Position numbers and translations under genes: made by a program
The notes under the pieces: generated by a model
What the model was told of the DNA's origin: nothing
What the model saw: only the letters and a program-made list of their open reading frames with translations
The model's database searches: none
Part shown: positions 1 to 57,152 of the stretch, in pieces
Numbering within the stretch: the stretch's first letter is position 1
How the letters are laid out: each line of letters opens with the position of its first letter
Assembly: GCA_030156255.1 (NCBI GenBank)
Contig: JASGMV010000020.1
Location: forward strand, 1 to 57,152
Source of the DNA: Desulfovibrionales bacterium
GTDB taxonomy: Bacteria > Desulfobacterota > Desulfovibrionia > Desulfovibrionales > Desulfovibrionaceae
Reading direction: 5' to 3'
DNA length: 57,152 nucleotides

Positions 1-24
1 AGGGAGGGGGACGTCCCCCTCCCT
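1..24. terminator. Perfect 24-bp palindrome at the left edge, possible terminator
   Basis: The first 12 bases (AGGGAGGGGGAC) are followed directly by their exact reverse complement, so a long GC-rich hairpin can form on either strand. It may extend left of the window. It is probably the terminator of a gene outside the window, possibly a transposase given the adjacent IS-like repeats. No T-run follows in either visible direction, so the call is tentative. Confidence 0.4.
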
Positions 25-49
25 GAACCTGGTGAGGATCGTGTGAATG

Positions 50-94
50 TGTTACCTATGTCCCCGGTCTAAACTGTTACCCATGTCCCCGGTC
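50..94. repeat. Two tandem 20-bp repeats, IS21/IS481-like terminal sites
   Basis: TGTTACCTATGTCCCCGGTC (50-69) is repeated as TGTTACCCATGTCCCCGGTC (75-94): 19 of 20 bases match with a 25-bp period. Multiple direct copies of a ~20-bp transposase-binding site near an end are typical of IS21-like elements, and the sequence itself resembles ends I associate with that group. No transposase gene lies to the right, so the element would lie to the left or be a remnant. Bases 95-250 hold nothing else I recognise. Confidence 0.4.
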
Positions 95-250
95 ACACAC
101 AGGAGATGCACGGGGCGGAAGCTCTTGCGAATTTCCGTCCCGCACTCCCCTCTCTAGTATTATGTTACAGTTAGGATATACCTATTGGATGCAAGTGTAA
201 ATAGAAAAAACAGCTTCAGGCGAATCCTACGCTCTTTTGGGAAGCGCCCT

Positions 251-982
251 CTAGAGAATCTGGCTTAGGAAAAGCTTGGTGCGTTTGTGCTCCGGGTTCT
301 TGAAAAAGTGCTCCGGCGTGCCGGTTTCGATGATGCGGCCGGAGTCCATGAACAAAACGCGGTCGGCCACTTCGCGGGCGAACCCCATTTCGTGCGTCAC
401 CACGACCATGGTCATGCCTTCTCTGGCCAAAGACTTCATGACCTCCAGCACCTCTCCGACCATCTCGGGGTCCAGGGCGCTGGTGGGTTCGTCGAAAAGC
501 ATGACCTTGGGCTCCATGGCCAGCGCTCGCGCAATGGCCACGCGCTGCATTTGGCCGCCGGAAAGATTATCCGGATAGGCGCTGGCCTTGTCCGCAAGGC
601 CCACGCGGGCCAACAGCGTTTCGGCTTTCTCCCGCGCGGTCTTGAAGCTCCGCTTGCGCACCACCGTCTGGCCGATGGTGATGTTTTCCAGCACGGTCTT
701 GTGCGGAAAAAGATTGAAGTTCTGGAAGACCATCCCCATCTCGGCGCGGGCCTTGTGGATGTTGGTCTTGCGGCTCAGGATGTCCACGCCCTCCACGAGG
801 ATTTCTCCTGCGTCGGCGTGCTCCAGGCGGTTGAGGCAGCGCAGGAAGGTGGATTTGCCCGAGCCCGACGGCCCGATGATCACCACCACTTCTCCGCGTT
901 CGATGTCCACGGAGACGCTTTTGAGCGCCTCCAGCTTTTCCGGGACGTAGAAGATTTTGCTGACGTTGCGCGCGTTGATCAT
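251..982 (-). CDS. Polar amino-acid ABC transporter ATP-binding protein
   Basis: This is the cytoplasmic ATPase of a PAAT-family importer (GlnQ/HisP type), which energises uptake of a polar amino acid. In 243 residues it carries Walker [10 protein letters not shown] (37-45), Q-loop [10 protein letters not shown] (about 85-94), signature LSGGQMQR (about 140-147), Walker [13 protein letters not shown] (160-171) and the switch His in VVVTHEM. Length is normal for the family. Its ATG shares one base with the permease stop, so translation is probably coupled. It is the last gene of an operon running binding protein, permease, ATPase. The substrate cannot be read from the sequence. Confidence 0.95.
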
Positions 983-1977
983 TATTGCACCAACTTACGT
1001 TCCATGTATTGGGTCAGGGCGGAAAGGCTGAAGGTGATCGCCAGGTAGAGCAGGGCGCAGACGAACCACAGCTCGTAGGGCTGCAGGCTTGTGGTGACGA
1101 CCTCCCGGGTGGCCTTGGTGAGTTCGCGGATGGCGATGATCCCAAGCAGCGACGAGTCCTTGATGAGGCTGATGAATTGTCCGGCCAGGGGCGGGAGAAT
1201 GCGCCGGAACGCCTGGGGCAACACGATGTGCCGCATGGACTGGAAGGGCGTCATGCCCAGGGATTTGGCCGCCTCCATTTGTCCCCGGTGAATGGACTGG
1301 ATGCCCGCCCGTACGATCTCGGCCACGTAGGCGCCGGCGAAAATGGCCAGGGAGGCCACGCCGAACCACAGGCCCGGTATCTCCGGGAGTCCGCGCAAGG
1401 TGAGCATCTTGTTGATCAGGGTGCCGAACACGAAGTACCAGAGAAAAATCTGGACCAGCAGCGGCGAACCGCGGATCAGTTCGATGTAGGTGATGGCGAG
1501 CCACTTGAAGCACGGGTTGTCGGATATTCGGGCCAGACCGGAGACCAAGCCGATGAGGATGCCGAAAATAATGCCGATGATGCTGACCTTGATGGTCATC
1601 CAGAGGCCCTGGAGCAGGATGCCGGGGCGGGAGACCCGATAGTCTCCGAGGACGTCCCCGGAAAAGATGAAGTCGCCTTTGGCGACCTTGAGCCCGGCGG
1701 TCGGGACGGTGTAGGTTTCCGAACCGTCGTCTCCGGTGACGGTGACGATTCGCGTTTTATCTCCGGACGATTCGATGCTCGCCACCGTTCCCGAGATTTC
1801 GGCCCGGATATCAATTTTTTCCTTGGTCCAGAAATATTGCGGGACGCGATACCAGCGCCAGATATAGTCGGCCTTTTGCGCAGCGTGATAAATGCCGAGC
1901 ATGCTGGCGATGATAATGATGAAATAAACGGCCTTCCATATCCGATAGTAGTTGGGGCTATGTTGTAATCGGCTCAT
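982..1977 (-). CDS. Amino-acid ABC transporter permease with extra periplasmic domain
   Basis: This is the HisM/GlnP-type inner-membrane permease of the importer. The core (about residues 124-331) has the five-helix pattern and the EAA loop [14 protein letters not shown]. At 331 residues it is about 100 longer than usual. An N-terminal helix (about 14-32) is followed by some 80 soluble residues rich in beta-type sequence, ending in [15 protein letters not shown], which resembles a biotinyl/lipoyl-like barrel-sandwich fold. I infer this segment is periplasmic. The gene lies between the binding protein and the ATPase and is separated from the former by a strong hairpin. Confidence 0.93.
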
Positions 1978-1986
1978 GTCGCAAGA

Positions 1987-2012
1987 AGGGCGGGGTCTTT
2001 CGACCCCGCCCT
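1987..2012 (-). terminator. Intercistronic hairpin between binding protein and permease
   Basis: AGGGCGGGGTC (1987-1997) and GACCCCGCCCT (2002-2012) form an 11-bp perfect stem with a 4-base loop in the 52-bp gap after the binding-protein stop. No T-run follows on the minus strand, so it is more likely a partial terminator or 3'-end stabiliser that leaves more binding protein than membrane components, as in other binding-protein-dependent operons. The role is inferred. Confidence 0.6.
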
Positions 2013-2029
2013 GAGATTTTTGGAGAAAG

Positions 2030-2947
2030 CTACTCCTGAATGTCCTTCATCCAGGCGGTCCCTTTGATCCACTTGTTGTAAATGGCGTCGTAGCGACCGT
2101 CGTTCTTAAGCTGGCTCAGGAAGTTGTTGAGCCAGTTCATGAAGTCCGGATCACCCTTGTTGATGGCCCAGGCCAGGGGCTCGTAGGTGAAGGGCTTGTC
2201 CAGGAACACAACTTTGCCCTCGCCCTGCTGGGCGTACTGGTACACGCAGTTCGGCAGGTCGTAGACATAGGCGTCGGCTTTGCCGTTCAGCACTTCGAGG
2301 AAGGCTTCGGTCTCGGTCTCGAAGGATTTGTACGTGGCTTTGGGAATCATGCGCTTGACGGCCTGCTCGCCGGTGGTGCCGAGCTTGGAGGTGACGACGT
2401 ATTTGGGGTCGTTCAAATCTTTGTAGGACTTGACCGTCTTCTCAAGCTTCTTGTTCAGCAAAATGGTCTGGCCCACAATGATGTACGGAGCGGCGAAGTT
2501 GATTTTGAGGTTGCGCTCCTGGGTCACGGTCATGCCGGAGATCAATACGTCGAACTTTTTGGACATCAATGCGGGGATGATGCCGTCCCATTGCGTGTTC
2601 ACCGGGACGAATTTCACGCCCATCGCTTTGGCCATTTCTTTGGCCACGTCGATGTCGAAGCCCACGAAATTACCGTTCTTGTCGGTCATTTCAAAAGGAA
2701 TGTAGCCGGCCTCGAAGCCCACGCGCAGTTCGCCGGAGCGGAGAATCTGTTCGAGGGTGGATTCCCGGACGAAGTCCATGCGGACGCCTTCCCCTCCGCC
2801 GGACAATCTCTGCTCCAGCTGGTCGACCCTGTTCTTCAGCGCGGAAACATCGCCTCCGCCTCCACCGGCTTCCTGTTTGCAGCCGGCCACGGCCAACAAC
2901 AAACCAAGTCCCAGCACCAGAGCAAAAATATTTCGCATCCGCCGCAT
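2030..2947 (-). CDS. Amino-acid ABC transporter substrate-binding lipoprotein
   Basis: This periplasmic solute-binding protein (SBP_bac_3 family) delivers a polar amino acid to the adjacent permease. The signal peptide ends in the lipobox LLLAVAGC with Cys23, so it should be a lipoprotein. A Gly-rich spacer and a short coiled coil (VSALKNRVDQLEQRL) follow, then the type-II binding fold with the family signature VGFDIDVAKEMAKAMG. An AGGAGG site 7 bases upstream supports the first ATG. It is the first transporter gene of a three-gene operon. The coiled-coil linker between anchor and binding domain is somewhat unusual and may allow oligomerisation. Confidence 0.94.
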   Translation of the reverse strand: MRRMRNIFALVLGLGLLLAVAGCKQEAGGGGGDVSALKNRVDQLEQRLSGGGEGVRMDFVRESTLEQILRSGELRVGFEAGYIPFEMTDKNGNFVGFDIDVAKEMAKAMGVKFVPVNTQWDGIIPALMSKKFDVLISGMTVTQERNLKINFAAPYIIVGQTILLNKKLEKTVKSYKDLNDPKYVVTSKLGTTGEQAVKRMIPKATYKSFETETEAFLEVLNGKADAYVYDLPNCVYQYAQQGEGKVVFLDKPFTYEPLAWAINKGDPDFMNWLNNFLSQLKNDGRYDAIYNKWIKGTAWMKDIQE

Positions 2948-2996
2948 AATCCTTCCTCCTGGCTTGTGTGCGCGCTGCAGGCCAATGCCTGAAGCG

Positions 2997-3164
2997 TCAG
3001 TATGACTTGCCTTCAGTCAAAACCTCTTTGACCAACATCTGTACTTTACATATAGGGCATTTGGGGATGTCCTCCTTGGGCCGATACACAATTTCCGTAC
3101 GGCGGCAACGGGGACATATTACTTCAATGGCCTCCACAGGCTCCGAACCTTTCTCTCGCCCCAT
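2997..3164 (-). CDS. Small zinc-ribbon protein, 55 residues
   Basis: An ORF of 55 residues starts MGREKGSEPVEAIEV and contains two CxxC knuckles, CPRC and CPIC, about 18 residues apart, which is the spacing of a rubredoxin-like zinc ribbon. A near-perfect ribosome site (AAGGAGG, 6 bases before the ATG) supports it as a real gene. It sits between the MFS permease and the amino-acid ABC operon on the same strand. Function is unknown; nucleic-acid or protein binding is possible but not shown. Confidence 0.8.
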   Translation of the reverse strand: MGREKGSEPVEAIEVICPRCRRTEIVYRPKEDIPKCPICKVQMLVKEVLTEGKSY

Positions 3165-3240
3165 AGACGACCTCCTTGCCCGTTTGGTTACATAGCTGTT
3201 TCAGACATGGAAAACAAGACTTCAGTGCGCATTTCTCGTG

Positions 3241-4539
3241 TTACAGAACGCTGTCGGTTGTTGGGTTGTCCGTTTCGGGGCGCACTTTGTTGAGCAGCCA
3301 CAGGCCCGTTAAAAAGAAAACGGCCATGACCGGCGCCGCCGGGCGGGCGCTGCCGAAAACAAAAGCGGCTCCGGCGAAGACGAGGGGGCCGAGTATCGCG
3401 GAAAGCTTGGAGACCACGGAAAAGTATCCGAAGTACTGGGCCGTTTCGTTCGCAGGAACGAGGGAGGCGAAGAAAGAGCGGCTCAGCGCTTGCGTGGCGC
3501 CCAGCACAAGTCCCACGCCGCAGCCCAGCGCCATGTATTGTCCGGCGGTATGGATGAAAGCGGCCCAGGCCGCTATGGCGCACCACAAAACCAGTGAGAG
3601 CGAAAGGGCGCGCTTGGCGCCCGTCCTGCCGGCCACACGGCCGAAGATCAGCGCTCCGGCCATGGCCACGGCCTGCACCAGAAGCAGCGTGGTCATGAGG
3701 GCCGTCTCCGGCAGCGCCAGTTCTTCCTTGCCGTAAATGGCGGCCATGGCGATGACGGTTTGCACGCCGTCGTTGAAGAGCAGATAGGCCAACAGAAAAC
3801 GGGAGGCCGGCGTCCCTTGGAGCAGCGCTTTCAAGGTTCGCACGGCCTGGAGCAGGCCGAGCCGCAGGGCGCGCCGGGCCGAGACCGCCCCGCCGGGACC
3901 CGGCGTCGGGGCTTTGCTTTCGTCGATCCACAGGAAGGCGGGAATGGAAAAGACGATCCACCACGCCGCGGCCGAGACCATGGACAAGCGCACCGCCTGC
4001 GCCTTGTCCAGGCCCACTGCCTGGTGAAACGCCACCAGGACGAGGCACAAGGCGAAGTGCAGCCCCCCGCCCACGTAGCCCCAGGCGAAGCCCTGGCCGG
4101 AAAGCGCGTCCCATCGGTCGGCGGGGGCGAGCTCCGGGAGAAAGGCGTCGTAAAAGACATTGGCGCCGGCGAAGCAGACCTGGGCCGCGACGAACAACCC
4201 CAGGCATTGCCAGACGTCTCCGCGGCCGGGCAGGCCCAGCAGCGCTGCGAACAGACATCCCCCGGCGCAAAGAGCCGCCCAGAATTTTTTTTTGCTCCGC
4301 TGCATGTCCGCCACGGCTCCGAGAACCGGCGCCAACGCAAAAACGACAGCCGCCGCTGCGCTCACGGCCAGGCCCCAGAGGGTCGAGGCCGAAAAGCGGA
4401 CGCCGAAGGCCTCGACACCCAAGGGGCCCGCCACGACGGAGGCGAACCAGGCCGGCAGTAGCGCCGTCGCTATTGTCAATATGTAGGCGGAGTTGGCGAA
4501 ATCGTAGAGCTTCCATCCGATGAGGCTTTTGTTCGTCAT
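3241..4539 (-). CDS. MFS transporter, UMF1 / Atg22-like family
   Basis: This 432-residue integral membrane protein has about 12 hydrophobic helices. The N-terminus IGWKLYDFANSAY is the hallmark of the UMF1 (Atg22-like, YxiO) branch of the major facilitator superfamily. The loop VADMQRSKKKFW matches the cytoplasmic loop 2-3 of MFS proteins. The substrate is unknown; vacuolar Atg22 exports amino acids, but that does not transfer reliably to bacteria. It is divergent from the Rrf2 regulator at 4766 and is followed on the same strand by the small zinc-ribbon gene. Confidence 0.9.
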   Translation of the reverse strand: MTNKSLIGWKLYDFANSAYILTIATALLPAWFASVVAGPLGVEAFGVRFSASTLWGLAVSAAAAVVFALAPVLGAVADMQRSKKKFWAALCAGGCLFAALLGLPGRGDVWQCLGLFVAAQVCFAGANVFYDAFLPELAPADRWDALSGQGFAWGYVGGGLHFALCLVLVAFHQAVGLDKAQAVRLSMVSAAAWWIVFSIPAFLWIDESKAPTPGPGGAVSARRALRLGLLQAVRTLKALLQGTPASRFLLAYLLFNDGVQTVIAMAAIYGKEELALPETALMTTLLLVQAVAMAGALIFGRVAGRTGAKRALSLSLVLWCAIAAWAAFIHTAGQYMALGCGVGLVLGATQALSRSFFASLVPANETAQYFGYFSVVSKLSAILGPLVFAGAAFVFGSARPAAPVMAVFFLTGLWLLNKVRPETDNPTTDSVL

Positions 4540-4669
4540 GGCGTTGCCCCGGCAGTCCTTGTGTTTCGGTGCGGATTTTTACGCGCTAGGACGTTTTGTG
4601 CGTTGAAAAATTCGTCGGCCGACTGCGGTGCGAGAGGTGAACGATGGGCGTCCGATTATCTTGGCGCCC

Positions 4670-4698
4670 TTGACCTGGGGGTTCTATTTTCATACATT
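4670..4698 (+). promoter_or_regulatory. Candidate sigma-70 promoter of the Rrf2 gene
   Basis: TTGACC (4670-4675) and TACATT (4693-4698) are separated by 17 bp and match the -35 and -10 consensus at 5/6 and 4/6 positions. A start near 4705 would give a leader of about 60 bases before the Rrf2 ATG. The A+T-rich leader (CCTAAAACAGGATAAAA) is where an autoregulatory Rrf2 operator could sit. This is prediction by eye only. Confidence 0.4.
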
Positions 4699-4765
4699 TT
4701 CCGCCTAAAACAGGATAAAACTTTAGTAACGCAATTTTAGCTTTGAATTTCAATTGGAGTATGCC

Positions 4766-5200
4766 ATGAAGTTGACTACAAGGAGCCGATACGGCGCCAG
4801 AATGGTGTTGGATATCGCCATGCACGGAGTCAATGGGCCGGTGCGGATTCCAGATATTGCAGCGAGGCAAGGGTTGTCCGTAAAATATTTGGAAAAGCTT
4901 GTCCGCGAGTTGAAAGCCGCCGGATGCATTAAAAGCCGCCGCGGCCCCAAGGGCGGGCACATGCTGGCGAAGCCGGCCGAAGAAATTACCCTCGGGGAAA
5001 TCGTTCGGGTTCTTGAAGGCGATCTACACTTGACCGAGTGTGGCAAAGGAGACGGCGTTTGTCCACGGGCGAATTCCTGCTTGACCAGGCAGGCGTGGCT
5101 GGACGCCGGAAAAGCTCTTTTCGACAAGCTGGATTCGTTGACAATGGCGGAATTGGCGCAACAAGGGGAATTATGCCCGGTTCCGCGAAATGATTTTTGA
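4766..5200 (+). CDS. Rrf2 family transcriptional regulator, Fe-S type
   Basis: This 144-residue winged-helix regulator has the family N-terminus MKLTTRSRYGARM and a recognition helix near SVKYLEKLVRELKAAG. Three cysteines (C92, C99, C105) match the IscR-type [2Fe-2S] cluster region, so it probably senses Fe-S status, nitrosative or redox stress. The ATG at 4766 is chosen because it gives the canonical N-terminus; an upstream TTG would add four residues. It stands alone, 56 bases before the MCP gene, so its targets cannot be inferred from context. Confidence 0.93.
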   Translation: MKLTTRSRYGARMVLDIAMHGVNGPVRIPDIAARQGLSVKYLEKLVRELKAAGCIKSRRGPKGGHMLAKPAEEITLGEIVRVLEGDLHLTECGKGDGVCPRANSCLTRQAWLDAGKALFDKLDSLTMAELAQQGELCPVPRNDF

Positions 5201-5256
5201 CGAGCTTCCAGGCGGCGTTCACGCGTTTTGATATTCACTGTTAAGGAGAAGCGTTC

Positions 5257-7248
5257 ATGAAGAATATGACCATGGCCAAGAAACTGACACTCGGTTTCGG
5301 ACTCGTTCTCGTATTGCTGCTGGTGGTCGGGGGAATAGGCTTCTATTCGTTGGGGTCGGCGTCCAACAGCTTTGACCGCTATCGGAAGTTGGCGGCCGAC
5401 TCGGTGGCCGCCAGCAAACTCCAGTCGAACATGCTCATGATGCGCATCAGCGTGCTTGGTTTCATGCGTCATGGCGAAGAAAAATACGTCTCGTCTTTTC
5501 AGGAATACTTGACCGACATGGGGAAGGATCTGGCCGACGCTCTCGATCGAATCAAAAGCCCTCAACGCGTGGCCTTGCTCCAGGCGTCCGAAGGCAATTT
5601 GAGGAAGTATGAGGAAGGCGTCCAAACGCTTGTCGACGCCTACCGGAAAAGGACCAAGATTTTGAACGAGACGTTGAACGTCGCCGGGCCGGAGATGGAA
5701 AAGAAATTGTTGCAGATCATTGCTTCCGCAGATCGGGACAATGCTTCGCAGGAGTCGACTCTGGCCAACCAAGCCGTACGCGATTTGTTGCTGGTGCGCA
5801 TCTATCTCATGAAATATTTGCAGGACGAAAATCCGGCCAACTTGGAGCGCGCGGCGAAAGAGGCGGCTACGTTGAAGAAAGATCTCGGCGCCGTGGACCG
5901 GGCCATGAACTCCCCGGAGCGGCGCAGACTGCTGGTTGAAGTCGCGGACCTTCAGATCGCTTACGCGCAAGGCGTCGGTGACATTGCGCAGGCCATCCAG
6001 GAGCGGAACACGGTGTTCACGGAGAGCCTGAATGTCATCGGTCCCCAATTCGCGAAGGACGTTCAGGAGATCGTGTACTCCCTGGAGGAGGAGCAGCGGG
6101 CGCTCGGCAATCAGGTGCAAGCCGACAACGCCAGGGCCATCACGCTGATCATCATCCTCGTGAGCGCAGCCATCGTGCTGGGCGTGTTCGCCGCGTGGTT
6201 CATCATCCGCGCCGTGCTGCGCCAGCTGGGCAAGGACCCCGGCGTCATCGTGGAAGTCACCCAGCGCATCGCGGAAGGCGATCTCGGCGTCGAATTCGAC
6301 ACGAAGAACATCATGGGCGTCTACTCCGACATGAAAAACATGACGGATCAGCTCGTTCGCGTGGTCACGGACGTGAAAAACGCCTCGGAGAACGTGGCCT
6401 CCGGCTCCGAGGAGTTGTCGGCCTCGGCGGAGTCCCTGTCCCAGGGCGCCACGGAGCAGGCCGCCAACCTTGAGGAGGTTTCGTCCTCCATGGAGGAGAT
6501 GGCCTCCAACATTCGCCAGAACGCGGAAAACGCTGAGGAGACGGAGCGTATCGCCATCCAGGCCGCCAAGGACACGGAAAAGGGCGGCGCCGCGGTGACC
6601 CGCACCGTCTCGGCCATGAAGGACATCGCCGAGAAGATTTCCATCATCGAAGAAATCGCTCGGCAGACCAACCTGCTGGCTTTGAACGCGGCCATCGAGG
6701 CGGCTCGGGCCGGCGAGCACGGCAAGGGGTTCGCCGTGGTGGCGGCCGAGGTGCGCAAGCTGGCCGAGCGCAGCGGCGCCGCGGCGGGGGAAATATCGGA
6801 GCTTTCGTCCACCAGCGTAGCGGTGGCCGAAGAGGCCGGCCAGATGCTGGGCAAGATCGTGCCGGACATTCAGAGAACCGCCGAACTGGTGCAGGAGATC
6901 GCCGCCTCCACCCATGAGCAGAACTCCGGCGCCGAGCAGATCAACAAGGCCATTCAGCAACTGGATCAGGTGGTGCAGCAGAACGCTTCGGCCGCCGAGG
7001 AGATGGCCTCCACCTCCGAGGAGCTGTCCAGCCAGGCCCAACAGCTTCAGGCCACCATGGCCTTCTTCCAGCTCAACCAGGGCCGCAGCCGGAGGTCGGT
7101 GAGACCGGCGGCCAAGGCGCTGCCCGGCCCCAGCCGCGACGGCGGCCGGAGCGGCAACGGAACGGCGCGAACCCCGTCGGCCCAGTCCGGGGCGGGGTTC
7201 TCTCTGAACATGGACGACGAAACCGACACCGAATTCGAGCGCTTCTGA
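5257..7248 (+). CDS. Methyl-accepting chemotaxis protein with HBM-like sensor
   Basis: This transmembrane chemoreceptor of 663 residues has TM1 at about 10-32, an all-helical periplasmic region of some 255 residues that resembles the helical bimodular (HBM) sensor, TM2 at about 290-313, a HAMP segment ([20 protein letters not shown]) and the cytoplasmic signalling hairpin with the conserved tip containing [20 protein letters not shown]. After a Pro/Gly/Arg-rich linker the protein ends in EFERF, a possible CheR/CheB-binding pentapeptide of the xWxxF/xFxxF kind. CheW follows 36 bases downstream, so the two are probably co-expressed. HBM domains bind organic acids in other bacteria; the ligand here is unknown. 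Confidence 0.95.
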
Positions 7249-7284
7249 TGCGAACCGTGAAATGGAGATGCAAGGGAGCGGCTC

Positions 7285-7824
7285 ATGAGTGATGCGGCCA
7301 CGAACCAGTTTTTGACCTTCATGCTGCACAAGGACATCTACGCCCTGGAGATCAGCTCCGTTCGGGAAGTTTTGGAGATGGCTCCCATCACCAAGATCCC
7401 GCGGACGCCGAAATACATGCGCGGGGTGGTCAACGTGCGCGGCTACGCCGCTCCGGTGATGGATCTGTGCATGAAGCTCGGCATGGGACGGGTCCAAGAG
7501 AGCGTGGAGACGTGCATCATCATGGTGGAAGCGGACTTCGAGGGGGATACGACCCTCATAGGAGCCTTGGTGGACTCCGTTCGCGAGGTCTACGAAATGG
7601 CTCCGGAGGACATAGAGCCCGCCCCCAAAATGGGAACGGACATCGATAGCGAATACATCAAAGGCATTGGGCGGCAACAGGACGATTTCATCATCATCCT
7701 GGAGAACTCCAAGATTTTTTCGGCCGAAGAGTTGGCCGCGGCCAGGAGTCTGGTCGAGGCGGCCGGGGGAGATCCACAGGCGCTAAGCAGGGACGCCGGG
7801 GAGGACGGGGACTTGGTCTTGTAA
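7285..7824 (+). CDS. cheW: Chemotaxis coupling protein CheW
   Basis: CheW is the cytoplasmic adaptor that links receptors to the CheA kinase. The 179 residues cover the SH3-like CheW domain, starting with FMLHKDIYALEISSVREVLEM and continuing through the conserved MRGVVNVRG core to VDSVREVYEM. It lies directly downstream of the MCP and probably serves that receptor. No cheA or cheY is near, so the partner kinase must be encoded elsewhere. The C-terminal tail of about 35 residues is low-complexity and acidic. Confidence 0.94.
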   Translation: MSDAATNQFLTFMLHKDIYALEISSVREVLEMAPITKIPRTPKYMRGVVNVRGYAAPVMDLCMKLGMGRVQESVETCIIMVEADFEGDTTLIGALVDSVREVYEMAPEDIEPAPKMGTDIDSEYIKGIGRQQDDFIIILENSKIFSAEELAAARSLVEAAGGDPQALSRDAGEDGDLVL

Positions 7825-7857
7825 CCTTCGGTCCTGCGCCGATTCAGGAAAAAACGG

Positions 7858-7889
7858 GAGGCCGGCCTGCTTTGAGCAGCGCCGGCCTC
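7858..7889. terminator. Bidirectional terminator between cheW and the OmpA-type gene
   Basis: GAGGCCGGC (7858-7866) and GCCGGCCTC (7881-7889) pair, with additional inner pairs CTGC/GCAG and a single bulged C. TCTTGTT follows on the plus strand and a run of T (from GGAAAAAAC) on the minus strand. It lies between two convergent genes, so it can serve both. Confidence 0.75.
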
Positions 7890-7920
7890 TCTTGTTCGTC
7901 GTCCCTTTCTTCGGTTCCGC

Positions 7921-9105
7921 CTACTGTTCGGCGAGTTGGATTTCCACACGGCGGTTGGTTTGCTTGTTTTCCGCCGTGGAGTTCGGCGCGAGAGGCTTGT
8001 TTTCCCCGTAAGCCTCCACCTGGATCAGGTCCGGGGCGATGGAGAAATGGTCTGCCAGGTATTTTCGAACGGCCTCGGCGCGTTGCATGGAAAGTTTCTT
8101 GTTGTAGTCCGCGGCCCCGTCCGAATCCGTGTGTCCTGTGATGACGATTTCGCGGCCGGCCAGCTCGGGACCGGTCAGCGCATGGCCCAGCTTGTCGAGA
8201 TCCGGATAGGAGGATTGGCGGATGGACGCCTTGTCGTAGTCGAATTCAACCTTGAGCCGGAGGACGTTCCGTTGTCCGTCTTCCTTGCCGACAAGTTGGC
8301 GCTCCATGGAGGCCGCGTCGTGGGCTTGCTGCAGCTGCTGGGGCGCATAGCTGAAGAGTCCTTCCTGCAAAGGCGCCGGTTCAAAGGAGCTCGGCGCGAC
8401 GGGTTGCGTCAAAGCGCTGACTTGCCGGCGGTCCTCGTCTGCGGCTTGCCGGCCAGGCTGCTGGTTTGCATAGGCTCCGCCGCTCCAGGCTTTGACCGGC
8501 AGCGCCATGTCCTCCGCGATGGTGGACACGGCGACGTAAATCGGGGAGTCCGGCAGACGGGTCTTGCGGATCCAGAAGATATAGTCGTCCTGGAGAACGT
8601 TCTCCAGGCGGGCCGATTCATCCAGGGAGATGAGCGTCTCGCCGCTGCGGGCGTCAAGAATTTTGAGCTGGATGCTTACGGCCGAGTCTCCGGCCGTTCC
8701 ACCCGCCAGGAGGTACGGCACGGAGCCGATCACCGCCAGGTCGGCGCCGCGCCTCCGCGCCTCCGCCGCGGCGTAGCGGGGGCTGCGCATGAACAAGTCT
8801 TCGTCATAGGCCAGCGTGCGGAAGACTTCCTTGGAGGTCCATACCTGCCACATCAGCTTGCCGCATTGCCGCCCTAAGAAATTCGTGTCCTGGGTGTCCT
8901 GGGTCACGCGCAACGGGAAGAACAGGGCGCTCAACGGACGGTTGTGGCGCGACTGGGGTTTGACGTAGATCATCAGGTTGGAGCGCTGGACCGGCGCGTC
9001 CATATGCCAGGTGGACTGGTTGACGACTCGCGAGTGCAGGTTTCCGCAACCGACGAACAATGCGGCTCCCAGGACGGCCGCCGCGGCGAAGATGACGTGC
9101 TTCAT
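7921..9105 (-). CDS. OmpA-family outer-membrane lipoprotein
   Basis: The protein probably tethers the outer membrane to peptidoglycan. From the chosen start MKHVIFAAAAVLGAAL it has a signal peptide ending in the lipobox LFVGC and 394 residues. An N-terminal domain of about 250 residues of unknown function carries VIGSVPYLLAGG and LDARSGETLISLDESA, resembling periplasmic lipoproteins of the CsgG/TolB-like assembly class. The C-terminal 110 residues are an OmpA domain (ITGHTDSDG, LSMQRAEAVRKYL, NRRVEI). An upstream in-frame ATG at 9174 would disrupt the signal peptide and is rejected. Two further genes on the same strand precede it. Confidence 0.88.
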   Translation of the reverse strand: MKHVIFAAAAVLGAALFVGCGNLHSRVVNQSTWHMDAPVQRSNLMIYVKPQSRHNRPLSALFFPLRVTQDTQDTNFLGRQCGKLMWQVWTSKEVFRTLAYDEDLFMRSPRYAAAEARRRGADLAVIGSVPYLLAGGTAGDSAVSIQLKILDARSGETLISLDESARLENVLQDDYIFWIRKTRLPDSPIYVAVSTIAEDMALPVKAWSGGAYANQQPGRQAADEDRRQVSALTQPVAPSSFEPAPLQEGLFSYAPQQLQQAHDAASMERQLVGKEDGQRNVLRLKVEFDYDKASIRQSSYPDLDKLGHALTGPELAGREIVITGHTDSDGAADYNKKLSMQRAEAVRKYLADHFSIAPDLIQVEAYGENKPLAPNSTAENKQTNRRVEIQLAEQ

Positions 9106-9189
9106 GGTGTTGCACCCAAAGTTTTGACCGCCGGCTGCCTGACGGCGATCCGGTCTTTGGATGTGCTTATGCACATTGCGTGCCGATTT

Positions 9190-9525
9190 TTACTGGAGCA
9201 GTTTCGTGGGGGAGGGGGCGGTGCGCACAGACTTTTGGAGCTGGTCGAGGGATTCGGACAGGCTTTTTCGCAGTTCGAGTTTGCGCTCCAAAGACAGCCG
9301 GCGGAACTCCGGGTTTGCTGTGATGCGCTCCAACTCGTCCATTTCGGCTTTGATGCGCTCGACGCGGTTCATGAGCAATTCCTGCTCGCAGCAGACCTGC
9401 TCGGCGATGCGGGCCAGTTCACGCAGTTCGGCGGCCATGGCCTGAAACTCCCGGGGGCCGGTGACTTTATTCAGCCTCCGGCGGCTGTTCAGCTCCTTCC
9501 ATTTCCTTTTGAACCAACGGATCAT
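9190..9525 (-). CDS. Small coiled-coil protein, unknown function
   Basis: This 111-residue basic and highly charged protein starts MIRWFKRKWKELNSRR, supported by an AAGGA site 9 bases upstream. Most of its length is predicted helix with heptad-like spacing (MAAELRELARIAEQVCCEQ and LERKLELRKSLSESLDQL). No catalytic motif is seen. It lies 32 bases after the zinc-ribbon/Yip1 gene and 84 bases before the OmpA-type gene, all on one strand, so it may belong to an envelope-related operon. Confidence 0.7.
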   Translation of the reverse strand: MIRWFKRKWKELNSRRRLNKVTGPREFQAMAAELRELARIAEQVCCEQELLMNRVERIKAEMDELERITANPEFRRLSLERKLELRKSLSESLDQLQKSVRTAPSPTKLLQ

Positions 9526-9557
9526 GGCCGCTTTCCTTCGCGCTGGGCCGCGCCGGG

Positions 9558-10649
9558 TCAGGCGGAGCCCAACGGGGCCTGCAGCATGAAATACAAGAAG
9601 AGGAACCATGCCGCAATCGGCAGCACGTAAGCCAGGAGGGCCTTGCCGACTCCGATTTGATGCAGCCGCATGAGCCCGATGATGGTGTAGACGACGCTCA
9701 TGAGTCCGCCGACAATGAGACCGGCCACCGGAAACACGGCCAATACATAGGGGGTCGCCCCGTAGGCGAAGGCCCGGAAGGTTCCTTCGAAGCCGCCTTT
9801 GGATTTGCCGAGCAGCATGAGCGTCAGATGCGTCACGGCGGTGCGGACGTAGAGGCTCACCACCGCCACCAGGGGGTAGATCACCAAAGAGAGCGGGTCG
9901 TTGTTCATGGAAGAGAGCTGGGCCAGCATCCCGGAGGTCTCGCCGCCTTCGAGGCCTCGCACCACGGCGAGCCCCACGGCCATCCAGACGAACATGATGA
10001 TGGCCAGCAATTCGCTCGTGATGACGTAATAGAGCAGCGGCCGGATCATGCCTCTCGGCAAGGGCATGGTCGAGAAGAAAAGCCTGGGATGCAGCAGCAC
10101 CCGGCGTATGGTGGCGATCAGGCCCGCGAAAAAGGAGAAGTTGTCCGCGTCCTCGAAAGGAATTTCTATGGACAAAGACTCCAGGTCGGGGGGAGGGGAC
10201 GAGAAGGAGTCTTCAAACCCTTCGCGGTTGGCGCTCGACTGTTTCTTGAATTCCCGCGCCGGGTCGAAGGGCTCCTCGTCATGTGGGGCTTCCGGATTCT
10301 CCGGAGCCAGGGCCTCCAGCTTGTCCCAAAAGTCTTCGTCGTCTTCGGATTTCGACTGGCGCGGCTCTTCGGCCGCAGGCTTCTCGTCCGGCGCCGGCTC
10401 ATCCGGTTTCAGGGGAGCCGACGCCGCAGGTTTCCCTTCAGGCCCGTAAGCCTGCGGGGTTTTCATCGGCGCCGCCGGAGGTTGCGGCGATTGCGCAGCG
10501 GTTTCCTCGTGGGGAAGCTCCTCGGGCTCCAACTCGCGGAATTGGAATTTGAACTTGCACTTCGGGCAAGTGGCGAGCTTGGCTCGGGGCGGGATTTTGT
10601 CCAGGTCCACGTTGCTTTCGAAACCGCATTGGGGGCAAATGATGCGCAT
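9558..10649 (-). CDS. Zinc-ribbon and Yip1-domain membrane protein
   Basis: In 363 residues, an N-terminal MJ0042-type zinc ribbon (C5, C8, C28, C31 in CPQC and CPKC) is followed by a Pro/Glu-rich, probably disordered linker (about 40-170). A C-terminal Yip1-like domain with about five membrane helices starts near LLHPRLFFSTMP. Such ribbon-plus-Yip1 proteins are frequent in Desulfovibrio-type genomes and have no known role. The start MRIICPQCG is fixed by the ribbon. It begins the three-gene minus-strand group ending with the OmpA-type lipoprotein. Confidence 0.85.
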   Translation of the reverse strand: MRIICPQCGFESNVDLDKIPPRAKLATCPKCKFKFQFRELEPEELPHEETAAQSPQPPAAPMKTPQAYGPEGKPAASAPLKPDEPAPDEKPAAEEPRQSKSEDDEDFWDKLEALAPENPEAPHDEEPFDPAREFKKQSSANREGFEDSFSSPPPDLESLSIEIPFEDADNFSFFAGLIATIRRVLLHPRLFFSTMPLPRGMIRPLLYYVITSELLAIIMFVWMAVGLAVVRGLEGGETSGMLAQLSSMNNDPLSLVIYPLVAVVSLYVRTAVTHLTLMLLGKSKGGFEGTFRAFAYGATPYVLAVFPVAGLIVGGLMSVVYTIIGLMRLHQIGVGKALLAYVLPIAAWFLFLYFMLQAPLGSA

Positions 10650-10722
10650 GGAGTGCTCTGATGCTGATCGTTGATGTTTTTTCGATACCCTTGATCGTAG
10701 CCGCTGCGGGCCGGCAAATCAA

Positions 10723-10752
10723 GACGCAGGGAGCTTCGGAGCTCCCTGCGTC
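10723..10752 (-). terminator. Rho-independent terminator of the trehalose synthase gene
   Basis: GACGCAGGGAGC (10723-10734) and GCTCCCTGCGTC (10741-10752) form a perfect 12-bp stem with a 6-base loop, 11 bases after the treS stop. On the minus strand TTGATTT follows, consistent with intrinsic termination. Confidence 0.8.
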
Positions 10753-10763
10753 CTGGATTCGCG

Positions 10764-13700
10764 TTACAGCAGGGCCTTGAGGGCGCGAAGAGGGATGATG
10801 GGTTGCCCGCGGGACGTTCTCAGACACTGGTCCAAGACGGCGCAGGCCTTCTCCATGCGAAACGTGGTGAGTATGATTTCAAGATGTTCGTCCGACTCGG
10901 GCATGAACGGCGCGTCTCCGGCGGCGTTCACATAGCCCCGCAGGAACGTGGCGCTGGTCAGGAAGTTCCAGAGTTCACTGAACGGAGCGAGCGCGTCCCT
11001 GTCTTCGGGCCGAAGCTGCGCCGTGTCCAGCAGCGCCGTATAGGCTGCGTAATGAATGGAGCGGGTCATGTCCGCAACGTCCCGGAAGGGCGAGCGTTTG
11101 AGTCGACGGGCGGACAGGCTTTTGTCCGCCTTGCCCTCGAAATCCACCAGCAGGAAGTCCTTGCCGGTGAACAAGACGTGGTGAAGCTGCAGGTCGCCGT
11201 GGACGCGGATTTTCAGGCTCCGGATGGAAGTGTCCCGGAACGCCTTGAGTTTTTCCAGCAGCGCCTTGCTTCCCTTGATGACCGGCTCGGCCTCGGCGGC
11301 CAGGACTTCGGGCAGGCCGGGCAGGTCGCGCTCCAACCGCTGCAGCGTCCGTTTGATGCGGCTCTGGGCCTCCTGGTAGACGCTTCGCCGGTAGAGCTTG
11401 TCGAACGGCTCCGGCGTGAAGTCCGGGTGGCCGTAGTCCTTGGACAGGGCCATGTGCAGTTCGGCCGCCCGGCGGCCCAAAAGCTCCATCAGCGCGATGT
11501 GGTGTTCGCTCAGGTAGCCGTGCAGCCTGTCGGGAATCTCCTCCCGCATCAGCTGCGTCAGGGAATAGGGCGGACCAGGCGCCAAGGCCCAATCCATGGG
11601 CTCGGCCATCAGCCGCTCCAGGTAGAGCCTTTTGGCGCTCAAGGCCAGTTCGAACCCCGTGGACTCGGCGTGGACGTATTCCTTGAGAACGGCCACGGAA
11701 ACGGGCGATCCGCCCCTTGGAACGTATTCGACGGTTCCAAGGTAGCGGGGGGTGTGCTCGAAGTGCGACTTTTCGGTAAGCCAACGCGGCAGCTCCACGT
11801 CGGGATTGACGCCTTCGTCGGTGAACCTGAAGAGTTTGAGCAGGATTTGCTTGTTGTAGATGGCCAGGGTGTTCTGCGGTTCGGGCGTCACCATCGACGG
11901 CCCGTCGCTGAGCACGGCGGTTTCCCGCAGCACCCGGCCCAGGCGGCCCGGAAGGACGCGGATCTCTCCGAATCTGCCCCGTATGGACTGGCGGCGGGAG
12001 CACAGCGAAAGCAGCCCCGAACAGAAGCTGCGGTCCTGTACGCCCTCGACCAGGGCCAGAGGTTTGTCCTGATCGGGGTTCACGCACAGGATGTTGTGGG
12101 GACGCTCCTCCTGGATTTTCATGCCCAGCCCGCCCGCGACGAAGGTCAGCAGCAGGTTCATGCTCATGGTGGAGCCCGCGACGGTGGTCGCCTGGAGCAA
12201 AAGAAGCCAGGACGGCCTCTCGGTGTCGCCCACGGGCAGCGCCTCCAGGATCGAAAGAGACTTGACGGGTCCGCCGGAGGCCGGCAGCCAGCCCCGCCTG
12301 CGGAGGTAGGCCGGCAGCAGGCGGGAGGTCAGCTCATCCTTGGCCGTCTGATCCAGGAACAGGCCTTCGCCGATATCGGAGCAGATCGCCGGAACGTGGG
12401 GGTGGGCGTCGTCGGACTCCTCCTCGGGAACGAGCTCGAAGATGTAGTAGCCGTGCGGGCCCAAGGAAAGGGCGTAGGCTCCCTTGCGGATGGTCGGAAA
12501 GGGATTGCTGCTGAAAACGTCCACCGGCACGGAGCCGGACAAGTGGGCGGCGTCGAATTGGACGGCCTGGGCGAATCTGGACAGGTTGACGACGATCAGC
12601 AGCGTTTCCTGGTCATGGCGACGCAAAAACGCCAGAATTTTGGGATTGTCCGGGTAGAGGAACTCCAGCGTTCCGTGCCCGAACGCCTTGTAGCGCCGGC
12701 GCATGGCCAGGAAATTTTTCATCCACCACAAGAGCGAGGAGCCGTTGCGTTGCTGGTTCTCCACGTTGACCGCTTCATAATGGTATTCCGGGTCGATGAT
12801 CACCGGCAGGTAGAGCCGCTGGGGATTGGCCCGTGAAAATCCGGCGTTGCGGTCCGCGGACCACTGCATGGGCGTGCGGACGCCGTCGCGGTCGCCGAGA
12901 TAGTAGTTGTCGCCCATGCCCAGTTCGTCTCCATAATAGATGACCGGTGAGCCGGGCATGGACATGAGCAGTACGTTCATCAGTTCGATCTTGCGGCGGT
13001 CGTTGTCCAGAAGCGGGGCCAGTCGGCGGCGGATGCCGAGGTTGATGCGCGCCCTGGGGTCCCGGGCGTACATGCGGTACATGTAGTCGCGCTCCTCGTC
13101 CGTGACCATTTCCAGGGTCAGCTCGTCGTGGTTGCGCAGGAACACCGCCCATTGGCAATTTTCGGGAATCTCGGGGGTCTGCTCCAGAATGTCGATGATC
13201 GGGTAGCGGTCCTCCTGGTTCAGGGCCATGAACATGCGCGGCATGAGGGGAAAGTGAAAGCACATGTGGCAGGAGTCCCCGGCGCCGAAGTATTGGGCTG
13301 CGTCCTCGGGCCACTGGTTGGCCTCGGCCAGCAACATGCGCCCCGTATATTTTTTGTCGATGTGCTTCCGGAGCGTTCGGAGCATGGCGTGGGTTTCGGA
13401 AAGGTTTTCGCAGTTGGTGCCTTCGCGTTCGAAGAGGTAGGGCACGGCGTCGAGCCTGAGCCCGTCCACGCCCATGTCCAGCCAGTAGTCCAGAACCTTG
13501 ATGATCTCCTTGACCACGCGGGGATTGTCGTAGTTGAGGTCTGGCTGGTGATGGTAGAACCTGTGCCAATAGTAGGACTGGGCCACGGGGTCCCAGGTCC
13601 AGTTGGACGTCTCGAAATCCTTGAAGATGATCCGGGCGTCTTTGTAGCGGCGCGGGTTGTCGCTCCAGACGTAGAAGTCGCGGTAGACCGAACCGGGCTT

Positions 13701-14060
13701 GGCTTTGCGGGCCCTTTGGAACCAGGGGTGCGCGTCCGAGGTGTGGTTGACCACCAGTTCGGTGATGACCTTGAGCCCTCGCCGGTGGGCTTCGCGCAGA
13801 AAGACCTTGAAGTGGCGCAACGTCCCGTAGTCGGGGTGGATGTCCAGGTAGTCCGCGATGTCGTACCCGTCGTCGCGCAACGGCGAGGGGTAGAACGGCA
13901 GCAGCCACAAGGCGGTGACGCCCAGATCGGCCAGGTAGTCCAACTTGGAGGTCAGGCCGCGGAAATCGCCGACGCCGTTGCCGTCTTCGTCGGCGAAAGC
14001 CTTGATGTGCACTTCGTAGATGACGGCGTCTTTGTACCAACGTTCGTCTTCGTTGCTCAT
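10764..14060 (-). CDS. treS: Trehalose synthase / maltokinase fusion protein
   Basis: This cytoplasmic bifunctional enzyme of 1098 residues joins two activities. The N-terminal GH13 domain (about 1-540) is TreS, interconverting maltose and trehalose: its start [20 protein letters not shown], catalytic Asp in [18 protein letters not shown], Glu in [11 protein letters not shown] and transition-state Asp in [11 protein letters not shown] are all present. The C-terminal region (about 700-1098) is a maltokinase with [15 protein letters not shown] and LLVDFEGKA, forming maltose-1-phosphate from ATP and maltose. The fusion is typical for the family and the length is normal. No glgE, glgB or treYZ lies beside it, so whether it feeds glucan synthesis or osmoprotection cannot be decided here. 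Confidence 0.95.
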
Positions 14061-14438
14061 GTCCTACTCTCGGCTCAGCATTGAAAAGCCAGCGGAGCTG
14101 GCGGCCGTCGCATCGGTTGGCGCGCTGCCCGCCGCAGTCCGCCCGGCCGTGAAAACATGGAAAGGGAGTCCATCAAGGATTGAAGAAAAAGGCAAGTAGA
14201 GAAAAGGGGCGATAAATGGGATGTGAGCGTTTTCTTGCGGGGATATCCGGGGGAGAGTCCGCCGCCCTGGTCCCGCTCCCCTCGGCGAAGGAGAACGGGA
14301 CCAAGTGGACGGTTTTGGAGGAAGGACCAGGGCGCAGGCGCTTTGGACGCTGTTCACGCGGCTCGGCGAAGCCGGTGGACGAGTTTTCGGGGGTCGTCCT
14401 CGGCGCGTTCCCTCAGTCCTCGGGGTTGGGAAATATCG
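14061..14438. other. 378-bp non-coding gap upstream of treS
   Basis: No convincing gene. It should contain the treS promoter and leader. An interrupted inverted repeat, TGGTCCCG (14268-14275) with CGGGACCA (14296-14303) and inner CTCC/GGAG pairs, can form a hairpin on either strand. No T-run follows, so a leader structure or a weak terminator of the upstream kinase-like gene are both possible. Confidence 0.5.
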
Positions 14439-15248
14439 TCAAGCGTTTTCGAAAGGCGTCCTCCAGTGATCCGTGACGCCGACGCTGGCCTGATTCATGT
14501 CGGGCAATTCCTCCAGCTCCTGCCGGGCTCTCCGGGCCGCCAGTTCATCCCGGACGGTGGATGCGTCCACCATGACGCACAACTCGCCGTTGCTGGCCGT
14601 GGCCATGGCGTTGGGAAAAACGGACAGGAGCCGGGCCTCGGCCTGGGCCTCCAGGGCCATGTCGCGAACGTACTGCTGCAAGCTTGCCCCGTCGTCCTTG
14701 CCGGAGATGCGCGCGGAACTGACGATGACCTCCACGGCGGCCTCCGCGCTCAAATGCGCCAGATTGACGTGGATGTCGCACGACTCGGACTCGTTGAAGC
14801 CCTTGCCCCGCAACTGCTCGGTCCAGGCCCTGCGCCATTCGTCTCCCTGCTGGATGCGGCTCTGGGCCTCCCTCCGGCTCCAGCCTTCCCTGCGCATGGC
14901 CTCGAAAATGCGGTCCTCGGCCGGCGCCGAAACGCGGACGTGGAGAACGCTCGGGGCGCCCGCCAAAAAGACGTGCCCGGCCAACCCGTAATACACCAGG
15001 TCGCCAAGCTTCATGCATTCATAGAAGGCGGCTCTGTACAAGGCGGCGGAGCGTTCGCGCTCCTGCGAGAACAACTCCAGCAGCCTGGGCGCGCGCCCGG
15101 CCTCCGCTTTGTTCTGCAGGGAAAGCTCCATGCAGGCCTGGGCCACCATCTGGGGCCCGACGCATTCGTACCCGAGTTGACGGGCTACGCGCCGGGCGAT
15201 TTCTCCAGCGCGCGAGTAGGGATTTCTGGCAATGGTGACAATCGGCAT
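14439..15248 (-). CDS. Cytidylate kinase-like family protein
   Basis: The 269-residue protein begins MPIVTIARNPYSRAGEIARRVARQLGYECV, aligning with the cytidylate-kinase-like family start (ITISR..GSGG..IGRRLAEELGY). The glycine-rich P-loop is degraded to NPYSRAGE with no GKS/GKT, so kinase activity is doubtful. Middle segments (AGHVFLAGAPSVLHVRVSAP and GWSRREAQSRI) match the family. The last 90 residues resemble a degenerate BON-like alpha/beta unit. It is encoded next to a sigma-54 regulator and receiver cluster on the same strand, which hints at a signalling or nucleotide-sensing role, but function is unknown. Confidence 0.75.
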   Translation of the reverse strand: MPIVTIARNPYSRAGEIARRVARQLGYECVGPQMVAQACMELSLQNKAEAGRAPRLLELFSQERERSAALYRAAFYECMKLGDLVYYGLAGHVFLAGAPSVLHVRVSAPAEDRIFEAMRREGWSRREAQSRIQQGDEWRRAWTEQLRGKGFNESESCDIHVNLAHLSAEAAVEVIVSSARISGKDDGASLQQYVRDMALEAQAEARLLSVFPNAMATASNGELCVMVDASTVRDELAARRARQELEELPDMNQASVGVTDHWRTPFENA

Positions 15249-15498
15249 ACATTATGCGGCCGGTAAGGCCATGTTGTAACAAACAACGGTTTTGCCGTTA
15301 TGTATGCAGATATCGCGCCAACGATGAGCATTTTCTTAATATGCTTAATTTTAAGGGGAAATATCTGGATGAGACTTTCTTCTTGAGAAGTTGTTGTGCT
15401 GAATTATGCAACACTGAATGCGAGGAAACGCTCATTTTGAATGAAAAAAGCGGGCCGCCGCGGATGTGTTGCAAAAAGATGCGCTATTGCAGTTTTCG

Positions 15499-16938
15499 TC
15501 AGTCCTGGTCTTCCTCCAGCCGCTTCAGCTTCCGCCAGAGAGAGGCCCTGTTGATGCCCAGAACCTTGGCGGCTTCGCTTTTGTTGCCGTGGGTCGCCTC
15601 CAGCACTTCTTGAATGTACTGGGTTTCCAGCTCGGCCAGGGTCACGAATCCGGTGCGGTTTCGCTCCTGTCTGGCCGGAATGCGGCCGGTGCGGAACCGC
15701 TCCGGCAGATGGCGTTTCCGGACGGTTCTCCCCTCGCAGAGGATGACGGCGCGCTCCACGACGTTTTCCAGTTCGCGGACGTTGCCGGGGAAGGGGTATC
15801 TCTGGAGCAGGTCCATGACTTCGGCGTCGAACTGCTCCACGCGTTTATCGAAGTCGCGGTTGTATTTTTGGAGGAAGTAGCTGCACAGGGCGGGGATATC
15901 CTCCCGTCGCTCGCGCAGGGGAGGGATGCGCAGAGTGAAGGCGTTGAGTCGGTAGTAGAGGTCTTCGCGGAAGGAGAGGTCTTCAAGCTTGGATTTGAGG
16001 CTCTGGTTGGTGGCGGCGATGACGCGGACATCCACCGGGATCTCCTCGGAGCCGCCCACGCGAATGATGGTTTTTTCCTGAAGCACGCGCAGGAGCTGCA
16101 CCTGCATGGCTTTGGGCGTGTCGCCGATTTCGTCCAGGAGGATGGTGCCGCCGTGGGTGGCCTCGAAAATACCTTTTTTGGTGTGCTGGGCGCCGGTGAA
16201 CGCCTCTTTTTCGTGTCCGAACAGCTCGTTGCTCAGCAGTTCGTGGCTGAGGGAGGCGCAGTTGACGGCGAAGAAACGATTGTTGGCCCGGGGGCTTGCG
16301 CGGTGGATGAGCTTGGCCACGAGCTCCTTGCCGGAGCCGGTCTCGCCGCGCAGCAAGACAGTGCAGTCCAAGGCGCCGACTTTGGAGATGGTCTCCTTGA
16401 GCTCCTGCATGACGTTGGTCTCGCCGATGAGCTTCGGCCCCGATTCGGACTGGACCGACCGCTCTTCGCGGATTCTGCTGCGTTCGAAGGAGCGGCTGGC
16501 GGCCATGGCCTCCAACTCGTCGAGCCGGCCGTTGTCGTCCGCTTCGCTGGGGGGCGACAGGATGATGACGCCGCTTTCGCTTTTGATCCGGCGCAGGAAG
16601 TCCCAGAAGGAGCGCATGTCCTGCTTTTCGAAATAGGCCGAGTCCAGGGCTTCGGACGCCTGGTGGATTTTGTCGCCGCCGTGTCCGGTCAGCAGAACGG
16701 TGCGCATCCCCGGCCGCAGTTCCTTGAGTTTGGTGATGGTCACCAATCCGTCCATGTCGGGCATCTTCTGGTCGACAATGGCCAGCTCCACGCGGTGCGT
16801 GCGCGCCTGGACCAGAGCTTCGCGCCCGCTGGCCGCGGTGATGGGGTCAAAGCCCTTGAGACGGATGCGTTCGGCCAGGGTGGAGAGAAATTCGGGCTCG
16901 TCGTCCACGAGCAGAACAAAAGGCGCTTCTTGAGTCAT
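15499..16938 (-). CDS. Sigma-54-dependent response regulator, NtrC family
   Basis: This activator of RpoN promoters has 479 residues. The receiver domain (1-120) has phospho-acceptor D56 in AIVDQKMPDMDG and switch T/K residues (LLTGHG, FEKQ). The AAA+ domain has Walker A GETGSGKE (198-205), a GAFTGA loop written EAFTGA (245-250, Gly to Glu) and Walker B GGTILLDEIGD. The Fis-type HTH at the end reads GNKSEAAKVLGINRASLWRKL. The start MTQEAPFVLLVDDEPEF is chosen by alignment to the neighbouring receiver. That separate receiver, encoded just upstream at 17063, is a close paralogue of this N-terminus. No -24/-12 target was identified nearby. Confidence 0.94.
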   Translation of the reverse strand: MTQEAPFVLLVDDEPEFLSTLAERIRLKGFDPITAASGREALVQARTHRVELAIVDQKMPDMDGLVTITKLKELRPGMRTVLLTGHGGDKIHQASEALDSAYFEKQDMRSFWDFLRRIKSESGVIILSPPSEADDNGRLDELEAMAASRSFERSRIREERSVQSESGPKLIGETNVMQELKETISKVGALDCTVLLRGETGSGKELVAKLIHRASPRANNRFFAVNCASLSHELLSNELFGHEKEAFTGAQHTKKGIFEATHGGTILLDEIGDTPKAMQVQLLRVLQEKTIIRVGGSEEIPVDVRVIAATNQSLKSKLEDLSFREDLYYRLNAFTLRIPPLRERREDIPALCSYFLQKYNRDFDKRVEQFDAEVMDLLQRYPFPGNVRELENVVERAVILCEGRTVRKRHLPERFRTGRIPARQERNRTGFVTLAELETQYIQEVLEATHGNKSEAAKVLGINRASLWRKLKRLEEDQD

Positions 16939-16984
16939 ACAATGGTTACCGGCGGCTGAGGCGTTCTTCGTGCAACATCCAACA

Positions 16985-17019
16985 GGGCCGGGCCGCCGGA
17001 ATTTGCGGCGGCCCGGCCC
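16985..17019 (-). terminator. Strong hairpin between the receiver gene and the sigma-54 regulator
   Basis: GGGCCGGGCCGCCG (16985-16998) and CGGCGGCCCGGCCC (17006-17019) form a 14-bp perfect stem with a 7-base loop, 44 bases after the receiver stop. T-residues downstream are sparse, so it may be an attenuator that separates expression of the two regulators. Confidence 0.65.
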
Positions 17020-17062
17020 GACGGTCGCGGTCGGGCGAAGTCGGCGTCGCGGCGTAGGATGC

Positions 17063-17509
17063 TCAGTCGTCTTCCTCGCTGAGTTTTTCGGCGTCCTCGA
17101 TATCGCCATGGGTGGCCAGGCCGGCCGCCGCCATGGTGTTTTCGAGGCGTTGGGTGGCGCGTTTGAGGAAGTCCCAGAACGAGCCCATGTTCTGCTTTTC
17201 GAAGTAGTCCGAATTCAAGGCCTCGGTGGCTTCCTTGACCTTGTCCCCGCCGTAGGCGGTGAGCAGAACGCTTTTGATTTTGGGCTGCATCTCTTTGATC
17301 TTGGTGATGCAGACCAGTCCGCTCATGTCCGGCATCTTGAGGTCCACAACGGCCAGATCGATGCGCTCTTTCTTGGCGATCTCGATGGCTTCGCCGCCGT
17401 TTTGGGCGGTGAGCGTGGCGTAGCCCCGCAGTTCGAATCGCTCCTGGATGCTCTTCAGAAATTCCGGCTCGTCGTCCACGAGCAGAACGGTCGGCTTTTT
17501 GGGAGTCAT
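17063..17509 (-). CDS. Stand-alone response regulator receiver
   Basis: This 148-residue receiver-only protein has the acidic pocket VDDEPEF, phospho-acceptor D56 in VVDLKMPDMSG, T in LLTAYG and Lys in YFEKQN. It shares with the receiver of the sigma-54 regulator downstream both the core and an unusual extension, YFEKQNMGSFWDFLKR here and YFEKQDMRSFWDFLRR there, so the two arose by duplication. It has no output domain; a role as phosphate sink or shuttle for the adjacent kinase cluster is inferred. A dispersed palindromic repeat lies upstream of its start. Confidence 0.92.
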   Translation of the reverse strand: MTPKKPTVLLVDDEPEFLKSIQERFELRGYATLTAQNGGEAIEIAKKERIDLAVVDLKMPDMSGLVCITKIKEMQPKIKSVLLTAYGGDKVKEATEALNSDYFEKQNMGSFWDFLKRATQRLENTMAAAGLATHGDIEDAEKLSEEDD

Positions 17510-17550
17510 TTCGTTGCTCCTTGCGTTTGTTTGGTTCGAGCGGTTCAGCT

Positions 17551-17659
17551 TTGAAAAGTTGCGCCGCTCTGCAAGGATTTGCTCGCAAATCCTTGCCGCG
17601 AAATGCTGCAGGCGGGCTGCGCTCGCCGTCGCGCAGGCATTTCAGGCGTAAAATGCTCT
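17551..17659 (-). repeat. Dispersed palindromic repeat, copy 1
   Basis: This is the longest copy of a REP-like element found three times in the window (others at 22360-22435 and 48141-48199). It contains the core GCATTTCGCGGCAAGGA on the minus strand, outer complementary ends TGAAATGCCTGC / GCAGCATTTC around a GC-rich loop, and a perfect hairpin of GCAAGGATTTGC (17571-17582) with GCAAATCCTTGC (17585-17596). It fills the gap between the small membrane protein gene and the receiver gene and may also terminate the exporter operon. Confidence 0.65.
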
Positions 17660-17668
17660 CAGAGGCCG

Positions 17669-18103
17669 TTAATGTCCGCCGGATCCGAGGACGCCGGAGG
17701 CGGCCACGCCCAAAACCAACACCTCAAGAATGCAAATCGTGAAGTAGGTCCAGTCTCTGCGGCGAAAGTATCCAGGCAGCAATGTCAGATAGCAAACTAT
17801 CGTCAACAGCGCCAGAAGCGCAAGGCCGATGAAGTTCAGGTAGTCGCCGGAATGCAGCAGCCCTATCCACTCCCATCCCATGGGCGAGCCGGTGACTTGG
17901 TGGAAATGGTGCGCGCTCTGGCCCCAATTGGCGACGACCGCCTCCATGGAGGCGTGCGGCGGCAGAATGCCGGTCGCGTAGATGAAATAGGTGATGAACA
18001 ACAAGAGAATGCCGCACCAAGCGCCCAAAAACAGCAGGTTCGCGTAGGTGATTTGCTCGCGCATCGGTTTGGCGGCGTTGTTTTCCATAGTGTTCTGGGT
18101 CAT
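17669..18103 (-). CDS. Small integral membrane protein partnered with TauE/SafE exporter
   Basis: The 144-residue protein has three hydrophobic helices (about 20-42, 88-108 and 117-138) and a His-rich loop between the first two (QSAHHFHQ). It starts 18 bases after the exporter gene, with an AGGAGG site 7 bases before the ATG, so the pair is translated together. Small membrane proteins of the DUF1634 kind often accompany TauE/SafE exporters; I think this belongs there but cannot prove it. The histidines could bind metal or heme. Confidence 0.8.
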   Translation of the reverse strand: MTQNTMENNAAKPMREQITYANLLFLGAWCGILLLFITYFIYATGILPPHASMEAVVANWGQSAHHFHQVTGSPMGWEWIGLLHSGDYLNFIGLALLALLTIVCYLTLLPGYFRRRDWTYFTICILEVLVLGVAASGVLGSGGH

Positions 18104-18121
18104 AGTATACCTCCTGGCGAT

Positions 18122-19102
18122 CTAACCGAGCAGGCCGATGCCGAGGCCCTTGTCGATGGCCTTCAGTCCGGCGAAGAACAGAACCACGATGACCATGATG
18201 CGGATGAACTTGGGCTTGGCGATGCTGAGCAGCCTGACGCCGACGAAGGAGCCGAACATCAGCCCGATGATCGACGGCACCGCCATCAACGGGATGACGC
18301 AGCCCTTGTTCATGTAAATCCACGCCGCCGAGGTGTCGGTGATGGACAGCAGGAATTTACTGGTCGCCACGGAAATTTTCAGCGGCGCCCCCATGAGCAG
18401 GTTCAAGACCGGAACGTTGGCCCAGCCTGCGCCCAAGCCGAACATGCCGGCCAACACGCCGATGAAGATGAAGAGGATCAGGCCCAAAAGGGTGCGGTGC
18501 GTTTTCCACTCCACCATCTCCTGGGTGGCTGCGTCGAAGTACGTCCCGTGCAGGCCCAAGGCCATGCCGAGGGCGTCCTGCTTGGTCACCACGGGCTTCG
18601 TCGTGTTCTTGGACGCCAGCAGCAGGATGGCGATGCCCACGATGGTCACGCCCAGGCAGACCTGGACGATGTCCGGGTTGAGTTTGGACAGGTACAGCCC
18701 CAGCATGGCGCCCCCTATGGAGCAGGTCGATGCGATCAGCGCCACGGGAAGGGCCAGCCTCAGGCTGGCTAGGTTTCTTCTGAGCAAGCCCGGCCCTGCG
18801 GCCAGGGCGCCGGCCAGGGCCACCATCAGCCCCGCGCCGCGGACAAAGTCGATATGGAACGGGAAAAAGCCGCTGACCAGCGGGACGTACAGCACGCCCC
18901 CGCCGACGCCGGCCAGCACGGCGATGATCCCGAGAACGAAACAAAACACGAGCAGAATCAACGGCCAGAACCACCACGGGTGCGCCATTTCCGGCGGAAC
19001 TGCTGCTTCCTGGGCTGCCCATACGACCATCGGATGGGCCAATATTGTCGCGACAGCCGGCGCCCCGATCAGACCCAGCTTTTTGTGTGAGATCGGCAAC
19101 AT
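18122..19102 (-). CDS. TSUP family exporter, TauE/SafE type
   Basis: This inner-membrane transporter of the 4-toluene-sulfonate-uptake (TauE/SafE) family exports sulfite or small sulfonates/organic anions in characterised members. The 326 residues contain about eight helices and the two family repeats, seen as VLAGVGGGVLYVPL and GVLAGMFGLGAGWANVPVL. A soluble insert near FDAATQEMVEWKTHRT lies between the halves. The start MLPISHKKLG is preceded by GGGGGAG, whereas an upstream ATG (19177) lacks a site. It heads the exporter/small-membrane-protein pair, divergent from a receiver-kinase operon that may regulate it. Confidence 0.92.
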   Translation of the reverse strand: MLPISHKKLGLIGAPAVATILAHPMVVWAAQEAAVPPEMAHPWWFWPLILLVFCFVLGIIAVLAGVGGGVLYVPLVSGFFPFHIDFVRGAGLMVALAGALAAGPGLLRRNLASLRLALPVALIASTCSIGGAMLGLYLSKLNPDIVQVCLGVTIVGIAILLLASKNTTKPVVTKQDALGMALGLHGTYFDAATQEMVEWKTHRTLLGLILFIFIGVLAGMFGLGAGWANVPVLNLLMGAPLKISVATSKFLLSITDTSAAWIYMNKGCVIPLMAVPSIIGLMFGSFVGVRLLSIAKPKFIRIMVIVVLFFAGLKAIDKGLGIGLLG

Positions 19103-19136
19103 TGCTCCCCCTTTCTTTGCGTTTTGAAACTTGTTG

Positions 19137-19165
19137 TTGCCAAATGAAACGATACGATCTATAAG
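19137..19165 (+). promoter_or_regulatory. Candidate sigma-70 promoter of the receiver-kinase operon
   Basis: TTGCCA (19137-19142) and TATAAG (19160-19165), separated by exactly 17 bp, each match consensus at 5 of 6 positions. Transcription would begin near 19172, about 38 bases before the ATG at 19210. The site lies in the 107-bp divergent region shared with the exporter gene. Confidence 0.55.
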
Positions 19166-19209
19166 CAAGGACAGCAATTGATGTCAAGTTCATCACATGG
19201 GGTTTCAAG

Positions 19210-19581
19210 ATGAAACAGTTACGGCTGCTCATTGTGGACGACGAGCGCCACTTCGCCGACGCTCTGGCCGAGAGGCTGGAGTTGCGGGGGTTCAAGGCTC
19301 AAACCGCTTACGACGCGGCCCAGGCCTTGGAGGCCCTTGGAAGTGCGGAGTTCGACCTGGTTTTGTTGGATTTGCGGTTGCCGGATCGTCCCGGAACCGA
19401 CGTGTTGCGGGAGATGCCGGGATTGGGCGCCGAAGCGCGGGTGGTGGTGCTGACCGGGCACGGCTCGGATGCGGATTATAAGGAATGCATGGGGCTTGGC
19501 GCCAAGGATTTCCTTCATAAACCCATCGCCATTCGCGAGTTGTCCGAAATCCTGCTCCGCGTGCACAAGGAGGAGTCGTGA
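19210..19581 (+). CDS. Response regulator receiver protein
   Basis: This receiver-only protein of 123 residues has VDDERHF at the acidic pocket, phospho-acceptor D54 in LLDLRLPD, T in LTGHG and Lys in LHKPIA. It is the first gene of a four-gene operon. Its stop overlaps the GTG start of the histidine kinase (GTGA), so the two are translationally coupled and probably form a cognate pair or a phosphorelay step. Confidence 0.93.
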   Translation: MKQLRLLIVDDERHFADALAERLELRGFKAQTAYDAAQALEALGSAEFDLVLLDLRLPDRPGTDVLREMPGLGAEARVVVLTGHGSDADYKECMGLGAKDFLHKPIAIRELSEILLRVHKEES

Positions 19582-21332
19582 ACCGGCTAACCGCTTTGCT
19601 GGTCCAGGCGGTGCGGCCGCGGTTCCTCAATCCGCCCGACATGGCCTACAGGGGCGTGCGCGATTACCGCCGGGTCTGGTTCCTGTCCATCGCCGGCCTG
19701 GCCGCGGTGTCGTTGATTCCCTTGTTGATTCTGACGCTCACCGACTACCAACTGACCCGCAAGGCCCTGCAGTTGGAAAATACGCTGCGGCTGGTGCGAA
19801 TTGCATCAAATACCCGGCGGACAGTGACCCACTTTTTGGAGGAGCGCATCTCCGCGTTGCATTTTGTACTGGAGGAGGAGACCTACGACCGGTTGCGGTC
19901 TCCCGGGCATCTGGAGGCGGTGCTCAAGAATCTGAAGGTGGGGTTCGGCGGCGTGGTGGACTTGGGTTTGATCAACGCCGACGGGGTCCAGGCGGCCTAC
20001 GCCGGGCCTTTCGAGTTGATCGGGAAGAATTATGTGGGGCAGCCGTGGCTTCAGGAGGTCCGGGCCAAGGGCGCCTACGTCAGCGACATGTTCCTGGGAT
20101 TTCGCGGCGCGCCGCACATCGTGGCGGCCGTGGCCTCGGACGCCGCAAAGGGGCGGGGGTACTTTTTGCGGAGCACGCTGGACATGGAGCGCCTGATCAA
20201 CCTGCTTTCCATTCTGGACCTGGGCGCCAGCGGGGACGCCTTCTTGATCAACAGACAAGGGGTGCTGCAGACGCCGTCCAAGTTTTTCGGAAAAGTGCTG
20301 GACAACTCCACGCTGAAGGTCCCGCCGTATTCGGAGCACACCCAGTCCGCAGTGGTCGAGGACCCCGAGCGGGGGCCGATCCTCGTGGGCTACGCCTACA
20401 TCAAGGATTCGCCGTTCATCCTGATGGTCACCCGGCAGCAGGCCGAGACCATGCGGGCCTGGATGGACATCCGGCTGGACCTGATATGGTTTTTGGTGGC
20501 GAGCATCACGGTGTTGTTGTTCGCCATTTACGCCATTTCCACTTATATGGGCAACAGCCTGTACGAGGCGGACGTGAAGCAGGCCACGGCCATGTCGCAC
20601 ATGGAGTCCACCAACCGCCTGGCGTCGTTGGGCCGCTTGTCCGCCGGAGTCGCCCACGAGATCAACAACCCCCTGGCGGTGATCAACGAAAAGGCCGGAC
20701 TCATCAAGGATTTGCTGGAGCTCGACCCCAAGTACAACGCCGACGAGCGGTTGATCGGCCATCTGGATTCGGTGCTGGACTCCGTGGACCGCTGCGGGAG
20801 GATCACCAAGCAAATGCTGGGATTCGCTCGCGAGGGCAGCGTGGAAATTCAGCCGTTCAGCCTGGACAAAGTCGTGCGGGACGTTCTGAGCTTTTTTGAG
20901 AAGGAGGCCGTGTACCGCTCCATCGACGTCAACGTGGCGGTGGCCCCGTCCTTGCCCGACATTCGCTCCGACCGGGGCAAGCTGATGCAGGTGTTGCTGA
21001 ATATTGTGGGCAACGCCTTCCAGGCCATGCGCAATGGTGATAGCCTGAACGTTACGGCCGAACCGCACGGCGAAGACCGGGTGAAGATTCGGATTCAGGA
21101 TACGGGGGCCGGCATCAGCAAGGAGAACATGAAACAAATCTTCGAGCCGTTTTTCACCACCAAATCCGGGAAAGGCGGTTCGGGGTTGGGCTTGTCCATC
21201 ACCTACGGTCTGGTGCGCAAGCTTCAGGGCGCCATCGACGTGCAAAGCGAGGAAGGAGCGGGCGCCGCCTTCACCATCGATCTGCCCTTGACCATACGCG
21301 AGGTGCGAAATGACGAGAGTGCTGCTGGTTGA
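19578..21332 (+). CDS. Membrane sensor histidine kinase with Cache-type sensor
   Basis: In 584 residues, TM1 (about 33-54) and TM2 (about 302-323) flank a periplasmic region of about 245 residues with the double-Cache pattern (LRSPGHLEAVLKNL, FLINRQGVLQTPSKF, YIKDSPFILMV). The HisKA domain has phospho-acceptor H360 in SAGVAHEINNPLAVI, followed by a complete HATPase domain (IVGNAFQAM, IQDTGAGI, GSGLGLSI). No HAMP is evident. The start is a GTG overlapping the upstream receiver stop, and its end overlaps the next receiver by 23 bases. The ligand is unknown; the divergent exporter suggests an anion-related signal, which is inference. Confidence 0.93.
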   Translation: MNRLTALLVQAVRPRFLNPPDMAYRGVRDYRRVWFLSIAGLAAVSLIPLLILTLTDYQLTRKALQLENTLRLVRIASNTRRTVTHFLEERISALHFVLEEETYDRLRSPGHLEAVLKNLKVGFGGVVDLGLINADGVQAAYAGPFELIGKNYVGQPWLQEVRAKGAYVSDMFLGFRGAPHIVAAVASDAAKGRGYFLRSTLDMERLINLLSILDLGASGDAFLINRQGVLQTPSKFFGKVLDNSTLKVPPYSEHTQSAVVEDPERGPILVGYAYIKDSPFILMVTRQQAETMRAWMDIRLDLIWFLVASITVLLFAIYAISTYMGNSLYEADVKQATAMSHMESTNRLASLGRLSAGVAHEINNPLAVINEKAGLIKDLLELDPKYNADERLIGHLDSVLDSVDRCGRITKQMLGFAREGSVEIQPFSLDKVVRDVLSFFEKEAVYRSIDVNVAVAPSLPDIRSDRGKLMQVLLNIVGNAFQAMRNGDSLNVTAEPHGEDRVKIRIQDTGAGISKENMKQIFEPFFTTKSGKGGSGLGLSITYGLVRKLQGAIDVQSEEGAGAAFTIDLPLTIREVRNDESAAG

Positions 21333-21684
21333 CGACGAGAAGGAATTTGTTTCGGCTTTGGCGGAACGCTTGGCGTTGCGGGGCTACGCGGCCGATTGGA
21401 GCGTGACCGCCGAAGACGCTTTGGCCAAGGTCAAGGCCAAGGAATACGATGTCTGCCTGCTGGACATGAGGATGCCGCGGCTCAGCGGGTTGGAGCTCAA
21501 GCAGGAGATCAAGAAGACGGCGCCGTGCATGCGGTTCATTTTTCTCACCGGCCACGGCTCCGAGCAGTGGTTCGAGGAAGCCTCGTCCGAAGGCGAGTTT
21601 TGTCTCATCAAACCGGTAAGGGTGGAGCAGATCATGGAGACCATTGCAGAGGTCATAAAAGAGGGCAAGGGAGGCGCGGCATGA
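21310..21684 (+). CDS. Response regulator receiver protein
   Basis: The 124-residue receiver has VDDEKEF, phospho-acceptor D52 in LLDMRMPRLSG, T in LTGHGS and Lys in LIKPV. It overlaps the kinase gene by 23 bases and the next gene by the ATGA tetranucleotide. Like its neighbours it has no output domain. Two stand-alone receivers around one kinase suggest a branched relay in which one acts as phosphate sink. Confidence 0.92.
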   Translation: MTRVLLVDDEKEFVSALAERLALRGYAADWSVTAEDALAKVKAKEYDVCLLDMRMPRLSGLELKQEIKKTAPCMRFIFLTGHGSEQWFEEASSEGEFCLIKPVRVEQIMETIAEVIKEGKGGAA

Positions 21685-22328
21685 GCGCAGGGAGCAATCC
21701 GGGCTGGGATTCGCTGGCCTTTTGCGGCCGGATGAACGCGCATATTTCCCATAAAATCCGCAATATTCTCGCCACGGTGTCCGAGACGGCCGGCCTGTTG
21801 GACGATCTTGTCGAGATGGCCGAGGAGCAGGACGGCGCGGGAAACTGCGGCAGGCTGCGCGAACTCTCCGGCCGCATCGTGGAGCAGATCGACCGCGGAC
21901 AGAAGGTGGTGCAGCGGATGAACCAGTTCGCGCACAGCGTGGACACGGCCTGGGCCGAGGTGGACATCAACGACGCCGCCGGCCTCATGGCGAGCCTATC
22001 CTCTAATATGCCCTATCCCAGGGCCGTGGACTACCGGCCCGCGGACGGGACCATTACCGTGAACACGAGTCCGTTCTTGCTGGAGCAGCTTTTGTACGTC
22101 CTGCTGCGCTTCGCCTTCGACGGCTTGACGCCCGAACAGGGCCTGACCTTGGCCACCCGCTCCACGGACCGCGGCGGCGCCGTCGAATTTTCCGGCGTTG
22201 CGGGCCTGTCCGGCAGGCGGCTGCCCGACGAGGCCTTGAAGCTGGCCGGCGCCCTGGACCTTGACCTGGAGCTGCGCGCCGACCAAGGGATCATTCTTGT
22301 TGAACTGGATCACAATTTGGCCGATTGA
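21681..22328 (+). CDS. Histidine-kinase-like / histidine phosphotransfer protein with degenerate ATPase
   Basis: The 215-residue protein starts at the ATGA overlap with the preceding receiver. Residues 15-45 resemble a DHp helix with a candidate phospho-His H24 in AHISHKIRNILATV, aligning with the SHEIRNPL box of kinases. The C-terminal 110 residues have the size of an HATPase domain but lack a clear N box and the DxGxG motif, so ATP binding is unlikely. I read it as a dedicated phosphotransfer partner that dimerises like a kinase (compare ChpT). No signal or membrane segment is present. Confidence 0.75.
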   Translation: MSAGSNPGWDSLAFCGRMNAHISHKIRNILATVSETAGLLDDLVEMAEEQDGAGNCGRLRELSGRIVEQIDRGQKVVQRMNQFAHSVDTAWAEVDINDAAGLMASLSSNMPYPRAVDYRPADGTITVNTSPFLLEQLLYVLLRFAFDGLTPEQGLTLATRSTDRGGAVEFSGVAGLSGRRLPDEALKLAGALDLDLELRADQGIILVELDHNLAD

Positions 22329-22359
22329 GGCCGGCTTCTTGAACACCCCCATCGATCCG

Positions 22360-22435
22360 GAGCATAGTACGCTTGAAATGTTTGCTTCACGGCGGGCGCA
22401 GCCCGTCCGCAAGCATTTCGCGGCAAGGAGTTAGC
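22360..22435 (+). repeat. Dispersed palindromic repeat, copy 2
   Basis: This aligns over about 75 bases with the reverse strand of copy 1 (17551-17659): both begin GAGCATnnTACGCnTGAAATG, share GCGCAGCCCG in the loop and end GCATTTCGCGGCAAGGA. The ends GAAATG and CATTTC are complementary, so the unit can fold. It lies between the kinase-like gene and the Cys-rich gene. Confidence 0.65.
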
Positions 22436-22447
22436 CGGTAGCCTCCC

Positions 22448-22711
22448 ATGTCCGACGTGGCGCATCTGCTCTTGTGCGACGCCTGCTGCGACGCCGGCGG
22501 CGTTCTGAAGGAAGCCAGGAAAACCGGCGGCTGCACCTGCGACGTGTGCGGGTTCGCCTGCGCCTGCTGCGGCGATCCGGACCACCAGTACATCAACCGC
22601 ATCGCTGTGCGGAACATCCCCGGCGAGGCTTGGCCCGTGCTGCAGCGCCGCAATCAACGCTCGCTGGCGTCCGTCGATTGGGAGCGGATTTTCCTGATGG
22701 GCCGCGAATGA
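22448..22711 (+). CDS. Small cysteine-rich protein, putative metal binding
   Basis: An 87-residue ORF has nine cysteines in its first 41 residues: CDACC at 10-14 and CTCDVCGFACACC at 29-41. Such density implies zinc or Fe-S binding. The second half (ASVDWERIFLMGRE) has no Cys. Its stop overlaps the ATG of the next small gene (ATGA), which supports translation. The ATG has only a distant AAGGAG, 17 bases upstream and inside the dispersed repeat, so initiation is weak or coupled. I do not recognise the family. Confidence 0.6.
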   Translation: MSDVAHLLLCDACCDAGGVLKEARKTGGCTCDVCGFACACCGDPDHQYINRIAVRNIPGEAWPVLQRRNQRSLASVDWERIFLMGRE

Positions 22712-22980
22712 CCTGTTGGATCTGTGGGAAGTTCTTTCAACCGCGCGCCAAGGTTGCATGTGCGGAACGAATGCTCCGGTTCGCGACGATCTGGCGCAAG
22801 CGCACCTCGGTGCGGCCACGAGTGCGGCGACCGCTGGAGTGGAAGAATCCTGCGCCTGAGGCGGACATGCAGAATCCAAGGCCGCCGGACGTTTCCATAC
22901 TGGTGGAGGCCATGACCGCTGCCGTTCGAAGTCAAATCCAGGATTTCGTTTGGACTCAAGCAGTTAGCGCCACCCCGTGA
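22708..22980 (+). CDS. Small basic protein with CxxC, unknown
   Basis: A 90-residue ORF starts at ATGA overlapping the previous Cys-rich gene and begins MTCWICGKFFQPRAKVACAER, a half zinc-knuckle pattern followed by an Arg-rich segment (IWRKRTSVRPRVRRPLEW). No family is recognised. Support comes from the coupled start and CxxC motif only; it could be a decayed zinc-ribbon gene. Confidence 0.4.
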   Translation: MTCWICGKFFQPRAKVACAERMLRFATIWRKRTSVRPRVRRPLEWKNPAPEADMQNPRPPDVSILVEAMTAAVRSQIQDFVWTQAVSATP

Positions 22981-23211
22981 GCGCGCGCCAAAGCGACATT
23001 TAAAACCGCTATGGCGCGTTTGGTTCTTTTCAACAAATATTCATATGAAATTGACGAAATTATGGAATTTATACTTGCTAAATCCGTTTGCGTTTGGCAT
23101 ATTCCGCCAAGCCTCTGGGGACAGGTGCGTCGTGCGGCTGTTTCTCGGGGTGAGGTTGGCTGAGGTGTTGGTTCTCAGTATCTGAATTTTTTTATTTTCA
23201 AGGAGAACTGT

Positions 23212-25212
23212 ATGAAACGGTTTACAGTCATCGGCCTGCTGGCGGCGATGCTGGTCCTGGGCGCCTCGTTCGCCCAGGCCGCGGATGTTCCGCCTTCGGC
23301 TTTGAGCAACCAGTCTTGGGCCGTGGTCGGCATGGGATTTTCGGGCAACGTGACGGCGGGTGTTTCATCCGCTGTTCCTTACAAGTATGTGGTGTATAAC
23401 TCGACGACGTTGCATACGCCGTTTGGAGCCTTCTTCTTCAATGCGAGTGCCTCCAACAACGTGCTGAGAATGAACGGTACGTTGGGTGCCTACAATGGCT
23501 CGTCTATTGGGACGCTTAACTTTTTTCAAGAAGACTATGTCTTGAATAATATGGGGCCGAAAAAAGGCGTTCCTGGCTTGATTCGCGCCGAGGCGAACTT
23601 CACGAATGGAACGGTATTTGGATTTGGTACTTCCCCCGACTACTTGTATATCTTTGCCGCTCCGGACTACTCCCTGATGGTCGGCATCGCCAACGTGACT
23701 GCGGGCAACTGGTCGAAGAGTGGCGGTGCGAAATCCCGCAACGGTACCTCGCTTTTGGCCATGGTGCAGCGCAACCCGGCTGCTACGGTGTCGGCGGCGA
23801 GTAAAGGTCTGGGCGGCACGTGGTCTCTCTTCTCTCTGCAGATGGATAAGGACAATAAGACCGCTTACCGTGCAGGCGAACTGACTATTGCATCCACCGG
23901 CCCCGGCGCCACCTGGAAAGGTTATGACAGCAAACAGGCCGTCAGCAACGCCTCGGTCTCGTATAATGTTGACACCGACGGCCGCTTGTTCCGTGTGGTC
24001 AACAGCTCCTCCATCTCCAAGCCGGGCGCCGTCATCGTGAACAATGCGACGATGGACGCCTACAACAAGACCTTCATCGGTTTTGAGTACTCGGGCGATA
24101 ACCCGAGCATGACGGTCGCCACCAAGGGCGGCGTGATCGGCGACGCCTCCGACTTCCAGAACGTCTATTTGAAGCTCGTCGCCGCCGGCACCGGCAAGGC
24201 CAGCGCCAGCGCCGCCGCCGGCAACGGCACCGCCACTCTGATGCAGATGTACCTGGACGGTAACGCCAAAGTGGACGGCGCCGGCAACATGACCACGTTG
24301 AACGCGGGTCCCTTGGCTCGCGGCGGCCACACCTCCACCGCATCCATCGATGGCTACACGTTGAACCTGGGCACCCGTACTATCGGTGGCGTCCAGTTCC
24401 GTAACTTCACGATTCTGAACAGCACCGGCAGCGGCACGGGCATCGAAGTGTTCGGTCGTTGGAATGCGGAAAAGACCTACTTTGTGGGTATTTGGAACAA
24501 GTCCGGCGACTCCTACCAGTTGGCCTTCGCCTTCCCCACTGCGTCCGCCAGCTCCAACTTCACCAAGGCCACCAACACGGCGGCCTACTGGGACAACGCT
24601 ACGTTGGCCAACACCTTCACCGTGAACAGCGGTTACAACGGCGAGAAGACGGTGCAGGCTTCCACGCTGATTAGCGATTATAGCCTTGACTCCTCCTTCA
24701 CTCCGGTGACCGGCGTGAAGTACTTCAACGCTTCGTCCACCGTCAGCCCGAGCGCCAAAAACACCATCTACTTCACCGGCACCTACGACATTAGCGGCAT
24801 CGGCGGCAAGCTGAATACCTATCGCCTGTACAAGCTGGTCAACAAGACCTCGACCTTGTCCAACCGCGTGTTCAACCAGAAGAGCGTTCGTTCTCCTGCC
24901 GTTGACGGCGCTTGGTGGCTTGAGCAGAGCGGCACGGTTCTCGACTCCGGCTCCACCCTGGATCCGAGCGTGACCTACTCGCTCTACTTCGTGATCAAGG
25001 ACGGCGGCGACTACGATCTGTCCAAGACCTCGACCACCACTGTTCAGATTCAGGACCCGCAGGTTCTGGGCACCATCACCCCCACTTCCAGCTCTTCCTC
25101 CAGCTCCTCCTCCGGTTGCGTGTTCAACCCCGCCGCCGGCTTTGGTCTGGAGTGGTTGCTGCTGCTGCTGGCCCCGGCCATCGGCATCATCCGCAGCCGG
25201 TTCAAGAAGTAG
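23212..25212 (+). CDS. Exported Asn/Ser/Thr-rich surface protein with C-terminal sorting-type tail
   Basis: This 666-residue protein begins with a Sec signal peptide (MKRFTVIGLLAAMLVLGASFAQA, cleavage after AQA). The mature part is rich in Asn, Ser, Thr, Gly and aromatic residues, suggesting a beta-rich extracellular structure. I count 25 N-x-S/T sequons, about one per 27 residues. The C-terminus has a run of ten Ser, then GCVFNPAAGFGLEW, a hydrophobic helix (LLLLLAPAIGII) and a basic end RSRFKK: a Ser linker, Cys, helix and basic tail like Cys-type CTERM sorting signals. An AAGGAG site 6 bases before the ATG and a strong terminator indicate a monocistronic, well expressed gene. No domain is recognised. 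Confidence 0.9.
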   Translation: MKRFTVIGLLAAMLVLGASFAQAADVPPSALSNQSWAVVGMGFSGNVTAGVSSAVPYKYVVYNSTTLHTPFGAFFFNASASNNVLRMNGTLGAYNGSSIGTLNFFQEDYVLNNMGPKKGVPGLIRAEANFTNGTVFGFGTSPDYLYIFAAPDYSLMVGIANVTAGNWSKSGGAKSRNGTSLLAMVQRNPAATVSAASKGLGGTWSLFSLQMDKDNKTAYRAGELTIASTGPGATWKGYDSKQAVSNASVSYNVDTDGRLFRVVNSSSISKPGAVIVNNATMDAYNKTFIGFEYSGDNPSMTVATKGGVIGDASDFQNVYLKLVAAGTGKASASAAAGNGTATLMQMYLDGNAKVDGAGNMTTLNAGPLARGGHTSTASIDGYTLNLGTRTIGGVQFRNFTILNSTGSGTGIEVFGRWNAEKTYFVGIWNKSGDSYQLAFAFPTASASSNFTKATNTAAYWDNATLANTFTVNSGYNGEKTVQASTLISDYSLDSSFTPVTGVKYFNASSTVSPSAKNTIYFTGTYDISGIGGKLNTYRLYKLVNKTSTLSNRVFNQKSVRSPAVDGAWWLEQSGTVLDSGSTLDPSVTYSLYFVIKDGGDYDLSKTSTTTVQIQDPQVLGTITPTSSSSSSSSSGCVFNPAAGFGLEWLLLLLAPAIGIIRSRFKK

Positions 25213-25246
25213 CTGACCGACGAATCCAGCCAACCTCATGCATCTC

Positions 25247-25278
25247 AGGCCGGCCCTTCGGGGCCGGCCTTTTTCTTT
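25247..25278 (+). terminator. Rho-independent terminator of the surface-protein gene
   Basis: AGGCCGGCCC (25247-25256), TTCG tetraloop and GGGCCGGCCT (25261-25270) are followed by TTTTTCTTT. A perfect 10-bp stem, a stable tetraloop and a T-tract make this a textbook intrinsic terminator 34 bases after the stop. Confidence 0.93.
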
Positions 25279-25882
25279 GGAAAATAGGGATCGTTTTTCG
25301 AAGGCGTGATCCTGATTTTGTATTCCAGCCTGATATCTTGGTCGGCGCTCACCTCGGAACAAACAGCGCGCATCTGGTTCGGACCCAAAGATGAAGGGCT
25401 CTTGCAGGTTGCGTCCGCCCGCGGATTAAGCCGTGCGATTCCAATTTGGCGCCGTCGTGCTCCAAAGTTCAGAGTGAAAGTTGGTGGACGCGCGTCGCGG
25501 TGTTGACCTATGCAACGAAAAAACGGTGCATGCGTGCGAGGGGAACCGTGCGTGATGCTCTTGGAATGGGCAGCGCCCGGCGGACACGAAGCCCATCGAG
25601 AATCAATGCTTATATGCGAGGCCCCGGGAACGCAGAGAGTTTTCCTTGGCGCCCTGAATTGCAAGCAATGCTGGCATGGGGAAGATAGGTGTAGGGGGCG
25701 TTCGTTTCGCCTTGGCGTTACGCCGCGTGCGCAAAAGATGTTCGCGTTCGTCCATTCCGCCGCGGGCGCGGCTGCGGGGTGGTTCGGAAGGGCGGGATTG
25801 AGGTATTGCGGAGAGCCGTTCAAGCGCCGGAGGAAAGGCTGTAGGGGGCTGGCGCGGTAAACCCGGAGATGTCGCCAGCCGT
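25279..25882. other. 604-bp gap with no convincing gene
   Basis: Two plus-strand ORFs (66 and 116 codons) are present but have no ribosome site, no recognisable motif and irregular composition. Near the right end GGCTGGCG (25847-25854) and CGCCAGCC (25873-25880) form an inverted repeat with an 18-base loop, next to the stop of the ABC transporter gene; the T-run follows on the plus strand, so it is not a clear terminator for that gene. Confidence 0.5.
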
Positions 25883-27706
25883 CTATTTTTGATGCATGGC
25901 GGCCTGGTAGCGGGGCAGAACTTCCTCCGGAGGGCCGAACTGCTGGATAACGCCGTCTTCGAGCCAGGCGATCATGTCGCAGTTTTCGACGGTCGTCAGG
26001 CGGTGGGCGATGATGACCATGGTCGCCGTGTTCTTGAAGCTGTAGATCGTTTGCATGATCGCGTCTTCGCTCTTGCCGTCCAGGGAGCTCGTCGCTTCGT
26101 CGAACACGAGGATTTTGGGCTGGCGGTACAGCGCGCGGGCGATGGCCACCCGTTGGCGCTGGCCGCCGGAAAGCATCACTCCTCGCTCGCCGATCATGCT
26201 GTCCACGCCCAAGGGCATGTCGGCGATGTAATCCATGGCCGCCATTCTGGCGCATTCCAGCACCCGTTCCCGATCGATTTCATCCTTGGCGACGCCCAAG
26301 GCGATATTCTCCGCAATCGATCCATCCAGGATATACGGCGTTTGCGGCACGTAGCCGACGTCGCTCAGCCACTGGCGGCGCACCCCTCCTTGGAGCGGGA
26401 GTCCGTCGATCGCGACCTCGCCTCCCGTGGGCTGCAGCAATCCGATGAGGATGTCGGCGAAGGTGCTTTTGCCGGCGCCGGACGGCCCGATGACACCTAC
26501 GGTTTGCCCGCATTGGATGGCCAATTGGACGCCCCGCAGCACCTCGGTTTCGCTGGAGGCGAAGGTGAAGCGAACCTGCTGGAATTCGATGGAGTTGTTG
26601 AAGCAAAATCCTTCCGGGGCGGATGGTGGATTCTCCGCTGCCTGCACTGCGGGCCGCATTTCATCGACATACCGCAGCTCCGATTCGATCATGGGCCGCG
26701 CATTTCGGAAGGCGATGATGTAGTTCAAAATCCGGTTGACGGCCGGAAGAACACGCCACGCCGTCACCGCCAGCAGGGAGACCGTCCCGGTGACTCTCGC
26801 CGTGGAGAAATCCAGGTAAAAGGAAATGAGGCAAATGCTGCCGGCCAACATGAAAAAGCCGAAGGTCTCCAGGACGCCCAGGGGAAGCTTGCTTATCACC
26901 TGAACCATGCCCTGGTCCCTGGCCAGGGGAACGGCTTTGTCCATGAAAGCTTGCAGAAAAAATTTGGTGCGGTTCAGGATGATGAGGTCCTTGAACGCGT
27001 GGATGGCCGTGGTCGTCTTCAAGTTCAAATATTGTTCGTAGTCGCGGCATCTGCCGGCGACGCGCGCCTGATAAGGCCGGACTTGTCTGGAAAGGAGGCA
27101 GGCGGTGCCTCCTACGAAAACGAGGACGATGCCCGAGACAAGCGGGGAGGCGATGATCAAGGCCGAAAGCATGCAGAGGACCAAAAGAAGATCGCAAAGA
27201 AACAGCATCCCCGGCAGAACGGCGCCGCGCCCCATATGTATGCGCCATTGAACGGCGAGCACCATGTCCGCTGAATTTTTGTTCAAATGCCATTCATAGG
27301 GCATGTTCAGAAATCCGTTCAACAAAACACCGCCATAGTAGCTTTCCACTTTGGAGCTGAACTTTGCGATGCGGTAATTGACGAAAACTTGCAGCAGATT
27401 TTTGAAAGCAATCAATAAAACAACAAAGATGCTCAAGCTGATGATGAACGATTTCGTGTCGGCGAAAACAGCAGGAGGTAGGAATTGAGAGGCCATTTGC
27501 GTGTAAGATGAATGGAGCGCCGTTTCCGGATTGGCGATCACGGAAACATAAAACGCGATGGACCCGAGAGACGCGGTCTCAAACAACGCGACGACCGCCA
27601 TGGCGGCGAAGAGGATGTAGAAGGTCTTTCGCCACGATTTTGGCAAATTGGATAAAATTTTTCCAAACAGTGCGGTAACGCTGAGAGACGCCAGATTGCT
27701 GCTCAT
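25883..27706 (-). CDS. ABC transporter, PglK/MsbA-type lipid-linked glycan flippase
   Basis: This fused permease-ATPase half-transporter has 607 residues. Six membrane helices lie in the first 330 residues; the ATPase has Walker A GPSGAGKST, signature LSGGQRQR, Walker B ILVFDEATSSLDG and the switch His in IIAHRL. Context (last gene of a sugar-nucleotide and glycosyltransferase operon) and size fit PglK, which flips undecaprenyl-diphosphate-linked oligosaccharide. The start MSSNLASL (27706) lies 25 bases after the dehydratase stop but has no clear ribosome site; an alternative ATG at 27781 overlaps the upstream gene. A lipid A or O-antigen flippase role cannot be excluded. Confidence 0.88.
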   Translation of the reverse strand: MSSNLASLSVTALFGKILSNLPKSWRKTFYILFAAMAVVALFETASLGSIAFYVSVIANPETALHSSYTQMASQFLPPAVFADTKSFIISLSIFVVLLIAFKNLLQVFVNYRIAKFSSKVESYYGGVLLNGFLNMPYEWHLNKNSADMVLAVQWRIHMGRGAVLPGMLFLCDLLLVLCMLSALIIASPLVSGIVLVFVGGTACLLSRQVRPYQARVAGRCRDYEQYLNLKTTTAIHAFKDLIILNRTKFFLQAFMDKAVPLARDQGMVQVISKLPLGVLETFGFFMLAGSICLISFYLDFSTARVTGTVSLLAVTAWRVLPAVNRILNYIIAFRNARPMIESELRYVDEMRPAVQAAENPPSAPEGFCFNNSIEFQQVRFTFASSETEVLRGVQLAIQCGQTVGVIGPSGAGKSTFADILIGLLQPTGGEVAIDGLPLQGGVRRQWLSDVGYVPQTPYILDGSIAENIALGVAKDEIDRERVLECARMAAMDYIADMPLGVDSMIGERGVMLSGGQRQRVAIARALYRQPKILVFDEATSSLDGKSEDAIMQTIYSFKNTATMVIIAHRLTTVENCDMIAWLEDGVIQQFGPPEEVLPRYQAAMHQK

Positions 27707-27731
27707 AAAAAATAATAGAGAAAGGTTTGGG

Positions 27732-29618
27732 TCAGGCGTTTGGGGGAGCGCATTCGCCTTCGCTATGTAATTCCGGGACAAGAATTTTCAATATCCTGCG
27801 GACTTCCGCCTGATCGTAGCGCTTGGCGGCGGCGGTCAATTCGTCAAGGCGATCCTGTAGCCGCTGGATGAATGCTTCGTTGCCCGCGCAATGGGAGCAA
27901 TCTCCGAGCACCATGATTTTTTCATGCTCGGTGCGCAAGATGTTTTCGCCCTCGGTAATCAGCTCTTCATAGAGCTTTTCCCCCTCCCGCAGGCCCGTGA
28001 AGACGATTTCGATGTCCCGTCCCGGTTCTTTGCCGGACAGCCGAATCAAATCCGCGGCCATGTCCGCGATTTTTACCGGCTCCCCCATTTCCAGCACAAA
28101 AACTTCCTGCCCTTTGCCCATGGCGCCGGCTTGGAGAATGAGCTGGGCGGCTTCGGCGATGGACATGAAGTAGCGCGTGACCTCCGGGTGCGTCACGGTC
28201 ACGGGGCCGCCGTGTTCGATCTGGCGGCGGAAAAGCGGCACCACCGATCCGGAAGACCCCAACACGTTGCCGAAGCGGACGGCCATGAACTTGGCGCCGC
28301 CGCCGTCGTAGCGCCGCATCAGCAGCTCGGTCACCCGCTTGCTGGCGCCCATGACGTTGGTCGGTCGCACGGCCTTGTCCGTGGATACCACCACGAATCG
28401 CTGGACTCCGGTCGCCACCGCGGTGTCCATAATCGTTTTGGTGCCCAGGATGTTGTTGGTCACGGCCTGCCAGGGGTTGCACTCCAGCATGGGCACATGC
28501 TTGTAGGCCGCCGCGTGAAACACCATGGACGGACGGTGCCGTTCGAATGTCCGCCGCATGAGCGCAGCGTCGCAAATGGACCCCAGCACGGTGGCGTAGT
28601 TGTTGAACCCCAACTCGTGCTTCAGCGCCATTTCTATTTGATACAGGGAGAATTCCGAGGCGTCCACAAGCACCAGCAAGGCGGGCTTGAAGCGAACGAT
28701 CTGTCGAACCAGCTCGGAGCCGATGGACCCTCCCGCACCGGTGACCAGAACGGTTCGCCCTTGGAGAACGTCTTGTATGCCCTGCGTATCCAGTTCGACC
28801 TGAGAACGGCCGAGCAAGTCCAGGTAGTTCACTTGGCGCAGGGCCTTGACGCTGACCTGCCCGTCGAAAATTTCCGCGGTGCTTGGCAGTATCTTGTGCG
28901 CTGTTCCGCTTTGCTTGCACATATCCACGATGCGGCGCATTTGCTCGCCCGAAGCCTCGGTGATGGTGATCAGCAGTTCGTCCACGCGGCGTTTGGCGAT
29001 GATCTCCGGGATCGCTTCCATGGTCCCCAAGACCTGCTTGCCGTGGATCGCCCGGCCGAGCTTTTGGGGGTCGTCGTCCACAAAGCCCACAACTTCATAT
29101 CCCAGGGCGGGGTTGTCCCGGACGTCGCGGGCGACTTTTTCGCCGGCGCGCCCGGCGCCGGCCAGGAGAACTCGCTTGCGTTGGCGTCCGTTGGGGGGGG
29201 TGGAGCGGTTGTCCCGCAACGTGAAGGCCGAGCGGATCAGGATGCGCAAGCCCCCGGTCAGCACGAACGTCAATCCCCAGTCGATGACGAACACTCCGCG
29301 CGAAAAGCCCGGAAAACCGAATTTGTAGAAGATGATCGTGACCAGAATGACCGACTGCAACAACGTCGCTTCGAGAATTTTCCAAGAATCAGAGAGGCTT
29401 GTGTAGCGCCACATGCCCCGGTACATGCCCAGGCCGAAAAAGACCGTCACCTTGATGGACAGGACGTATTTGAGCATTCCCAAGTACTGGTCGATTTGCG
29501 CTTCGTTTAAAGCGAAGTCGAACCGCAACAAGTATGCTCCGAGAAAAGCCGCGGCGAACAGGAGCAGGTCCGCCGCAATCATCACGTAAAACTTGGGATT
29601 CTTGAAATTATGCCACAT
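27732..29618 (-). CDS. Membrane-bound NDP-sugar 4,6-dehydratase, PglF/WbpM/CapD type
   Basis: This enzyme converts UDP-GlcNAc to the 4-keto-6-deoxy sugar, the first step to bacillosamine-type or QuiNAc/FucNAc sugars. Of 628 residues, the first ~140 hold four membrane helices. A CoA-binding-like Rossmann segment follows (VLLAGAGRAGEKVARDV), then the SDR domain with TVLVTGAGGSIGSELVRQ, VFHAAAYKHVPMLE and STDKAVRPTNVMGASKRV. The latter carries the Met-x3-Lys in place of Tyr-x3-Lys that is characteristic of the PglF/WbpM/FlaA1 group. It starts 3 bases after the aminotransferase stop, so the two are tightly coupled. Confidence 0.93.
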   Translation of the reverse strand: MWHNFKNPKFYVMIAADLLLFAAAFLGAYLLRFDFALNEAQIDQYLGMLKYVLSIKVTVFFGLGMYRGMWRYTSLSDSWKILEATLLQSVILVTIIFYKFGFPGFSRGVFVIDWGLTFVLTGGLRILIRSAFTLRDNRSTPPNGRQRKRVLLAGAGRAGEKVARDVRDNPALGYEVVGFVDDDPQKLGRAIHGKQVLGTMEAIPEIIAKRRVDELLITITEASGEQMRRIVDMCKQSGTAHKILPSTAEIFDGQVSVKALRQVNYLDLLGRSQVELDTQGIQDVLQGRTVLVTGAGGSIGSELVRQIVRFKPALLVLVDASEFSLYQIEMALKHELGFNNYATVLGSICDAALMRRTFERHRPSMVFHAAAYKHVPMLECNPWQAVTNNILGTKTIMDTAVATGVQRFVVVSTDKAVRPTNVMGASKRVTELLMRRYDGGGAKFMAVRFGNVLGSSGSVVPLFRRQIEHGGPVTVTHPEVTRYFMSIAEAAQLILQAGAMGKGQEVFVLEMGEPVKIADMAADLIRLSGKEPGRDIEIVFTGLREGEKLYEELITEGENILRTEHEKIMVLGDCSHCAGNEAFIQRLQDRLDELTAAAKRYDQAEVRRILKILVPELHSEGECAPPNA

Positions 29619-29621
29619 GAA

Positions 29622-30758
29622 TCAATTCCGGGAAGCTCTACGTACTATGGCGATGACGCGTTGTAAATCCCGGTCATCCATGCTGGTCCCGGACGGCAGG
29701 CACAGGCCTTGCTCGAACAAGCCCGCGGCCACGTCCCCGCCGACGCAGCCGTAGCCCATGCGCCGAAATACGGGCTGCAGGTGCATCGGCTTCCAGACCG
29801 GACGGGATTCGATGTTCTCCGCCTCAAGGGCCAGGCGGATCTCTTCGGGCGTTGCGCCGAAAGTTACCGGATCGAAAAGGCCCACCGTGAGCCAGCGGCT
29901 GTGCGTCCCGTAAGCCGCTTCGGGCATGAGGCGAACTCCCGGCGTCTCTCCCAGGGCTTCCTGGTAGATGTTGCATATCTCCCGCTTGCGGCGCACCCGC
30001 TCCGGGAGGACTTGCAATTGCCCGAGTCCGATGGCGGCTACGATGTTGCTCATGCGATAGTTGTAGCCGATCTCTTCATGCTCGTAATACGGCGCGTCTT
30101 CCCGGGCCTGCTGGGACAGTTTGCGGCAGTGGGCGATAAGCTCCTCGTCTTCGGAGGCCAGCATTCCACCGCCCGAGGTGGTAATGATCTTGTTGCCGTT
30201 GAAGGAGAACACGGCGGCGCGTCCGGCTCGGCCCGCAGACCGGCCCTTGTACAAGGCGCCCAAGGATTCGGCCGCATCCGTCACCATCGGGACGCCATAT
30301 TCTTGGCAGATGGCCTCGATGGCGTCGTAGTCGGCGCATTGGCCGTAGATGTCCGTGGGAATCACCGCTGCGGGCTTGCGTCCCTGGCGCAAGCAGGTCT
30401 TCACGGCCTCTTCGAGCCGGGCCGGGTCCATGTTCCAGCTTTCCGGGACGCAGTCCACGAAAACCAGCTCGGCGCCGAGGAAGTGGGCCGGGCTGACGCT
30501 GCCCATGAAGGTCAGGGTCGAGGCCAGGACGATGTCGCCGGGACCGACTCCGAGATGGCGCAGCGCCAGATGCATGGCCGCCGTGCCGCTGGACACGGCC
30601 AGGCAGTGGGGAATGCCCGTGGCATCGGCGAAGGCCTGTTCGAACGCTTGGAGTTGCGGTCCGGCCGGCGCCACGTAGTTGGACGCAAAGGCCTGCCGGA
30701 TGCAATCCAATTCGGCGCCGCCCATGTGGGGCGGCGAGAGAAAGATGCGTTTGTTCAA
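29622..30758 (-). CDS. DegT/DnrJ/EryC1 family sugar aminotransferase, PglE-like
   Basis: This PLP enzyme of 378 residues probably transfers an amino group to C4 of the 4-keto sugar made by the adjacent dehydratase (as PglE does). The N-terminus IFLSPPHMGGAELDCIRQAF is typical of the PglE/LegC/Pse subgroup. The cofactor is held by K190 in VFSFNGNKIITTSGGG and D161 in MVTDAAESLG. SSGTAAMHLALR binds phosphate. A good site (AAGGA) precedes the ATG. An acetyltransferase (PglD) that would complete bacillosamine synthesis is not encoded next to it. Confidence 0.92.
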   Translation of the reverse strand: MNKRIFLSPPHMGGAELDCIRQAFASNYVAPAGPQLQAFEQAFADATGIPHCLAVSSGTAAMHLALRHLGVGPGDIVLASTLTFMGSVSPAHFLGAELVFVDCVPESWNMDPARLEEAVKTCLRQGRKPAAVIPTDIYGQCADYDAIEAICQEYGVPMVTDAAESLGALYKGRSAGRAGRAAVFSFNGNKIITTSGGGMLASEDEELIAHCRKLSQQAREDAPYYEHEEIGYNYRMSNIVAAIGLGQLQVLPERVRRKREICNIYQEALGETPGVRLMPEAAYGTHSRWLTVGLFDPVTFGATPEEIRLALEAENIESRPVWKPMHLQPVFRRMGYGCVGGDVAAGLFEQGLCLPSGTSMDDRDLQRVIAIVRRASRN

Positions 30759-30830
30759 TGGTTGAGTCCTTGAAGATGAAGAAAAACAAAAATTATTTCA
30801 TAGTACGATCCCGGCCCAAGGGCAAGGCGA

Positions 30831-31436
30831 TCAATGGTCGCCTTCGCGTTCCGACCCCATGAATTCCTTGGCCGTCGCCTCTCCCGGAGCGCTGATCCCT
30901 TCGCGTTTCAGGACCGTTTTCAAGGTTCGCCAGAGGATTGCCATGTCGAGCCGGAAGGAGCGGTGTTCGACGTACCAGACGTCCAATTCGAATTTTTCCT
31001 CCCAGGAGATGGCGTTGCGGCCCTGGATTTGGGCCCAACCGGTGATTCCCGGACGGACTTCGTGGCGTTTGGCTTGGCGGGGGGTGTACCGGTCGAGGTA
31101 CTGCATGAGCAACGGCCTTGGCCCCACCATGCTCATTTCTCCCTTGAGCACGTTCCACAGCTCGGGCAGTTCGTCCAGCGAGGAGGCGCGGAGGAACGCC
31201 CCCAGTCTGGTGAGTCGTTCGGCGTCGGGCAGCGGGCGGCCGTCCTTGCCCTCGGCGTCGCGCATGGTGCGAAATTTGAGGATGGTGAAAGGCTCGCCGC
31301 GCAGGCCGGGTCTCACTTGGCGAAAGAGCACAGGCGCGCCCATGCTGCGGCGGATCACGAACGCCAGGGCCAGCAGCAGCGGCGAGCACGCCAACAGCAG
31401 CAAGGCGCCGGCGAAAATGTCGAACAACCGCTTCAC
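30831..31436 (-). CDS. Phosphoglycosyltransferase (bacterial sugar transferase), PglC-like
   Basis: This monotopic membrane enzyme transfers a phospho-sugar from UDP-sugar to undecaprenyl phosphate, starting lipid-linked glycan synthesis. At 201 residues it is the minimal PglC form. It has the re-entrant N-terminal helix (VKRLFDIFAGALLLL), the segment FTILKFRTMRDAEGKDGRPL, the catalytic Asp-Glu in SLDELPELWNVLKGEMSMVG and the RPGITGWAQIQGRN motif. It starts with GTG inside the stop of the glycosyltransferase gene (GTGA overlap). A longer upstream reading frame is only a shadow of that gene. Confidence 0.93.
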   Translation of the reverse strand: MKRLFDIFAGALLLLACSPLLLALAFVIRRSMGAPVLFRQVRPGLRGEPFTILKFRTMRDAEGKDGRPLPDAERLTRLGAFLRASSLDELPELWNVLKGEMSMVGPRPLLMQYLDRYTPRQAKRHEVRPGITGWAQIQGRNAISWEEKFELDVWYVEHRSFRLDMAILWRTLKTVLKREGISAPGEATAKEFMGSEREGDH

Positions 31437-32536
31437 AGCTCCAGGGCCTCCAGGATGATGGCGTTGACCTTGCGCACGTCGAACAGGGCCTCGCAATAGG
31501 CGCGCCCGGCAAGCCCCATGGCCGGGATCAGCCCGGGCGCTTCCAGAAATTTCTCCATGGCGCAGGCCAAGGCTTCGGGATTCCTCGCCGGGACGAGCAG
31601 TCCCGTCTCCCCCGGCAGGACCGTCTGCCGACAGCCGGGAACGTTGGTGGTCACCACCGGCCGGCCCACGGCCATGGCCTCCAGCACCGAGCGCGGCGTT
31701 CCCTCGCGGTAGGAGGGCAACACGTAGACGCTCGCCTCCCGCAGATGGGGCCGGACGTCCTCGCACGGACCCGGCCATTCCAAAAATCCTTCGCGCACCC
31801 AGTCGTCCACCACGCTTTTGTCGATGGCGTCCGGACCCGGATCGAAGGGCCCCACTAGGCGGAAACGGGCCTCCGGACGGCGGGCCTTCAGGATTCTCGC
31901 CCCCTCGGCGAACTCCCGCACGCCTTTTTCCTTCAGCAACCGGGAGATGCATAGGAACAACGGAGGGCCTTCCGGCGCTGCCGCCAGGGAAAAATGGTCC
32001 ACGTCAACGCCCGAACCGTGCGTGATGCGCGTTGTTTTATCTGGAGAAACGATGTGCAGCTCCCTGAACAGGTCCCGGTCGTCCCTGTTTTGGAACAGGA
32101 CCGAACGGTTCAGGGCCAGCGCCAGCCGGTACAGATTCACGGCGACGAACTTGATGGCGCCGCGGCCTTGTCCGAAGGCGTAACCCAGCCCGGTGATCAT
32201 GGAGTGGATGCGGCGCACTCCGGCTATCCTGGCGGCCATGGAGCCGTAGACCACCGGCTTGATGGTGTAGGAAAACAGCACGTCCGGCCGAAGTCTGCGG
32301 AACTGGGCGGTTAACCGGAGGAGGCTTGCGGCGTCGCGCAGGGGATTGAGCCCGGTGCGGTGGAGCCCGACCTCTACGGGAGATGCGCCGATGCGGCGCA
32401 GAGCCCGGGCCGTGTCGTCCGATATGTCCGGCGCCATGGCCAAAACTTCGTGGCCCCTTTGGACCATGGCCTGGAGCATGGCCCCGCGGAAGTTGATGAG
32501 CGAGGGGGCGTAGCCGCCGAGCACCGCAACCCTCAC
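31433..32536 (-). CDS. Glycosyltransferase family 4, PglA-like
   Basis: This GT-B retaining transferase of 367 residues starts at a GTG overlapping the asnB stop (GTGA). The N-terminal VRVAVLGGYAPSLINFRG and the C-terminal sugar-nucleotide site SYREGTPRSVLEAMAVGRPVV (E-x7-E type) are clear, with ISRLLKEKGVREF at the domain junction. By size and neighbours it corresponds to PglA, which adds the second sugar to the lipid-linked glycan. Its exact donor and acceptor are unknown. Confidence 0.92.
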   Translation of the reverse strand: MRVAVLGGYAPSLINFRGAMLQAMVQRGHEVLAMAPDISDDTARALRRIGASPVEVGLHRTGLNPLRDAASLLRLTAQFRRLRPDVLFSYTIKPVVYGSMAARIAGVRRIHSMITGLGYAFGQGRGAIKFVAVNLYRLALALNRSVLFQNRDDRDLFRELHIVSPDKTTRITHGSGVDVDHFSLAAAPEGPPLFLCISRLLKEKGVREFAEGARILKARRPEARFRLVGPFDPGPDAIDKSVVDDWVREGFLEWPGPCEDVRPHLREASVYVLPSYREGTPRSVLEAMAVGRPVVTTNVPGCRQTVLPGETGLLVPARNPEALACAMEKFLEAPGLIPAMGLAGRAYCEALFDVRKVNAIILEALEL

Positions 32537-34479
32537 ATCCACCTCGTAAGCCAAGCCTGGAGCATGAGCACGCTCCACAGCCTGTACTGATGGTCTCTTT
32601 TTCCGGCGAGGTGCTCGCGCCATGCGGCCTGGATCGGCGCCGGTTTCAGCAGCGACCAGCGCTTCAGGCTCTCCGTGGAGAGCAGGTCCTCGGCCCAGGG
32701 GCGAAGCGGACCCCGCAGCCATTGATCCAGAGGGACGCCGAATCCCATTTTGGGCCGCTCGATCAGCTTGGCCGGAACATAGCGCGACAAAAGCCGGCGC
32801 AGCAGCCGCTTGCCCTTGCCGTTGCGGACGCGCAGCTCCAAGGGCAGGCTGAAACCGAAGCGGACGATCCGATGGTCCAGAAACGGCGCCCGCGTCTCCA
32901 GGCTGACGGCCATGGAAGCCCGGTCCACCTTGGCCATGATGTCGTCCGGCAGATAGGTCGCCGCGTCCATGGCCTGCATCCACAGGGTGAGGTCGCCGCC
33001 GGTATCGGGCAAGGCCGGCGTGCGCCAAGCCGTCCCTCCGTCCGGTTGGGATAGCAGCAGGCCGTCGGGCTCGGGCCAGTTGGTCACGGCGCCGGCGTAC
33101 ACGTCCTGAAAATTCCGGGCGGACATCAAGCCCGCGACTTTGGCCAGCTTGTCGGCCGGCAACCGCATGCGCAGGCGTTCGGGCAGCAGGGGCTCCAGGA
33201 CGCGATACGCCTTGTCCGCCATGGGGGGAGGGATGCGCCCGAGCAGGAAGCCAGCGGATTTTCGCGCTCCGGCCGGCAGCCGGGACATGTTTCGCCACAG
33301 TCCGGGGCCGACCGCGTGGCGGTTGTAGCCCGCGAAGATTTCGTCTCCGCCGTCGCCGGACAAGCTCACCGTGACGTGCTCCCTGGTCAGCTTGGAGACC
33401 AGATAGGTCGGGATTTGCGAGGCGTCGGAAAAAGGTTCGTCGTAGATGTCCGGCAGTCGCTCCACGACTTCGAGGGCCTGGGCGGGAGATGCCGTGAGCG
33501 TGGTGTGATTGGTTCCCAGGTGTTTCGCAACCTTGGCTGCATCTTCCGCCTCGTCCCATCCCGGTTCGTTGAACCCTATGGTGAACGTTCGCACCGGATT
33601 CGTCGAGACCTGCTGCATCACGGCCGTGATCAGCGAGGAGTCGATTCCGCCGGAGAGAAACGCGCCCAGCGGAGCGTCGGAGATCATCTGGTTGCGAACC
33701 ACGTCGCGCAGCAGGGCGTCCAAGGCGTCCAGGGCCTCGTCCTCGGAGCCTTGGAAGCGGGCGGCCATGGCCTCGGCGAGGGTCTCGGACAAGCTCCAGT
33801 AGGGTTCGGGCTCGCCGACGTTCGGGCCGGAGACGGCCAGCATGGTCCCCGGCGGTAGTTTCCGGACGTTTTGATAAATGGATAGCGGCGCCGGCGTGTA
33901 GTGCCGGCGGAGGAACCAGGACAGGGCTTCCGGGTCCAGGCGGGCCTCGAAGTTCGGATGGGCGCGCAGGGCCTTGAGTTCGGACCCGAAGAGCAGGCAT
34001 CCTCCCATTACGCCGTAATACAGAGGTTTTTCGCCTATGCGGTCCCGGGCGAGAACGAGACGGCGCTCCCGGGCGTCCCACAACGCCAGGGCGAACATGC
34101 CGACGCTGTCGGCGAGGGTCCGGCGCACGCCGAACAGGGAGAAGCAGGCCAGCAACGCCTCGGTGTCGGAATGGGAGGCAAAGGCGTAGCCGTGGTCTTC
34201 AGCCCTGCGCCGTAGCGCGTGAAAGTTGTAGATTTCGCCGTTGAAGACGATGGTGTAGCGCCCGTCGGGCGTGGACATGGGCTGCGCCCCGCAGTCGGTG
34301 AGATCGATGATGGCCAGACGGCGATGGGCCAGTCCCAGGCCTGCGGAAGCGTCGGCGAACTCGCCGCGGCCGTCGGGGCCTCGATGGCGCACGGCGTCGC
34401 CCATGGCTTTGGCCTGGGCCAGCAACGCCTGGCGGGAGGCGCTTGCCTTGAAATCGAAGAATCCGGCGATGCCGCACAT
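32533..34479 (-). CDS. asnB: Asparagine synthase (glutamine-hydrolysing) family amidotransferase
   Basis: This two-domain enzyme has 648 residues. The N-terminal glutaminase has nucleophile Cys2 in MCGIAGFFDF, which fixes the start; HRGPDGRGEF and FNGEIYNFHALR follow. The C-terminal AMP-forming domain has the P-loop SGGIDSSLI and SGDGGDEIFAGYNR. It is the first gene of the glycan operon and its stop overlaps the next start. In polysaccharide loci such AsnB paralogues often amidate uronic-acid sugars (WbpS-like) rather than make asparagine. Which applies here is inference, but position favours glycan modification. Confidence 0.92.
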   Translation of the reverse strand: MCGIAGFFDFKASASRQALLAQAKAMGDAVRHRGPDGRGEFADASAGLGLAHRRLAIIDLTDCGAQPMSTPDGRYTIVFNGEIYNFHALRRRAEDHGYAFASHSDTEALLACFSLFGVRRTLADSVGMFALALWDARERRLVLARDRIGEKPLYYGVMGGCLLFGSELKALRAHPNFEARLDPEALSWFLRRHYTPAPLSIYQNVRKLPPGTMLAVSGPNVGEPEPYWSLSETLAEAMAARFQGSEDEALDALDALLRDVVRNQMISDAPLGAFLSGGIDSSLITAVMQQVSTNPVRTFTIGFNEPGWDEAEDAAKVAKHLGTNHTTLTASPAQALEVVERLPDIYDEPFSDASQIPTYLVSKLTREHVTVSLSGDGGDEIFAGYNRHAVGPGLWRNMSRLPAGARKSAGFLLGRIPPPMADKAYRVLEPLLPERLRMRLPADKLAKVAGLMSARNFQDVYAGAVTNWPEPDGLLLSQPDGGTAWRTPALPDTGGDLTLWMQAMDAATYLPDDIMAKVDRASMAVSLETRAPFLDHRIVRFGFSLPLELRVRNGKGKRLLRRLLSRYVPAKLIERPKMGFGVPLDQWLRGPLRPWAEDLLSTESLKRWSLLKPAPIQAAWREHLAGKRDHQYRLWSVLMLQAWLTRWM

Positions 34480-34588
34480 ATTTGGTCTCTCCGCCCGGAA
34501 TGTTTCAGAAATCGGAGTGGAGGGCAAGGTGAAAGCTGTTGCCGGAAGGGCCGCGGCAGGATACCCTCGTGGAAAAGGATTGATTTCC

Positions 34589-36829
34589 ATGCGGATAAAG
34601 ATGCTTGTTGCGTTTTTTCTTGTGGTGGCGGCGCACGGGTGCGCCGCCACCGCTCCGACGGTCCAGAGGGCGAAGCCGGTGCCGGCTTCGGGCCGTCCCT
34701 CCGCCGTTATGGAGGTTCTGGAGCATAGCGGACCCAATCGGAGCGAGCTGGAGTCGTTCCTGGACGCTTACGCGGATCAGCCGGAGAAGCTTGCGGCCGC
34801 CAGGTTTCTGGCGACCAACCTGCCGCCCGCCGACCGGGTTTCGCTTTCGGCCGAGATGCTGAAGGAGAATCTGGACTACGCCTTTTTGGCCCGCGAAAGT
34901 TTTCCCTGGGCGCGACGGCTGCCGTGGGACATCTTTCTGCAGTACGTGCTGCCGCATCGTTTGAGCCAGGAGCCGGCCGAATCCGTCCGCGCGGAGTTGT
35001 TCAAGGAGCTTGCGCCCAAGGTTGCGGGCAAGGACGAACGTTTCGCGCTGGAGACGGTCAACGCTTGGCTGGTGGGCCAGATGGGCTTCCGGACAACCGA
35101 GCGTTGGGATCTGGGGCCGAAGGAGCTTATGCGTCGGGGATTCGGCCGATGCGAAGAGGCGGTGATTCTGTTTGCGGCCGCGGCCCGGGCCGTGGGGTTG
35201 CCGGTGCGCGAAGCCGTGGCGCCCGCGTGGCAGCACGTCGACGACAACCACGCCTGGGCCGAAGTTTGGTCCGACGGCGCCTGGATTCCCGTGGACCCGG
35301 GCCGGCATGGGCTTTCCCATACCGGCAACGCGGCGCGCGCTCCGTTTGTGCTCGCTTTGGCCTACGGGAGCGTGAATCGTACCGACGAGGCGGTTTACCG
35401 GCGTCTGCCGGGTATCACGCTGTTGAACGTCACCCCCGCGTATGCGCCGGTTTTCGAGGCGCGGGTGCAGGTGGTGGACCAGGCCGGGCGACCGGTCCCC
35501 AACGCCACCGTCTTTGCGGGCGTCTATAATTATGGATCGTTCAAACCCGTGGCCCGAATTCTGACGGACGACCAGGGCCACGGGCGGGCCGTTCTGGGCG
35601 CGGGAACGTTTCTGCTTTCCTGCAGACGGGGGAACGACGCGGCCTTTGATTTTATTTCCTGGCTGCCGAACTCCGTTGAGACCAAGACGTCGTCCTGGCT
35701 GACGCTTTCGAACGCGACGCGCTTGAGCGGGACGTTCGTGCTTTCCGTTCCGGACTCGGGCCAGGCGGAGAGCGTCGAACCTTTGGGCCGGAGCCAGGAA
35801 ATCCGCTTGGAGGAAAATCGCCTGGAGCAGGTCCGGAAGGAGCGGTTCGAAGGTTTTCGGCGTTTGAACAAGGCCTATGCGGAGCAGGCCGGGGTCAATG
35901 CGACCATGGTCGAGGCGTTGGATTCCGCAAGAGGCAATGCTCCCGAGATGTTGCGGACGCTTCAGGCGGCCCCTGCGGGAGATGTGGCCTCCTATTATCT
36001 GGATATGGACGAAAAGGATCGCGTTGCGGCCTCATCCCGGAACGTCCTGGAGTCTTTGGCGCTTTCCCGGGCGGCGCGCGCCAATGCGTCCGGCCTGGGC
36101 GTGGTCTACGACAATGCGACATACCAGGCGTTCGTGGCCAAGGACCGGCTTTTGTATGAACCCTTTTCCTTGTGGCGATCCGCGCTTGCAAAGCCCGTCC
36201 GCGAGATGTTCGCCTCCGGCCTGCGGCAAGGGCTCAATCGGACGGCCCGGCGCATTGCGGGCCTCGGCCAGGGACCTCCCTTTATCTTCGGCCCCAACCC
36301 TCGTCCCCAAGACCTCCTGGCCCTGGGTTCGGCTTTCAAGAAGTCCGACCGATGCATGCTTGGCGCGGCGTTGCTGCGGGCGGCCGGAATCCCGGCGGAT
36401 TGCCGGGACGCATGGGGCTTCATCAACTATTATGATGGGAAAACGTGGCTCCCCATGTTTTGGGACGCTCCGGACCTGCTGGGGCGCGCCAACGCTACGG
36501 CAAGGTCCCGAGCCTTTTTCGGCGCCCCCGCCGGCGTGCTGGTCCGATTTTTCCGCGACGGAGAAAACGTTTCGGAGCAGATGCGTTATTTTCGCGACTT
36601 CAGTCTGTCGCGTTTCAACAACGCCGGATATTTCCAAGCGTTGGAGAAAACCATCGACGCGCAATACCTACCCGACGAGCGCGCTCTGCTGTTGAGCGTC
36701 CCTGAAGGCCCGTATTGGCTTATGGCCGGAACCCGGAAAGACGGCGGCGTGCGGGTCGGCATTTACCCCGTCGAGGCCAAAAACGGGCTGACGGCGGGGC
36801 CGGTGGATGTGTATCTCGCCGACTGGTGA
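34589..36829 (+). CDS. Transglutaminase-like lipoprotein, two protease-fold domains
   Basis: The 746-residue protein starts MRIKMLVAFFLVVAAHGC, with a lipobox ending at Cys18. The first domain is a transglutaminase/cysteine-protease fold with a complete triad: C188 in FGRCEEAVILFAAAARAVG, H221 in NHAWAEVW and D236 in PVDPG. A beta-rich region follows (VVDQAGRPVPNATVFAGVYN), resembling a carboxypeptidase-regulatory or Ig-like unit. A second Cys-centred segment (SDRCMLGAALLRAAGIPADC) ends in WGFINYYDGKTWLPMFWD and lacks the His, so it appears inactive. It has 11 N-x-S/T sequons. It diverges from asnB across 109 bp. The substrate is unknown. Confidence 0.88.
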   Translation: MRIKMLVAFFLVVAAHGCAATAPTVQRAKPVPASGRPSAVMEVLEHSGPNRSELESFLDAYADQPEKLAAARFLATNLPPADRVSLSAEMLKENLDYAFLARESFPWARRLPWDIFLQYVLPHRLSQEPAESVRAELFKELAPKVAGKDERFALETVNAWLVGQMGFRTTERWDLGPKELMRRGFGRCEEAVILFAAAARAVGLPVREAVAPAWQHVDDNHAWAEVWSDGAWIPVDPGRHGLSHTGNAARAPFVLALAYGSVNRTDEAVYRRLPGITLLNVTPAYAPVFEARVQVVDQAGRPVPNATVFAGVYNYGSFKPVARILTDDQGHGRAVLGAGTFLLSCRRGNDAAFDFISWLPNSVETKTSSWLTLSNATRLSGTFVLSVPDSGQAESVEPLGRSQEIRLEENRLEQVRKERFEGFRRLNKAYAEQAGVNATMVEALDSARGNAPEMLRTLQAAPAGDVASYYLDMDEKDRVAASSRNVLESLALSRAARANASGLGVVYDNATYQAFVAKDRLLYEPFSLWRSALAKPVREMFASGLRQGLNRTARRIAGLGQGPPFIFGPNPRPQDLLALGSAFKKSDRCMLGAALLRAAGIPADCRDAWGFINYYDGKTWLPMFWDAPDLLGRANATARSRAFFGAPAGVLVRFFRDGENVSEQMRYFRDFSLSRFNNAGYFQALEKTIDAQYLPDERALLLSVPEGPYWLMAGTRKDGGVRVGIYPVEAKNGLTAGPVDVYLADW

Positions 36830-37414
36830 GAATCCCTGTGCGGGTCTGCATCGAGACGGAATTGTTGCACATTGCATTTTCATGTTTCGTGTTTCTTCTA
36901 CGCAAAGGCAAGGTTTGAAACTGTTGGCGCCTACATTGCGCCTGTAGACATAGGCGCGGCGTTCGGCGGATCGTCGACGGCAAGCAGGCGCCGGCGCATG
37001 ACCATCAAATTTCCAAAGAAGCATTTTTTACTTTGGTTTGCTATTGCCGCGCATTGAAGATGCGTGGATTGCTGTTTTTATTTTTTGTTTTTTTTACTGT
37101 AATACATAATGCTCTTTGGCGTGCATAATGGTTTGGAGTCACCGCGCTTGATGCGGGTATACAGCATAAATCAACACTGCTGTTGTTATAGGATTTTTTG
37201 GACAGTCGTTGTTGTCGGGTAATGATTGGGTTGACTCCCTGTGGGTGATTTGATATATCTATCTGAATGTATTTGTAATTTTTTTAATATGTTGCGCCCA
37301 TGGTGCATATTTGAAAAGAGTCGGATCTCCCTGCTGTGGAGGCGACCGGCCGCTTGGCGCTTGAAGGCCAGGACGGAGCACGGGGATCGACGGAGAAATC
37401 GCAACGGAGAAACC
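36830..37414. other. 585-bp A+T-richer intergenic region
   Basis: No convincing gene. GCGCCTA (36927-36933) pairs with TAGGCGC (36951-36957), and CTACA (36931-36935) with TGTAG (36943-36947), so two alternative hairpins compete shortly after the lipoprotein stop. Around 37070-37110 there are long T-runs and the composition is clearly less GC-rich than the surrounding genes. The right end should carry the promoter of the next gene. Confidence 0.5.
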
Positions 37415-37912
37415 ATGAAGGGTAGCGAGAGAAAGCTTTATTGCACCGAGGATCTTGCGCACGGCGAATTTTATCTTGAGACCACGGTGACAAAATCCTA
37501 TCGGTTTGACGCAAAAAAAAATGTCGTTGATGAAACCGAGTACGAGGATGATCCGGATTTGTCCGGCGACATCCGTTGTTTCGTTTGCGGAGCGCCCGTG
37601 GTGGACTGGAGCCGCTCCAAAGGGTTGCGGGAGCGTCTGGTGCAATTGCTTTACAATCTGCTCAAAAAGGACGCCTCGTACGCCAAGGACCCGGAAGTCC
37701 GCAACATGGTGCAGGAGTTTTTGCTCAAGCTGGTGGACCACGGGTTGTTTCTGAAACGCTCCATCAATGAAAAGATTCCCATGAAGGCGCTGCTGACGAA
37801 ATACGGCCTGACCCGCGCGGTGGTGGATTACTGCAAGACCCACGAACGCCAGGGCAAGGAAGAGGCCAAGGAGCAGCAGGCCGGGTCGGAGAAACAGGCC
37901 GAAGGGTTGTGA
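37415..37912 (+). CDS. Conserved-looking hypothetical protein with CxxC
   Basis: This 165-residue soluble protein starts MKGSERKLYCTEDLAHGEF after a GGAG site; an upstream in-frame GTG adds a low-complexity leader and is rejected. A single CFVCG knuckle sits at about residue 56. The helical C-terminal half (LVQLLYNLLKKDASY, MVQEFLLKLVDHGLFLKR, ALLTKYGLTRAVVDYC) ends in a Lys/Gln/Glu-rich tail. The family is not recognised. It stands alone between two long intergenic regions. Confidence 0.7.
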   Translation: MKGSERKLYCTEDLAHGEFYLETTVTKSYRFDAKKNVVDETEYEDDPDLSGDIRCFVCGAPVVDWSRSKGLRERLVQLLYNLLKKDASYAKDPEVRNMVQEFLLKLVDHGLFLKRSINEKIPMKALLTKYGLTRAVVDYCKTHERQGKEEAKEQQAGSEKQAEGL

Positions 37913-38493
37913 CGCCGTCGTCGTCCAGACTTCCTGCGTGCGCAGGGCGTCCTCCGTCGGGCGCCTTGGTCCGCGTTCCATGCGAATGACGCGCGGCGGG
38001 CCGGGAATGTCTTGCCAGGGCCTTTTGCAACGTTTGGAGTTTCCCGCGCTATTTTTCAATCGAAAATCACGTCCTGCGGCTTTGCCTCTGGTTCTGATCG
38101 AGTACGCAAAGCAGCACCGTGGTATTGCGTTGTGCGGCGAAATGCTTCGCATTTCGAGCACGCCTTTCCGGCGCGAGTCCCATTCGCTTCAGGGCGCGGT
38201 TTTTTTGAAATGGACTCGCGTTGCAACGTTGACACCACGGTGAAACAAAGGTTTCAGTTTTGGAACGATCTCTCGTTTCAGTTCACGCCAAAGACCGTAT
38301 TTCGCTCTTCGCATTGCTTCCGCGTGCATGTCCCAACGGCCGGCGCCTGTTCGTTTTTTTGAGGATGGACGGCCGCCGATCCTTGTTTTCCCTCCTTCTT
38401 GGGAAATGTTTCTTCACAAAAGATTCGTTTGGGCGCGTTTCTTGCTTAAGTTTTCCCCAAAGCGTCCGATAGGTGACGTAAGAGGGAAACGCC
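37913..38493. other. 581-bp intergenic region with several hairpins
   Basis: No gene is supported. The most striking structure is CGAAATGC (38138-38145), TTC loop, GCATTTCG (38149-38156), flanked by GTGC/GCAC. Its arms match the GAAATGC/GCATTTC ends of the dispersed repeat. A second set, GAAAC-AAAG-GTTTC (about 38242-38255) nested in GTGAAAC...GTTTCAGTTCAC, follows. A structured RNA or repeat remnants are both possible. Confidence 0.45.
38132..38162. repeat. Short palindrome related to the dispersed repeat
   Basis: CGAAATGC/GCATTTCG with a 3-base loop and outer GTGC/GCAC pairs. It shares the GAAATGC...GCATTTC termini of the elements at 17551 and 22360 but lacks their GC-rich interior, so it may be a reduced copy. 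Confidence 0.4.
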
Positions 38494-38643
38494 ATGAGGT
38501 CTTTCAGGAACGCCATTCAACATCACCTGAATCCGCTGCACATCTATTGCCGCTTGCGGTGCGCGGGGTTTACCGGGCCCACGGCCCAGAAAATCAGCGC
38601 GTTCTACGAGCGTTTTTTCTATCGTTACACCATGACATTGTAA
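38494..38643 (+). CDS. Small basic protein, 49 residues
   Basis: An ORF of 49 residues, MRSFRNAIQHHLNPLHIYCR continuing to FYERFFYRYTMTL, lies in an otherwise empty stretch. A GAGGG site 7 bases upstream and a protein-like pattern (HHLNPLHIYCRLRCAG, then an aromatic helix) support it; I associate HLNPLHVYCRL-type short proteins with Desulfovibrio genomes, but cannot verify that here. Function is unknown. Confidence 0.55.
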   Translation: MRSFRNAIQHHLNPLHIYCRLRCAGFTGPTAQKISAFYERFFYRYTMTL

Positions 38644-38787
38644 GGTTTTCAGCGGAATTCGATCTTCGCCCGGCGCGGCGTCCCGCCTTGCCGCCGGGAC
38701 GTATTCCCTCTTCCCTTGCGTCCGCCGAGGGGCTACACTCTCCCGCAATTGAGCTTTATCCAACATGGCTTCGATGGAGGAGGATGT

Positions 38788-39015
38788 ATGACCATTGAAC
38801 GCATGGTGCGCGGTCTGGCCGGTTTTATGGTGTTGTTGTCTCTTGTTCTGGGCCAGTTCGTGTCCCGCTGGTGGCTGCTTTTGGCCTTGTTTGTATCCTT
38901 GAACCTGTTGCAGTCCGCCTTCAGCAACACCTGTCCGGCGATGTCGCTCCTGCGGAGGATGGGCTTCAAGCGTTGCGTGAGTCCGGACGCGGGCAAGGGA
39001 GGCGGACGTGGATAA
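38788..39015 (+). CDS. DUF2892 (YgaP-type) small inner-membrane protein
   Basis: The 75-residue protein has two hydrophobic helices (about 9-24 and 28-44) and the conserved NTCPAMSLLRRMGF segment typical of DUF2892, the membrane part of YgaP-like proteins. The ATG is preceded by GGAGGAGG. Its stop overlaps the GTG of the next gene by 8 bases, so translation is coupled. The rhodanese domain found in full YgaP is absent. Confidence 0.85.
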   Translation: MTIERMVRGLAGFMVLLSLVLGQFVSRWWLLLALFVSLNLLQSAFSNTCPAMSLLRRMGFKRCVSPDAGKGGGRG

Positions 39016-39646
39016 ACACACCGCTCCGAATTTCGACGCCTGCGCTCTGATAAGCATCGATATGCAAGTCGATTTTGCGGACAACGGACGGGTTGCGGCC
39101 AAGCCGTTGGCCTCGTTGATGGAGTCCTTTCGCCGCGCGGGCCGGCTGATCGTCCATGTGGTGCGCCTTTACGACCCGGACACGGCGGACGTGGATTTGG
39201 TGCGGCGCAGCCGGGTCCTGGCCGGAGAGCCGTTGATTGTTCCTGGAAGCCCGGGGGTGGAGTTGATGCCGGAGATTCGGCCCGAGGGCGCGGCGTTGGA
39301 CGCCGACCTCTTGCTGTCCGGCCGCCCGCAAGAGTTGTCGGATAACGAAATCATCCTCTTCAAGCCTCGCTGGGGCTCGTTTTACCGCACGCGCCTGGAG
39401 GAGATACTGCGCAGCCGCGGTTTGGATACGGTGGTGATAGCGGGAACTTTTTTCCCAAATTGCGTTCGGGCCACCATTTACGAGGCCAACTCCATGGATT
39501 TTCGGGTCGCCGTGGCCCGGGACGCAGTCGCCGGACTGGACGAACCCGGATGCGAGTGGCTGGAGACGATCGGCTGCATCTGCATGTCGGCCGAGGAGGC
39601 GGCGCGGGAAGTGGAGAAAAGCGGAAACCCGCCCACGGCGGCGTGA
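39008..39646 (+). CDS. Isochorismatase-family cysteine hydrolase
   Basis: This 212-residue alpha/beta hydrolase of the isochorismatase/nicotinamidase superfamily has a visible catalytic triad: D18 in ISIDMQVDF, Lys in ILFKPRWGSFY and Cys in TFFPNCVRATIYEA. The cis-peptide/Cys motif FFPNCV differs from the common TDVCV, so the substrate is probably atypical. It starts with GTG, overlapping the DUF2892 gene. The last line of family motifs (VAVARDAVAG) is present. The substrate (an amide or isochorismate-like compound) is unknown. Confidence 0.9.
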   Translation: MDKHTAPNFDACALISIDMQVDFADNGRVAAKPLASLMESFRRAGRLIVHVVRLYDPDTADVDLVRRSRVLAGEPLIVPGSPGVELMPEIRPEGAALDADLLLSGRPQELSDNEIILFKPRWGSFYRTRLEEILRSRGLDTVVIAGTFFPNCVRATIYEANSMDFRVAVARDAVAGLDEPGCEWLETIGCICMSAEEAAREVEKSGNPPTAA

Positions 39647-39700
39647 GAGAGCATCGGCCGCGTTTGGTCGGGTAGGCGAGAATTCCGGCGTGCACACCGT

Positions 39701-39724
39701 GGCGGCGTCGGAGCGCCGCCTTGT
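39701..39724 (+). terminator. Weak terminator after the cysteine hydrolase gene
   Basis: GGCGGCG (39701-39707) and CGCCGCC (39714-39720) with a 6-base loop are followed by TTGT. It lies between the convergent hydrolase and Hpt genes. Confidence 0.5.
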
Positions 39725-39788
39725 GCGCAGGCTGCGCTCTGACGGAATTGCTCTTCCGGGAAAGCCAAACCGGGTTCGCTTTCCGGCC

Positions 39789-40937
39789 TCAGATCAGAAA
39801 ACACTCCATCTCGCCGTTGCGGCATAGCTGGCACGGAGCCCCGAGGCGCTGCATGCGCTCCTTGACCGCCATGGGCGCATCGCCCAGGCGCTGGATGGTT
39901 TTGCCGCGGCGCTGGAAGGTAACGTGCGCCCGGCACAGAGCCTCCAGGACGTGCAGGTAGGAGTCCTGATGCATCGCCGTGAAGTCCAGCTTCAGGCGTT
40001 CGCAATGGTTCAAGGCCTCCAGCAGGGCTTCGTGCAGCGATGCATGGTCCTTGGCGTCCACCGCCGCGGGCATGCGCAGCAGCCCGTCTCCCTCTTCTCC
40101 GGCCAGCTTGAAGGGACCGAAACTTTTTTCCCAAACTTCGCCCCCGGGGGACTCGGCGGGCTCCGCGACTTCCTCCAGCGTTACGGGCTTGACCTTGTTC
40201 TCGTCCAGCTTGCACAGGGTGGAGGTGTATTGGGCGTCGAGGATGGTCGCGTAGAGCACGTAAAACGGGATGGCGCTGGTAAGTTCGGAATCAAGGTCGC
40301 CCACCGAGGCGATGTCCACCCGGCAGTCGATGATTTCTCCGGTGTCCTGGAGATCCTTGATGACTTGCAGCGGCGTCCTGTCGCGACGCTGGATGTCGTG
40401 AATAAGGTCGTATTCGAGGATGTAGAGGTACTTGCCGCCCTTGAGGGAAAGCTGGAGCCCCAGGGAGTCCACCACGAAGAGCTTTCTGCCGTCCACCGAG
40501 GCTTCCGTGGTGGCGTCCACGGAGGTTTTTTCCTCGTCGGGCAGGGCGTCGTGCATGATGGTCGAAAGCTTGGAGTTCATGGACTCCACGTCGAACGATG
40601 CATCGCTCCCGATGGACTGAATCATTTTGGTGAGCATGTCGAAGCCCTGGAGCAGGGTGGACACCACTTGCTCCAGGGGCGCGAGCTCCCTGTTGCGCAC
40701 CATGTGCAGGGCGTTTTCCAGTTTGTGGGCCAGGCTCTTGATGTCGTCCAGGCCGAGCATGCCGGCGCCGCCTTTGATGGAATGGGCGGCTCGGAAGATG
40801 CTGTTGACCAGGTCTTCGTTGATGGGGGCTTCCGGAGAAGATATTTCCATGTCCATCAGGTCGGACTCGATGGCGTCCAGATGCTCCATCGAGTCCTCCA
40901 CGAAGGACTGCATGATTTCGTCGTTCATAAGCTCCAT
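39789..40937 (-). CDS. Hpt-domain signalling protein with STAS-like C-terminus
   Basis: The 382-residue protein has an N-terminal histidine phosphotransfer (CheA P1-like) domain with H52 in RAAHSIKGGAGMLGL. A middle ferredoxin-like segment (GGKYLYILEYDLIHDIQRR to PFYVLYATILDA) follows, and a C-terminal 95-residue segment with STAS/MlaB-like pattern (LKLDFTAMHQDSYLHVLEAL). No kinase or CheW domain is present, so it must be phosphorylated in trans. It is last in a three-gene set after an RsbW-like ATPase and a STAS protein. Start is uncertain: ATG 40937 or ATG 40928, the latter very close to a GGAG. Confidence 0.85.
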   Translation of the reverse strand: MELMNDEIMQSFVEDSMEHLDAIESDLMDMEISSPEAPINEDLVNSIFRAAHSIKGGAGMLGLDDIKSLAHKLENALHMVRNRELAPLEQVVSTLLQGFDMLTKMIQSIGSDASFDVESMNSKLSTIMHDALPDEEKTSVDATTEASVDGRKLFVVDSLGLQLSLKGGKYLYILEYDLIHDIQRRDRTPLQVIKDLQDTGEIIDCRVDIASVGDLDSELTSAIPFYVLYATILDAQYTSTLCKLDENKVKPVTLEEVAEPAESPGGEVWEKSFGPFKLAGEEGDGLLRMPAAVDAKDHASLHEALLEALNHCERLKLDFTAMHQDSYLHVLEALCRAHVTFQRRGKTIQRLGDAPMAVKERMQRLGAPCQLCRNGEMECFLI

Positions 40938-40942
40938 GGCGG

Positions 40943-41269
40943 CTAATTTCCGGGTTCGGCGTGGTTGGCGGATTGAATGTCGATATGCGTGTTCAGACGC
41001 ATGGAGACCAGGAGATCGTATACTTCCGCGCTGGTGTTGACCAGTCGGAGCGCCCCGCCGACTTTGAGCAGCGAATTGTGGGCCGCGATGACCAGGCCCA
41101 CGCCCAGCGAGTCCACCATTTCCACACGCCGGCAGTCGATGGTCAGATGTTTGACCCCGCTGTTGATCAACTCGCGCAGGTCGTCCTTGAACCGGGCGGC
41201 CTCGGAAGAGAGAATGTCGGTCTGCGGGGTAATGACGGCGTTTTCCCCGTCGCGATCAATGATGCTCAT
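40943..41269 (-). CDS. STAS-domain anti-sigma factor antagonist-like protein
   Basis: This 108-residue STAS protein of the RsbV/SpoIIAA type has the phosphorylatable Ser at S54 in VEMVDSLGVG and the usual beta-alpha order. Its ATG overlaps the stop of the RsbW-like gene (ATGA) and it ends 6 bases before the Hpt gene. It should be the substrate of the adjacent kinase in a partner-switch module. No sigma factor or PP2C phosphatase is nearby. Confidence 0.92.
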   Translation of the reverse strand: MSIIDRDGENAVITPQTDILSSEAARFKDDLRELINSGVKHLTIDCRRVEMVDSLGVGLVIAAHNSLLKVGGALRLVNTSAEVYDLLVSMRLNTHIDIQSANHAEPGN

Positions 41270-41684
41270 GGCTGTTCCCCGAATCGCTTGTACAGTTCAA
41301 TGGCGTTGCCGGTCTCGTTGAATTTGATGCGGTCGGCGTTGGAGCAAAGAACGAAGAGGCCCCTGCCGGATTCCGCTTTCGCCGGAGGGACGTCGTAGGA
41401 AGCCCGCCGCCAATCGAAGCCCGGGCCCGAGTCCCGGACGAAGATGGCGCCCCTTTTTCCTCCCAAACGATCCGCGCCTGCTCCACGGAGCCTTCCGCCC
41501 CTTGAAGTCCGTGCAGGGCCGCATTGAGCGCCGCTTCACGGAAAAGAAGGAGGATGCTCAAGGCTCTGCTCCCTGCGCCCCGTGTATGAAGAAACGTTCG
41601 TAGCTTTCGGGTGGCTTCGTCCACCTCGGCCACTCGGGCGCCGAAAGTCAGCTGCAGGCTGTCGACGTTTGCGTCCGCGGACAT
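41266..41684 (-). CDS. RsbW-like serine kinase/anti-sigma ATPase, interrupted by a -1 frameshift
   Basis: Two overlapping frames together encode one HATPase_c_2 protein of about 139 residues. Frame one starts MSADANVDSLQLTFGARV after a TGGAG site and contains the N box LLLFREAALNAALHG up to RIVWEEKG. Frame two continues GAIFVRDSGPGFDW (G1 box), SGRGLFVLCSNADRI (G2 box) to ELYKRFGEQP, and its stop overlaps the STAS start as ATGA. The switch falls in the run AAAAAGGGG (41450-41458). Evolution has kept both halves, so it is either a recent one-base loss, a sequencing error in the homopolymer, or translated by -1 frameshifting. Confidence 0.8.
41450..41460 (-). other. Frameshift point in the RsbW-like gene
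   Basis: On the minus strand the sequence GGAAAAAGGGG joins the two halves of the ATPase gene. Staying in frame one gives a tail without ATPase motifs; stepping back one base restores the G1 and G2 boxes. Homopolymers of five A and four G are typical both for slippage and for base-calling errors. Confidence 0.7.
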
Positions 41685-41773
41685 GGGGCTCCAGTCTGGG
41701 TCGAATACGATCGTTCGTCACAAACGTAGCAGGTCCAGCCATTGTTGCCAAGTATGTCGGGCGTTGCGGCGTG

Positions 41774-42688
41774 TTATGATTTCCTGCGAATTTTTGTTGA
41801 GGCAGGGAGAATGACGCCCACCGCCACGCCGGCCAGGGCGGTTATTCCTCCGGCGACAGCCAGCAGCCGCGGCCATTCGTCCAAAAATAGCCAGCCCAGC
41901 AGCATGGTCACGGCCGGCATGCAGAACTGTGTCGCCGCAACCTTCGACGCCGGAGCGCGTTGGAGGGCGTAGGCCCACGTGGCGTAAGCGACGGCGGCCG
42001 GACCGATTCCCATATAGACGGCGGCGAAGGTGGCCGAAGCCGGCGCTTCCCGGACGGCCTCCCACAGCCCCGGCGACCAGGGCGCCATGAGGATCGTCCC
42101 GGCGAAGACGGTCCAGGTCACGTATTCCGTGGGCGCGTAGCGTGATAAAAGCGGCTTCTGCAAAACGATGAACAGGCTTTCGGAGAATGCGGCCAGCAGG
42201 ATCAGGACTGCGCCGTAGTTGACGCCCAAGCCGCCGTTTTCGCCCATGGCGATAAGCGCGACGCCCGCCATGGAGACGGCGATGCCCAGTATGAGCCGGC
42301 CTCCCAGGCGTTCCTTGAGCAGAAAACCGGCCAGCAGGGCGGTGAAGATGGGAATGGCCCCGATGAGGAAACAGGCCGAGGCGGCGCTTACCGTGCGTTC
42401 GCCGTAATTGAGGAGCAGATGGTAGGCCGTGAACCCCAAGAACCCGTGCACGGCCAGGATGGGCAGGTCCCGAGCCCGTGGAAGCTTCGGCCGGCGGATG
42501 AGAGCGAAGGCCCCGAGGGCTGCGCTGGCCGTGATGAACCGCAGCACAGCCAGATGCCCTGGAGCGTAGCCTCGAAGCCCGACCCGGATGGCCACGAAGG
42601 CTGAAGCCCATAAGAACAGGGTCGTTCCAAGCGCCGCCCAGGTGAGCGCCTGGCGCGACGCGTCCCCTTGAACCTCAGGCGCCGAGAT
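41774..42688 (-). CDS. EamA/DMT family transporter with probable ATC start codon
   Basis: This membrane protein has ten helices in two EamA repeats (drug/metabolite transporter superfamily). The open frame extends upstream of the first in-frame GTG (42595) and encodes a proper first helix, LTWAALGTTLFLWASAF, but contains no ATG, GTG or TTG. An ATC at 42688 lies 6 bases after a perfect AAGGAG and gives SAPEVQGDASRQ as the N-terminus and 304 residues, the family length. Starting at the GTG would remove helix 1 and leave 273 residues. The gene overlaps the FkbM stop by 14 bases. A sequencing error (ATG read as ATC) is the main alternative. The substrate is unknown. Confidence 0.75.
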   Translation of the reverse strand: MSAPEVQGDASRQALTWAALGTTLFLWASAFVAIRVGLRGYAPGHLAVLRFITASAALGAFALIRRPKLPRARDLPILAVHGFLGFTAYHLLLNYGERTVSAASACFLIGAIPIFTALLAGFLLKERLGGRLILGIAVSMAGVALIAMGENGGLGVNYGAVLILLAAFSESLFIVLQKPLLSRYAPTEYVTWTVFAGTILMAPWSPGLWEAVREAPASATFAAVYMGIGPAAVAYATWAYALQRAPASKVAATQFCMPAVTMLLGWLFLDEWPRLLAVAGGITALAGVAVGVILPASTKIRRKS

Positions 42689-43502
42689 AAAGAGCTCCTT
42701 CCCGCCAGCTTTCGGCGGCGGACTCCAGTTTTTTCAGTCCTTGGATGCTCAGGCCTTTGGACCGGGGAACGCAGAGCATGTTGATGCAAACGAGCTTGCC
42801 GAACACGTTTTCCGAGACCTTGGCGGCGTTTTCAGGGTTGAAGAACATGGGCAGGTGCCAGTAGCAGTCGCAGCCGAAATCGAACAGCGTCTGGACCAGG
42901 TCCGCGGAGCGCGCCTCCTCGCTGTTCTCTATATAGATGAACGGCTGGTGCGTTTTGATGATGCGCTCGGCGCCCAGCAGCGCCTCAAGCTCCATGCCCT
43001 CCACGTCGATCTTGATCAATTGGCAGTTCGGCAGCTTGAGCTGGTCCAGACAGACGACGGGGATTTCCTCTCCCTGCTGGCTGTCGGACAACCTGGCTGC
43101 GCCGAAATTCTGGGGTGCGGAGAGGTCGAGGTTCGGCATGAAGCCGACGCCTTGCGCCGCGCCCAAGGCGTTATTGAAGGTGTGGACATTGCCGAGTCCG
43201 TTGAGGGCGAGGTTTGCGCACAGCATCTGGTGCAAGGCCCGTTGCGGTTCGAAGGACGCGACCCTGCCTTCCGGGCCCACGGCCGCGGCGAAGCATTGGG
43301 TGTGCACGCCGATGTTGGCGCCCGCGTCCACAACCACGCCGCCGGGTTTGATCAATTGCAGCAGCAAACCGAGTTCGTTTTCCTGGGCTTCGTGGTACAA
43401 TTCCAGGGAGCGGCCGATGAAGAGGTCGTTGACGTTGTACAAGGTCAGGCCTCGTCGGCAGGGCCGAAGCCGCAACGGGCCGTTTTCAACGAGAAACTGC
43501 AT
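42675..43502 (-). CDS. FkbM family SAM-dependent methyltransferase
   Basis: This 275-residue enzyme has SAM-binding motif I VVVDAGANIGVHTQCFA, an acidic residue in VASFEPQRALHQM and the FkbM signature NCQLIKIDVEGMELEAL. An AGGAGG site 6 bases upstream selects the ATG at 43502. FkbM proteins O-methylate sugars or other small molecules; the substrate here is unknown. The start is 127 bases from a divergent small gene, and the stop lies inside the start region of the DMT transporter gene. Confidence 0.9.
   Translation of the reverse strand: MQFLVENGPLRLRPCRRGLTLYNVNDLFIGRSLELYHEAQENELGLLLQLIKPGGVVVDAGANIGVHTQCFAAAVGPEGRVASFEPQRALHQMLCANLALNGLGNVHTFNNALGAAQGVGFMPNLDLSAPQNFGAARLSDSQQGEEIPVVCLDQLKLPNCQLIKIDVEGMELEALLGAERIIKTHQPFIYIENSEEARSADLVQTLFDFGCDCYWHLPMFFNPENAAKVSENVFGKLVCINMLCVPRSKGLSIQGLKKLESAAESWREGALYLGA
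42695..42700 (-). promoter_or_regulatory. Ribosome-binding site supporting the ATC start
   Basis: AAGGAG on the minus strand is followed by CTCTTT and then ATC, the ideal 6-base spacing. No other start codon is in frame within the reading frame upstream of helix 1. Confidence 0.6.
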
Positions 43503-43629
43503 GGAAGGCCTCCTGGTTTTCGAGCGCCGCGGAAGGGGGCTTGGCCGCATGCGCGGGCGGCGTTGGAATCTTGCGTTGGCCGCGCCCCCATCGTATAATT
43601 CGCGCAAAAGCGCGAGTAAAGGGGGCGTT

Positions 43630-43953
43630 GTGGACGACGTTCGCGTTTATGGCGACGTGTACGGCCTGTCGGCCGAGGGTTTCGAGCGTTTGCGGGGGGA
43701 GATTCCCTTCGAGCAGATAGCCTACGCCGACGGCGTGTTGCGCGTGGACCACGAGGGCAAGTACATCGACGTGGAGGGGTTCATCGAGGCCGTGCAGCGC
43801 GAGATGGATCCGGACGGCTGGGCGCACGTGGATTTCATCGACCACGTGGACTGGCTGGTCCATCGGTATGCGATCGGCAAGGAAGCTGTGCGGGTCAAGA
43901 CGGTCAGCCCCAACGAGGTGCTGGAGCCCGGCAAGGATGAATTCGGGGCGTGA
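43630..43953 (+). CDS. Hypothetical protein, 107 residues
   Basis: The small acidic protein starts with GTG after a G-rich stretch (AAAGGGGGCG) and reads VDDVRVYGDVYGLSAEGFER and onward, with IAYADGVLRVDHEGKYIDVEGF and WAHVDFIDHVDWLVHRY. It has no signal, membrane helix or Cys. The balanced composition and clean frame support a real gene, and similar proteins occur, I believe, in Desulfovibrio genomes. Its stop abuts the convergent cold-shock gene. Confidence 0.72.
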   Translation: MDDVRVYGDVYGLSAEGFERLRGEIPFEQIAYADGVLRVDHEGKYIDVEGFIEAVQREMDPDGWAHVDFIDHVDWLVHRYAIGKEAVRVKTVSPNEVLEPGKDEFGA

Positions 43954-44163
43954 TCAGCCTTCCATGATCTCAACGTTGGCGGCCTTTTTGCCGGCGTCGT
44001 CATCCATGGGGTCAAATCGAACGCGTTCGCCGACATTCAGGGTTTTGAATCCCTTGCGATGGATTTCCGTGTAATGCACAAAAAAATCCTCGCCGGACTC
44101 GGACTGGATGAACCCGAATCCTTTTCTTTCGCTGAACCAGACAACAACGCCTTCGGACTTCAT
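43954..44163 (-). CDS. Cold-shock domain protein (CspA family)
   Basis: This 69-residue single OB-fold protein binds single-stranded RNA/DNA and acts as an RNA chaperone. RNP1 (KGFGFIQ) and RNP2 (FFVHYTEI) are intact, and the C-terminal GERVRFDPMDDDAGKKAANV is typical. It lies 54 bases downstream of the IF-1 gene on the same strand; co-expression of the two translation-related genes is plausible. Confidence 0.96.
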   Translation of the reverse strand: MKSEGVVVWFSERKGFGFIQSESGEDFFVHYTEIHRKGFKTLNVGERVRFDPMDDDAGKKAANVEIMEG

Positions 44164-44217
44164 GGATTGACGTCTCCGGCGGCGGGTCGTTGCGTTGTGG
44201 TCCGCCGGCCGGGGCGG

Positions 44218-44436
44218 CTAACGGAGCCGGTAGGTGATTCGTCCGCGGGTCAGGTCGTAAGGGGACAACTCCACCTTGACCTTGTCGCCCGGTAAAATGC
44301 GAATGTAGTGCTTGCGCATTTTGCCCGAGATATGCCCTAAGACGTTGTGGCCATTCTGCAACTCAACGCGGAACATCGCGTTGGGAAGGGCTTCCTGAAT
44401 GACCCCCTCGACCTCAATGGCGTCTTCTTTGGCCAT
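44218..44436 (-). CDS. infA: Translation initiation factor IF-1
   Basis: IF-1 occupies the ribosomal A site during initiation. The 72 residues, from [20 protein letters not shown] to [15 protein letters not shown], match the full-length family with no gaps, including [19 protein letters not shown]. It stands apart from other ribosomal genes. A GGGAGAG site precedes the ATG. Confidence 0.98.
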
Positions 44437-44659
44437 TGCTTCTCTCCCGCCTCATAAAGAAATCGGACACGTGCCTCTATATACGCTTGGGCGACGCCTG
44501 TAAATAGCCGCAAGCAGCCGGGCTGCAAAGTTTTGCGCAGCCGGCGTTTTTTTACCGGGAAATCGACTCCTCCTCGCTTCACTCGGACGGCCAAACGCAT
44601 TACAGTAGGCGCAAGCCCCGGTATGAGCGTATGCGCCGGGGCGGAGCGTCGGAGGAGCC

Positions 44660-46654
44660 ATGTCTCAAGGATTGGAGCGGATTATGATCGTGGACGACGA
44701 CGAGGGCGTGCGTCGCATGCTCAACGCCTTCGTGCGCCGCGAAGGCTTTGTCGCCAGGGATTTTCATCGGCCCAGCCAGGCGTTGCGGGCCCTTGAGTCC
44801 GAGGCTTTCGATTTGGCGTTCGTTGACATCCACCTTCCGGAAATGGATGGCCTGGAGCTGGCCAAAAGGCTGCGCGAAAGGCTCCCGGAGCTGACCATCG
44901 TCTTCGTCACCGGTTTCGAATCCCTGGAAAGCGCTGTGGGCGCTATCCGGTTGGGCGCATACGACTATATCAAGAAACCCTTCGACCAGAGCGAGTTGAC
45001 CTTCACTCTGGAACGCTACCGGCTGCGGCGGCGGCTCCGGCAACGGGCGGCCACGGCCGAACGGCGCCACTCTCTGTTGTTGCAGCACGTTCCGGTGCTT
45101 ATTTTTTTGCTGAAGCCGGACTTGGAGCTCGCCTACATCAATAACGCCTGCGCCTCCATGCTCGGTTATGAACGCTCCGAGGCCGTGGAGTCCAGGCAAT
45201 GGCTCATGGAGCGCATCCACCCCGACGACAGGGAGAAAATGCGACGGCTTTTTTTGGCGTCCGTGGACCGCTACACTCCCTTTTCCGCGGAGTTCCGCAT
45301 TCTGCACAAAGAGGGCTTCGTCATTCACGCCATCGCCAAAAGCATTCCCCGCCAGGACTTTGGCGATCCCGAGGAAGGAGAGGATGGCGGAGACCATTTG
45401 CTGGAGTGCGCCTTGATGGACATCACCGACCGCGTGCTGCTGGAGCAGCGGCTGGTGCAGGACGAAAAGCTCAAAACTTTGGGCGCCATTGCGGCCGAGG
45501 TCGCCCACGAGATACGCAACCCGTTGATGGCCATCGGCGGCTTCGCCCGCCGGCTTCAGAAAAAGGCGTCGGGTTTGGCCGAATCCGAAATCATCCTGCG
45601 CGAGGCCGAGCGGCTGGAGAGTCTTCTGGATCGCATCAACAACTATTTGACTCCGGTGAACCTGCGCCGGGACGTTTGCCAGGCGGGGGACGCGTTGGTC
45701 GAGGCCTTGGAGCTGCTGGCCTCTCGTATCGAGGAGCGGGGCGTGAAGCCGCGCCTCAAACTGGCCAAGGGCCTGCCCGACGTGTACGCGGACGCCGGAG
45801 TGTTGCGCCAGATATTCGTCAACGCCGTGCTGAACGCGGTGAAAGTGTGCAAACCCGGAGGCGAACTCACCGTGCGGGCCATGTTGCGCGGCGACCACAT
45901 CCACGTGGAGATTACCGCCGAGCTTCCGGGCAATACGGGGGTGGACCCCGAGCTGCTGCTGGCGCCGTTCAGCGAAACGGATGGACACATCGGGCTCGCC
46001 TTGAGCCGCCGGTTGGTCAAGCACATGGGGGGATTGCTTACCGTCGAGGGCGACGGTGCGTCGGTCTCCTTCCGCATTACCCTGCCGCGCCATGACCGGG
46101 TGGAGCTTCTTGAAGGATCCCTGGTCAGCGGTGAATCCTCCGCGGAAACAGCGCCGGAGGAATCGTTTGGCCTGAAGGAGCCTGGCGCGTTTCACGACCT
46201 CTTTCATAAGGAATGGCGGAGGCAGGCCCGGGAAATGAAGCCGTTGAGCTTGGCTATGGTCGGCCTGGACCATTTCGAAGTTTACCGGGAGCGGCGCGGC
46301 GAGCGGGAAGCGCAACGCGTCATGGACGCGGTGGGCGGCGCCGTGGGCGCGCGCCTTCGACGGCCGGCCGATTTCGCGGCCCTGTTCACCGACGGTTGTT
46401 TCGCCATGGTGCTGCCCGGCGTCGGACCGGAGGGCGCGGCCAAGATCGGCTGGGACACGGTGGAGACCGTGGCTGGCCTTTGTCTTCCCAGCGGAGTAGA
46501 GTCCGGCCTGCGTTACCTGACGGTGTCCGTAGGAACGGCCACCTGCGCCCCCGGCCCCGACCTGACCCCGGAAGACCTCATTTGCGAGGCCGCCCAGGCC
46601 CTCAAGTTGGCCCGGGCCAAGGGATCGGGCCAACTGGTGCAGGCGGGCCTCTAA
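44660..46654 (+). CDS. Multidomain receiver-PAS-histidine kinase with GGDEF-like C-terminus
   Basis: This soluble signalling protein of 664 residues has, in order: a receiver (1-120; D56 in AFVDIHLPEMDG), a PAS domain (about 135-265), HisKA with H283 in AAEVAHEIRNPLMAI, and an HATPase domain (about 380-490) with N box NAVLNAVKVC but no clear DxGxG, plus GLALSRRLVKHMGG. The C-terminal ~165 residues resemble a GGDEF domain (LSLAMVGLDHFEVYRERRG, YLTVSVGTATCAP) with the signature degraded to TDGCFAMVLPG. Diguanylate cyclase activity is therefore unlikely. It has a strong GGAGGAG site and stands alone upstream of fumC. Confidence 0.88.
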   Translation: MSQGLERIMIVDDDEGVRRMLNAFVRREGFVARDFHRPSQALRALESEAFDLAFVDIHLPEMDGLELAKRLRERLPELTIVFVTGFESLESAVGAIRLGAYDYIKKPFDQSELTFTLERYRLRRRLRQRAATAERRHSLLLQHVPVLIFLLKPDLELAYINNACASMLGYERSEAVESRQWLMERIHPDDREKMRRLFLASVDRYTPFSAEFRILHKEGFVIHAIAKSIPRQDFGDPEEGEDGGDHLLECALMDITDRVLLEQRLVQDEKLKTLGAIAAEVAHEIRNPLMAIGGFARRLQKKASGLAESEIILREAERLESLLDRINNYLTPVNLRRDVCQAGDALVEALELLASRIEERGVKPRLKLAKGLPDVYADAGVLRQIFVNAVLNAVKVCKPGGELTVRAMLRGDHIHVEITAELPGNTGVDPELLLAPFSETDGHIGLALSRRLVKHMGGLLTVEGDGASVSFRITLPRHDRVELLEGSLVSGESSAETAPEESFGLKEPGAFHDLFHKEWRRQAREMKPLSLAMVGLDHFEVYRERRGEREAQRVMDAVGGAVGARLRRPADFAALFTDGCFAMVLPGVGPEGAAKIGWDTVETVAGLCLPSGVESGLRYLTVSVGTATCAPGPDLTPEDLICEAAQALKLARAKGSGQLVQAGL

Positions 46655-46682
46655 CCCCACGATTTTCCGCGGGGCTTTTTTT
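46655..46682 (+). terminator. Rho-independent terminator of the multidomain kinase gene
   Basis: CCCCACG, a 6-base loop and CGCGGGG (one A-C mismatch) are followed by CTTTTTTT directly after the stop codon. Confidence 0.8.
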
Positions 46683-46711
46683 GCGCTCCGCGAATCCCGC
46701 AAGGAGGGATA

Positions 46712-48124
46712 ATGCCGGCCTATCGAATCGAGACCGACAGTCTTGGCGAGGTGAAAACGCCTTCGGACAAGCTGTGGGGCGCCCAGACCCAGCGGGCGCT
46801 CGAACATTTTCGGATTGGAAACGACCCCATGCCGCGGGAGATGATCCAAGCCTACGCCGTGTTGAAAAAGGCCGCGGCCCTGGCCAACCATCAATGCGGC
46901 CGGCTCGCGCTTGAATTGCGGGACCTTATCGTCCAGGCGTGCGATGAAATGCTGGCGGGCGACCTCGACGAGCATTTTCCCCTGGGCGTTTGGATGTCCG
47001 GCAGCGGGACCCAGTTCAACATGAACGTCAATGAGGTCGTCTCCAACCGCTGCAGCCAGTTGGCCGGCATGGAGCCGGGGAGTAAGAAGCCGGTGCATCC
47101 CAACGACCACGTCAATATGTCCCAGTCCACCAACGACAGTTTTCCCTCGGCCATGTGCATCGCCGCGGCCAAGGCGACGAAAGAACTCTTGATTCCTTCT
47201 GTCGATGCACTGCGCGCCGCGCTTGCGGCCAAGGCCGACGAGTGGGGCGACATCGTCAAGGTCGGCCGGACGCACCTGCAGGACGCAACCCCCATGACCT
47301 TGGGCCAGGAGTTTTCCGGCTATGCGGCCATGGTCGGCGACGGCGTCGTTCGGCTGGAGCAGGCCCTGGAGGCGGTGTATCCATTGACATTGGGCGGGAC
47401 GGCCATCGGAACCGGCGTCAACGCGGCCCCCGGATTCGCCCGGGCCGCCACGGCCAGCATCGCCGAGTTGTCCGGCCTGCCGTTCACGCCCGTGCGCAAC
47501 AGGTTCGCCGCCCAGGGCTCGCACGACGCGCTGGTCCATCTGAGCGCGATCGTGAAGACTTTGGCCGGCTCCCTGTACAAGATCGCAAACGACATTCGGC
47601 TGCTGGCTTGCGGGCCGCGTTGCGGAATCGGCGAACTTGTTCTGCCTTCCAATGAACCTGGTTCGTCCATCATGCCCGGCAAGGTCAATCCGACCCAGTG
47701 CGAAGTGCTGGCCATGGTCGCCGTCCAGGCGATGGCCAACGACACGGCCGTAGCCTTGGGAGGCGCTTCCGGCTATCTGGAAATGAACGTCTACAAGCCG
47801 CTGATCATACGCAATCTGCTGCACTCCGTTCATCTGCTGGCCGACGGTTGCCGCGGCTTCCGCGTCCATCTGGTCGAAGGGATGGCCCCGGACCGCAAGC
47901 GCATCGAGTCCTACGTGGAGCGCTGTTTGATGCTGGCCACGGCCTTGAACCCCGTCATCGGCTACGACAAGGCTTCGGAGACGGCGCATTACGCCTTGGA
48001 GCGCGATCTTTCTCTGAAGGAGGCCGCCCTGCGGTTGGGCGTGGTTTCGGCCGAGGAGTTCGACAGGGTCGCCGATCCGCGCCGAATGGCCGGGCTGGAC
48101 GCTCCTCCCGATTCGGCCGATTGA
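46712..48124 (+). CDS. fumC: Fumarate hydratase class II
   Basis: This homotetrameric, iron-independent fumarase interconverts fumarate and L-malate in the TCA cycle or reductive branch. The 470 residues include the start [20 protein letters not shown], the substrate loop [31 protein letters not shown], the catalytic-His region [12 protein letters not shown] and the mobile loop with catalytic Ser [15 protein letters not shown]. Length is normal. An AAGGAGG precedes the ATG. Close relatives (aspartase) share the fold, but these residues fit FumC. Confidence 0.94.
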
Positions 48125-48140
48125 CGCCGGATCGCGCCTG

Positions 48141-48199
48141 GAGCCTTTCGCGGCGAGGAGCTGCGAACAAATTTTCGCCGAGCGGATGAAGTTTGAAAC
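48141..48199 (+). repeat. Dispersed palindromic repeat, copy 3 (diverged)
   Basis: GAGCCTTTCGCGGCGAGGA, then TGCGAACAAAT and GAGCGG, aligns with the second half of copy 1 read on the minus strand (GCATTTCGCGGCAAGGATTTGCGAGCAAAT...GAGCGG). It lies between convergent fumC and polA, directly beside a larger palindrome. Confidence 0.5.
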
Positions 48200-48242
48200 A
48201 ATCCATGAGACGGAAAGATTCGTTTTCCGGTTCATGGATTGT
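48198..48242. terminator. Long palindrome between fumC and polA
   Basis: ACAATCCATGA (48198-48208) and TCATGGATTGT (48232-48242) are perfect arms; inner CGGAAA/TTTCCG also pair, giving a 45-base hairpin. It sits between convergent genes and can fold on both strands. On the minus strand TTTCAAACTT follows. It may be a bidirectional terminator or a small palindromic element. Confidence 0.55.
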
Positions 48243-48301
48243 CCCGTATAAAAGTTTTGGAGGTTCTTAAGCCGCCGGAGGCGTTCTTCTCTTACTGTGC
48301 A

Positions 48302-50926
48302 TCAATGCGCTTCGCCCCAGTTTTCGCCCGTTCCGGCGTCCACCTTGAGGGGGACGCGCAGGCTCGCCACCCCGGCCATGTGCGCCACGAGCAGGTTCTT
48401 GGCCTGTTCGGCGTTTTCGGCCGGCGCCTCGACCACCAGTTCGTCGTGCACCTGAAGCACCAGTTCGGCGGACAGGCCGGCCAGTTCCGGATCGGCGTGA
48501 ACGCGCAGCATGGCCCGCTTGATGATGTCCGCGGCGCTGCCCTGAATGACCGTGTTCACGGCCTGCCGCCGGGCCTGGGCCGCGAGATTCTGGTTGCGGG
48601 ATGACAGCTCGGGCAGAAGCCGGCGGCGGCCGGCCCAGGTGGTGACGTACCCGTTGGATTCCGCTTCGTGGATGAGCCCGTCGTAGAAGGATTTCAGGGT
48701 GGCCAGCTTCTCGAAATAGCGTTCGATGAACTCCTTGGCCTCCTTGAGGGGAATGGACAGCTCCCTGGCCAACTTCTGGGGCCCCATGCCGTAGATGAGC
48801 CCGAAGTTGATGGTCTTGGCCTGCCGGCGCATGTCCGGCGCCACGTCCCCCGCCGCGACGTCGAACAGCAGCGCCGCGGTGGCGCTGTGGATGTCCTCGT
48901 CGTTGGCGAAGGCCGCAAGCAAGGCCGGGTCCTGGGAGAAATGCGCCAGCACGCGCAGTTCGATCTGTGAATAGTCCGCCGCGACCAGCAGGTTGCCGGG
49001 CGCCGAGGTGAAGCAGGCGCGCATCCGCTTGCCGTGGGGGCCGCGGATGGGGATGTTCTGGAGGTTGGGGTTGGACGAGGAAAGCCGGCCCGTGGCCGTG
49101 GCGGTCTGGTTGAACGTGGTGTGGATGCGCCCGTCTTTTCCGGTCAGCTTGGGAAAGGGCGCAAGGTAGGTGGAGCGCAGCTTCTCCAGCCTTCGGTACT
49201 CCAAAATCAGCTCGATGACGGGATGGGCGCCGCGCAGCTTCTCCAGGGCGTCCACAGAGGTGGACAACGCGCCCCCGGCCGTTTTGCCGGCCGGCTTGAG
49301 GCCCAGCTTGCCGAACAGGACCTCTCCCATCTGCTGGCTTGAGCGGATGTTGAACTCTCCTCCGGCCTGATCGTATATCTCGCGGGTCAGCCGGTCCAGT
49401 TCTCCGCTGACTTCCTGAAGGTAATCGGCGAAGGCCTTCTGATCGATATGCACGCCGGCGCGCTCCATGTCCGCAAGGACCACGGTCAAAGGCGTCTCCA
49501 AATCGCGCAGAAGCTCCAGCAATCCGGCGTCGCGCAGCCGCCGGCGCAAGGCCTCGTACACGGCCCCGGCGCCGAGTCCGGGCCGCCCGCGCGGCGGCGG
49601 GTCGGTCTCGGGGTCGCTGTCCAGGGCCATGATCAACCGCTCCAGGGAATAATTGCGCTCCTCGGGAGCGAGCAGATAGGCGGCCAGCCCCAGATCGAAA
49701 AGCTTGTCCAGGGCCAGATCGCGAGCCGACGGCGCCAGCCGGAACAGGTCCTTGAGGTCGGGCGACGCAATGACCCGGGCTTTCGCCAGAGCGGGAATCA
49801 GCGTTTCCGGCCGGCCCGCCCAGAAAATTTCTTCTCCGTCAACGCCCAGATACAGGCCCTTGTCCTTCGGGACCAGGCCGGCGACCCGCCCTTCCAGAGC
49901 CGGCAAAGACTTCGCCTCCGCGACGGATTTGATCTCCGGAGCCGGAGCAGCCTCGCTTTTCGGCTCGGCGAACAAGGAGGCCTGCTGTTGGCCGCGCGGG
50001 GTCCGTTTCTCGGGCTTGGGGGTTGGCGCGGCGGAGTATTGGCCGGTCATGGCCTTGAACTCCCGGGCCAGCGAACGAAATTCGAATTCGGACAGGAACT
50101 CGGCCATCGGACCGGGATCGAGAGGCTTTCGCTCGAAGTCCTCCAGCCGGCGCTCCAGGCTCCAGTCGGTCTTGAGGCGCGTCAGCTTCCGGTAGACGAA
50201 GGCGTCCTCGATGTGGGGCTCGATCTTTTTTTTCGCGGCCTTGGGCAGCTGGTCGAGGTTGTCGCGGATGGCCTCCAGGGTCGGAAAGTCCTTCATGACG
50301 CTGAGAGCGGTCTTGGGACCCACGCCGGGCACGCCGGGAATATTGTCCGCGGAGTCGCCGATGAGCGCCTGGTAGTCCGGCCAGTTGCCCGGTGCGAGCC
50401 CGGTCTCCTCCTCGAATGATCGCAGGTCGATGAGCTTTTCGTTCTTGGCGCCCGGGTCCCAGATGTAGACGCGTTCGTCCAGGCATTGCTTGAGGTCTTT
50501 GTCCGGCCCCAGAATGACGACGGGCCGTTCGCTCTTGAAGCGATCGGCCATGGAGGCGATGGCGTCGTCGGCCTCCACTTCCCGGGTGGTCTCCTCGAAC
50601 AGGCCAAGCAGGGAGACGGCCCGCTTGAGCGGCTCCACCTGCTGAATCAGAGGCTCCGGCGTCGCCGGACGATTGGCCTTGTATTCGGGATACAGCCCGG
50701 ATCGAAAAGTCGGCCCCTTGCCGTCGAGAAAAAACGCGACGTAGCGGGGATTTTCCTCGCGCAGCAGCTTGAGAAGGATGCGCAGAATGATGAACAGGGC
50801 GTTGGTGGGAAAGCCGTCCGAACGCTTGAGGTCGGGGAAGGCGTAAAATCCACGATAAAAATAAGCGGTCCCGTCGATGAGGTACAGGGGCTCTTCGTCA
50901 AGCCCGAGGCGTTCTTTGAGGGTCAT
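48302..50926 (-). CDS. polA: DNA polymerase I with inactive proofreading domain
   Basis: PolA fills gaps and removes RNA primers or damaged strands. The 874 residues comprise a 5'-nuclease (1-290; LYLIDGTAYFYRGF, EADDAIASMAD, GDSADNIPGVPGVGPKTA), a 3'-5' exonuclease-like region (about 340-480) and the polymerase (motif A DYSQIELRVLAHFSQD, motif B RRQAKTINFGLIYGMG, motif C VHDELVVEAP). The exonuclease region lacks the DxE motif (sequence GRVAGLVPKDKG) and the last Asp, so proofreading is probably lost, as in Taq-type enzymes. It is last in an operon led by an EndoQ-UvrD fusion. Confidence 0.96.
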   Translation of the reverse strand: MTLKERLGLDEEPLYLIDGTAYFYRGFYAFPDLKRSDGFPTNALFIILRILLKLLREENPRYVAFFLDGKGPTFRSGLYPEYKANRPATPEPLIQQVEPLKRAVSLLGLFEETTREVEADDAIASMADRFKSERPVVILGPDKDLKQCLDERVYIWDPGAKNEKLIDLRSFEEETGLAPGNWPDYQALIGDSADNIPGVPGVGPKTALSVMKDFPTLEAIRDNLDQLPKAAKKKIEPHIEDAFVYRKLTRLKTDWSLERRLEDFERKPLDPGPMAEFLSEFEFRSLAREFKAMTGQYSAAPTPKPEKRTPRGQQQASLFAEPKSEAAPAPEIKSVAEAKSLPALEGRVAGLVPKDKGLYLGVDGEEIFWAGRPETLIPALAKARVIASPDLKDLFRLAPSARDLALDKLFDLGLAAYLLAPEERNYSLERLIMALDSDPETDPPPRGRPGLGAGAVYEALRRRLRDAGLLELLRDLETPLTVVLADMERAGVHIDQKAFADYLQEVSGELDRLTREIYDQAGGEFNIRSSQQMGEVLFGKLGLKPAGKTAGGALSTSVDALEKLRGAHPVIELILEYRRLEKLRSTYLAPFPKLTGKDGRIHTTFNQTATATGRLSSSNPNLQNIPIRGPHGKRMRACFTSAPGNLLVAADYSQIELRVLAHFSQDPALLAAFANDEDIHSATAALLFDVAAGDVAPDMRRQAKTINFGLIYGMGPQKLARELSIPLKEAKEFIERYFEKLATLKSFYDGLIHEAESNGYVTTWAGRRRLLPELSSRNQNLAAQARRQAVNTVIQGSAADIIKRAMLRVHADPELAGLSAELVLQVHDELVVEAPAENAEQAKNLLVAHMAGVASLRVPLKVDAGTGENWGEAH

Positions 50927-50938
50927 GGTTGTCCGGGG

Positions 50939-51937
50939 TCAGACGTTGTTGGCGCGGCCTTTGCGTTTGCCTTTGGTGAGCTTTTTGACCACACAGGTTT
51001 CCGGGTCCTTGCCCTCCAGCTTCTCAAGGTCCACTTCGGCCCGGGCCGCGCCGCGGTGCCCGCCCGCCGAGCCGATGTCGCCGAATAGGGACTTGGCGAA
51101 CTTGCCCATATCCTTGCGTTGGCCGTCGCCGCGGAAAATGGCGATAAGTTTGTCGTCGAACTCCCCGCTGATGACGTTCCACGGCACCCCGTGCACGCGC
51201 ATGAAGAAGTCGGCTAGAATGACCAGAATGTCCGGGTTCTCCACCACGCCCATGTGTGCGTACAATCCCCCGCCGATCTGGCGCAGGTTGTAGAAAGCCC
51301 GGGAGAAGTAGCGCAGCCAGTCCAGATGAAACTCGCTGCGCGCGATGCGCTTGAGCAGCAGTTGGTCGGCGTGTTTGGACAAAAAGCGGAAGGCCTTGAT
51401 GTCCGCGTCCACGAAGGCGCGCTCGAAACTCTGGGTGTCGGCTTTGACGCCGTAAAGCAGCGCCGTGGCCAGGAGTTTACCGGGTCGGATATCGAGGTTG
51501 TAGAGGTACTCGGTGAGAATGGTGCAGGTGGCGCCGTATTCGGGTTTGATTTCTACGTAGGGAGCGACGACCGGATGTTCCGGGAGGATGGGATGGTGGT
51601 CGATGACGATGGAGAAGTCCAGTTTGGCGAATTCCGGGTTGTGATGCGGTTGCGAGTCCACCAATGCGAACTTATCATACTGCGCCACGAGGTTGGGAAT
51701 GCATTTTCTTGTCGGTATTCGCAGGTACCGGATCATGGCCAAATTATCGGGCCGTTTGATCTCGTTGATCTGGGTAATGCCCACGTCGGCGACCTTGCGC
51801 GCTAGAATGCGCTTGAGCCCCATGGCGGCTCCCAGCGCGTCGGGATCGGCGTTGATGACGATGAGCCACCGATCATCCTTGCACAGGAGCTTGAGCATAC
51901 CCTGCAACTGTTCTTCAAGCTGTCGAAAATACGCCAT
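50939..51937 (-). CDS. DHH-family phosphoesterase
   Basis: This 332-residue protein of the DHH/DHHA1 superfamily (RecJ/NrnA-like) hydrolyses phosphodiesters such as nanoRNA, short oligonucleotides or cyclic dinucleotide products. Motif I is VINADPDALGAAMG (Asn replaces the usual His), motif II FALVDSQP, motif III the DHHP in IVIDHHPILPEH, and the DHHA1 motif GSAGGHRGAARAE. A Lys/Arg-rich tail ends the protein. It is 10-12 bases from both cobU and polA. Its exact substrate is unknown; the Asn in motif I may lower metal binding. Confidence 0.92.
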   Translation of the reverse strand: MAYFRQLEEQLQGMLKLLCKDDRWLIVINADPDALGAAMGLKRILARKVADVGITQINEIKRPDNLAMIRYLRIPTRKCIPNLVAQYDKFALVDSQPHHNPEFAKLDFSIVIDHHPILPEHPVVAPYVEIKPEYGATCTILTEYLYNLDIRPGKLLATALLYGVKADTQSFERAFVDADIKAFRFLSKHADQLLLKRIARSEFHLDWLRYFSRAFYNLRQIGGGLYAHMGVVENPDILVILADFFMRVHGVPWNVISGEFDDKLIAIFRGDGQRKDMGKFAKSLFGDIGSAGGHRGAARAEVDLEKLEGKDPETCVVKKLTKGKRKGRANNV

Positions 51938-51947
51938 ATTCGCCCTT

Positions 51948-52487
51948 TCAGAATGCGGGTCCCTTGAGATGCAGCGGCAGGCCGGCGGCCACGAAGGTTA
52001 CCTGGTCGGCCGCATGGGCCACGGCCCGGTTCAATCCGCCAAGCTCCCGCACAAAGGCCCGGCTCGCGGCCTCTCCCGGACTCAGACCGAGCCCCGTCTC
52101 CTGCGACACCAAAATCAGGTCCGCAGGCCTGTGCGCTTCCGAACCGGCCTCGTCCCAGTGGGACAACACCTCCAGAAACGCCTCCCGTTGCTCTCGGACA
52201 ACGCCCAGCTCCCGGCAGGTGAACAACCAGAAGTCCAGGCTGTCGACCAGGATCGCCGACCATCGGCCGCGCTCCCGCTCCAGCGACGCAGCCAGCTCGG
52301 CCGCGACCTCCAGCACATCGATCCCCGCCGAACGCGAGCGGCGATGGGCCAGGATTTGCTCCCGGAAGGCCAGATCCCGGGCGCGGCCCGTCGCCACAAA
52401 AAGCTTTTCTCCCGCATGAGATCCCAGCAGGTCGAGCGCGACATCGGACTTGCCCGAGGCTTGTCCGCCCAACACCAGAGTTCTCAT
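51948..52487 (-). CDS. cobU: Adenosylcobinamide kinase / adenosylcobinamide-phosphate guanylyltransferase
   Basis: CobU phosphorylates adenosylcobinamide and transfers GMP to give adenosyl-GDP-cobinamide, the activated lower-ligand acceptor in cobamide assembly. The 179 residues have the P-loop TLVLGGQASGKS at the N-terminus, the segment LFVATGRA, AHRRSR in the region of the guanylylated His, ILVDSLDFWL and LILVSQETGLGLSP. The start at 52487 gives the family length but has only a weak site; ATG 52505 adds six residues. It is 34 bases from cbiR, matching a salvage pathway. Confidence 0.93.
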   Translation of the reverse strand: MRTLVLGGQASGKSDVALDLLGSHAGEKLFVATGRARDLAFREQILAHRRSRSAGIDVLEVAAELAASLERERGRWSAILVDSLDFWLFTCRELGVVREQREAFLEVLSHWDEAGSEAHRPADLILVSQETGLGLSPGEAASRAFVRELGGLNRAVAHAADQVTFVAAGLPLHLKGPAF

Positions 52488-52521
52488 TCCAAATTTCAAC
52501 GACATGCAGAGCCAGTATCTC

Positions 52522-53268
52522 TCAGCAGAAGGCTTCGGTGTCAAGCTTCGGGGCGCAAAGCAGCCCCTCAAGAACAACGGCCGACTCGCGATAGCCTTCC
52601 GGGTCAAAAACTTCAATCATTTTCACGGCGTCCTCTTTGGCCTGAGCCAGGACGCCGGCTGTAACATTTTGTCCTCTCTCGCTTAATTGGAGCATGGATG
52701 CGTGAGAAAATTGTGCTCCGGCGCCATGCAAATGCAGCATCCGTGTATGCCTGAAAAGGCCTGGAAGCGCCAGTGCGGCGTCCTGCCCATACTTGAGCGC
52801 GTGCCCCACGTCCAGGCAGACGCCGAAGCCAAGCCGTGAAATTTGCGGCCAAATTTCGGTCAGGTCGCAATCTTTAACATTTTCTATCAACACGCGCCCG
52901 GGAGCCCAGCCGGCCGCCTCGAAAGCGCGAGCCGCGGCCGCAAGCATGTCCGGCGGAGGAGGGTGCAGCACCGCGGCCCAGGGCGACAGGCGAGCGCATT
53001 TTTCCAACAATTTGCGGATTACCGCGAAACCGGCGTCAAAGCCCCTTTCCCAAGGCAAATCCAAGGGTAAGTGGAGATGAAATCGTAAGCCCGTCTCCGG
53101 CAGCCATGCCGGCAAGTCCGCCTCGCCATAGGCCAGGCAGGCCTCGGATTCAAACAGGCACACGCCGACCTCGGAGACCTCGGGCAGCCTCTGCGCGATC
53201 CATCGGCAGTTTTCGGCCACGGTTCCGGGCCAAAGAAACGAAGGCGCCGCCAGGTTCGAAACGGACAT
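52522..53268 (-). CDS. cbiR: Cobamide-remodelling phosphodiesterase CbiR (AP endonuclease 2 superfamily)
   Basis: This 248-residue TIM-barrel protein of the xylose isomerase/AP-endonuclease superfamily has metal-site segments FHLHLPLD, VLHPPPPD, VLIENVKDCD, VCLDVGHALKYG and MLHLHGAGA. CbiR hydrolyses cobamides to cobinamide phosphate and the alpha-riboside, allowing the lower ligand to be replaced. Adjacency to cobU, which acts on the product, supports that over sugar isomerase or endonuclease IV roles. A GGAG site lies 8 bases before the ATG. It is 16 bases after the EndoQ-UvrD gene. Confidence 0.82.
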   Translation of the reverse strand: MSVSNLAAPSFLWPGTVAENCRWIAQRLPEVSEVGVCLFESEACLAYGEADLPAWLPETGLRFHLHLPLDLPWERGFDAGFAVIRKLLEKCARLSPWAAVLHPPPPDMLAAAARAFEAAGWAPGRVLIENVKDCDLTEIWPQISRLGFGVCLDVGHALKYGQDAALALPGLFRHTRMLHLHGAGAQFSHASMLQLSERGQNVTAGVLAQAKEDAVKMIEVFDPEGYRESAVVLEGLLCAPKLDTEAFC

Positions 53269-53284
53269 GCGAGGCTCCGGCCCG

Positions 53285-56200
53285 CTAATCCAGCAGGCTC
53301 ACCGGTTTTTCGCTGATCACTTTGCGGGCCACCAGGGCCGAGCGGGTCCAATCGGTCTGCGGCAACTCGCGAATGAACCGCGAGGGAGACAACATCAGGT
53401 GTTTTCCGAAAAGTCGACGTTTGGCCGAGGAGCTCAGGTACAAAAGACGGCGGGCGCGCGTCAAACCCACATACAGCAGCCGGCGCTCTTCCTCCAGGTT
53501 GAACGACCGGCCCACGCCGCCCTCCGGCACCTTGCCCGTCAGCACGTCCACCCCGGCGAAGGGGAGCAAGCCCTCCTCCAGAGCCGGCAGGAAGACGGCC
53601 TCGAACTCCAGGCCCTTGGCCGCGTGCAAGGTCAGAATCTGCACCTTCTCGGCTCGGCGGGAGACCAGCTCCAGCTCGTTCTGCAGATTGATCCAGTTGA
53701 TAAGCCCGGTCCAAGTTTGATGCTCGTCAAAGGCCTTGCACAGCCGGTGAAAGGGTCTGCTTTCCCAGAACAGGTGGTCGAAAGGCTGGATGTCCGACAG
53801 GTAGGCGGCCAACCCCAACGGACCCTGGGCCAATATTTTTTCGGGCAGCGCCAACACATCTTCGGACTCGTCGTCCGCCAAACCGACCATCCGCCCGGCC
53901 GCGCGCAGAATGGTCGCCACGCGGGGCTCCGTCCAGAAGGCCTCCTCCTCGGGCGCGCTCACCGGAACGCCTTGCCGGGACAGCGCCTTCTCCAACGGGC
54001 CGATCAACGCCCGGAACCGGACCAGCACGGCCACGTCGCCCGGAGCCAGTTCTCCTTCGCCGCCGGCGTCGACCAGCGTGTGGCTGGTGGCGCCGATAAG
54101 CCGGCGGATGCGTTCGGCGATCCAGGATGCCTCGCGCTCGGGACCGGGCGCCTGGAAGAAATGAATTTCCGCGTTCGAAGGCTGCATAGCCTTGAGCTTG
54201 GCCGACTGCGGCGTCAATCCGTGGGCCGTGTCCAGAATGGCTTGGCGGGATCGATAGTTCTCCGCCAGCTCCACCACCGTCAGGTCCGGCCAACGCCCGC
54301 GCAAAACGCCTTCCGGATCGGAAACCGCGCCGCGAAAGCCATAGATGGACTGGTTTGGGTCGCCGATGGCGAAAAAGCCCTCCCCGTCCTTCCCGGCCAG
54401 GGAGCAGCACAGTTCGAGCTGCAGCGGGGTGAGGTCCTGCACCTCGTCCACCATGATCTGGGTGTAGGGATTGGCGTAGTTGCCGGCCCGAATCTGCTCC
54501 AGCCAGTAGACGAGCAAATCCGTATAATCGGCCAAATCCCAGGTCTGCTTCTGCCGTTCGTAGCGCTGCAAAGCCTCGGCCAGCTCCGGGGGCGCCGCCG
54601 CGTCGCCTTCGAGCGAGGCGTCCTGCGGGACATGGCGCTCGCGCGCGAGCATCAGTTCGGTATAGGCGCGCTTCAGACGAGCTCCGGACAGCTCCGGATT
54701 GACCCGGGCGAAGACGCGACGGGAGGTCTCCTCGTTCATGAGCACCGGGGGTTCGCCCCGGGACTCGGTCCAGTGTTCGAAAGCCAGGGCGTGCAGCGTG
54801 TCGGCCCGCGGCAAAACTTCGTTCTCTCCCCGCAGGCGCGCCAACCGCGCCCGCAGTTCGGCCGCGGCCCGCCGGGTGAAGGTCACCGCCAGAATGGACC
54901 GGGGATTGCCGCCTTCCTCCATCAGCCGGTTGACGCGGCCCATGAGCGTCTGGGTTTTGCCCGTGCCGGGTCCGGCCTTGACCAGCACCGGACCGGGGCC
55001 GGCCCCCAGCGCCGCCTTCTGCGCCGCATTGTACTCCAAAGGTCCGGTCGGCGCGCTCTCCAAGGGCAGTTCCCCCTCGGGGTCGGCCCTTTTCACCGGG
55101 TCCGGCGCCGCGACCTCCCGAACCTGGATCAGCGTTCCTCCGGAGTGGATTTCCCGGCGCTCCTTGTCCGTGAACACGGAAATGACGCCGTACTGGCCGT
55201 CGAATCCCGGCGTACGGATGACCTCGCTGCGCCGCATGCGGCCCAACCCCTCGGCCAACGGTTTGGAGTACTTGCCGAGCTCCTCCACCGGTGTTTCCTG
55301 CAGGATGTCCAGCTCCGAGCCGAACGCACGGAGCAGTTTGGCGTAAAAACTGGAGACCTTTTTGCTTCCGGCTCCCACGCCCAGCACCTCGGAGAGAATC
55401 TCCTTGAGCGGCACAAGGGACACGAAACCGGGACGGTTGTGCGGCTTGACCGGCTCGTCGCGGTCGGCCAGGTCCAGCACCCGGCTCAAGACTCCGGTGG
55501 TGAGCGGTTTCCCGCACACCGGGCAGATTCCGCGATGCTCGTGGGCCTCCCGCGGCTCCATGACCACCCCGCATTTGCGGTGCCCGTCCAGATGGTACTT
55601 CCCTTCCTCGGGGAAAAACTCCACGGTGCCCAGAAATTTGTGGCCCAGGCTTTCGCCGCGCAAGGCGTGGTACACGCCGTCGTAGGAAGGCTCGCCCTGG
55701 AACAGGTTGGCCTCCCGGGCGAGTTTTTCTCCGGAGTGCGCGTCGGAGTTGGACACCAGCCGAAACCGATCCAGTTTCGACCACATCCAGTTCATCTCCG
55801 GGTCCGACGACAGCCCGGTCTCCAAGGCGAAAATCTCGGAGGCCAGCTCGCCGTAGCACTCTTCAATGGAGTCGAATCCGGATTTTGAGCCGAACAAGGA
55901 AAACCACGGGGTCCAGATGTGCGCCGGGATGAGAAAGGCCCGCGGATGGCTCTCCAGCACCATCTCCAACAAATGGCGCGAGTCCAGGCCAAGAATGGGC
56001 CGGCCGTCCGAGGCCAGATTGCCCACTTGCGCCAGCTTGGCGTTGATGCGGCGCACGGCGTCGAAGTCCGGGGCGTAGATCAGGTTGTGCACCTTGCGCA
56101 CGCGGCCGCCGCGCTTGTAGATAGAGGAAATCTCGGCTTGGAGCATGAACCGCACCCGTCCGGAGGGTTCGGCGCCCAGCCAGGGAAGCTCCTTCAGCAG

Positions 56201-56416
56201 ACCGGAGGTGTTGCGGAGTTTGAAGAATCCCGTCCCGTCGGGCTCCAGTTGCTCCTCCAACTCAGCCAGCCACTCCGGATGAGTGAAATCCCCCGTGCCG
56301 ACGACGTCAATGCCCTTGACCATGGCCCACGCGGCCAGAAGCCGCGGTCCCAAAGACTTGCTGGTGGCCCGGGAAAACCTGGAATGAATGTGCAAATCGG
56401 CCGTAAACCGCTCCAT
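53285..56416 (-). CDS. EndoQ-like PHP nuclease fused to UvrD/Rep helicase
   Basis: The 1043-residue fusion has residues 1-415 matching endonuclease Q: PHP metal site D7/H9/H11 (DLHIHSRFSRATS), VGTGDFTHPEWL, AHIWTPWFSLFG, VSNSDAHSGEKL, then GKYHLDGHRKCG and CPVCGKPLTTGVLSRVLDLAD (zinc site C282, C298, C301). EndoQ nicks DNA 5' of deaminated bases. Residues 460-1043 are a complete superfamily-1 helicase: GPGTGKT (482-488), DEVQD, GDPNQSIYGFRG, NYRSRQAIL, LHAAKGLEFEAVFLP, LLYVGLTRARRLL. The start is set by the PHP motif and an AAGGGGG site. It heads the operon ending in polA. Confidence 0.9.
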   Translation of the reverse strand: MERFTADLHIHSRFSRATSKSLGPRLLAAWAMVKGIDVVGTGDFTHPEWLAELEEQLEPDGTGFFKLRNTSGLLKELPWLGAEPSGRVRFMLQAEISSIYKRGGRVRKVHNLIYAPDFDAVRRINAKLAQVGNLASDGRPILGLDSRHLLEMVLESHPRAFLIPAHIWTPWFSLFGSKSGFDSIEECYGELASEIFALETGLSSDPEMNWMWSKLDRFRLVSNSDAHSGEKLAREANLFQGEPSYDGVYHALRGESLGHKFLGTVEFFPEEGKYHLDGHRKCGVVMEPREAHEHRGICPVCGKPLTTGVLSRVLDLADRDEPVKPHNRPGFVSLVPLKEILSEVLGVGAGSKKVSSFYAKLLRAFGSELDILQETPVEELGKYSKPLAEGLGRMRRSEVIRTPGFDGQYGVISVFTDKERREIHSGGTLIQVREVAAPDPVKRADPEGELPLESAPTGPLEYNAAQKAALGAGPGPVLVKAGPGTGKTQTLMGRVNRLMEEGGNPRSILAVTFTRRAAAELRARLARLRGENEVLPRADTLHALAFEHWTESRGEPPVLMNEETSRRVFARVNPELSGARLKRAYTELMLARERHVPQDASLEGDAAAPPELAEALQRYERQKQTWDLADYTDLLVYWLEQIRAGNYANPYTQIMVDEVQDLTPLQLELCCSLAGKDGEGFFAIGDPNQSIYGFRGAVSDPEGVLRGRWPDLTVVELAENYRSRQAILDTAHGLTPQSAKLKAMQPSNAEIHFFQAPGPEREASWIAERIRRLIGATSHTLVDAGGEGELAPGDVAVLVRFRALIGPLEKALSRQGVPVSAPEEEAFWTEPRVATILRAAGRMVGLADDESEDVLALPEKILAQGPLGLAAYLSDIQPFDHLFWESRPFHRLCKAFDEHQTWTGLINWINLQNELELVSRRAEKVQILTLHAAKGLEFEAVFLPALEEGLLPFAGVDVLTGKVPEGGVGRSFNLEEERRLLYVGLTRARRLLYLSSSAKRRLFGKHLMLSPSRFIRELPQTDWTRSALVARKVISEKPVSLLD

Positions 56417-56723
56417 GGAGCCCCCTTGAAAGGTAACGGTGCATGACGTTTTTAGACCCTCCATCCGGGGAATGCAACCGCGTCTGCAGTTGAGCCGCGG
56501 CGGCCATCGAGGACAATGTTGGCGCCAAATCCGCCCCCATCGGCAAATCGGCGGGAGGATATCCTTGCCTGACGTTGTAATTTTCTTCTGGCGCCTTTTC
56601 TGCTAGACCGCTTTCGATGAACGAATCGGACAACCTGCAACACACCCAAGATTTGCGGCGTACGCCACCGGCGTGAGCGCGTCGTCGTCCACATCCATTC
56701 CAACCATCCAAGGAGCCTGAACC
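56417..56723. other. 307-bp divergent intergenic region
   Basis: It separates the EndoQ-UvrD operon (minus) from a small exported protein (plus) and must contain both promoters. I see no gene, strong hairpin or clear consensus promoter in it. Confidence 0.5.
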
Positions 56724-57095
56724 ATGAAAAAATCGACCCTCCTGCTGATCGCGGCCGCCTTGCTCTTCGCAACGCCCGCCCTGGCCGACTGGCGCAGCGA
56801 CGCCCCCAAGTCGATCGGCCAGTGCGTCAGCATGGGAGGATGCGGCGCATCCTCGTCGAAAACAGTGAAGACAAGCGGCCCCGGAGGCTCCAGCACGAGC
56901 ACGGAATCCACAGCGATGACGTGCCTTCAGTACGTCCGCACGGGGAAAGCTCCCGCCATGATCGTCATAAAGACCACGGATGAGGTGAACTTCGAACTGC
57001 TGGAGCAGAAGATGGGCGGCGCCAGCCAGTCGATCGGCTCCGGCCTCTCGCTCGACAGGGCTTTTGATCTCGCCAAAACCAAGTGCTCGGAGTGA
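56724..57095 (+). CDS. Small exported protein, unknown function
   Basis: The 123-residue protein has a Sec signal peptide (MKKSTLLLIAAALLFATPALA, cleavage after ALA) and a mature part of about 102 residues with a Ser/Thr/Gly-rich stretch (SSSKTVKTSGPGGSSTSTES). Four Cys (CVSMGGC, CLQYV and KTKC near the end) may form two disulfides in the periplasm. An AAGGAG site lies 8 bases before the ATG. No domain is recognised. It begins 307 bases from the repair operon and reads toward the window end. Confidence 0.8.
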   Translation: MKKSTLLLIAAALLFATPALADWRSDAPKSIGQCVSMGGCGASSSKTVKTSGPGGSSTSTESTAMTCLQYVRTGKAPAMIVIKTTDEVNFELLEQKMGGASQSIGSGLSLDRAFDLAKTKCSE

Positions 57096-57152
57096 TGGCG
57101 GCGTCCCTCACTCGTTCGTGACGGGGCGGAGATTCGTCGGACCTGTGTGCGG

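What the first reader, a model, noticed from the sequence alone, without database searches (positions are those of the whole stretch)
53285..56416. EndoQ-type deaminated-base endonuclease fused to a complete UvrD helicase
The N-terminal 415 residues carry the PHP metal motifs and the downstream Cys region (GKYHLDG..C, CPVCGKPLTTGV) characteristic of endonuclease Q, otherwise a stand-alone enzyme known mainly from archaea and a few bacteria that incises 5' of uracil, hypoxanthine and similar lesions. The rest is a full UvrD/Rep helicase with all motifs. One polypeptide could recognise and nick at a deaminated base and then unwind the strand, a compact excision-repair machine. The residues are seen; the activity is inferred from the families.
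Basis: partly seen in the sequence, partly recalled or inferred. Interest (0 to 1): 0.75.

Follow-up and report, generated by a model that had tools for sequence, protein, structure and literature searches.

The report
Damaged-base nicking enzyme fused to helicase
This bacterial gene joins a DNA-nicking enzyme that very probably recognises chemically damaged (deaminated) bases to a DNA-unwinding motor in one protein, a combination that turns out to be widespread in bacteria and whose activity can now be tested directly.

Summary
The minus-strand ORF at 56416-53285 encodes 1043 residues: an endonuclease Q (EndoQ) fold (model vs PfuEndoQ, Z 47.3, rmsd 2.4 Å), a disordered linker of about 25 residues, and a UvrD/Rep-type helicase (Z 37-38). 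The EndoQ zinc ligands and the two base-pocket residues tested are present, as are the helicase motifs. Corrections: the helicase is not a "complete" UvrD (short 2B subdomain, no C-terminal tail), the EndoQ zinc ribbon is His-Cys-Cys-Cys, and bacterial EndoQ is not rare. The fusion is the usual form in this Desulfovibrio-type order and occurs under 15 NCBI phylum names. In five other loci the helicase is a separate gene directly behind EndoQ. The linked helicases fall apart from housekeeping UvrD/Rep in the trees, and many end in a sliding-clamp motif (degenerate in this protein). In 15 of 20 other loci of this order's group the gene precedes a DHH phosphoesterase, usually with DNA polymerase I next. 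39 of 59 genomes of the order, this one included, show neither uracil-DNA glycosylase nor EndoV. Best reading: a nick-and-unwind initiator of deaminated-base repair, handing over to Pol I. Activity is inferred. The full-text searches made found no description of the fusion. New variant of a known kind.

The parts
53285..56416 (-). EndoQ-UvrD fusion gene, 1043 aa, ATG at 56416
55121..56416 (-). EndoQ half, residues 1-432: PHP nuclease domain (D7, H9, H11, D43, E95, H110, H166, E199, D225, H227), base pocket (G201, S203), zinc ribbon H279-C282-C298-C301, C-terminal part to about 430
55055..55129 (-). linker, residues 430-454, predicted disordered (pLDDT under 50)
53327..55054 (-). UvrD/Rep-type SF1A helicase half, residues 455-1030: motif I GPGTGKT 482-488, motif II DE 657-658, GDPNQSIYGFRG 685-696, motif V region 931-937, EERRLLYVGLTRAR 976-989; short 2B subdomain
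   Evidence: motif names recalled
53288..53311 (-). C-terminal tail EKPVSLLD, at the place where many homologues carry a Q[LM]xLF clamp-binding motif; here degenerate
52522..53268 (-). cbiR (cobamide remodelling phosphodiesterase), next gene; variable passenger in the gene row
   Evidence: NF041277; synteny
51948..52616 (-). cobU-like ORF (listed from a TTG, true start not tested); variable passenger
   Evidence: PF02283
50939..51937 (-). DHH-family phosphoesterase, downstream neighbour in 15 of 20 other loci of the order's group with room
   Evidence: PF01368
48302..50926 (-). polA, DNA polymerase I with 5'-3' exonuclease domain, downstream neighbour in 14 of 20 other loci of the order's group with room

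Best explanation
A chromosomal repair enzyme that starts nick-initiated excision of deaminated bases. The EndoQ half flips out uracil, hypoxanthine or similar bases and nicks the strand just 5' of them, leaving a 3'-OH. The tethered UvrD-type motor, presumably 3' to 5', loads at that nick and, moving on the undamaged strand, peels off the lesion-carrying strand as a 5' flap; a C-terminal clamp-binding tail (clear in many homologues, degenerate here) would hold the enzyme at the replication clamp. Pol I, encoded in the same gene row, would extend the 3'-OH and cut the flap; the DHH phosphoesterase may degrade the short product. Shown here: sequence, fold, catalytic residues, conservation, gene order, no detectable UDG or EndoV in this genome. 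Inferred: every activity, the polarity, the coupling and the hand-over.
For: EndoQ half: Z 47.3 to PfuEndoQ; zinc ligands conserved in 164 of 164 aligned EndoQ halves (the window's included), pocket G in 163 and S in 164, SDAH Asp in 162 of 164 (a few rows are the same genome fetched twice). Helicase half: Walker A K487, D657/E658 and R987 invariant in 57 of 57 fused proteins aligned. Partnership seen in a second way: five of 173 EndoQ loci have EndoQ and a related helicase as neighbouring same-strand genes, gaps -25 to +131 bp. In the trees 14 housekeeping UvrD/Rep-type rows form one side of a branch (SH-aLRT 99; 96 and 97 in two other row sets), the EndoQ-linked helicases the other. C-terminal Q[LM]xLF in 68 of 122 fused, 5 of 5 adjacent helicases, 0 of 19 housekeeping UvrD/Rep-type; shuffled expectation 0.14 for the fused. 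DHH gene downstream on the same strand in 15 of 20 other loci of the order's group with at least 2.7 kb of room, polA in 14, and both in the window; the best upstream family is shared by only 5 of 12 loci with room. UDG family PF03167 in 20 of 59 relatives and not in the own genome, while 13 of 14 control genomes ring. EndoV in 2 of 59, but only 6 of 14 controls have it.
Against: No assay. This protein's own tail lacks the strict clamp motif; counting it, 36 of the 43 fused rows of the order's group lack it. Outside the order UDG is common: 264 of 297 phylum genomes, and all 18 fusion-bearing genomes tested outside the order have it (19 of 20 tested in all), so the enzyme is not a general stand-in for UDG. 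The polA row was seen only in the order: no recurrent neighbour outside it. Helicase loss is frequent: the EndoQ tree needs about 19 changes of the fused label, at least 15 by starred branches, and in 9 genomes whose lone EndoQ lies inside the fused clade the helicases placed were all housekeeping-type (G126's EndoQ is at a contig end), so EndoQ can probably work without the motor. The rooting of the EndoQ tree rests on one long-branched outgroup.
Confidence: 0.7

Rival explanations
1. The two halves share a polypeptide only to be co-expressed or co-localised: EndoQ nicks, Pol I alone displaces the strand, and the helicase serves another step such as clearing the nuclease or moving stalled forks.
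For: EndoQ without the helicase persists in many genomes, and the fused form seems to revert to lone EndoQ often. The linker is disordered and pTM is only 0.59, so no fixed coupling is predicted.
Against: Helicase catalytic residues are invariant in 57 of 57 aligned fusions, and in five loci the helicase stands directly behind EndoQ as a separate gene.
Confidence: 0.2
2. An anti-phage nuclease-helicase, in the manner of Gabija, aimed at phages with deaminated or uracil-containing DNA.
For: The helicase half matches PADLOC GajB models (best E 1.1e-63). A review raises antiviral defence for bacterial EndoQ (passage).
Against: PcrA and Rep models match about as well (E 6e-62 and 3.9e-59 in another library), so the GajB match shows the superfamily only. 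The gene is nearly universal in its family (TIGR00375 in 35 of 38 genomes; 31 of 31 good ones) and in the order often stands in one row with polA; no confirmed hit in phages, plasmids or viral contigs by the scans used; no recurrent neighbours outside the order.
Confidence: 0.05
3. Housekeeping UvrD-like function with a vestigial EndoQ domain.
For: Two fused rows do show change in the nuclease half: L039 has SNAH in place of SDAH, and L049 has lost the SDAH motif and the pocket Gly, though it keeps the three zinc ligands and the helicase.
Against: 162 of 164 rows keep the SDAH Asp, and the window protein keeps every tested residue. The genome has a separate UvrD.
Confidence: 0.04

Closest known systems
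Endonuclease Q (PfuEndoQ, PF1551; B. pumilus EndoQ)
   Same: Fold, PHP metal ligands, tested pocket residues, zinc ribbon position (compared with PfuEndoQ only, no B. pumilus sequence was used). The published clamp link at the C-terminus (archaeal PIP box; clamp motif noted in bacterial homologues, PMC4858679 passage) recurs on the fused helicase's tail in many homologues.
   Different: Followed by a helicase; zinc ribbon His-Cys-Cys-Cys (His in 160 of 164 rows) instead of Cys4; 15 instead of 8 residues between two zinc ligands (E95-H110 vs E76-H84); below the TIGR00375 cut-off.
UvrD/PcrA/Rep SF1A helicases
   Same: Motifs and fold, Z 37-38.
   Different: Short 2B subdomain, no UvrD-type C-terminal tail, own side of the tree, far below PcrA/Rep/UvrD equivalog cut-offs.
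Published EndoQ repair models (PMC4357722, PMC8438529, passages seen)
   Same: Nick 5' of the lesion, then strand displacement or removal, flap cutting, polymerase and ligase; each mentions a helicase step.
   Different: There the helicase is an unnamed separate protein; here it is built in.
Gabija (GajA nuclease with GajB UvrD-like helicase)
   Same: Nuclease partnered with a UvrD-like helicase (recalled; GajB models match).
   Different: Different nuclease family, one polypeptide, near-universal gene in its family.

Membership tests
EndoQ family (broad) | PHP metal ligands incl. Pfu E76, H84, H139 and the SDAH motif | tested here: met
   E95, H110, H166, S224-D225-A226-H227
EndoQ family (broad) | Base-pocket Gly169 and Ser171 that exclude T and A (roles from PMC8307549, passage) | tested here: met
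   G201 and S203. Of the pocket only these and H139 were tested
EndoQ family (broad) | Overall EndoQ fold | tested here: met
   Z 47.3, rmsd 2.4, 386 residues aligned
EndoQ family (broad) | Four-cysteine zinc ribbon | tested here: not met
   H279-C282-C298-C301: first Cys is His; shared by 160 of 164 bacterial rows including all 27 lone EndoQs. So I file it as an EndoQ-like bacterial subfamily with this variant, not as a textbook Cys4 EndoQ
TIGR00375 hypothetical equivalog | Score above curated cut-off 326.6 | tested here: not met
   165 bits; 0 of 297 phylum genomes pass
EndoQ family (broad) | Incision 5' of uracil/hypoxanthine/AP site | not testable with these tools
   needs purified protein
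UvrD/PcrA/Rep helicase | SF1A helicase motifs with Walker A Lys, DE box and motif VI Arg | tested here: met
   K487, D657, E658, R987
UvrD/PcrA/Rep helicase | Full-size 2B subdomain and UvrD C-terminal tail | tested here: not met
   99 vs 173 and 14 vs 73 residues; (subdomain limits recalled; E. coli Rep too has a short tail, 19)
UvrD/PcrA/Rep helicase | Equivalog cut-off score | tested here: not met
   210 vs 911 bits for PcrA. Filed as UvrD-like, not UvrD
Sliding-clamp client | C-terminal Q[LM]xLF motif | tested here: not met
   own tail EKPVSLLD; motif present in 68 of 122 fused homologues
Gabija | Neighbouring GajA (OLD-family nuclease) partner | tested here: inconclusive
   the genes downstream are CbiR, CobU, DHH and PolA and the small upstream ORF has no Pfam match, but the contig ends about 0.7 kb upstream and the genome was not searched for GajA

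The most novel reading that the evidence does not exclude
Bacteria widely use a clamp-tethered one-polypeptide 'nickase-helicase' for deaminated bases, a nick-initiated pathway alongside base, nucleotide and mismatch repair. In Desulfovibrionales, where most genomes sampled lack detectable UDG and EndoV, it would be the main uracil and hypoxanthine repair route, run from one gene row with Pol I. Its trees suggest a stepwise origin: lone EndoQ, then EndoQ beside a dedicated helicase gene, then fusion, with many later losses of the helicase.
Probability: 0.5. Interest if true: 0.8.

Novelty: new variant of a known kind. Interest (0 to 1): 0.6.

Why it matters
What happens after EndoQ nicks is an open point of the published models, which mention a helicase, flap nuclease and polymerase without naming the helicase. 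A natural EndoQ-helicase fusion, found across bacteria and in one order usually in a row with polA, offers a candidate partner and makes the pathway testable with one purified protein and one knockout. It also shows that EndoQ is far more common in bacteria than the papers read here say, and points to an order in which most genomes sampled have no detectable uracil-DNA glycosylase.

Tried and rejected
Viral spread: the EndoQ alignment against viral contigs gave 28 pattern matches, none confirmed; tblastn of the window's EndoQ half against phages and plasmids gave no match. Gabija-type defence: thought unlikely. UDG replacement as a general rule: rejected outside the order. Conserved gene neighbourhood outside the order: none found; the three largest clusters I read as alternative-frame ORFs overlapping the gene, from their positions. 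An AP-endonuclease role for the TIM-barrel neighbour 52522-53268 (Pfam AP_endonuc_2, below its cut-off) was considered; NCBIfam shows CbiR. That the N-terminus of G019's separate helicase is an EndoQ remnant was tested and not supported.

Literature: the paper search (EndoQ or endonuclease Q, alone and with UvrD, fusion, helicase, clamp, Desulfovibrio; PHP domain with UvrD or UvrD-like helicase; COG1379 with UvrD) gave no paper whose listing or read passages describe the fusion. Seen: PMC4357722 (passages and section 25), PMC6202378, PMC8307549, PMC7776575, PMC3820547, PMC4858679, PMC8438529 (passages only). Listed but not opened: PMC7690668, PMC7343888, PMC11354406 and others. Not held: PMC7958190 and PMC6941527. 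Figure 9A of PMC4357722, which by its legend gives domain structures and lengths of archaeal and bacterial EndoQs, and the supplementary alignments could not be seen; they may already display the long form.

Of 27 'alone' rows five have under 400 bp of sequence downstream (L079, L086, L094, L104, L106). Many phylum names come from MAGs and may be misbinned. Rows dropped: 9 duplicate loci before, 11 duplicates and 10 rows open at the 3' end, near-duplicates plus short rows, L049 and L104, near-duplicates and short rows; L047's helicase was labelled housekeeping and fell in the fused clade.
Full report
WHAT IS THERE. The gene is the minus-strand ORF 56416-53285, 1043 residues, with a ribosome-binding-like AAGGGGG just before its ATG. 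phmmer matches residues 6-414 to PfuEndoQ and 463 onwards to UvrD, PcrA and Rep. An AlphaFold2 model built from an alignment of 57 fused proteins has mean pLDDT 89.3 with a disordered linker at 430-454 and pTM 0.59: two well-folded halves, mutual placement not fixed. VIA-align gives Z 47.3 (rmsd 2.4 Å, 386 residues) to PfuEndoQ and 37-38 to Rep, PcrA and UvrD; Foldseek lists the same families on top.

CATALYTIC RESIDUES. In 164 bacterial EndoQ halves (the window's included) aligned with PfuEndoQ, the three zinc ligands needed for cleavage (Pfu E76, H84, H139; PMC8307549 passage) are E95, H110, H166, present in 164 of 164. Pocket G169 and S171 are G201 (163 of 164) and S203 (164 of 164). The SDAH Asp is D225, present in 162 of 164. 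The first cysteine of the zinc ribbon is histidine in 160 of 164, in lone and fused forms alike. The helicase half has K487, D657, E658, R987 and other motif residues invariant in 57 of 57 aligned fusions. Its 2B subdomain is 99 residues against 173 in E. coli UvrD, and the UvrD tail is missing (limits recalled).

HOW COMMON. In the own genome there is one fusion and one ordinary UvrD. Among 59 genomes of the order (own included), a match over the EndoQ half appears in 56, in 52 of them in one frame of 996 aa or more. G003, G018 and G022 (89, 74 and 67% complete) lack it; G003 has a helicase fragment 48% identical to this one, so its EndoQ may only be missing from the draft. TIGR00375 is found in 35 of 38 family genomes, 31 of 31 of good quality, and in 194 of 297 genomes of the phylum. 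In samples centred on named-phylum genomes: Actinomycetota 7 of 246 positive, 4 of the 7 with frames of 998-1134 aa, two of the 7 weak; Planctomycetota 26 of 246, 10 of the 26 with frames over 1000 aa. Frame length alone does not prove a helicase there. In the 80 named loci, BLAST classed 71 as fused, 2 as EndoQ with the helicase gene directly behind, 7 as alone, two of these cut by a contig end; fused rows carry 15 NCBI phylum names, including the named strains Geobacter argillaceus ATCC BAA-1139, Fodinibius roseus DSM 21986 and Saccharothrix deserti BMP B8144. Most other rows are MAGs.

HISTORY. In helicase trees the 14 housekeeping UvrD/Rep-type rows form one side of a branch (SH-aLRT 99, 129 rows; 97, 44 rows; with added unlinked housekeeping rows 96, 88 rows), and the EndoQ-linked helicases form the other. 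Forcing the order's helicases together with housekeeping ones is only weakly rejected (AU p 0.04). The separate helicase of G019 falls inside the order's fused clade (next to another long branch): a likely fission. In the EndoQ tree rooted on Pfu (one long branch), the first branches hold only lone EndoQ and EndoQ with an adjacent helicase gene; 114 fused rows fall in a clade of 133 (SH-aLRT 95) that also holds 17 lone and 2 adjacent rows. This reads as neighbours first, fusion second, many helicase losses later; it is a suggestion, not a proof. Of 18 genomes with lone EndoQ searched for the helicase, four (G092, G266, G119, G123) have an unlinked relative of the EndoQ-linked helicases; in G092 and G266 the EndoQ lies at a contig edge, so the two may be neighbours. 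In the other 14 none was placed with the EndoQ-linked helicases; only the stronger hits were put in the tree, and G118 had weak hits only.

CLAMP MOTIF. A strict Q[LM]xLF in the last 25 residues occurs in 68 of 122 fused proteins (shuffled expectation 0.14), 5 of 5 adjacent helicases, 3 of 5 EndoQs with an adjacent helicase, 3 of 25 lone EndoQs and 0 of 19 housekeeping UvrD/Rep-type proteins. That QLxLF binds the bacterial sliding clamp is recalled. PMC4858679 (passages) shows a C-terminal PIP box in archaeal EndoQ that binds PCNA and states that bacterial EndoQ homologues, Desulfovibrio named, carry a clamp motif, so the motif itself is not new; its place at the end of the fused motor was not described in what I read. 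The window's tail is EKPVSLLD, and only 7 of the 43 fused rows of the order's group have the strict form, so clamp binding by this particular protein is doubtful.

GENE ROW. Downstream on the same strand lie cbiR, cobU, a DHH phosphoesterase and polA. In 20 other loci of the order's group with at least 2.7 kb of downstream room, DHH is there in 15 and polA in 14; neither was found in L110, L114, L118, L162 and L170. cbiR and cobU come and go: in L041, L043, L049, L100, L101 and L102 DHH and polA were found and neither of these two. Upstream, in the 15 loci with DHH, the most shared family occurs in 5 of 12 with room, so the downstream order is held more tightly than the upstream side. No recurrent neighbour was found outside the order.

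WHY THE CELL MAY NEED IT. PF03167 (UDG superfamily) is found in 20 of 59 relatives and not in the own genome, with 13 of 14 controls positive; EndoV in 2 of 59, both of which have UDG, with only 6 of 14 controls positive. So 39 of 59 show neither. Of the three genomes without EndoQ, G003 and G018 have UDG; of the 56 with it, 38 show none. These numbers are too small for a test, and G003's EndoQ may be an assembly loss. In the phylum sample 264 of 297 have UDG while all 11 genomes of the window's family in it do not. Of 20 genomes tested outside the order, 19 have UDG, among them all 18 with the fusion. So substitution for UDG is plausible in this order only. Other routes (ExoIII-type incision, AlkA) were not searched.

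MECHANISM. EndoQ leaves a 3'-OH and a 5'-phosphate at the incised site (PMC4357722 passage). A 3' to 5' motor moving on the intact strand from that nick displaces the lesion-bearing strand as a 5' flap, the substrate of Pol I's 5' nuclease, while the 3'-OH primes synthesis. Polarity, loading strand and coupling are inferred from the UvrD family; the flexible linker would let the motor load beside the bound nuclease. This fits published EndoQ models, which mention an unnamed helicase.

NOVELTY. I found no description of the fusion in the searches listed under Tried and rejected, but the PMC4357722 figure with bacterial EndoQ lengths could not be viewed, and automatic annotation of such proteins very likely exists (recalled, not searched). 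I rate it a new variant of a known kind: known enzyme, known motor, a union that I did not find described but that is common.

On re-reading the calls I mended: L049 keeps the three zinc ligands and has lost only SDAH and the pocket Gly; G003 may owe its missing EndoQ to the draft; EndoV is absent from most control genomes too; the Gabija partner test is inconclusive.

Noticed in passing
L039 (G007), EndoQ residue equivalent to D225: The fused protein of G007 reads SNAH instead of SDAH, the Asn also seen in the PfuEndoQ chains of 7k30/7k32/7k33. G007 is among the relatives that have a UDG hit. One case only.
   Followed up: partly
L048 and L049 (G032): G032 (72% complete) has a divergent fused protein at the usual DHH-polA place that has lost SDAH and the pocket Gly but keeps the zinc ligands and the helicase (L049), and a separate lone EndoQ with the tested residues intact (L048), as if the nuclease had been replaced in trans.
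   Followed up: partly
L046 and L047 (G019): EndoQ and a 779-aa helicase are on different contigs; the helicase belongs to the order's fused clade, so the fusion seems to have split. Its N-terminus shows no EndoQ remnant.
   Followed up: partly
order-wide, genomes G000-G058: 39 of 59 genomes of this order show no UDG-superfamily protein, while 13 of 14 control genomes do. EndoV is missing in 57 of 59, but also in 8 of 14 controls.
   Followed up: partly
window residues 95-110 (56134-56087, minus strand): EndoQs of this bacterial group carry a conserved stretch (EISSIYKxxGxVRKVH) that widens the spacing of two zinc ligands from 8 to 15 residues relative to PfuEndoQ; role unknown.
   Followed up: no
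window 50939-51937: The DHH phosphoesterase between the fusion and polA matches no curated NCBIfam equivalog well (best: Mn-dependent pyrophosphatase, 24.7 of 283 bits); its substrate is open.
   Followed up: no
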